In this document: in pieces, positions 1 through 28,556 of the stretch
Layout: each line of letters opens with the position of its first letter
How positions within the stretch are numbered: the first letter of the stretch is position 1
DNA from: a virus
DNA: 28,556 nucleotides
Strand: one strand, 5' to 3'
Virus record (IMG/VR): IMGVR_UViG_3300021376_000267
Location: 1 to 28,556 of that record
The notes under the pieces: model-generated
Told to the model about the DNA's origin: nothing
Database searches by the model: none
What the model saw: the letters and a program-made list of their open reading frames with translations, nothing else
Made by a program: the position numbers and the translations under genes

Positions 1-1849
1 TAATAATGTTGGTTACAATTTGTCCACAAACTGTGATTGCAGAAACTACATTAGCACAAGCATTTGGATTTTGATTACTGTCTCCATCAGGAAGAAGTTC
101 AAGGTCTAAAATTTGAGCAACACTTGTAATTCCTGAAACCTGATATGATTTTGGAATTCTGCTGTTATTAATAACATACTTAGCAAGAGTTGCAATGCTA
201 CTAAAACCAACTACAGTAGCTTGCTTAACATATCCTGTGCTAAATCCTACAGGAATGACTGCAGAATCATCAAGATACTTTAAGGTAACTCCATCATAGT
301 AGGATAAACCTGCTCCTACTGACTTAGAGTTTCCACCCTTAGAAATATCAAAAGCAATAGCATCAACAACAATTCCAATATCTCTCTTACACTTAACTCT
401 TCCTGTTGCTACTCCTACTGTACCATAGTCAAAGTTTGGACCATTAGCACCAAAAGGACCATCAGTGCTGGTAATGAATCCTACAATTTCATTAGCAATA
501 AATTCTTTATTTCTTGAAAGGAGATTAGCAGCATCTATAAATCTTCCAGGAATACTGTACTTTGCACCAACAACTGAGTATGCAAAACCTACATTATTTT
601 CTGAATCAATCAGTTCTCCTTGAATTCTAATGTCACCAGCAACATCTAGAGTTCTTGTTGGTTGTGTTGTTCCAACACCAACAATAGGGGCGATTGTTTT
701 GACTAATGTTGAACCATCAGTCTTATAAACATCCTCTGTAGTAAATCTTTCTGCAGTAATGATGGTTCCACCAATACCAACATCAAGTTTGGCAGTTGTG
801 GTGATTCCAGTGACTAAAAGATTTGCAATTTGAGATGCAGTAACTCTTTCTGAGGTAATTGTTGCAATACCAATGGTAGAGAACCCAACAGTCTCAGATC
901 CAATAACTGCCTCTGTGATTGTTGCAAATCCTACAGTAGCAATGCCAATGTATCCTCTAGTGATAGAAGAAACACCTACAACCTCACTTCTGATTGTTGC
1001 AATACCAACAAATAAGTGTCCAACTGTAGCAACACCAACTGTAGCAATTCCTGCTACAAGATTTCTAATTGATCCAATACCTACAGTTGCAATACCTACA
1101 TCAGCATCAGTGATATCTGCAAATGTAATTGTAGAAACTCCTACAACTTGATGATCACCAAACAAGTCAAGAACTGTTCCAATTCCAATAAATCCACTGG
1201 TAATTGAAGAAACTCCAACAGTTGATACTCCAACTGTTTCATGAGTTACAGTGGCAGTAGTGACAGTTGAAATTCCTACTCGCTCTACAGTAATTGTTGC
1301 AAAACCTACAGTAGCAACACCAATGTATGTAACACCTATTGTGGAAATGCCAATATCTGCATTTGCGATAGTGGTGATGCCAAGTCTTGATGATGTAATT
1401 GAAGCAAATCCTACAGTTGCAACACCAATGTAAGATTGGTTAATGGTTGCAAAACCTACAACTCTTAGATTTGCATTTAAATCTAAATCATATCTTGGTT
1501 GAGTTGATCCAATACCAACAGATCCAACTCCACTAATAACAACAGCATCTGCAGGAGTTAAATTGACTTGAAAAACTTGATCTGTTTCCTCTACACCTAC
1601 AGTTAACTTATCTCTAATGTAGGCATCACCTCTAATGTCTAATTCTTGAACAGGTGAATTTGTGCCAACAGATACACTATTTTCTGCTATTATTCTGTCA
1701 TTAGCATAAATGTCACCAACTACATCTAATTCAAATGATGCTAATGTCTTACCAATTGCTACTTTTTTGGTTAATGCATCAGCATACAGTGCTTGTGTTC
1801 CAACACCAAGACCAGTTCTAACTACAAAATAGTTGTCCTTAGATGCCAT
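1..1849 (-). CDS. Virion structural/tail fibre protein with VG-x-A-T repeats, 3' part outside window
   Basis: Seen: an uninterrupted minus-strand frame of about 616 codons runs from the ATG at 1849 (protein begins MASKDNYFVVRTG) off the left edge, so the C-terminus is missing. Residues about 1-125 are beta-rich with motifs such as VGTNSPVQELDIRGDAYI, typical of phage fibre trunks. Residues about 130-350 hold some 15 degenerate repeats of the type VG(I/V/F)(A/S)T(V/I), often followed by G-(F/I/V)-A-T-I-T and a short variable stretch. The rest is a mixed beta domain. A perfect T4 late -10 box lies 26 bases upstream, overlapping the stop of the preceding gene, which points to late expression. 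Inferred role: a fibre or fibre-like virion protein extending along its trimer axis by the repeats. The exact T4 equivalent is not clear. Whether it ends in an S74 chaperone domain like its neighbour cannot be seen. Confidence 0.8.
   Translation of the reverse strand, partial: MASKDNYFVVRTGLGVGTQALYADALTKKVAIGKTLASFELDVVGDIYANDRIIAENSVSVGTNSPVQELDIRGDAYIRDKLTVGVEETDQVFQVNLTPADAVVISGVGSVGIGSTQPRYDLDLNANLRVVGFATINQSYIGVATVGFASITSSRLGITTIANADIGISTIGVTYIGVATVGFATITVERVGISTVTTATVTHETVGVSTVGVSSITSGFIGIGTVLDLFGDHQVVGVSTITFADITDADVGIATVGIGSIRNLVAGIATVGVATVGHLFVGIATIRSEVVGVSSITRGYIGIATVGFATITEAVIGSETVGFSTIGIATITSERVTASQIANLLVTGITTTAKLDVGIGGTIITAERFTTEDVYKTDGSTLVKTIAPIVGVGTTQPTRTLDVAGDIRIQGELIDSENNVGFAYSVVGAKYSIPGRFIDAANLLSRNKEFIANEIVGFITSTDGPFGANGPNFDYGTVGVATGRVKCKRDIGIVVDAIAFDISKGGNSKSVGAGLSYYDGVTLKYLDDSAVIPVGFSTGYVKQATVVGFSSIATLAKYVINNSRIPKSYQVSGITSVAQILDLELLPDGDSNQNPNACANVVSAITVCGQIVTNII
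793..1465 (-). repeat. In-frame degenerate repeats inside the fibre gene
   Basis: The segment encodes roughly 15 units of 10-17 residues built around VG-x-A/S-T-V/I. At DNA level three 32-base copies are nearly identical (921-952, 1296-1327, 1401-1432; shared core CCTACAGT[A/T]GCAA on the plus strand). The units are coding and vary in length, so they look like slipped or recombined protein repeats rather than a CRISPR or regulatory array. Confidence 0.8.
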
Positions 1850-1875
1850 TGGGTTCCACTATCCCCCTTTTAGTT

Positions 1876-1883
1876 TATTTATA
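1876..1883 (-). promoter_or_regulatory. Late promoter -10 box, perfect TATAAATA
   Basis: On the minus strand this reads TATAAATA, identical to the T4 late consensus, with 26 bases between the box and the ATG at 1849. It overlaps the TAA stop of the upstream glycine-rich gene, so the fibre gene would have its own late start. Confidence 0.7.
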
Positions 1884-2898
1884 CAAATGATCCTACTGCA
1901 GTAGTAGATCCACTAATTGTACCATTATTTGTTAGGGATACTGAAGTCCCATCAACTCTTATAATTGCAGCACCTGCTGCTCCCCCAGAAGTTCCACTTC
2001 CTATACCTTCACTTTCACAATACAATCCAATTCCAAAAATATTAAAGCAAATTGTACCAGTAGAACCAGCATTACATCCATCACATCCACGAGTACCCCA
2101 TTCTCCACCAAATCCACCACCATTTGCACCACCACCTTTTGAACTAGATCCATTACCAGATCCATCACAGTTATCACATTGACTCTCAGTATAGCATCTA
2201 CCATTAGTGCCAGTAGCATTATTTCCTGCTAATGACCCAGTTTGAAGTTCATATCCCCTGCCAGGACCACCATTACCACCACTACCAGAGCAAGCAAAGT
2301 TAAAACTGTCAAAAGAATAGTTTCCACCACGACCACCTGCTCCACCACCACCTCTAATCTGACCACCACTTTCTACAACAACTTCACAAGATCTATCAAT
2401 TCCAAATGCAGGAGATCCAGCACCACCATTTGCGACACCACCTTTACCATACAATCTACCATTTCCATTAACAATATATTGTAATTTTATTGTGGAGGAA
2501 TCCCAAGTGCTAGTTCTTAAAGCAACAGCAGATGCTGAATCAGTAGCACCTAATGTATTTCTTATTAAATGATAGACTTTTTTAGTTTGAGTATCATTTG
2601 ATCTACTTGGAATTCCTTTAAAACCCCCAATAACTGTAGCTGATGAATCAAATACAGATCCAGAGTTGACTCTGGTAGTTTCTGTTGGATAATCAACAAC
2701 ACAATTCAAAGTTTTACCTCTAAGTTGATTAAAACTAATAGAGTTTCCTGGAGTTGGAACTCCATCATCTAACAACCAATTTCTATCACCTACGGTTTGG
2801 TTGACTCTGTAGGCACCAAGATTATGCTGAGATGCTGGAGTTGGTCCAAATTCAGTTTGAATTTGATTAAAACTAATTTGACCAGTTGGAGTAGTCAT
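1879..2898 (-). CDS. Glycine-rich adhesin-like virion protein (339 aa)
   Basis: Seen: the N-terminus has two copies of an ISFNQ(I/L) motif (about residues 8-13 and 54-59), a motif common at the start of phage virion proteins. Residues about 148-310 are very rich in Gly, Asn and Ser, with runs such as GGGGAGGRGG and GGGANGGGFGGEWG, and they carry about nine of the ten cysteines. The C-terminus is a short beta segment with AAIIRV and VSLTNNGTI. Known: glycine-rich blocks of this type form polyglycine-II bundles in the tip adhesins of T-even-like phages (gp38 type). Inference: a receptor-binding tip or decoration protein that works with the flanking fibres. It lies 4 bases downstream of the large fibre gene and has no promoter of its own that I can see. 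No catalytic motif is evident. Confidence is good for a structural role and moderate for adhesin. Confidence 0.75.
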   Translation of the reverse strand: MTTPTGQISFNQIQTEFGPTPASQHNLGAYRVNQTVGDRNWLLDDGVPTPGNSISFNQLRGKTLNCVVDYPTETTRVNSGSVFDSSATVIGGFKGIPSRSNDTQTKKVYHLIRNTLGATDSASAVALRTSTWDSSTIKLQYIVNGNGRLYGKGGVANGGAGSPAFGIDRSCEVVVESGGQIRGGGGAGGRGGNYSFDSFNFACSGSGGNGGPGRGYELQTGSLAGNNATGTNGRCYTESQCDNCDGSGNGSSSKGGGANGGGFGGEWGTRGCDGCNAGSTGTICFNIFGIGLYCESEGIGSGTSGGAAGAAIIRVDGTSVSLTNNGTISGSTTAVGSFV

Positions 2899-2902
2899 AG
2901 AA

Positions 2903-5900
2903 TTACTTACTTTCTAATTGTTTGACTTTATCAGACAATTCTTTGATTGCTTCAACTAAAAGTGGAACAAGTTTTTGATAATCTACTGCAAGGTATCCAT
3001 TATCTCTGGTTGTCACTGCCTCAGGAAGAACTTCAAGAACTTCTTGTGCAATTACACCAACATCATTACCTTCTTTACCAGATTTTTCATTCCAATTATA
3101 AGTATTACCACTGATTGAAAGAACCTTAGCAAGAGGATTTTCAATAGCAACAATATTATCTTTGAGTCTTTGGTCAGAAGTGTAGAATGCTGTGATATCA
3201 CCAGTAACATTCAAATCTCCATTAAAAGTAAGTGTCCCATTAACTGTAAGATTATCATCAATTGTCGTTGTACCACCAGCAGAATCGATGGTTAGATTTC
3301 CTGTTGATGTATCAATCTCATTATCACCAGTGACTCCAATCTGAATATTATCAATAGTTGCACCACCATTTACATCAAGTAATCCACTAATAGTTCCATT
3401 ACCGCAAACATTTAGATTTCCACCAATACCAACACCACCAGCAACTACAACAGCACCATTAGTACAATTAGTTGATTGTACAATACTTTCAAAAGTTGAG
3501 ACTCCAACTACATTGAAACTTGAAAGTATAGTGAAGTTGTTAATGGCACCATTAGCAGTAGATCCATCCATTTCTTGATTAATGGTGATCTTATTAACAG
3601 TAATTTCATCAAAGTCCCCACCTTGATCAATATCTTCTCCTGGACCAGTAACTGCAATTTCATCACCAGTCAAAGCATCAAACTTTTTACGCCCAATGAA
3701 AAATTCACCATTACTATTCATACCAGTATAAACAACAAGTCCACCCTTAGAAGTTAATGCCTGAGAAATAAGAATTTCTGGGTCAGTTAAAATTCTATCT
3801 TGATTACTAGGCATACCAGTTGAATAGTTACCTGGACCAAATCCAGTGTATTCAAATGTTTGACCAGCAGCTCTAAGGATTGAGTTTCTTCTAAGTTCTA
3901 CTGGAAGAATCTCAATCCTCTTAACAGCAGTATTAATTGGATGTGTAGAAATTCTTGTTCCAAATACAGATCTTTTAACAAAAACTTCCCCACCAGAAAT
4001 TCTGGTAACTAACATGATTTCATCTGCTAGTTGAATGAACTCACCTTTATTCAATCCTTCAATATTAGAGACAAGGAAATTAGTATTAGTTAAAGTAACT
4101 TCTTGATTAGTTCTACTCTTATATCCTGAGAAAATAGAATATTGTCTAGAGTTTAAGTTTTCATTAGATGAATTAGTATCTTTCAGTGTCGGAATCAATC
4201 CAATAGAGAATACTCTAGTTGCTGCAGAAGCATCTCCATTAACTGTAAATGTAGTAATACCAGTAACTGAAGTAACTGTGCAAATACCAGCAATACCATC
4301 ATTAAAGATAACTTTATTACCTGGAACAAACGAGTGTGGATTATTAGTATTAACTGTAATAGTTGTTACATTAGTAGTAGAATTGTAAACGGATCCATCT
4401 GGAACTGAAGAAATGGGATATCCCAATCCAGAAAGAATGACTACTGCATCTGAAGATGCTTCTGCTACACCACTGGCATTCTCATATGTAATAGTGTTTG
4501 CTGTAGTAGACTTAATTACAAAGACACCATTGTTTTGTAAACTCTTAGAACCAATAATTTGAATGGTGTCAGTGTCTGCTGGGTTAAAGATAAGTCCAAC
4601 AGAAGTAGTAATAGTTACTGTAGCATTATTTGTAGAACCAGGAAGGCCCTTTAATGATAAAACATCACCAATAGTGTATCCAGATCCTGGGTTTGCAATA
4701 GTAACAGTGTTTACCTGTCCACCACTAACAATAACATTTGCAGTTGCATTAGATCCTGTTCCTCCACAAAGAGGAATATCATAATATGACCCATCATCAA
4801 ATCCAGTTCCTGCACCAGAAATGACAACCTTCCTTATTCCACCTAAACCATGATTCTGAGATGTAGTAATAGTACAATCATTACCAACTTTGGTAATTTG
4901 TGTAATACCTCTACCTAATGAAAAATCTTTGAAGAATTGAACTAAAGTTTCTCTAGTTGTACTATTTTCTACATCATTAGTATCTACCTTACCAATGTAT
5001 TTTCTTGATGCAACACTTGTAGAGGGTTCTGGATCAGAATGTGGATTGTCTAAGTCTTGAGTTGGATATAAATCCTCTATACTTTGACTTAGTTTGTAAG
5101 TGTCTACATTGAATGGAGAAACAGTAGGGACATTTTTAAAGACATTTAATGTTAGGTGATAGATACCATCTGTAGAATCTTGAACATATGGTTGAATTTG
5201 TTTAATTTTATAAACCTGATAGTCATTGTCAATCTGCTTACATACAAAGTATGGCATTGCAGATCTAGCTGCATCATAAATTGTATATGGGGGAATTCTA
5301 AAATTAGAAGTTTGTGCACAGTCTCTTTCTGTCAACCATGATTCAAATGCAGATGCTCCTGTAGTAATAGTTCCTGGATCTACAGATAGATCATAAGTAA
5401 ATCTAAGATCATTGACAACAGTTTTTACAGTAAACTCACCATTAAATCCAGTTCCAGTGCCAAGTCCAACAGGATTTGGTTCATTAGAACTCTTTAAGTT
5501 ATTAATAGCAATCTTATCACCTGCTTTCAAGTTGTGTGGTTTATTAGTGATAACTGTTGCTACATCAGTTCCACTATCATACCAAGCATCTACAATAATA
5601 CCCTTATTTCTGACTAATGACAGTTCATTCCCTTCTGCAGAAACTAATTGAACTGAGTTTGCTTGAGAATATAGTGAATTTACTGCAGTGGAAGACTTTT
5701 GTAAAATAAATCCTGATGTTGGAGCAGAAGCATTTCTAGACTCCTTAGGAATAACATATCTAAATCTGTAAATTCTATCATCTTTAGATCTAGGATCAAT
5801 TTTTCTCTTGACGAATGATGCTGGTCCAGACAGTGTTGCTAATGTGGTCCAAAAATCTACAGATGCTGTTGATGATGATACACCAACATACCAATTCTTT

Positions 5901-8053
5901 GCAGTATTGTCCCACTGAATTGGATGACCAACATCACCACTTTGCTTATCTGAAACTTTACTTACAAGGTATAGATTATTAGTTGAAAGACCTACAGTAT
6001 TTTTAACATCTACTGGAGAAGAGTTTGATTCTGCATTAACGATGTTTTCATATAGTTTAACATCATTACCACCAAAAGGTCTTACAAAGTAAACTTTTCC
6101 TGGTTCAATACCATCTGGAAGAACACCAGTTTGAGAAATAATCTTAACAGGCAATCCAGTTGCAATACCAGAATTACTTGCAAGAGTTAATTCATTAGTT
6201 GTAGTATCAATAGTGGTAATATTATGATTGATTTTATAATTTGGACTTATTGTAATTGAATATTCGTCTTGTATTTTTTTGTAATAAAGTTTATCTCCAT
6301 TTCTCCCACCTAAAGCAAACCCTCTTATTTTTGCTGCTGGAGGGTTTAAAATATCATTAAATCCATCAAAATAAATTCTAGAATATAAATTAGCAGGTGC
6401 TAATGTATTTGTTAAGGATGTGTTGATTGGATAGAACCTAATATTATTTTCACCCTGAGCAAAATCCTTTGGAGGAATAACATGAGTTATAAATCCATGA
6501 TTGTCTTTTGCTAAGGAATATGGTTTGTATCCATTAGAATAAAGTGCTACAGAACCAAAGTTTGAGTTAGAGTTGGTGATTGATTGATCTCCACCAGTAT
6601 CTCCATAGAATTGCTTTGCAAAACCAATAGCAAAGATAGAAACGCACTGAATGAATGAATCATTTGATGCTTTGATGTGAAAACTTTCCCAATCAGGTCT
6701 ATACTTAGAAAGTGATTCTTGGTGTAGAAACTCATCCACACCAAAATTATCTTGATATTTGTAAGTTCCAGAAACATCATCATATTTTACAAATGCTCTA
6801 TCGTCCTTCTGTAGTGAAATACCAGTGAACTGAGCAGTAACCATAGATCTAAAACCTGTGGATTTAGATCCATCTGCATGAAGTCCACTCATACCATAAA
6901 CTGACTTCAAACTACAGTTGAAGACATATGGTGATGCAGAAGATACAGTATCAGAGATAACTTTAACTACAGCACCAGAAACACTAGGATTCAGAGTTTC
7001 TGTTGGGACTCCAGGAAGTAAATATGTGAACTCAAATTCATTAATTACCTGAGCAACAAGAAAATTGCCATTATACTCAAGTTCTGTAGTTGATGATTGA
7101 TTTTGACCTATACCAGAAAGTAAAATTGGTGTAAATGGTGCAAGACCATGAGGGGTCTGAGTTACAACAGTAATAACATTAGTTCCTGTTCCACCATCAC
7201 CAGAAGTTACATCAGAAATACTGATTTCACCAGTTCCAAGTTCACCTACAATTCTATTTTCATCTATGCTCTTTTGTAGGTTACTATATCCAGGAAGAAC
7301 AGGTCTATTTGACTGATTACCATAAGCTAAACTCAACTTATAGTAATACATATCAAGATCAGTTTTGCCAGTGGCATCACTATTCCTGGTTACTGAATTC
7401 TTACCATCTGCATACTCAAATGCAGTTAGTTTGTGGTGAGAAAAATTAGGAACTACAGTATTTGTTGTGTAATTATTATAAACTCTCCCTACTGGATCTC
7501 CATCAAAAATGGTAAATCCAAAGATGTAACAAGCACCAGTTAATCTGAAAATAGAAGATCTTCCAATTCCAGAAGCATTAGGATCTGGAACATATCTTGG
7601 TCTAATTTTTGTTTTTCTTAAATCACTAGAAACAATGGATGTACCTCTTGGTACAATAACACCACCATCAATACTGTTGAAAATGTGAAGTTGGTTTGTT
7701 GGATCATTAAGATCAAAGTTTGTAGAAACGTTAAATTCTACAATGGTTCTTGCATTATTATTGATATCTCTTGCAGTTAATGAACTATCAATCCAATATC
7801 CTGGTCTATTATCAATATAGTGCGTACCAGGAGCAATTAAAATTGTAGTTTGGTCAAATAAATCGTTATTTGGACCTGCTACATATGAAAATCTTGCTGC
7901 CTCTAGCAGTGCTCTCTGAATGGTTTTGAATGGTCTTAATCTTGAGTTGCCTCTATTTTCAATAGAATCTGAGGCATCTAATTCATTGGGATCTACATAC
8001 AGTGTATTACCATTAAGATTTTTCAGAAAATTCTCTAATCTAGCTAAAGGCAT
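2903..8053 (-). CDS. Large fibre/virion structural protein with C-terminal S74 endosialidase-type chaperone (1716 aa)
   Basis: Seen: the N-terminal ~120 residues have the pattern NTLYVDPNELDASDS, then RPFKTIQRALLEAARF, then TTILIAPGTHY, which is the usual entrance to a pectin-lyase-like beta-helix in phage fibres. A long beta-rich body follows. It includes a GSGYT repeat (near 4690) and, near the C-terminus, motifs like GNLTIDSAGG and GDLNVTGDI. The end (from about residue 1626) is an intramolecular chaperone: SDQRLKDNI, then DVGVIAQEVLEVLPEAV, then a coiled-coil tail. Known: S74 domains trimerise beta-helical fibres and cut themselves off at the conserved Ser of the SD-x-x-L-K motif; that serine is present. 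A GATAAATA late box lies 34 bases upstream. The T4 counterpart is uncertain; it is best read as a long or side tail fibre component. Confidence 0.85.
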   Translation of the reverse strand: MPLARLENFLKNLNGNTLYVDPNELDASDSIENRGNSRLRPFKTIQRALLEAARFSYVAGPNNDLFDQTTILIAPGTHYIDNRPGYWIDSSLTARDINNNARTIVEFNVSTNFDLNDPTNQLHIFNSIDGGVIVPRGTSIVSSDLRKTKIRPRYVPDPNASGIGRSSIFRLTGACYIFGFTIFDGDPVGRVYNNYTTNTVVPNFSHHKLTAFEYADGKNSVTRNSDATGKTDLDMYYYKLSLAYGNQSNRPVLPGYSNLQKSIDENRIVGELGTGEISISDVTSGDGGTGTNVITVVTQTPHGLAPFTPILLSGIGQNQSSTTELEYNGNFLVAQVINEFEFTYLLPGVPTETLNPSVSGAVVKVISDTVSSASPYVFNCSLKSVYGMSGLHADGSKSTGFRSMVTAQFTGISLQKDDRAFVKYDDVSGTYKYQDNFGVDEFLHQESLSKYRPDWESFHIKASNDSFIQCVSIFAIGFAKQFYGDTGGDQSITNSNSNFGSVALYSNGYKPYSLAKDNHGFITHVIPPKDFAQGENNIRFYPINTSLTNTLAPANLYSRIYFDGFNDILNPPAAKIRGFALGGRNGDKLYYKKIQDEYSITISPNYKINHNITTIDTTTNELTLASNSGIATGLPVKIISQTGVLPDGIEPGKVYFVRPFGGNDVKLYENIVNAESNSSPVDVKNTVGLSTNNLYLVSKVSDKQSGDVGHPIQWDNTAKNWYVGVSSSTASVDFWTTLATLSGPASFVKRKIDPRSKDDRIYRFRYVIPKESRNASAPTSGFILQKSSTAVNSLYSQANSVQLVSAEGNELSLVRNKGIIVDAWYDSGTDVATVITNKPHNLKAGDKIAINNLKSSNEPNPVGLGTGTGFNGEFTVKTVVNDLRFTYDLSVDPGTITTGASAFESWLTERDCAQTSNFRIPPYTIYDAARSAMPYFVCKQIDNDYQVYKIKQIQPYVQDSTDGIYHLTLNVFKNVPTVSPFNVDTYKLSQSIEDLYPTQDLDNPHSDPEPSTSVASRKYIGKVDTNDVENSTTRETLVQFFKDFSLGRGITQITKVGNDCTITTSQNHGLGGIRKVVISGAGTGFDDGSYYDIPLCGGTGSNATANVIVSGGQVNTVTIANPGSGYTIGDVLSLKGLPGSTNNATVTITTSVGLIFNPADTDTIQIIGSKSLQNNGVFVIKSTTANTITYENASGVAEASSDAVVILSGLGYPISSVPDGSVYNSTTNVTTITVNTNNPHSFVPGNKVIFNDGIAGICTVTSVTGITTFTVNGDASAATRVFSIGLIPTLKDTNSSNENLNSRQYSIFSGYKSRTNQEVTLTNTNFLVSNIEGLNKGEFIQLADEIMLVTRISGGEVFVKRSVFGTRISTHPINTAVKRIEILPVELRRNSILRAAGQTFEYTGFGPGNYSTGMPSNQDRILTDPEILISQALTSKGGLVVYTGMNSNGEFFIGRKKFDALTGDEIAVTGPGEDIDQGGDFDEITVNKITINQEMDGSTANGAINNFTILSSFNVVGVSTFESIVQSTNCTNGAVVVAGGVGIGGNLNVCGNGTISGLLDVNGGATIDNIQIGVTGDNEIDTSTGNLTIDSAGGTTTIDDNLTVNGTLTFNGDLNVTGDITAFYTSDQRLKDNIVAIENPLAKVLSISGNTYNWNEKSGKEGNDVGVIAQEVLEVLPEAVTTRDNGYLAVDYQKLVPLLVEAIKELSDKVKQLESK

Positions 8054-8087
8054 TTGTAGATATCCTACACTATAATTTCTTCTGTCT

Positions 8088-8103
8088 TATTTATCAATAA
8101 ATA
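8088..8103. promoter_or_regulatory. Palindromic divergent late promoter pair
   Basis: The sequence TATTTATCAATAAATA is a 7-base inverted repeat with a 2-base spacer. It reads GATAAATA on the minus strand (34 bases before the large fibre ATG at 8053) and CAATAAATA on the plus strand (22 bases before the ATG at 8126). Each arm is a NATAAATA-type late -10 box. Confidence 0.6.
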
Positions 8104-8125
8104 CCATTACTAATATTTTGTAATC

Positions 8126-8869
8126 ATGGCAATTAGCACAGAAACTGAAGCATTGATCAGCATATATCAACAGAAGGTAGAGTCAAGCAATAAGCAAATT
8201 ACACAAATTAATGATATAAAAACTGGAATTGATGTTAGTGGTCCTGGAATAGAAAATCCTCTTAGAATTGCTGGTGCTGATGAAGTTATTGGTTATTTTG
8301 AAGCACCAATAGAAAAATTAGATAACAGAATTTTAGAATTAAACACTGAAATTAGCAATTTGAGGCAAACTATCCTAACAATAGGACAAAATGCATCTAC
8401 TGCTGGATGTGGGACAACAACATCATCAGTCACTGTAACTGCACCATCAGTAAGTTGTAAAATTTATGCTTTTAGTGGAAGCAATCCCTGGGTACAATCA
8501 ACACAAACATTATCATCTGGAAATCTAGGAGTAGGAGTTCAAAACACTGTAGTCAATATAACTTTAGGAACTTATAGAGCAAACATTGGAATTTGTTACA
8601 CAACTTCAGGATGTGGTGGCGCTCCTGGTGGATCTTGTACATCAGCAGCATCTTCTATCACATTCTATGAAGCATTCATTCCTCCACTTGCAACAGAAAG
8701 AGATAATTTAATTACAAAAGTCAATCAACTGAAAAATGATAGATCTATGTATGAACTACAAAGGTATGGATTGAACAGATCTATCCACCAATTAGAATCC
8801 CAAAAAACTAGTGCAGAGTCAAGTTTGAGTTTTCTTCAAGACCCTACAAATGCAGAGTGGTTATCATAA
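8126..8869 (+). CDS. Coiled-coil virion-type protein with Cys-rich beta insert (247 aa), function unknown
   Basis: I do not recognise the family. Seen: residues about 1-35 and 60-90 are helical with heptad character (for example IEKLDNRILELNTEISNLR). Residues about 95-180 form a Thr/Ser/Gly-rich beta segment with six or seven cysteines, including GICYTTSGCGG. Residues about 188-240 are again coiled coil. The plan suggests an antiparallel helical hairpin with a disulfide- or metal-stabilised tip. The gene is the only plus-strand gene in the left 20 kb. It shares a palindromic late promoter with the large fibre gene and ends 10 bases before a terminator. Inference: a late accessory structural or fibre-assembly protein. 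It has no signal peptide and no catalytic motif. Confidence 0.75.
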   Translation: MAISTETEALISIYQQKVESSNKQITQINDIKTGIDVSGPGIENPLRIAGADEVIGYFEAPIEKLDNRILELNTEISNLRQTILTIGQNASTAGCGTTTSSVTVTAPSVSCKIYAFSGSNPWVQSTQTLSSGNLGVGVQNTVVNITLGTYRANIGICYTTSGCGGAPGGSCTSAASSITFYEAFIPPLATERDNLITKVNQLKNDRSMYELQRYGLNRSIHQLESQKTSAESSLSFLQDPTNAEWLS

Positions 8870-8879
8870 AAACCCTACA

Positions 8880-8904
8880 GGCAATTTTTTGCCAGAATTT
8901 TTTT
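8880..8904 (+). terminator. Intrinsic terminator after the coiled-coil gene
   Basis: A GGCAA/TTGCC stem with a TTTT loop (8880-8893) is followed after AGAA by seven Ts. It lies 10 bases past the stop at 8869. On the minus strand the same hairpin is followed only after seven bases by five Ts, so it may act weakly on tRNA transcripts too. Confidence 0.6.
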
Positions 8905-8939
8905 CGCCCCTTTTTTGGAATTAAAAGTCAATTTTGAAA

Positions 8940-9012
8940 TAGGAGTGGTGGGATTCGAACCCACCCTTGAACGATTTTAAGTCGTTTGCCTCTTCCGCTG
9001 GGCTACACTCCC
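8940..9012 (-). tRNA. tRNA-Leu(UAA): tRNA with anticodon UAA (Leu by codon), class I shape
   Basis: A 73-base cloverleaf is complete. The acceptor GGGAGTG pairs with CACTCCT (one terminal G-U). The D stem is GCC/GGC. The anticodon stem AACGA/TCGTT has loop CTTAAAA, placing UAA at 34-36. The T stem GTGGG/CCCAC has loop TTCGAAT, and the discriminator is A. CCA is not encoded. The variable loop is only five bases (CAAGG), whereas bacterial leucine tRNAs normally have a long variable arm. It would read UUA, a frequent codon in this AT-rich genome. Confidence 0.9.
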
Positions 9013-9091
9013 ATGGTGGAGGATTTACCCAGCCTCAGGTTTCCCTTCACAGGCACGGAACCTCCAGCGCATCTTCCTTCACACCTCCACA
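9013..9091 (-). other. Structured spacer 5' of the tRNA (possible ncRNA or processed leader)
   Basis: In the minus-strand transcript GTGGAGG (9090-9084) can pair with CCTCCAC (9022-9016), closing a ~75-base domain. Inside it AGGTTCC (9066-9060) pairs with GGAAACCT (9045-9038), with one bulge. A second GGAGG (about 9065-9061) could compete for the same CCTCC. The block ends in ...CCTCCACCA directly before tRNA base 1. It is non-coding and does not fold as a standard tRNA (no T-arm). Confidence 0.4.
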
Positions 9092-9115
9092 GTGTACCTC
9101 AGATCCCTTTAAGTG

Positions 9116-9286
9116 TCAAGCCTCATAAGCAAGTTCACCTTTAAGTTCTGCTTGCTTAGCAACTGCAAAACACTCAACACATGCCCAGAAAGTTTCCCCA
9201 CTCACCATATTTTCTGAGCAGTAATGTGATGCAACATCCTCAAGAATACCATTGAGTTCATCAAGTTGGTCACGATTGATTTGCAT
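9116..9286 (-). CDS. Small conserved-type protein (56 aa), function unknown
   Basis: A 56-codon frame from ATG 9286 to TGA 9116 encodes a mostly helical acidic protein (starts MQINRDQLDELNGILEDVA; ends KGELAYEA). It has one CxxC pair (CVEC, residues 36-39) plus Cys23 and His21 nearby, which could bind a metal or be incidental. An AGGA lies 9 bases before the start. It has its own host-type promoter (9313-9341), and the same transcript would continue through the structured spacer into the tRNA, so it belongs to an early unit rather than to the late hub operon upstream. No family assigned. Confidence 0.7.
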   Translation of the reverse strand: MQINRDQLDELNGILEDVASHYCSENMVSGETFWACVECFAVAKQAELKGELAYEA

Positions 9287-9314
9287 GGGTCATAGTCCTG
9301 AGGTACAGACCCAT
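9285..9314 (-). promoter_or_regulatory. Hairpin covering the start codon of the 56-aa ORF
   Basis: In the minus-strand RNA AUGGGUC (9314-9308) pairs perfectly with GACCCAU (9291-9285) around a 16-base loop. The first two bases of the start codon lie in the 3' arm and the AGGA ribosome site lies in the loop. The 5' arm overlaps the -10 box of the local promoter, so only read-through RNA from upstream would contain the full hairpin. Confidence 0.45.
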
Positions 9315-9341
9315 CATATCATGACTTGCAGCAGCTTTCAA
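9313..9341 (-). promoter_or_regulatory. Host-type (sigma70) early promoter for the 56-aa ORF/tRNA unit
   Basis: -35 TTGAAA (9341-9336), 17-base spacer, -10 TATGAT (9318-9313) with an upstream TG (TGATATGAT). It lies inside the 3' end of the S74 protein gene. The predicted start is about 9306. Confidence 0.6.
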
Positions 9342-10044
9342 GTTTGGTGGACAGTTCCTCAACTGTCTGCCTCAAAACATTGATTTGTTCTTGTTGTTCC
9401 TTAATTGCTTCTACTAAAATTGCAGTTAAATGTCCATATCTAACTGACTTTGCATCATTCTGTTCTATCTTACCCTCAACTACAAGTTCTGGAACAACTT
9501 CTTCAACTTCCTGAGCAATTAATCCTATCTGATGTATTCCTTCATACTTTGTATAAAAGGGAAGTTTTTCTTCTATCCAGTCAAAAGAAACTCCCCTTAA
9601 TTTTAAAACTTTGTCCAAACAATTTTCTAATGGTTGTATATTTGTCTTCAAGTTAACATCAGAGCAATTAAAAGAAGCACAAACTGGAACATTATTTAAT
9701 GTCCAAGATCCACCAAGATCTCCTGTCAAAGCAGGTAAAGACATATCAACTGCAGCACCATCATAAGTTGGTTGAGCATTCGCTTCAACTCCAAGTCCTG
9801 CTCTTGCACCTAAGCAAGTATCTGCACCAAGTTGAGTTTGAACTCCTAATCCTAGAAATGCTCCAATATTAAATTGAGTTCCTAACTGATTGGTAACTCC
9901 AATATTATTGTTAATTCCAAAAGATTGAGTAGCAAATGGTTTAGTTGGATCAACACTGTTCCAAAACTCAGCACATGCTGTTGGTGGTGTTGGTGCTACT
10001 CCTGTTTGAATACTCTCACATTCTATTGTATTAATGTATGGCAT
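9319..10044 (-). CDS. Virion structural protein with C-terminal S74 chaperone (241 aa)
   Basis: Seen: residues about 45-90 contain short repeats of the type (Q/N)-x-G (for example QLGTQFNIGAFLGLGVQTQLG) that suggest a small beta-solenoid. From residue 128 the S74 intramolecular chaperone begins: SDVNLKTNI, then HQIGLIAQEVEEVVPELV, then GHLTAILVEAIKEQQEQINVLRQ leading into a coiled coil. The self-cleavage serine is kept. It is the last gene of the long late hub operon and its ATG overlaps the stop of the needle gene (TAATG). Inference: a short trimeric spike or fibre whose folding is driven by the removable chaperone. It is the second S74 protein in the window, so the phage has at least two proteins that mature this way. 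Confidence 0.8.
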   Translation of the reverse strand: MPYINTIECESIQTGVAPTPPTACAEFWNSVDPTKPFATQSFGINNNIGVTNQLGTQFNIGAFLGLGVQTQLGADTCLGARAGLGVEANAQPTYDGAAVDMSLPALTGDLGGSWTLNNVPVCASFNCSDVNLKTNIQPLENCLDKVLKLRGVSFDWIEEKLPFYTKYEGIHQIGLIAQEVEEVVPELVVEGKIEQNDAKSVRYGHLTAILVEAIKEQQEQINVLRQTVEELSTKLESCCKS

Positions 10045-10607
10045 TATACTATTCCTCCAAAGAAATTCTCAGCTGCTAGTGAAATAACATCTGCTATAGA
10101 TGTTGGTAAAAGTGTTGTCTTTTTTTCTATAAAGTTAACAGATGCACCTTGTCCATACCATGAACCTTTTGATATTAAAAACATTCTAGTATTAGCAAGA
10201 ACTGCAGTCACTGATCCTCCCATTTTTAAAGTATCACCTGCAGAAATATCTACATTACCATTGGATCTGATGGTAATGTTTTGATCTGATCCTGTTCCTT
10301 CAAGAACAATAGATCTTGCAGTCAATGTGATGGTCCCATTTCCAGCATCAAGGTGAATATTTTTTGCACTGACTGTCAGTGCCTTACCTTGACTATTAAT
10401 GTTGTCCCCAACAGAAGAAGGCGTAGAGTTTAATTCAAATCCACCATCTTGAAATAATTTTAGGTGAGCATTTGAAGCTGAGTGCAACTCAATTTGTCTT
10501 GTTCTTTTTGCTTCTGTTTCTTCACCAATAAAAACTGACCCAAACTTTGGGTCATTCATCACATAACCTCTAGAAGGTTTCTTCTTTTTACTAGGAGATA
10601 CTGTCAT
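10044..10607 (-). CDS. Baseplate needle-like beta-helix protein (187 aa), related to the gp5 C-terminal domain
   Basis: Seen: after a short basic start (SPSKKKKPSRG) residues about 30-140 are a run of short strands, including ELHSASNAHLKLFQDGGFEL, NIHLDAGNGTITLTARSI and ITIRSNGNVDISAGDTLKMG. This is the pattern of the triple-stranded beta-helix of T4 gp5C and VgrG spikes. The gene overlaps the end of gp5 by 17 bases. The frame could also open at a GTG at 10619 (four more residues); the ATG at 10607 is preferred because it is a standard codon, though neither has a clear ribosome site. Inference: the membrane-piercing needle, encoded apart from the gp5 OB-fold hub. The function is by structural pattern only. 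Confidence 0.65.
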   Translation of the reverse strand: MTVSPSKKKKPSRGYVMNDPKFGSVFIGEETEAKRTRQIELHSASNAHLKLFQDGGFELNSTPSSVGDNINSQGKALTVSAKNIHLDAGNGTITLTARSIVLEGTGSDQNITIRSNGNVDISAGDTLKMGGSVTAVLANTRMFLISKGSWYGQGASVNFIEKKTTLLPTSIADVISLAAENFFGGIV

Positions 10608-12636
10608 GATTTTCTGCACAAAGAACTATTTTCTTGATCTTACTTCTGTTAGTTTCAACTTCAGATCCCTTCACCTTATTAAATCCTAAAACTGCTCTCA
10701 ACACTGCACCTTCTCCAGTATCAGTATTTATTCTGAGTTCTGGAACAACTCTAATATCAGATCCACCATTAATAATCTTAGTAGATACAATTCTACCATC
10801 ATCATCCACAACTGGTTGAATTTCCACATCACTATCACAATATAGATTGTAAATCAAATCTTCAGATGTATATCCTACACCAGTATTTTCAATAATTACA
10901 TCAATAATAGTTCCAAGATATTCTGCACCATCTTCTCCAAGTGGATTTGTCAAACATGGTTCTCCCTCTGGTCCAAGATAATTGAATCCTGGAGATGTTA
11001 TGTCTACATAATCAACTCCTCCAGAACTATTCAATATTGCTTCTGCTCTTGCACCCTTACCAATGTTACAAGCATCATCAATAGAAACAAATGGTGGTGT
11101 TGTGTACCCACTTCCAGAATCTAAAATATCAATACCTAGAACTTGACCTATTGAATCTATAATAGCAATACCATTGGCACCAGATCCACCACCACCAAAG
11201 AATGAAATTTGTGGAAGTCCACATTCAAGACTGACTGAATTACAATCACCAAATGCTGCTGAAACTTCTGGTGGAACTCCAGAGTCTCCACCACCAGTTG
11301 CACCAATCCATTGTTTGTATTGATCTTTACCATCTCTCAGTAAATTCCTAACACCCTGAGCTGGAGAGTAGTTAATGACTGCATTAAACTTCTCAATAGC
11401 ACCTTTGGGTACATATCCTTTGTTCATTTCATAATCAAACTGTGCTTTGCACTCTGCACTTTCACAACTTAAGAATGAAAGTGCTTTATTTGCATATCCA
11501 ATTGCTTGATTAACATATCCCATAACTGATCCAACAGCACCTCCTAATTGTGATGTTGCATCTTGAAGTGCTGGACCAATAGCATCTTCAATTTCATTAG
11601 CAACTGTATTCATGATGCTACCAAAAAATGCCTCTGCAGCACAAAGTGGAACATTTACCACAGTTCCAATCATTTGAAACAGAAATTTAAAAATAAATTC
11701 TGCCAAATTTTTTATAATTTTATTGAAGGCACACCAGATTGTGTCTACAATTTTATCAGTTGCTAATGTCTTAAAAAGTTTAATATCTTTTGGTAATAAT
11801 TTATTAATTTGAGTTTCAAGTAATTTGTAAATTTTTTCAATGATCTTATCTCTAGTAACTTTAATAATTTCACTGAATGCATCTGACATTGCAACTGAGA
11901 TTTCACGAGCAATAGATGGAATATCTTGAATGGTATTTAAAATTGGATTAATAAAGTTATCACCAACTTGCTTTACTGTGTTCAGAACTTTAATAAAATC
12001 TCTAAGTGCTTTTACTACCTTTGCATATGCAGTATTTCCAGACTTACACTGTGGAGGAATATTAACTACAGTATTAACTTCACCTGCTACTTGACCTTGA
12101 GATTCTTTGATCTCTCCCTCTTTGGTATGAACTTCTCCACCTGGCGTTGGAGCACCACCATTAGTGGATGCTCTACCAGTCTCTTTATCCTTATTAAATG
12201 GATTAATTGCAGAAGTTTCTGGTTTAAATGTTTTAAAATCGTTAGTTCCTTGACGCCAACTGTTTGGAGAATCAATGTTTGCTTCCTTAAACAGAGCACC
12301 AATAATAATTGGTTGCTGAGCATCATCACCATCTAAAAAGAATCCAATGACAGTTGCACCCTCAGTTACATTACCCCTTAAAACTGCGCCATCATTTCCT
12401 GCCCCCATTGTTAAGGGAACAAGAACATGTGCCCAAGGCAACTCTTCATCTTTAACTACAGAAGTTGCACCAGGATGATGCCCAATGATTCTAACTCTTG
12501 CTTTGGCACCACCCCAGTCCTTTCCTGATATTCCCGAAGATGGATGTTCATCAACATACTTGGTGACAACTCCAATAAACCACCTAAAGGAATCTCTACC
12601 TAAAAAATTGGGATTAATCAGAGTCTGTTCTAACAT
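10591..12636 (-). CDS. gp5: Baseplate hub subunit gp5 (OB-fold; no lysozyme domain visible), 681 aa
   Basis: Seen: residues about 17-116 match the T4 gp5 OB domain in motif and order: FRWFIGVV, KARVRIIGHHP, LPWAHVLVPLT, VTEGATVIGFFLDG and PIIIGALF. Residues about 205-445 are a long helical, partly hydrophobic region not found in T4 gp5. Residues about 485-650 carry about four copies of a beta motif around G-S-G-Y-T-x-P-P-x-V-S-I. I find no T4-lysozyme-like catalytic segment between the OB fold and the C-terminus. Known: in T4, gp5 makes the central hub with gp27 and carries both lysozyme and needle. Here the needle seems to be the next gene and the wall-degrading domains lie in the two genes near 14-18 kb. 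It is part of the late hub operon. Confidence 0.8.
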   Translation of the reverse strand: MLEQTLINPNFLGRDSFRWFIGVVTKYVDEHPSSGISGKDWGGAKARVRIIGHHPGATSVVKDEELPWAHVLVPLTMGAGNDGAVLRGNVTEGATVIGFFLDGDDAQQPIIIGALFKEANIDSPNSWRQGTNDFKTFKPETSAINPFNKDKETGRASTNGGAPTPGGEVHTKEGEIKESQGQVAGEVNTVVNIPPQCKSGNTAYAKVVKALRDFIKVLNTVKQVGDNFINPILNTIQDIPSIAREISVAMSDAFSEIIKVTRDKIIEKIYKLLETQINKLLPKDIKLFKTLATDKIVDTIWCAFNKIIKNLAEFIFKFLFQMIGTVVNVPLCAAEAFFGSIMNTVANEIEDAIGPALQDATSQLGGAVGSVMGYVNQAIGYANKALSFLSCESAECKAQFDYEMNKGYVPKGAIEKFNAVINYSPAQGVRNLLRDGKDQYKQWIGATGGGDSGVPPEVSAAFGDCNSVSLECGLPQISFFGGGGSGANGIAIIDSIGQVLGIDILDSGSGYTTPPFVSIDDACNIGKGARAEAILNSSGGVDYVDITSPGFNYLGPEGEPCLTNPLGEDGAEYLGTIIDVIIENTGVGYTSEDLIYNLYCDSDVEIQPVVDDDGRIVSTKIINGGSDIRVVPELRINTDTGEGAVLRAVLGFNKVKGSEVETNRSKIKKIVLCAENHDSIS

Positions 12637-12854
12637 CAGTCTTCGTAAATCCTACATTCTAAAGCACCTGGATTTGCATCACAGAACAATTCTAAAGGTG
12701 TTGGATCATGATCATCCTCTGGATGTCTTTCATGATATTGTTCTAATGCTTCCAACTCTTCTTCTGCATGTCTTCTAGACTGAGAAGATGCCATTGCATC
12801 ATCTACAATCTTTTTATCTGTTTGAATGTGGTCTTGGATGTTTTTGTGGGTCAT
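12636..12854 (-). CDS. Small acidic protein between hub genes (72 aa), function unknown
   Basis: A short, charged, helical protein: the first ~45 residues are coiled-coil-like and rich in Glu, His and Gln (EEELEALEQYHERHPEDD), ending in PLELFCDANPGALECRIYED. Its start overlaps the end of the gp27-like gene by 4 bases and its stop overlaps the gp5 start by 1 base (TAATG), so it is translationally coupled to both. Small genes with this tail sit in the same place in other T4-like cyanophages, to my recollection. Inference: a hub assembly factor or minor component. No catalytic motif. Confidence 0.75.
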   Translation of the reverse strand: MTHKNIQDHIQTDKKIVDDAMASSQSRRHAEEELEALEQYHERHPEDDHDPTPLELFCDANPGALECRIYED

Positions 12855-14146
12855 TTCTGTGGATCTCCATATGAATCTCTAACTAGCTTTAGGCCAGTAT
12901 ATCCTTGAGATTGTTCAAAGGTGTGACATAATTCCTTAATTAAATAGTAACCAGATTTTTCAGTATCCTTTTGAATTTTTTGATCAGTTTCTTTAGTTAT
13001 ATTTCCAATCTCCAATTGTATTACATCACCAACAGTCAAATTTAAATTAAGGGGTATAGTTATATTTAACAGTTGACTAAAGGCTAAATTATATCTTGCA
13101 ACTGATTGTGATTGATACTGTTCTCTATTGTCTTTAATTTTGTTTGCTTTCTCTTGTTCTTGTGCAGAAAGTATCTGACTATCTATAACCTTTACCATCA
13201 ATCTTGATGGATTCTTATCAAAGTTCAAAGGTATATCTGGTTTGGTTTTACCAGCATGTTTCATAATATTATAACTTTCTGATAGTTTATAGACATGCTT
13301 TGTGGTGGTTCTTTTATTAATGTCAAAGAAGTAATTGACACTGGAATACATTCCTATTCTTAAGTTCTCAAAGATATTAACATTCTTTTCAAACACTGGC
13401 ATGTTTAGTATCTTAAAGTTTGTTCCAAGATCACCAGATTCTAAAGGAGTTTCATTGTAAGTATACTTTGGAACTTGTTTCTTCTCAGTTGAATTCAATT
13501 TAAATGCTGCCATCAAAGAATCTACACTTCTAAAATTAAATCCATACTTGTTTTCATAGAATAAAAACCCTGCAGTTCCTGCTGTTGGACTTGATTTGTC
13601 CACTGTTGGAATTGACTTTGGGCATAACCATGTCAGAACAGTAAATGGTTTCTTAAAATTTCCCATGAATGAATATTCATTCATAGTTTTTTCTACTTCG
13701 TTAATTCTAGTTGTTTTTAAAACATCTTTTAAAATTTTACTTACTGTTTGTCCTATATTACCATCATACTTTCTTTGAACTCTTGCAGTTTCATTACTAA
13801 AAACTTCTGCTGGAGCCAACTCAAGCAGCATGGTTTCTCTTGTTGATTCTGAAGTGGATCCATAAACTTTGTAAACATAAAAAGTATTTTTAGTCTCATC
13901 AAATTTAATCTGCTGTCCAGTTCCTTCTTGATCAATAATCAATCTAACTCTTTCTCCACCTCTAATAGGAAGTGAGGATAAAAGACCATCAGTATTTGTC
14001 ACAAGCATAGAAACAAAGACTGCTGGAGAAAACAAGTCCTCATAATATCTGATTGCAGATACACAACTAGTGGCATTAATATTCTTTTTCTTATCTAAAG
14101 ACTCAATAAGAAATTCTTTAATCTTGTAATTAAAATATGATGCCAT
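12851..14146 (-). CDS. gp27: Baseplate hub protein, gp27-like (431 aa)
   Basis: Seen: the N-terminal half (residues about 25-130) shows the first tube-like beta domain of gp27/VgrG-type hub proteins, with YYEDLFSPAVFVSMLVTNTD, LPIRGGERVRLII and the later FYVYKVYGS. A helical segment follows (VSKILKDVLKTT), then a second beta region. The length is close to T4 gp27 (391 aa). It lies just upstream of gp5, its expected partner in the (gp27)3-(gp5)3 hub. The ATG overlaps the previous stop by 1 base (TAATG). The name rests on position, size and domain pattern; residue identity to T4 gp27 is low. Late operon. Confidence 0.65.
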   Translation of the reverse strand: MASYFNYKIKEFLIESLDKKKNINATSCVSAIRYYEDLFSPAVFVSMLVTNTDGLLSSLPIRGGERVRLIIDQEGTGQQIKFDETKNTFYVYKVYGSTSESTRETMLLELAPAEVFSNETARVQRKYDGNIGQTVSKILKDVLKTTRINEVEKTMNEYSFMGNFKKPFTVLTWLCPKSIPTVDKSSPTAGTAGFLFYENKYGFNFRSVDSLMAAFKLNSTEKKQVPKYTYNETPLESGDLGTNFKILNMPVFEKNVNIFENLRIGMYSSVNYFFDINKRTTTKHVYKLSESYNIMKHAGKTKPDIPLNFDKNPSRLMVKVIDSQILSAQEQEKANKIKDNREQYQSQSVARYNLAFSQLLNITIPLNLNLTVGDVIQLEIGNITKETDQKIQKDTEKSGYYLIKELCHTFEQSQGYTGLKLVRDSYGDPQK

Positions 14147-16494
14147 TAGAGCAGTGAGTTCAGGAGGACTTTCTTATAAAAACTATTTAACACTTGTTCT
14201 TCACTAGGACCACTTACAAATTCTGGTTCAGATGATCCTTGAGACATCATTTGAGGTCTTTTTGATTGTTGAATAACTGGATATGGAATTACCGTTGGTT
14301 GTGGTGCTCTATATCCTTGTTGATATGGCAAATTAGTTGCTAATGGAACATTAGTTTGTCTTACTGCCCCTCTAACAGAACTTAAAACTGAAGAAACAAA
14401 AGGTGCAGTTAAAGCATTTATTTCACTTTGAGAATATGCTCCAGATTTCATATTACCCAACTCAAATAAATCAACTCCTCTATGTGGACCTGCTAATGGT
14501 TGTTCCCCTGGTTTTGATCTCCAATCCATAGGATATGCGCGATTTCCTTGATTAATCCATGCATTAGAAACAGCACTTTGTTGCCCATGAGATCTGATAA
14601 CACCTTTACCAATACCTCCTTTTTGATCCATATGAATTTCTAATACTTGATATCCTTGCCTTTCCATATTCTCATACCATTTTTTCTGTTGATTCCAACC
14701 AGCATCATCATCAGAAAATGTAGCATCTAAATCCATGTATTGAACTGGAGCACTAGGATTTTGTTTTTTAATTTTGTTATAAGCATCAATTGCTAGTTTT
14801 TTAACCAATGCCTTTTCTCCTGGAGCTCCACCACCAGTAGCATGACCTGGAATAATAATATATCCTTTACCAGCACTTGCCCCTGCTGGTGCATTAGATG
14901 GTGCTCCTGCTTGAGGTGATCCAGCGTTCCATTGAACATGCACATGGTTATAATGTCCAGCTGATTGCCAAATAACATAATATCCTCTTGATCTCCAAAA
15001 CTGAGCAACTCTATCTCCAAGTGGTTTACTATTAACTGGAATATCAATTGCTCTATTTGAGTAGTGTGCAGATCCCTCTACATGAACTCTTTCTACAGTT
15101 GGATCATTTCCTATTCCAGCAGCATGTAGCATTGTATTTTCTCTCAAATGTAATTCATATGGGGTCATAGAAACGTTAGGTGTTCCTCTGCCCAGTGGGA
15201 ATTGATTTCTAAAATCAACTGCATCTTGAACCACCTGAGTATCTGCAACTATATTTTGTCCTGGTGGTGGTGGAGGAGGAGCAGGTTCTCTACCTTCAAC
15301 ATATGTACTTTTTGCTCTTGTACTTGGTGTAAAATTTCTAGAAAATTCTTCAAATTTATTAACTGCTTTTTCATAACTATTCAAAGTTTTTCTAAAGGTA
15401 AGTGCTCCGCCATTTTCCCTTTTTCTTTCAACTTCTTTTTTTTGCTTCTCTGTTTGTTCTTCTAATTTATCTACTCCAGTAATCTTATCAGCTATAGAGG
15501 AAGCAATTAATGCCCCCCCAGTGCTAAATGCTGCACCAATTAATAATCCAGCAACAGTTCCAACACCAGGGAACAATGCAGAACCAATTGCAGCACCAAT
15601 TAATGCTCCACCAACACCTGCTCCAGCCCCAACTCCTGCTTGAATATTACTTTGTCCCCCTGATTTTCTCCCCATAAAATCAAGTCCAAATAAAGCAGCA
15701 TTTAGCAATCCAATTCTTGGAGATATTGATGGTTTAGCAGTTGCCACATTTTCTGCTATGCCACCAACACCTTGCATACCCATTCCTCTAGTCCCAACTC
15801 TCAATCTATCCCCTATGTTTGCAGTTCCTTGAATGATTCTATCACTTGATGCTGAAAATCTACCTGCACTTGAACTTGACATTCCTTGTGCCCATTTTGG
15901 AAGATTTCTAAACTGTTGCATAGATGCATAAGATCTACCAGCAGCAGTTTGAGAATATGGAGTTCCCCAAAATGATCCAGCACTTGCTCCAGCAGCACCT
16001 ATTTGTGGAGTTGTTTGTGCTGCACCTTTATTTCTAATGGCACTTACACCACCCCTCAATAAAGAAGGTCCAAGTGCTATTCCTGCTACCACTAATGCTG
16101 GGCCTAATGCACCCAAGTAATCACCCTTAGATCCTTTTTGAAGTGCTTTAAAAGCAGCAAGTGCTCCTATAGCTTTGAATGGATCATTAGCAGATCCTGG
16201 AGTAAAGAAATTTCCAACATATTTTTTAATGTCTGGAAGTTTAACTTTTACTTTTTGCTTTTTTCTAAAAGATCTATCATTTTGTTTTTGTATTGTTTCT
16301 AATCTTTTTTTATATCTGTTTAGAACTGTTAATTGGGTCTTCTTTTGGTATGTTCCTTTTTCAAAAACCTTCACCAATTTAGTAGAAGATTTTCTAGCTT
16401 GAGTTGATACAGTAACAAGATTATTAATCTTGGTTATCTTTGCTACCAACTTTGGTGTAGTTGTTGGTCTGTTTAAAAGTGTAGATGGATCCAT
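14146..16494 (-). CDS. Hub/tape-measure-like protein with M15-type peptidase and Amidase_3-type domains (782 aa)
   Basis: Seen, in order: basic helical N-terminus; IKKYVGNFF at 89-97; hydrophobic glycine-zipper stretches at about 105-150 and 285-335 (GAGVGGALIGAAIGSALF); helical segment 340-390; Pro linker (APPPPPPP) near 405. Then an M15/VanY-like Zn peptidase pattern: S-x-H477-x6-D484 and H517/H519 in HYNHVHV. From about 544 comes an N-acetylmuramoyl-L-alanine amidase (Amidase_3) pattern: PGH551, E560, EIH621 and E679 in LFELG, matching the Zn ligands and catalytic Glu. Known: such enzymes cut peptide crosslinks and the sugar-peptide bond. Inference: a tail-tip protein that opens the cell wall and may span the membrane during injection. 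It shares its N-terminal plan with the preceding gene. Possible gp29 (tape measure) equivalent. Confidence 0.7.
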   Translation of the reverse strand: MDPSTLLNRPTTTPKLVAKITKINNLVTVSTQARKSSTKLVKVFEKGTYQKKTQLTVLNRYKKRLETIQKQNDRSFRKKQKVKVKLPDIKKYVGNFFTPGSANDPFKAIGALAAFKALQKGSKGDYLGALGPALVVAGIALGPSLLRGGVSAIRNKGAAQTTPQIGAAGASAGSFWGTPYSQTAAGRSYASMQQFRNLPKWAQGMSSSSAGRFSASSDRIIQGTANIGDRLRVGTRGMGMQGVGGIAENVATAKPSISPRIGLLNAALFGLDFMGRKSGGQSNIQAGVGAGAGVGGALIGAAIGSALFPGVGTVAGLLIGAAFSTGGALIASSIADKITGVDKLEEQTEKQKKEVERKRENGGALTFRKTLNSYEKAVNKFEEFSRNFTPSTRAKSTYVEGREPAPPPPPPGQNIVADTQVVQDAVDFRNQFPLGRGTPNVSMTPYELHLRENTMLHAAGIGNDPTVERVHVEGSAHYSNRAIDIPVNSKPLGDRVAQFWRSRGYYVIWQSAGHYNHVHVQWNAGSPQAGAPSNAPAGASAGKGYIIIPGHATGGGAPGEKALVKKLAIDAYNKIKKQNPSAPVQYMDLDATFSDDDAGWNQQKKWYENMERQGYQVLEIHMDQKGGIGKGVIRSHGQQSAVSNAWINQGNRAYPMDWRSKPGEQPLAGPHRGVDLFELGNMKSGAYSQSEINALTAPFVSSVLSSVRGAVRQTNVPLATNLPYQQGYRAPQPTVIPYPVIQQSKRPQMMSQGSSEPEFVSGPSEEQVLNSFYKKVLLNSLL

Positions 16495-16497
16495 TTA

Positions 16498-18225
16498 CTA
16501 CACCACCTGATAAATTAATCTAGAATACATTGCTAAGAAATTATCAGAATATGTAGTGTTAATATTTGGAACTGTAGAATTTCCACCAGATGCTGCTGAC
16601 TGTTGTGGAGAGTCTCCTCCCATAGACATTGGAACCAGTGTTACATTTGGACCTTGTGATGATGGAACAGGAATATTCCTAGAAGAACTTCTAACTGCTG
16701 CATTAAGTTGAGCAGCAGAAGGTAAAATTGGAGATGCAGGTGGAAGAGTTTGACCAGATGAAGACCTTCCACCAGCACCCAAATTCAAAAATAAAGATGC
16801 TGGATCACCTCCAGTTCTAGATCCAATTCTCATTATATTTTGAATGTGCCTAGAAGTATTATTTTCAGAAGGTGGAGAATATGTGTTCATAACATCTTGC
16901 AGAGTTCTCTTTCCAGCATAAGGACCTTGAGGATTTCTAAGATGTCTTGCCAAATATTGAGTTGCTTCTGCATATGACTTTGGAGAAAACCCTTGATGCA
17001 AGATACCAAAAGGATTTTTTGTCCCAACTGCAATACCTGCGCTTCCAAAACTAGACTCTGCCCCTGCCAACCCAGCAACAAAAGCAGGATTTAGTCCTTC
17101 ACTCAAGGCAGTATTATAGATGGCATCAGCTTCTGACTCCATAGGAGTTCCTTTAAGAGTACTTCTAAATTGCTCTATGGTAGAAACTGAACCAGGATCA
17201 ACATTTAATCCTGGAATATCATATGGATCTGACATTGGACCACCAGGACCACCACCACCTCCTCCATTACCAGGACTTCCTTCACCATCACTTGGTTTTT
17301 TGCCAAGTAAAAAGTCAAGTGCTGCCTCAAACTTTCTATTTAAATTTTCAAATCTTTTTAAATCATCCTGAGGAATTGGAACTAAATTCTGAGGATCTAC
17401 AGAACCTTTTTGTTGTTCTGTTAATTGTTCTAATCTTTGTTGAGGTTGATCTTGCTCAGTATTAAACAAACTGTTTGCTAATGCAAGACCTCCACCAATC
17501 AATGCTGCTCTTCCTGCAAATCCTCGCATACCACCAAATCTTGATGCTCCAGCACCTGCTCCTCCTGCTGCTGAGGATGCTGTTGCTGCTGTTCTTCCAC
17601 CACCAAATAACCTACCTACCAATGATGTGACAACACTACCAGCAATTCCTGCTCCAATTGCAGGAAGATATGTCATTCCTATACCAATCAAAGGTCCAAT
17701 AATTTTGGATGGATCTCCACTTAAAATACCTTGCAGCAAATTAAACATTGCAAGTGCTCTGATAGCACCACCAGTTCCACTAAAGAAAGATCCTACATAC
17801 TTTTTAATTGCACCCAGAACATCAGATTTTTTATCCCCCAATTCTCTTCTGCCAAATATTCTTCCTCTATTTGCAATTCTTTTTCTATAATCTTCTACTT
17901 CTTTCTTATTAATTTGTTGAGTATTTTTATAATCTTGTTCTATTACTTGCCTAATTCTATCAAGATTATTGTTAATAATTTCTAAGTCAAGTGTAACTCT
18001 TCCTAGAGATGCAATTTCTCTTCTGGGTGCATCTATAGAATCATCTGCAGATTGTGATGGACGAAATCTATCTACAATCTGTTGAGGAATTGGTCTTTTT
18101 GGAATGAATCCAGAAAGTCTAGTAATCTTTGGCGCACCAAAAAAACTAAATTTACTTCTTGAATTTGATCCAGAGATAAATCTGGAAACTCTTGATTGAA
18201 AGTAATTAAAGTCTTCTGGATTCAT
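16498..18225 (-). CDS. Hub/tape-measure-like protein with glucosaminidase-like (lysozyme-fold) domain (575 aa)
   Basis: Seen: basic N-terminus with a helix (about 70-115); RKRIANRGR then IKKYVGSFF at 140-148; hydrophobic segments at about 150-205 and 235-252; helix 288-308 (FENLNRKFEAALDFLL); poly-Gly linker 318-330; then residues about 350-470 with AFVAGLAGAESSFG (Glu390 as the likely catalytic acid), KNPFGI and SYAEATQYLARHL. This order is typical of GH73/transglycosylase-type lysozyme-fold domains. A Ser/Pro-rich tail follows. The length is near T4 gp29 (590 aa). The start overlaps the preceding stop (ATGA). Inference: a tail-tip or tape-measure protein carrying a glycan-cutting domain, partner of the next gene with which it shares the IKKYVG(S/N)FF block and linker-enzyme layout. 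The exact T4 name is uncertain. Confidence 0.7.
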   Translation of the reverse strand: MNPEDFNYFQSRVSRFISGSNSRSKFSFFGAPKITRLSGFIPKRPIPQQIVDRFRPSQSADDSIDAPRREIASLGRVTLDLEIINNNLDRIRQVIEQDYKNTQQINKKEVEDYRKRIANRGRIFGRRELGDKKSDVLGAIKKYVGSFFSGTGGAIRALAMFNLLQGILSGDPSKIIGPLIGIGMTYLPAIGAGIAGSVVTSLVGRLFGGGRTAATASSAAGGAGAGASRFGGMRGFAGRAALIGGGLALANSLFNTEQDQPQQRLEQLTEQQKGSVDPQNLVPIPQDDLKRFENLNRKFEAALDFLLGKKPSDGEGSPGNGGGGGGPGGPMSDPYDIPGLNVDPGSVSTIEQFRSTLKGTPMESEADAIYNTALSEGLNPAFVAGLAGAESSFGSAGIAVGTKNPFGILHQGFSPKSYAEATQYLARHLRNPQGPYAGKRTLQDVMNTYSPPSENNTSRHIQNIMRIGSRTGGDPASLFLNLGAGGRSSSGQTLPPASPILPSAAQLNAAVRSSSRNIPVPSSQGPNVTLVPMSMGGDSPQQSAASGGNSTVPNINTTYSDNFLAMYSRLIYQVV

Positions 18226-18401
18226 CTATTTGCCTTAGCTGCTTTTTCCTCTTCTTCTTGAATATGTGCTTCTAATAGGGACAAATAAATTTCCCTCTCC
18301 CAAGGAATCATATTTTCAATCTCTGTCAACGAGTATTTATGATACTGAATCAAGGCAAAATTAATTCTATAATAAGATTCTAAGTCCTCATGACTTAGCA
18401 T
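18222..18401 (-). CDS. gp51: Small hub assembly protein, gp51-like (59 aa)
   Basis: A 59-codon frame from ATG 18401 to TGA 18222 that overlaps both neighbours: TAATG with the gp26 stop and ATGA with the next start. The protein is helical: MLSHEDLESYYRINFALIQ, then YHKYSLTEIENMIPWEREIY, then a Glu/Lys-rich end. The core Y-S-L-x-E-I-E-x-M-I-P-W-E-R-E is typical of small proteins that follow gp26 or tail-assembly chaperones in T4-like phages. Known: T4 gp51 helps hub assembly, but it is much longer (about 250 aa), so the equivalence rests on position and on how cyanophages are usually named. The presence of the gene is more secure than its name. Confidence 0.7.
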   Translation of the reverse strand: MLSHEDLESYYRINFALIQYHKYSLTEIENMIPWEREIYLSLLEAHIQEEEEKAAKANR

Positions 18402-19132
18402 TACCCGAAAAAACTTGAGAGTCCCTCCAATACAATTTCATTCTCAACTCCAGTGTTTGGATTCTTAACTACCAATGTATGTGACAGTTTAGGCATTGTC
18501 TCAAAGAAAGATTCAATTTGTTTAAATTGATTAGAATCAAAAGTTTCTAACCACTGAACCAATTCTTTCTTTGTTACATCTGCAGCAGACCAAGATTCAT
18601 CTTTGGTGTATACCATATCAACACATGATGCAACAATATCAAAAGACTTATCTATTGTCTCTTTACTTGTGGTTGGAGCAGAAAAATCAAAGTTATTATC
18701 AATGAATTCTTGAAGTGATGGATACTTCATCTTAACTACAATAGTATCATCTACTTTGATCTCAGACTTATGACCATCTGGAATCAAGACTTCAATTTCA
18801 TCTATGTTTACTTTAACATCTACTTGAGTTTCATTGTCATCAGGACAAGTGACAATCAACTCTACTGATTCCCCAACAGATTTAGCTCTGATATTCAGAA
18901 ACAAATATTCAATATCAAAACTTGGAAGAGAATCAATCTTAACTCCTCTTGTAAGAATGCAGTCTCTTAGCACAGTTTTAACTGCATTTGTGATCTCTTT
19001 ACTATCTCCACTTTCCATAGCAAGGATTAAAACTTTCTCTTCCTTAACTAGAAAAGGTCTATACTTAACTGCTTTTTTATTTGAAGGTAAAATCAACTCA
19101 TAGGTTGGAGTTGCAACTGTAGGTAATGGCAT
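18401..19132 (-). CDS. gp26: Baseplate hub subunit gp26 (243 aa)
   Basis: Seen: the N-terminus MPLPTVATPTYELILPSNKK followed by VKYRPFLVKEEKVLILAME is the hallmark of the T4 gp26 baseplate family. The body alternates an acidic beta region (DVKVNIDEIEVLIP) and helices (SLQEFIDNNFDF), ending in VVKNPNTGVENEIVLEGLSSFFG. T4 gp26 is 208 aa, so the length fits. Known: gp26 caps the central hub with gp28 and may act in tail assembly. It is the first gene of the long late operon that runs to 9319; a CTAAATA late box lies 25 bases upstream. Confidence 0.9.
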   Translation of the reverse strand: MPLPTVATPTYELILPSNKKAVKYRPFLVKEEKVLILAMESGDSKEITNAVKTVLRDCILTRGVKIDSLPSFDIEYLFLNIRAKSVGESVELIVTCPDDNETQVDVKVNIDEIEVLIPDGHKSEIKVDDTIVVKMKYPSLQEFIDNNFDFSAPTTSKETIDKSFDIVASCVDMVYTKDESWSAADVTKKELVQWLETFDSNQFKQIESFFETMPKLSHTLVVKNPNTGVENEIVLEGLSSFFG

Positions 19133-19157
19133 AATATCCTATAGATTTCAGTATGAT

Positions 19158-19164
19158 TATTTAG
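19158..19164 (-). promoter_or_regulatory. Late promoter -10 box (CTAAATA) for the hub operon
   Basis: Minus strand reads ACTAAATAATC, with 25 bases from the box to the gp26 ATG at 19132. The spacing matches the other late boxes in the window, and the box sits in the only gap before this operon. Confidence 0.5.
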
Positions 19165-19167
19165 TCC

Positions 19168-20016
19168 TCAAAAAGGAGCAGGAGGTCCTTGCAATTCAGG
19201 AGTTACTGGAACACCACCCTGTTCTCTAATTCTATTTTGTGTTCTCAATCTTATTTCTCTAAGTTCTGCTACTGTTTGATTTACTGTTGATTTCTTAGTG
19301 TTTGGTTGAGAAGTTCCTGCTGGTGGAACTGCATTGGGTTGAGTTGGTGCAGGATCAGATCCAGGAGCCCTAACTGTTCCACCACCATTTTCATCAGTTC
19401 CAATAGCATCATTAACTCTTTTAAAATTATAAACATCATAATTAAATGTCACGGTAGTTCTAAGTATGTTTGATCCCTCATAAGAAACAGGAACTGATAT
19501 AAGATTAGTCGGATATGCATTCCTTAATGTATATTCAACATAAGTTTTTGGAGGACCATACACACCATTCTCAACTAATCTTTGATTTGGTTCTCTAAAC
19601 AATCTTTCAAATTTTGTAATGACTATCTCTCTTTCATACTTATCTGAGTATTGAAACTTTGTATATGATGTTCCAGGACTTCCAGTGTTTGGTGAAATTG
19701 CTGCCATCCATTGTTCAAAAAATTGAAGAACTTTATAATCAGCATCAATATAAAAACTTACATCCACCTGAGGATAGACTCTTTTAGTAGGATATTGCTC
19801 TGTTCTACCTTGCCTATCACCAAAGACTTGACCTAATTCATATGATGACCCAGGAAGAACTGCATCATATGCCAGAAAATTAATATCTGTGTTTGATACT
19901 TTACCAAAACTATCCTTGATATAAACATCAAAAGTATTAGATAAAGATGGTTTAAACTTTCTAACTAACTCATCAGTACTAAACCATAAATTTTTATATG
20001 GGGTGGTTAGAGCCAT
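19168..20016 (-). CDS. gp54: Baseplate tail-tube initiator, gp54-like (282 aa)
   Basis: Seen: residues about 15-210 show the gp19/gp54 tube fold: FDVYIKDSFG, NFLAYDAVLPGSSYELG, DRQGRTEQYPTKRVYPQVDV, FFEQWMAAISP, YVEYTLRNAYPTNLISVPVSY and TTVTFNYDVYNF. The last ~70 residues are a Pro/Gly-rich linker and a basic helix. Known: gp54 with gp48 forms the rings on which the tail tube starts to polymerise; the family is related to tube protein gp19. The alternative is a gp19-type tube protein, but the C-terminal extension and the neighbourhood (gp48, gp53, gp26) favour gp54. The start has no clear ribosome site; it faces gp4 across 30 bases. Confidence 0.7.
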   Translation of the reverse strand: MALTTPYKNLWFSTDELVRKFKPSLSNTFDVYIKDSFGKVSNTDINFLAYDAVLPGSSYELGQVFGDRQGRTEQYPTKRVYPQVDVSFYIDADYKVLQFFEQWMAAISPNTGSPGTSYTKFQYSDKYEREIVITKFERLFREPNQRLVENGVYGPPKTYVEYTLRNAYPTNLISVPVSYEGSNILRTTVTFNYDVYNFKRVNDAIGTDENGGGTVRAPGSDPAPTQPNAVPPAGTSQPNTKKSTVNQTVAELREIRLRTQNRIREQGGVPVTPELQGPPAPF

Positions 20017-20023
20017 CTAAATA
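20017..20023 (+). promoter_or_regulatory. Late promoter -10 box (CTAAATA) for the gp4-gp53 operon
   Basis: Plus strand CTAAATA, 23 bases before the ATG at 20047, in the 30-base divergent gap between the gp54-like gene and gp4. It is the same box sequence as that upstream of gp26. Confidence 0.5.
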
Positions 20024-20046
20024 CGTTAAGTGCCTATATTATATGT

Positions 20047-20481
20047 ATGAGCTATAAGGGAATCTACAAACCTTCAAATCCCAAAAAGTATATTGGTGAT
20101 TCAAATAATATTATTTACAGATCACTATGGGAAAGAAAGTTTATGGTTTGGTGTGATCTAAATGAGAATATTTTAAAGTGGGCAAGTGAAGAAATTTGGA
20201 TTCCATATGTGTCCCCATTAGATAATAGAGTTCATAAATATTTTCCAGATTTTTATATAAAATATAAAGATACCAAAGGTGTTGTCAAAGAAAGTTTGGT
20301 TGAAGTTAAGCCTAAAAGACAAGTCAATGGTCCAAAGATTGGTAAAAGAGTTACTCAAAAACAATTAGTTGAAATGAAAGAATTTGCCAAGAATCAAGCA
20401 AAGTGGAAAGCAGCAGAAGAATTTTGTGAAGATAGAAAGTGGTCCTTTCAAATATTAACGGAGGATAATCTTGGCATATAA
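20047..20481 (+). CDS. gp4: Head completion protein gp4 (nuclease-like), 144 aa
   Basis: Seen: YRSLWERKFMVWCDLNENIL, then WASEEIWIPYVSPLD, then YFPDFYIKY match T4 gp4 closely in order and spacing. The acidic set E29, D68 and E86-V-K88 (LVEVKPK) is the PD-(D/E)XK nuclease core, as in TnsA-like folds. Known: T4 gp4 (gp50) is needed to finish DNA-filled heads before tail joining; a trimming nuclease activity is proposed. It is the first gene of the plus-strand late cluster. No Shine-Dalgarno is visible in the short leader, so the ATG is chosen by homology and by the late box 23 bases upstream. Confidence 0.9.
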   Translation: MSYKGIYKPSNPKKYIGDSNNIIYRSLWERKFMVWCDLNENILKWASEEIWIPYVSPLDNRVHKYFPDFYIKYKDTKGVVKESLVEVKPKRQVNGPKIGKRVTQKQLVEMKEFAKNQAKWKAAEEFCEDRKWSFQILTEDNLGI

Positions 20482-21010
20482 AACAATCTTCGAAGAAATT
20501 CAGGAAAAGACTAGAGGAAAAAGTCAAAGTAGAGATTGGTATAGAGAACAACTTGCACAAAAATTACCAAGAAACATCATCACTGATGAAAGATCTGATG
20601 AAATAGGAGATGAGTTAGAAAGAGATAGAAATATAACCACAACATTTCCAAGACTATACAACCTAATGTTCTATCAATACAAAGCAAAGTGGCGTCAAGA
20701 GTTACCATTCTATGACAAGTATCCCTTGTCTTTTGTTTTGGAAAAGGATTCCAGATCATTCTTTGCAGTGAACTTACATTACTATTCACCAGAAGAAAGA
20801 ATGGGAATTGCTATGTCTTTGGCAGAAGATAGAATCCCAAGGTTTACCAAAGGAGCACATAAATACTTATTATCAGAGGTCAGAAGTCCTTACTTAGTTT
20901 TAGCACAGCAAGAATGGCAAACCATGTGTCTACTACCAGTAGAAGAATTTGTAAGGGACTTGGGTGGGGTAGAAATACCAGTTCAATCTCAGCGAGTGTG
21001 GGGTAGATAA
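20471..21010 (+). CDS. Conserved phage protein of unknown function between gp4 and gp48 (179 aa), TTG start
   Basis: I recognise the pattern from other T4-like phages but not its function. Seen: a helical charged N-terminus (residues 1-50), then RLYNLMFYQYKAKWRQELPF, YDKYPLSFVLEK and FFAVNLHYYSPEERMGIAM, which looks like a small beta-barrel, then a helical C-terminus. The frame opens with TTG at 20471, inside the last codons of gp4 (overlap 11 bases). A strong GGAGG at 20460-20464 six bases upstream supports this unusual start, and no ATG lies nearby in frame. Translational coupling to gp4 and the position before gp48 suggest a virion or assembly role. Confidence 0.8.
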   Translation: MAYKTIFEEIQEKTRGKSQSRDWYREQLAQKLPRNIITDERSDEIGDELERDRNITTTFPRLYNLMFYQYKAKWRQELPFYDKYPLSFVLEKDSRSFFAVNLHYYSPEERMGIAMSLAEDRIPRFTKGAHKYLLSEVRSPYLVLAQQEWQTMCLLPVEEFVRDLGGVEIPVQSQRVWGR

Positions 21011-21011
21011 G

Positions 21012-22613
21012 ATGTCTAATCCTGTATGGTCTTTAACTAATAGAACCATAGATAATCGTGGAACCAGAGTTAATCCAAAATTAACCACAGTAACTCCTTC
21101 AAATCCAGAAGGTTGGGAAACCTTATTTACATTTTCAGATAGCACCAATACTGTTCAATATAAAATAGACCCTCAAGGAAGAGTTGGATATAGAGAAGGA
21201 AAGACTGGAAGACAATTTGCTAATTTACAACAATATGCAGATTGGTTGGCAGGGAACGCTAGCGTTGAAAAAATACAAGATTTCATTAATTTCTCTAAAC
21301 AAAAAATTGCAGGAGTTTTAACTACAAGAACACAAAATACAATTCCATCTCAACCACCCCCACAAGAAGCAGGAGCGCAAGGAGGAGCAGATTCGGGCGC
21401 AAACAACCCTGCTTCAGGAATTAGTACAACATATAATTTAGATGAATTTCAAGCATTAGAAAACGTTCTAGATAATTTTGAATCTACATCATTTAATAAA
21501 ATCAAAGCATTTTTATATTACCCACAAAACATAGGAACTAGTGGACAAGATAAAATTGTAATCAGTCAATTAGAGTATGTCCCTGGCAATTTAGCAGGAG
21601 CATTAACAGAAAATTCTTTAGGAAATAGAGAATCTCAATTTAATGAACAAGCAACCAAACAAAAATTAATAGGGAGTGTAGTTCTTCCTATTCCAAATGA
21701 CCTGTCAGAAGCAAATCAAACTGGATGGGGAGAAGATAGTTTATCTTCCATTACTGCTGCTTTAATGGGAGCAGCAATTCCAAAAGTTCAACAAATTGCA
21801 TCTGGAAGGGTTGCTGCAACTATAGGAGATCTTGATGCTATAAAATCTGCTCTTGGAAATAGTGCAGTATCTACAAGATTGACACAATTTTTAACAGTAA
21901 ATGCTGCAGCATCAGTATTAAAATTTGGAGGAATCCAAGTAAACCCTGAAGCATATATTACAAGAGCAACTGGAGCAGCAGTCAATCCAAACCTAGAACT
22001 ACTATTCCAAGGACCCAAACTTAGACAATTTGGATTTACATTTAAAATGTCACCAAGAAGTGCAGAAGAAGCAAGAAATATTAGAAGCATTCTTAAGTTT
22101 TTTAAAAAAGGAATGGCACCAAGAAGATCTAAAGAAAGAGAAACATCTATATTCTTAGGAACTCCCAATGTTTTTAGAATTAAATTTCAATCTGGCAACA
22201 ATGAAATTGGAAGCATTGGAAAAATTAAAACATGTGCTTTAGTTTCTTGTAATATAAACTATACTCCAGATGGATTCTATGCAGCATTTAATGATTCTGC
22301 AACTGGATCACAACCAGTTTCAGTCAATATGCAATTAGGATTTACTGAACTAACTCCAATCTTTAATGATGAATATGATGGAGACAAATCAGAAGTTGGT
22401 CCAGAAAACATATTCCAAAGTTTTGACTTGAAGCCTGCTCAAGAAACTAGAACTGATTCCAATCCAAGAAGTCCAGAAAATGCAAGAAGACAAGCAGCAG
22501 CAGAAGGAAGACCACTTCCAGGGGATATACCTATATCCAGAACTCCTGGAGCAACTGGAAGATCTGCTGGTACAAATGCAGATCTTAGAGAAGGTTTAGA
22601 TAGAGGTTACTAA
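21012..22613 (+). CDS. gp48: Baseplate tail tube cap gp48 (533 aa)
   Basis: Seen: the C-terminal half carries the gp48 signature: NPNLELLFQGPKLRQFGFTF, KMSPRSAEEARNIRSILKFF, FLGTPNVFRIKF and CALVSCNINYTPDG, then VNMQLGFTELTPI. The N-terminal ~120 residues are an extra beta domain (VQYKIDPQGRVGYREGKTG) and a Gln/Pro/Gly linker. T4 gp48 is 364 aa, so this copy is extended at both ends; the last 70 residues are Pro/Arg-rich and probably flexible. Known: gp48 sits on the hub and, with gp54, starts tube growth. The start ATG follows the preceding stop by one base; the stop overlaps the gp53 start (TAATG). Confidence 0.85.
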   Translation: MSNPVWSLTNRTIDNRGTRVNPKLTTVTPSNPEGWETLFTFSDSTNTVQYKIDPQGRVGYREGKTGRQFANLQQYADWLAGNASVEKIQDFINFSKQKIAGVLTTRTQNTIPSQPPPQEAGAQGGADSGANNPASGISTTYNLDEFQALENVLDNFESTSFNKIKAFLYYPQNIGTSGQDKIVISQLEYVPGNLAGALTENSLGNRESQFNEQATKQKLIGSVVLPIPNDLSEANQTGWGEDSLSSITAALMGAAIPKVQQIASGRVAATIGDLDAIKSALGNSAVSTRLTQFLTVNAAASVLKFGGIQVNPEAYITRATGAAVNPNLELLFQGPKLRQFGFTFKMSPRSAEEARNIRSILKFFKKGMAPRRSKERETSIFLGTPNVFRIKFQSGNNEIGSIGKIKTCALVSCNINYTPDGFYAAFNDSATGSQPVSVNMQLGFTELTPIFNDEYDGDKSEVGPENIFQSFDLKPAQETRTDSNPRSPENARRQAAAEGRPLPGDIPISRTPGATGRSAGTNADLREGLDRGY

Positions 22614-23407
22614 TGACATATTTCAGAGAAGTATCAGACTTACTATACCAGTCTCAACAACCAACTAGAAACTCTTCTTTTGACTATGTAAAGGTCAAGA
22701 ACTTTTTTAGAAGAGCAAAAATTCGTGATGACTTCTTTAAAAATGTAACTGCATTTACAAAATACAAAATTACTGGTGAGGAAAGACCAGAACAAGTATC
22801 AGAAAAAATTTATGGGACTCCATCATTTGATTGGTTAGTTCTTATTTCCAACAACATCATCAATGTAAGAACTGAATGGCCACTGTCAGACTCTGAATTT
22901 ACCAATTATCTTTATAGAAAATATACACCAGAAGAATTATCTCAAACTCATCACTATGAAACTACTACTATCACTGATGGTAGGGGTAAACTAATTGTCC
23001 CTGGTGGATTAATTGTTGATGCAAACTTTTCCGCAAAATATTTTGATGAAACTATTAAAGTTCCTGGATCCATAGCACCTGGAGGATCTTTTACATTTGA
23101 TTCAAATCTAATTAAATTTGATTCCAATCTAATTAGATTCAATGATACTGCATCTGGATCTGGATCTAGTGGTGGAGAAACTTTGGTAGGATCTATGGTA
23201 ACTACAAATCCAGTGAGAGCAATTAGTAATTATGAATATGAAATTTATTTAAATGATCAAAAGAGAAATATTTTTATTCTAAAATCCAGATATCTACAAG
23301 CAGCAATAGACGACATGAGAGAAATCATGTCCTATGGATTCTCTACACAATATGTGAATGATAAAACTAAAAAGGGAGAGAACTTAAGAGTCCTCTCCCC
23401 CAGATAA
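22613..23407 (+). CDS. gp53: Baseplate wedge subunit gp53 (264 aa)
   Basis: Seen: NFFRRAKIRDDFFKNVTAFT, then KYKITGEERPEQVSEKIYGT, then FDWLVLISNNIINVRTEWPL match the LysM-like core of T4 gp53 (RPEELANAIYG...YWVLL). Residues about 120-200 are an insert with poly-beta and Gly/Ser character (FDSNLIKFDSNLIRF is an internal 6-7 residue repeat) not present in the 196-residue T4 protein. The C-terminus resumes with YEIYLNDQKRNIFILKSRYL. Known: gp53 links adjacent wedges around the hub. The last 13 codons double as the antisense terminator of gp32, and its stop codon abuts the gp32 stop with no gap. Confidence 0.85.
   Translation: MTYFREVSDLLYQSQQPTRNSSFDYVKVKNFFRRAKIRDDFFKNVTAFTKYKITGEERPEQVSEKIYGTPSFDWLVLISNNIINVRTEWPLSDSEFTNYLYRKYTPEELSQTHHYETTTITDGRGKLIVPGGLIVDANFSAKYFDETIKVPGSIAPGGSFTFDSNLIKFDSNLIRFNDTASGSGSSGGETLVGSMVTTNPVRAISNYEYEIYLNDQKRNIFILKSRYLQAAIDDMREIMSYGFSTQYVNDKTKKGENLRVLSPR
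23369..23399 (-). terminator. Intrinsic terminator for gp32, inside the gp53 coding end
   Basis: On the minus strand GGGAGAG (23399-23393) pairs with CTCTCCC (23380-23374), with an inner ACT/AGT extension past one mismatch. Five Ts follow directly (23373-23369), then AGTTTTA. It starts 9 bases after the gp32 stop. The plus strand has the same stem but no T-run. Confidence 0.75.
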
Positions 23408-24325
23408 TCATTCCTCAGCCAACCTCTGGAAATAACTCAGAGTGTCATCCTCATCTTCATCAGAAGAGGATGAAGGACTTTGTGAGCGAGTTCCACCAAA
23501 CTTTCCCTCAGACACTTCTGTATCTGTAGGGGTAGGACCAAAGTTATCTTCATCTTCAAAAGATTCATCAACTTTTGAAGTAGCAGGCTTTTTACCAAGC
23601 ACTGCTTTAAGACGACCATCAAGTTGCTCATAAGACTTGAATGCATCTGGTTTCACAAACTCTTCAAGAGAGTAACACTTCTTCCAGATTGCTTCCATCT
23701 CTTGATCATCATCAAGAAGTGGAGATGGAGATTCAAATTCTGACTTATCATAGTTCCAGTAACCATCCTTCTTGGTGATCTTCACCTTAAAGTTGGCACC
23801 TTGCCAGAAGTCAAAAGGATCAATAGGTGTTTCATCATCAAACTCTGGTTGCATTGCAGCAGAGATCTTGTCAAAGATCTTTTTACCATACTTGAACAGA
23901 AACACTTTACCCTCATTCTCAGGGTGTGCTTTGTCACTCACAACATAGATGTTGGAGTAGTAAGAAAGTTTACGCTTACGTTGGCGTACAATTTCTTGAT
24001 TGGATTTACTTCCTGTATTCCACAGTTCACGATTTGCTTCGCAAACTGGGCAAGACTGATTGATTGTGGTCAGACAATTATCAATTAGCCAACCACCAGG
24101 ACCTTGAAAGGCATGAGTGTATACTTTTGCCCAAGGAAGTTCTTCTCCTTCAGGAGAAGCAAGAAACCTAATTACAGCAAAACCATTACCTGCTTTGTCT
24201 ACTTCTGGTTTCCAGATTCGATCATCAGATGATCCACTGTTTGAGTTCATCTTCTCAACTTCACTCAGAAGTTTTGAAGTCAAAGAACCCAGCTTAGATT
24301 TCTTTTTAAGGTCTGCAAAAGACAT
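23408..24325 (-). CDS. gp32: Single-stranded DNA binding protein gp32 (305 aa)
   Basis: Seen: a basic N-terminal stretch LKKKSK (residues 6-11), in the place of the T4 LAST motif used for cooperativity. The core has a zinc site H71-x12-C84-x7-C92-x2-C95, nearly the T4 spacing (H64, C77, C87, C90), along with FAVIRFLASPEGEELPWAKV and KVFLFKYGKKIFDKI. The tail is acidic (SSSSDEDEDD) and ends DTLSYFQRLAEE; this tail recruits replication and repair proteins in T4. Known: gp32 coats ssDNA during replication, recombination and repair, and works with the gp59 loader encoded nearby. It has its own strong host-type promoter (24376-24405), GAGG seven bases before ATG, and its own terminator. Confidence 0.95.
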   Translation of the reverse strand: MSFADLKKKSKLGSLTSKLLSEVEKMNSNSGSSDDRIWKPEVDKAGNGFAVIRFLASPEGEELPWAKVYTHAFQGPGGWLIDNCLTTINQSCPVCEANRELWNTGSKSNQEIVRQRKRKLSYYSNIYVVSDKAHPENEGKVFLFKYGKKIFDKISAAMQPEFDDETPIDPFDFWQGANFKVKITKKDGYWNYDKSEFESPSPLLDDDQEMEAIWKKCYSLEEFVKPDAFKSYEQLDGRLKAVLGKKPATSKVDESFEDEDNFGPTPTDTEVSEGKFGGTRSQSPSSSSDEDEDDTLSYFQRLAEE

Positions 24326-24375
24326 TGGATTACCTCGGATTAATTGGATGAATAGGATTGATTATCCACTTACAC

Positions 24376-24405
24376 ATCATAACACATGCTGAGGTTATGT
24401 GTCAA
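24376..24405 (-). promoter_or_regulatory. Host-type promoter for gp32
   Basis: Minus strand -35 TTGACA (24405-24400, consensus), 18-base spacer, -10 TATGAT (24381-24376) with extended TGT upstream. The predicted leader is about 44 bases. The -35 lies in the last codons of the DUF1825 gene. Confidence 0.75.
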
Positions 24406-24727
24406 CCCCAGCATGTTTCTTAAGATTTTCTATGGTCATCTTCATTGAATTGAAAATTGTGTTAACATCTGCATTTCCAAACCCAAGAATTCTTGATGAT
24501 TCTATCATCTGATCCTTCATTTTTAATGCTTGAGGATCATCAGACAAACTAATTCTAGTATAAAGAATTTGTTGTTTTTCTAGTAAATCTGCAAGTAAAT
24601 TAATATGTTTAATCTTATCTTCTTTGCTCATAGAAGGGAAAGCAAACAATTCCTTTCCTATTTGCATTTGAATATCATGAATTTCTTTGAGTTCCTGTTG
24701 AACAATTTCTGAATCAAAGAATGACAT
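24395..24727 (-). CDS. DUF1825 family protein (110 aa)
   Basis: Seen: MSFFDSEIVQQELKEIHDIQ at the start, a helical middle (KEDKIKHINLLADLLEKQQI), and RISLSDDPQALKMKDQM near the end. The FFDSEIVQQE start and the S-D-D motif are characteristic of DUF1825 (PF08855), a family found in cyanobacteria and their phages, of unknown function. An all-helical cytoplasmic protein with no catalytic signature. It sits between gp59 and gp32: ATG overlaps the gp59 stop by 1 base, with a good AGGAGGG site upstream. Inference: acquired from or shared with the cyanobacterial host, and expressed with replication genes. Confidence 0.8.
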   Translation of the reverse strand: MSFFDSEIVQQELKEIHDIQMQIGKELFAFPSMSKEDKIKHINLLADLLEKQQILYTRISLSDDPQALKMKDQMIESSRILGFGNADVNTIFNSMKMTIENLKKHAGVDT

Positions 24728-25320
24728 TATCCCTCCTGTACAATTTTTCTCAGAGCTGCCTTGTATTCTGATACATCAATATTTAGAAATGGGGAATACT
24801 TCTTTATTTTTAAAGATAGGGTTTCCCACACTGGGTCTAATATTTTCTTATCAAAATTATTCCCGAACAGGAAAATTTTATCATAAATCACTAATGTTTC
24901 TATACAAATTTTCCCGCTCAGGAACTTTTTAATAATGGGTGGATGTTGCTTTGAGACTACAAATAAGTCATCTATGTTGCCTTCAGACAACATTTCAGCA
25001 GACTCCTGAGTGAAAATATATTTTAAACTTTGCTGACGTTTTTTCCAGTCTTTGTAATAAACATCTCCACCTCTAATGATTGGTCCAATCCACATAGAGG
25101 ATGGGTCAGTGGATTCTATAAAGTTTGAAATATAAAACTCCAGAATCTCATCATCAGATTTTTGTCTGGAGATTTTTTCAAACCAATACTTATCTTTGCG
25201 TTTATTGAATGATTCTATTGATGCTCTGGACTTGCCTGCATATTTAAAATAATCATAATTCTGTTTACTAAAATGATTCTTGACTGCAAGATAAGTTTTA
25301 TAAGCATCAAAGGGTGTCAT
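24727..25320 (-). CDS. gp59: Helicase loader gp59 (197 aa)
   Basis: Seen: MTPFDAYKTYLAVKNHFSKQ, YDYFKYAGKSRAS, KRKDKYWFEKIS and FYISNFIESTDPSSMWIGPI align in order with T4 gp59 (YKLYLMIKQHM, YDVIKYN, KRRDKYFFQKLS, FISNLVANQDAWIGDI). The length is near T4 gp59 (217 aa). It is all helical and basic at the N-terminus. Known: gp59 binds gp32-coated forks and loads the gp41 helicase. It overlaps gp33 by 4 bases and DUF1825 by 1, so it is part of a coupled early/middle operon together with its partner gp32. Confidence 0.9.
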   Translation of the reverse strand: MTPFDAYKTYLAVKNHFSKQNYDYFKYAGKSRASIESFNKRKDKYWFEKISRQKSDDEILEFYISNFIESTDPSSMWIGPIIRGGDVYYKDWKKRQQSLKYIFTQESAEMLSEGNIDDLFVVSKQHPPIIKKFLSGKICIETLVIYDKIFLFGNNFDKKILDPVWETLSLKIKKYSPFLNIDVSEYKAALRKIVQEG

Positions 25321-25574
25321 ATTAAAAGTTTAGCTCTTGAAGTTCTCTTTAAAAAATTAAGATTGATAGCATCACACTTGATCTTTTCCTTCAGTGGTTT
25401 GCTGATCAGTTTACCAACAGAATCTACCTCTAGATTGTTCTGCTCACAATAGTAAACTATTGCATCAATGTAGTTCATGTCAATATTGTTCTTGACTATT
25501 TCTTCTATGATTTGTGAGAACTTAGATTGGCATAAGAACTTTGAATCTAATACAGTTTCTAGTTTACTTTCCAT
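25317..25574 (-). CDS. gp33: Late transcription coactivator gp33 (85 aa)
   Basis: Seen: a small helical protein with KFSQIIEEIVKNNIDMNYID then AIVYYCEQNNLEVDSVGKLI, matching the helix-turn pattern of T4 gp33 (IIEKMVEEFGMSYLEA...FLEENSI), followed by LKEKIKCDAINLNFL and a short hydrophobic end (KLLI) where T4 gp33 carries its sliding-clamp-binding tail. Known: gp33 bridges host RNA polymerase to the gp45 clamp and is required for late transcription with sigma gp55. It is placed between the exonuclease (11-base overlap) and gp59. Its presence fits the TATAAATA-type late boxes in this window. Confidence 0.85.
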   Translation of the reverse strand: MESKLETVLDSKFLCQSKFSQIIEEIVKNNIDMNYIDAIVYYCEQNNLEVDSVGKLISKPLKEKIKCDAINLNFLKRTSRAKLLI

Positions 25575-26244
25575 ATTCCTTTAGTTTGTAATTAATAAAA
25601 TCTTTAATGTAACTTGATAACAGTTTGATGTATTTGGCTTTATCATATTCCTCATAAACAACACATTCACCATCTTCACATGCCATCAAAATAACAAGTT
25701 TTTTGACAGGAATATTGGTTAACTCATAGAACATGCAAGCATATGCTGCTGCCTGAACAAAATAATGTTCAATCCATTCTTTGGGTTTTGGTTTCTTTGA
25801 AGTCTTAAAGTCTATGACTGATAGTTCACCATTATATTCAGCAATACAATCTACAGTACCTGCGATTCCTAATTGTTTGCTAAACAAAGATGCCTCAAGG
25901 GCATAGATATTATTTATCTTATCTATTTCTGGTCTAATAATCCTGAACAAATGTTTTGAGATCAAAGATTTTTCAGGAAGTTCAGGAATGTTGAGCAAAT
26001 AGTTTTCAACTATACTGTGTAAGTCAGTACCTCTACTGGTTGCTTGTTTATTGACTCTATTTGCTTCCTCTTCTCCTACCTTCTTTCGCCAATCCTCAAA
26101 GATGTGTCTGTTATGGTGACTAGTTACTGAAGTAATTGATACAAACTTAAGAATTTCATTTTGATCAGGAATCTTATAGTATCTAACTCCATCAATAGTC
26201 TCCCTCTCCAACTGAGGGAGACGTACATTACAATGATTAAACAT
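25564..26244 (-). CDS. PD-(D/E)XK exonuclease, RecB/MGME1-like (226 aa)
   Basis: Seen: RGTDLHSIVENYL (His76, Glu80), ALEASLFS (Glu117), GIAGTVDCIAEYNG (Asp132), LSVIDFKTSKKPKP (Asp145-x-Lys147) and HYFVQAAAYACMFYE (Gln165). These are the five motifs of the RecB-like/MGME1 exonuclease family in order, with all active-site residues kept. Known: such enzymes degrade DNA ends or single strands. In cyanophages a gene of this type regularly sits between gp33 and phoH; the precise role (host DNA breakdown, recombination) is inferred. Start overlaps the phoH stop by 1 base. Confidence 0.85.
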   Translation of the reverse strand: MFNHCNVRLPQLERETIDGVRYYKIPDQNEILKFVSITSVTSHHNRHIFEDWRKKVGEEEANRVNKQATSRGTDLHSIVENYLLNIPELPEKSLISKHLFRIIRPEIDKINNIYALEASLFSKQLGIAGTVDCIAEYNGELSVIDFKTSKKPKPKEWIEHYFVQAAAYACMFYELTNIPVKKLVILMACEDGECVVYEEYDKAKYIKLLSSYIKDFINYKLKEYGK

Positions 26245-27002
26245 TAGAACCCTGCTGCCATTTTATTAACAATATAAGATTTAACTAGTCCTGATCTAAC
26301 AATGTCATCAACGCCAAACTCAATAGTTTCAAACTCAGGCATTCTTTGAATGATCTTCATGAAGTTAAGAATACCATCCTTTTCGTTATTCTTGGTTAGG
26401 TCAGTTTGAGTGGCATCACCACAGAACATAATTCTAGAGTTGTCACCAACTCTTGTAATTATACTATCAAGTTCATGGAAGTTCAAGTTTTGACACTCAT
26501 CCACAATAATAATTGAATTGTCCAGAGTAGTTCCTCTGATAAATGATGTGCTCCAGAAGGTAATAGTCTCCTGAGACTTTAGATTACCATAGAGCATTTC
26601 AAACTCTGCATCTGTTGGCATTTCAAACATATACTTTACCATATTCTTATATGGAATCTGATAAAGTGCAGACTTATCATCATGATCTCCAGGGAGGAAA
26701 CCAATTTCACGAGTGGCAACAAGAGATCTTACAATAACAATCTTTTGATATGGGGTAATCTCATTCAATACATCTTTGAGTGCCAGATATAATGCACAGA
26801 ATGTTTTACCAGTTCCTGCACACCCATAAACAAATAGATGTTTATCTGAATCATAAGCATCAAAGAGTTTAGATTGATTCTCTGTTGCTGGTGTAATGTC
26901 TAAAAGAAGATCTGTGTTAATTGGTTTTCTTCTTTTCATTTGTTTTGCGGTCATACCAATACCAATTGGCTGCAAATCATTACCTCTTCTTTTTCTTGCC
27001 AT
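26244..27002 (-). CDS. phoH: PhoH-like P-loop ATPase (252 aa)
   Basis: Seen: basic N-terminus; ATENQSKLFDAY; Walker A GCAGTGKT (residues 60-67); VRSLVATREIGFLPGD, the PhoH-specific segment; Walker B IIIVDECQN (Asp168-Glu169); and MFCGDATQTDL (sensor I region). The length is typical of the short phage PhoH. Known: a family of predicted NTPase/RNA-associated helicase-like proteins found in a wide range of marine phages. The name reflects phosphate regulation in E. coli, but the phage function is unresolved. TAATG coupling with the upstream small gene. Confidence 0.93.
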   Translation of the reverse strand: MARKRRGNDLQPIGIGMTAKQMKRRKPINTDLLLDITPATENQSKLFDAYDSDKHLFVYGCAGTGKTFCALYLALKDVLNEITPYQKIVIVRSLVATREIGFLPGDHDDKSALYQIPYKNMVKYMFEMPTDAEFEMLYGNLKSQETITFWSTSFIRGTTLDNSIIIVDECQNLNFHELDSIITRVGDNSRIMFCGDATQTDLTKNNEKDGILNFMKIIQRMPEFETIEFGVDDIVRSGLVKSYIVNKMAAGF

Positions 27003-27244
27003 TAGATTTTCTTTACTCTAGAACCGGGCATTTTGGAAGCTCTATGAAGAACATCATTCCAACCAGGATTTTTGCTGATTAGTTTGTTTCTCCAATCACC
27101 AACTTCACCAACTCCAGCACATCCCTGAGACCAGTCCTTATCCCAGTCAGGGTTATCTTTTCTCCATTGTTCATAAGCAACCACAGACATGACAAGTTCT
27201 TGAGTCTCACCAGTTTTTTGATTTATAACAGGATATGTAGGCAT
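27002..27244 (-). CDS. Small conserved cyanophage-type protein (80 aa), function unknown
   Basis: Seen: MPTYPVINQKTGETQELVMS, then YEQWRKDNPDWDKDWSQG, then LISKNPGWNDVLHRASKMPG and a basic end. The start MPTYPV...M-S resembles the N-terminus of FmdB-type zinc-ribbon proteins, but the two CxxC pairs are absent (only one Cys), so any zinc-ribbon ancestry is speculative. Rich in Trp (six). Preceded by an AATAAATA late-type box 21 bases upstream, and coupled to phoH by TAATG. It recurs before phoH in related phages to my knowledge. Confidence 0.75.
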   Translation of the reverse strand: MPTYPVINQKTGETQELVMSVVAYEQWRKDNPDWDKDWSQGCAGVGEVGDWRNKLISKNPGWNDVLHRASKMPGSRVKKI

Positions 27245-27265
27245 AAAACTTAATAATGTATAATG

Positions 27266-27273
27266 TATTTATT
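27266..27273 (-). promoter_or_regulatory. Late-type -10 box (AATAAATA) upstream of the 80-aa gene and phoH
   Basis: Minus strand AATAAATA, 21 bases before the ATG at 27244, overlapping the TAA stop of thyX. The spacing matches other late boxes. It would add late expression to phoH and following genes. Confidence 0.4.
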
Positions 27274-27955
27274 CTATGGTAATGGAAGGAGCATCATTGC
27301 ATTCTGGACAATCTTGAGATCTAGTCCACCCAAGTGCTTCAGATACACTTGGGAACTGGCACATGAAGATACACTTACATGCCTCTGCAATGTCCATGTG
27401 TTCTTTCTGAGTTCCATTTGCAGTACGAAGATTAATATAATGAATCCAAGACCTACAGGATCCAGTCATGTAGATTCTAGTAGGTGTTGCTAAAGGGAGT
27501 ACAAACCTTGCACACTCCTTTGCCACTCCATATTCTAGCAAGCGATTATAAAGTCCTTTAGCAAAAGCAAAGTGTTCTGAAATTTCTCCTTCTAATTTAA
27601 GTTTCATATACTCTGGAATATCATCAATAGAATTTTGACGATTCTTTGTGTCTTGCCTACGAAGTCTTGGAATAGGAATGTGATCAGTTAGCAAACTTGT
27701 GTCAGCATATCTTTGAGAAAACTCTTGAAAAGTAAAAGATCTATGGCGAAGAATCTGTGCTGCAATGCCCCTGCTAGTTTCAATCTCAAGAGTCATAAAA
27801 GACTGCTCAAAAACAGACCAATGATTATGCTTAATACAATAAGCAAGCAACTTGGCATAATTTTGGTTGTCTTGATTCGCAGGGTTGCTAACTCTAGCAA
27901 CATATGCCATTGTTTTTTCTGCATCTGGTGTAACACTAATAAGTTTTGCAGTCAT
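27269..27955 (-). CDS. thyX: Flavin-dependent thymidylate synthase ThyX (228 aa)
   Basis: Seen: the ThyX motif RHR-x7-S is complete at residues 70-80 (RHRSFTFQEFS), followed by QRYADTS. FVLPLATPTRIYMTGSCRSW and HYINLRTANGTQKEHMDIAE carry the substrate- and FAD-binding features of the C-terminal half. Full length for the family (about 220-250 aa). Known: ThyX makes dTMP from dUMP using methylene-tetrahydrofolate and reduced FAD. Phage copies supply thymidine for rapid synthesis of AT-rich DNA. ATG overlaps the upstream stop (ATGA). Confidence 0.95.
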   Translation of the reverse strand: MTAKLISVTPDAEKTMAYVARVSNPANQDNQNYAKLLAYCIKHNHWSVFEQSFMTLEIETSRGIAAQILRHRSFTFQEFSQRYADTSLLTDHIPIPRLRRQDTKNRQNSIDDIPEYMKLKLEGEISEHFAFAKGLYNRLLEYGVAKECARFVLPLATPTRIYMTGSCRSWIHYINLRTANGTQKEHMDIAEACKCIFMCQFPSVSEALGWTRSQDCPECNDAPSITIE

Positions 27956-28116
27956 TTTTTTCCAAATCCTTTGTAATTTTTGTGTTCAAGTTTCAATATT
28001 TCTTCTTCAATCACTTGAAGTTGATGATTCATATAATCCAATTCTGCTGGTGTGTATAACTTAGATTGATTTTCTGTTGCTTCTTTCAGCAACCTCAACA
28101 TTTTCTTAAGTCTCAT
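27952..28116 (-). CDS. Small helical protein upstream of thyX (54 aa), function unknown
   Basis: A 54-codon frame from ATG 28116 to TGA 27952, overlapping the 49-aa ORF above and thyX below by 4 bases each (ATGA). The protein is two helices with basic ends: MRLKKMLRLLKEATENQSKL, then YTPAELDYMNHQLQVIEEEI, then KNYKGFGKK. No motif. Tight coupling on both sides argues that it is translated. Confidence 0.65.
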   Translation of the reverse strand: MRLKKMLRLLKEATENQSKLYTPAELDYMNHQLQVIEEEILKLEHKNYKGFGKK

Positions 28117-28262
28117 TCACTAAAAACCTCATCATAATCATCTTCAAATGGAACCACATTCATATTTTCTTCAAAGACTATAGGTTCATCCAATTCTTTC
28201 TTAAGAGCATCAACCAGAAGTTCCATGTTTCTAACTATTAATTTAATCCTGTCTTTGTCCAT
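28113..28262 (-). CDS. Small acidic protein (49 aa), function unknown
   Basis: A 49-codon frame from ATG 28262 to TGA 28113: MDKDRIKLIVRNMELLVDAL then KKELDEPIVFEENMN and a strongly acidic end (PFEDDYDEVFSE). It is the first gene after the composite terminator-promoter at 28284-28318, with AAGG five bases before the start. The 4-base overlap with the next ORF suggests coupling. No family recognised. Confidence 0.65.
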   Translation of the reverse strand: MDKDRIKLIVRNMELLVDALKKELDEPIVFEENMNVVPFEDDYDEVFSE

Positions 28263-28283
28263 GATACCTTGCTCATCTCAGGA

Positions 28284-28312
28284 ATCATAACATAAAAAAA
28301 GGAGGGGATCAA
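28284..28312 (-). promoter_or_regulatory. Host-type promoter for the small-ORF/thyX operon, -35 in a terminator loop
   Basis: Minus strand -35 TTGATC (28312-28307), 17-base spacer, -10 TATGAT (28289-28284) with extended TGT. The -35 hexamer is exactly the loop of the terminator at 28294-28318. The predicted leader is short (about 15-20 bases). Confidence 0.65.
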
Positions 28313-28318
28313 CCCTCC
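28294..28318 (-). terminator. Intrinsic terminator after the 58-aa gene
   Basis: Minus strand GGAGGG (28318-28313), loop TTGATC, CCCTCC (28306-28301), then seven Ts (28300-28294). It lies 7 bases past the TAA at 28326. Short but GC-rich stem with an ideal T-run. Confidence 0.85.
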
Positions 28319-28325
28319 AATAAAT

Positions 28326-28502
28326 TTACAAGTAACTCAATATTCCCCTACATATTTTCTTACATTGTTGCTGATTTTCATCACACTCTATCATACAATT
28401 AAAATAATCATTCATTAATTCGTTCTTTTCAGTAAATCTATCAATGGTTGTCTCTAAATTTTTCCACCCCGCCAGTTGATTGTAAGAAATTAAGTTGTGC
28501 AT
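28326..28502 (-). CDS. Small protein with paired CxxxC motifs (58 aa), function unknown
   Basis: Start set at ATG 28502 (MHNLISYNQLAGWKNLE) because GGAGG lies five bases upstream. An earlier in-frame ATG at 28514 would overlap that site. Predicted two helices; the second holds C-x3-C-x6-C-x3-C (within NCMIECDENQQQCKKICRG), a twin CxxxC arrangement that could form two disulfides or bind metal. A single-gene unit between an extended -10 promoter (28526-28531) and a good terminator, so probably a short early transcript. No family recognised. Confidence 0.7.
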   Translation of the reverse strand: MHNLISYNQLAGWKNLETTIDRFTEKNELMNDYFNCMIECDENQQQCKKICRGILSYL

Positions 28503-28525
28503 AATAACCTCCATGCACTAAGAAC

Positions 28526-28531
28526 ATCATA
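28526..28531 (-). promoter_or_regulatory. Extended -10 promoter for the 58-aa gene
   Basis: Minus strand TGTTATGAT, the same extended -10 as upstream of gp32 and the thyX operon. No convincing -35 is visible in the few bases left before the window edge. Confidence 0.5.
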
Positions 28532-28556
28532 ACAAAGGAGTTTTCGCTCATTTTTA

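Follow-up and report, generated by a model that had tools for sequence, protein, structure and literature searches.

The stretch of DNA analysed here (the window) is a 28.5 kb virus fragment that carries the tail module of a T4-like, Kyanoviridae-like cyanophage; in the phage collection searched, related DNA came from Synechococcus and Prochlorococcus phages. Its genes include those for a gp19-like tube protein, gp26, a gp27-like protein (phrog_350), CP12, gp5, PhoH, gp32 and thymidylate synthase. On the minus strand, to which all coordinates below refer, the order is gp26, gp51, two proteins here called A and B, gp27-like, CP12 and gp5. The gene for gp26, the T4 baseplate hub protein, marks the upstream side of the A-B slot (18401..19132; Pfam T4_baseplate, 2.1e-74; phrog_150, 2.6e-80). 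It is followed by a gene for a gp51-like hub assembly catalyst of 59 aa (18222..18401), assigned by position because gp51 lies here in annotated relatives. Then come A (16498..18225), a tape-measure/hub-like protein of 575 aa with a predicted glucosaminidase cassette, and B (14146..16494), its 782-aa paralogue with two predicted wall-hydrolase domains; lengths and coordinates of both ORFs agree with the first-pass annotation. The downstream side is marked by a gene for a gp27-like hub/tail protein (12851..14146; phrog_350, 6.2e-100), whose phiM12 homologue was labelled gp27 by its annotators. The TGA of gp51 overlaps the start codon (ATG) of A, 3 bases separate A from B, and B abuts the gp27-like gene. 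The gene set therefore seems to form one operon.

The sequence motifs first described for the two proteins are present. In A, IKKYVGSFF starts at residue 140, inside a module common to B (residues 138-198, 17632..17814, IKKYVGSFF... L..GD....L, delimited by hhalign), and a Gly-rich hydrophobic segment occupies residues 175-208. In B, IKKYVGNFF starts at residue 89, inside the corresponding module (residues 87-153, 16036..16236, hhalign), and Gly-rich hydrophobic segments lie at residues 124-153 and 286-335. The Gly-rich hydrophobic middle of B (residues 165-340, 15475..16002) is a second exchangeable module, judging from contigs L105 and L106 (see below). An FE....KFE helix was also found, plus a Gly linker in A and a Pro linker in B. 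The enzymes had been described as the ends of the two proteins. This is incorrect: both are internal, and conserved anchors of about 25 residues come after them (A ...NTTYSDNFLAMYSRLIYQVV; B ...SEEQVLNSFYKKVLLNSLL). The C-terminal anchor of A (residues 542-575, 16501..16602) is identical at 24 of 34 positions to that of contig L017 despite the differing cassettes, and that of B (residues 760-782, 14149..14217, LNSFYKKVLLN) is likewise conserved, with the B-type tail motif.

The cassette of A (residues 342-482, 16780..17202), which is replaced by a different one in L017, had been assigned to a GH73-like domain with E390. The residue is right, and the fold together with sub-threshold profiles backs GH73. 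Foldseek hits 1-6 of the cassette are glucosaminidase or muramidase-effector structures (8yxk, LytB, AtlE, T6SS effector), and the best of them, 8yxk, has a probability of 1.00 and an E-value of 0.012. PF01832 matches the window A at E-values of 6.8e-5 and 0.0056, below the curated cut-off (17.8-21.5 bits in the window and relatives against a threshold of 30.2), and a different A protein matches the GH73 family at 5.8e-12. Searching the PDB by sequence with either protein gave no useful match. The AlphaFold2 model of A has a mean pLDDT of 44, with cassette blocks mostly at 70-85; the low confidence outside the cassette means that no tape-like structure is demonstrated by the model.

Protein B may hold an M15/LAS-like metallopeptidase-type domain (residues 413-525, 14920..15258). 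Its metal-site residues (HxxxxxxD ... HxH; H477, D484, H517 and H519) are invariant over 8 sequences, S-CRM01 and S-SZBM1 among them, and the three residues originally named here, H477, D484 and H517, are right. The fold, however, is the weakest of our assignments: the window has no Pfam M15_4 match, the top 50 Foldseek matches of the B domain model include no M15 fold, and the similarity of this region to Hedgehog is weak. Hedgehog has the same metal fold as M15/LAS. The second enzyme of B is a predicted Amidase_3-fold domain (residues 543-705, 14380..14868). The model of the B double domain has a pLDDT of 61, and its best Foldseek match is the Amidase_3 enzyme AmiP (7b3n; probability 0.99, TM 0.58 by target, E = 0.015), followed by AmiC2 and Rv3717. 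A relative from RB11-B matches the Amidase_3 profile at 0.008-0.024, and B of the window does not attain the Pfam Amidase_3 threshold. The early Amidase_3 proposal was accurate as to the fold and H551, E560 and H621, but the last glutamate is E678, not E679. Since no Foldseek E-value reaches 0.001, the enzyme calls in A and B are to be read as fold assignments plus conserved catalytic residues, and not as proofs.

The two proteins had been proposed to share a common front, and comparison of their N-terminal profiles bears this out over a shorter extent. With 13 A and 12 B fronts of the window's clade as input, hhalign aligned A138-198 with B87-153 at a probability of 96.9, a score of 79.9 and 42% identity, and the maximal scores of sixty column-shuffled and sixty 10-column-block-shuffled B profiles were 25.6 and 49.7, respectively. 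The match is widened by blastp to A90-232 and B39-177 at 30% identity, and the similarity is focused in about 65 residues around IKKYVG. Homology thus stands well above the shuffled controls, but the common front is shorter than had been claimed. Iterative profiles from either window front retrieve the other; with the A front as seed, B enters at 8e-7 in round two and reaches 7e-84 later. No reversed decoys were recruited by these profiles, and the outsiders recruited from the window seeds were truncated or unlisted A/B proteins. Deep rounds seeded with P-SSM7 were less clean, since a few gp5 proteins were drawn in late. In addition, one PHROG, phrog_5453, matches both proteins of S-PM2.

For the distribution of the pair, viral contigs were searched with gp26 and the downstream genes were then read. 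The A-B pair was found in cyanophage-like contigs at every complete slot, in the order gp26-gp51-A-B-gp27-like, and 63 complete pairs were assembled from cyanophages and contigs, isolates included. This rules out that the pair is peculiar to the phage of the window. The first reading knew of no described system with such a split of enzymes over two proteins; the split is general in Kyanoviridae, where database labels for its members are endolysin, peptidase or hypothetical. The copy number varies: S-CRM01 has a lone slot protein of 864 aa that combines a phage lysozyme domain with an M15/LAS-like region, and contig L057 has three slot proteins (827, 950 and 1039 aa).

A tree built on the shared region sorts A from B with 5 label changes, against 27.6 expected by shuffling. 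The starred branches force at least 3 label changes, and many of the deep branches are long and weak. Origin of the pair by duplication, as originally suggested, is upheld by blastp, hhalign, the shared PHROG, the iterative profiles and this tree. The pattern fits one old duplication that was followed, in the group of P-SSM7, S-CREM1, MS29 and S-SZBM1, by exchange or a renewed duplication. The A and B fronts of S-H9-1 are closely alike, so a recent conversion is likely in that phage. The idea that each phage duplicated the gene anew and recently was rejected as a general rule, because a phage's own B beats other A proteins in S-H9-1 only and the tree parts A from B with few exceptions.

Closely related contigs differ by a clean exchange of the enzyme cassette. 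The DNA of contigs L098 and L017 shows 93% identity over 3.2 kb up to A residue 332, is unrelated over the next ~500 bp, and returns to 93% identity across the A tail and the B front. In their A proteins, 310 of residues 1-320 and 59 of the last 66 are identical; the cassettes between cannot be aligned, L098 having GH73 there and L017 a different lysozyme-like domain. An equally clean swap is seen in L105 and L106, in which the Gly-rich middle of B is unrelated and the sequence on either side is 98-99% identical. A proteins with GH73 are paired with an M15/LAS plus amidase B in the window, L097 and L098, and with a B holding an M23-type domain (identified by eye) in L105 and L106. The GH73 A thus occurs with two different B cassette types, which indicates that A and B cassettes assort independently. 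Cassettes also pass from one slot to the other: S-SCSM1 carries the GH73 of A in its B protein, and RB11-B carries the amidase of B in its A protein.

The glycan- and peptide-cutting domains had been said to be split over the pair. The bias is real: Peptidase_M23 is found in 27 of 57 B and 1 of 71 A proteins (Fisher p = 7e-11, near relatives included). Several glycosidase families occur in A and B alike in the same set (71 A, 57 B), and a strict rule by which A cuts glycan and B cuts peptide fails, because S-SCSM1 B has GH73, RB11-B A has an amidase and several B proteins have lysozymes. By contrast with the cassettes, the C-terminal ends follow the slot. Among 81 A proteins, 34 have the A-type NF(L/Y/F) tail and 2 the B-type LN...LL tail; among 64 B proteins, 28 have the B-type tail and none the A-type, with motifs that were picked after the alignments had been inspected. 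As far as the sequences tell, the C-terminal anchors are slot-specific and the enzymes form an internal, evidently exchangeable cassette.

A tape-measure-like nature had been suggested for the pair, and the slot supports it: in Pelagibacter phage HTVC008M and Sinorhizobium phage phiM12 the slot after gp26-gp51 carries one annotated tape measure each. Direct matches of the window proteins to tape-measure PHROGs are weak (phrog_13339, 0.0037; phrog_794, 0.017). S-CAM7 A matches two TMP PHROGs. The HTVC008M tape measure enters the family profile at E-values of 1e-18 to 1e-24; it is absent from the window-seeded profiles, and the link is an indirect one.

Tail lengths given in the papers are 418 nm for S-CREM2, 173 for S-SCSM1, 165 for S-CREM1, 138 for S-N03, 129 for S-H34, 124 for MS29 and 113.6 for S-SZBM1. 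In this set of seven related phages, imaged by TEM in different laboratories and containing one outlier, the length of A follows tail length (Spearman 0.93, n = 7, exact p = 0.003; 0.89, p = 0.017 without S-CREM2). The length of B does so weakly (rho 0.68, p = 0.055, n = 7), and that of the gp27-like control gene gives -0.45. The proposed comparison of tail lengths among relatives thus gives a tentative signal for A and a weaker one for B. A simple length rule does not hold, as tail length per residue of A ranges from 0.13 to 0.27 nm. The lengths of A and B go together (r = 0.83 over 36 cluster means). Relative to S-N03 and S-H34, the A protein of S-CREM2 is longer by 630 residues and its B protein by 728, partly through tandem repeats, and the extra 285 nm of tail amounts to 0.45 nm per residue for A alone, 0.39 for B alone and 0.21 for both. 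A stretched chain measures about 0.35 nm per residue. The values for a single protein lie above this, which would favour a contribution of both A and B, if the 418 nm is right.

Virion proteomics of relatives is divided on the two proteins: both are detected in S-CREM2 and S-SCSM1, but neither is in the table of S-SZBM1. In S-CREM2 virions, there were 73 unique peptides for ORF208 (A, 1565 aa), 71 for ORF209 (B, 1456 aa) and 73 for the tube protein, and the authors class both ORFs as lysis proteins (PMC10665884). The coordinates of ORF208 and ORF209 agree with those of the slot genes. In S-SCSM1 virions, ORF213 and ORF214, which we equate with the slot pair by name and adjacency, were detected, judged unlikely to be structural and allowed as carry-over (PMC9602691); both products of the slot are tagged as virion proteins in the sequence record of this phage. 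Neither A nor B (SSZBM1_67 and SSZBM1_66) is among the 30 proteins tabulated for S-SZBM1 virions (PMC9146016). The authors of the first two papers regarded the proteins as non-structural and perhaps carried along (PMC9602691, PMC10665884).

Taken together, A and B are probably paralogous tape-measure/ejection (hub) proteins that jointly deliver complementary wall hydrolases and go back mainly to a single ancient tandem duplication in the T4-like cyanophages. Their fronts would lie in the lumen of the tail tube, and the different C-terminal anchors would hold A and B at separate sites of the gp27/gp5 hub, which gives, as we infer it, a stoichiometry with both proteins in every tail. The exchangeable cassette, between front and anchor, would then sit at the tail tip. 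Upon contraction, the A/B pair would exit the tube; A would cut glycan strands (GH73), and B would cleave amide bonds through its Amidase_3 domain and probably also peptide bonds through its M15/LAS-like one. Together they would open the thick wall of the cyanobacterium, and passage of the DNA over the inner membrane may be assisted by the Gly-rich hydrophobic segments. More tentatively, the two paralogues (three in one contig) could co-assemble as a heteromeric ruler in which both set tail length and each has its own C-terminal anchor; a cassette swap in one chain would then spare length control and the other activity. In S-CREM2, A and B may act end to end.

A somewhat unlikely alternative is that A is the sole tape measure and B a demoted hub-bound lysin with a tip role like that of T4 gp28 and a different stoichiometry. 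T4 offers a precedent, with 3 copies of the tape measure gp29 and 1 copy of the small hub protein gp28 (PMC3004832). Tail length is also followed better by A (0.93) than by B (0.68), and most peptidase cassettes sit in B. However, B has a front of the same kind and grows with A, and in S-CREM2 the peptide counts are near-equal and tandem repeats were gained in both proteins. With A as the only ruler, each added A residue in S-CREM2 would also have to span 0.45 nm, which exceeds the reach of a fully extended chain.

It is less probable still that both proteins are virion-carried hub lysins, neither of them measuring, with the tape measure encoded elsewhere in the genome. The slot and the profile link to annotated tape measures and the length correlation speak against this, and the slot has no other candidate, even though database labels are mostly endolysin or peptidase, the fronts are modelled at low confidence and some members, such as the 477- and 398-aa proteins of contig L029, would as helices be short for a tail of 100 nm. 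We regard it as very improbable that A and B are host-lysis endolysins contaminating virion preparations. The enzyme domains are compatible with such a role, and carry-over is allowed by the S-SCSM1 authors (PMC9602691), but in S-CREM2 the 73 and 71 peptides are comparable to the 73 of the tube protein (PMC10665884). The placement of the genes in a hub operon whose start and stop codons overlap, the conserved anchors and the hydrophobic fronts argue in the same direction.

Tape measures with lysin domains are already known, and T5 pb2 is a tape measure with a built-in lysin. In enterococcal phages, tape measures are reported to carry lytic transglycosylases, likewise wall hydrolases for delivery at the tail tip; each has one tape measure, whereas here two paralogues divide the cassettes, with the anchor behind and swaps between phages and slots (PMC10194240). 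The T4 hub of gp29 with gp28, gp27 and gp5 resembles the present module with its gp26, gp51, gp27-like protein and gp5, the tape measure being hub-bound; T4, however, has one gp29 (64.4 kDa) without wall enzymes and its lysozyme is in gp5, in contrast to two paralogues with additional enzymes here (PMC3004832). The tape measures of HTVC008M and phiM12 share the slot but are single copies (687 and 567 aa) that follow a membrane-type protein of 110-139 aa, with no wall enzyme noted. Members of the A/B pair annotated as endolysins include S-CREM2 ORF208/209, S-SCSM1 ORF213/214 and P-SSM7 011/012; as far as the accessible sources go, they were published as lysis or virion-associated enzymes and not as paralogous tape measures. 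No account of paired tape measures in cyanophages turned up in the open-access papers searched, and by that measure the paired, cassette-swapping cyanophage form appears to be new.

Phages of the Kyanoviridae type belong to the most abundant viruses of the sea, yet no name had been given to their tape measure and the proteins were catalogued as endolysins. If the preferred reading is true, two paralogous rulers per tail would challenge the view of one gene for one ruler, and the joint carriage of a glycosidase and a peptidase would be accounted for. Phages with single, double and triple copies, together with one tail of 418 nm, would then be a natural set for studying how length is set, and the swap of cassettes between fixed anchors offers a clear view of phages re-tooling their entry through the wall.

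In S-H9-1 (L002:4289-9597), the first ~110 residues of A and B, the paralogous tape-measure-like proteins, are very alike, and A is nearer to its own B than to any other A. Taken together, these sequence likenesses suggest recent gene conversion between the two.

The number of proteins in the slot (the gp26-gp51-A-B-gp27-like gene order) varies. The freshwater phage S-CRM01 (L111:12919-15513) has a single slot protein, which combines an M15/LAS-like region with a phage lysozyme domain; two proteins occupy the slot in each of its cluster-mates S-N03, S-H34 and S-CREM2. The single protein may represent a fusion, a loss or the ancestral state. A tandem trio of tape-measure-like proteins (827, 950 and 1039 aa) is found in L057:5706-14164, compared with two at the same slot in other phages. 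In S-SKS1 (L005:4271-8693), the slot shows up as several short ORFs. Its gp27-like gene, whose protein is among the closest to that of the window, is also broken, and either decay or sequencing frameshifts may be responsible. In B of S-CREM2 (L108:11501-12892), a 39-base unit resembling FQQSMGSVAPAGG is repeated in long tandem arrays; A of this phage carries a Ser/Thr/Asn-rich array. The carrier of both arrays, S-CREM2, has the longest cyanomyovirus tail reported.

In the window, the gene for CP12, a Calvin-cycle regulator (12636-12854), sits in the operon of the tail hub, flanked by gp27-like and gp5, a placement common to several other cyanophages (S-SCSM1, S-H9-1 and P-SSM7). The gp5-like protein (10591-12636) has a hydrophobic helical stretch at about 200-390 that matches tape-measure PHROGs, and A/B profile searches recruit gp5 proteins of other loci at a late stage.

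By eye, an HxH-like stretch (NYHDH) precedes an HxxxxAIDIPG-like stretch in one domain of L057:8189-11041 and L022:11927-13759. This arrangement may represent an M15/LAS-type metal site that has undergone circular permutation. One A protein, from an alignment of A proteins (A10) but not among 20 of its members scanned one by one, matches ADP-ribosyltransferase models (ART, 1.3e-5; ADPrib_exo_Tox, 1.6e-4), hinting that an injected non-wall enzyme may serve as a cassette (exchangeable enzyme domain).
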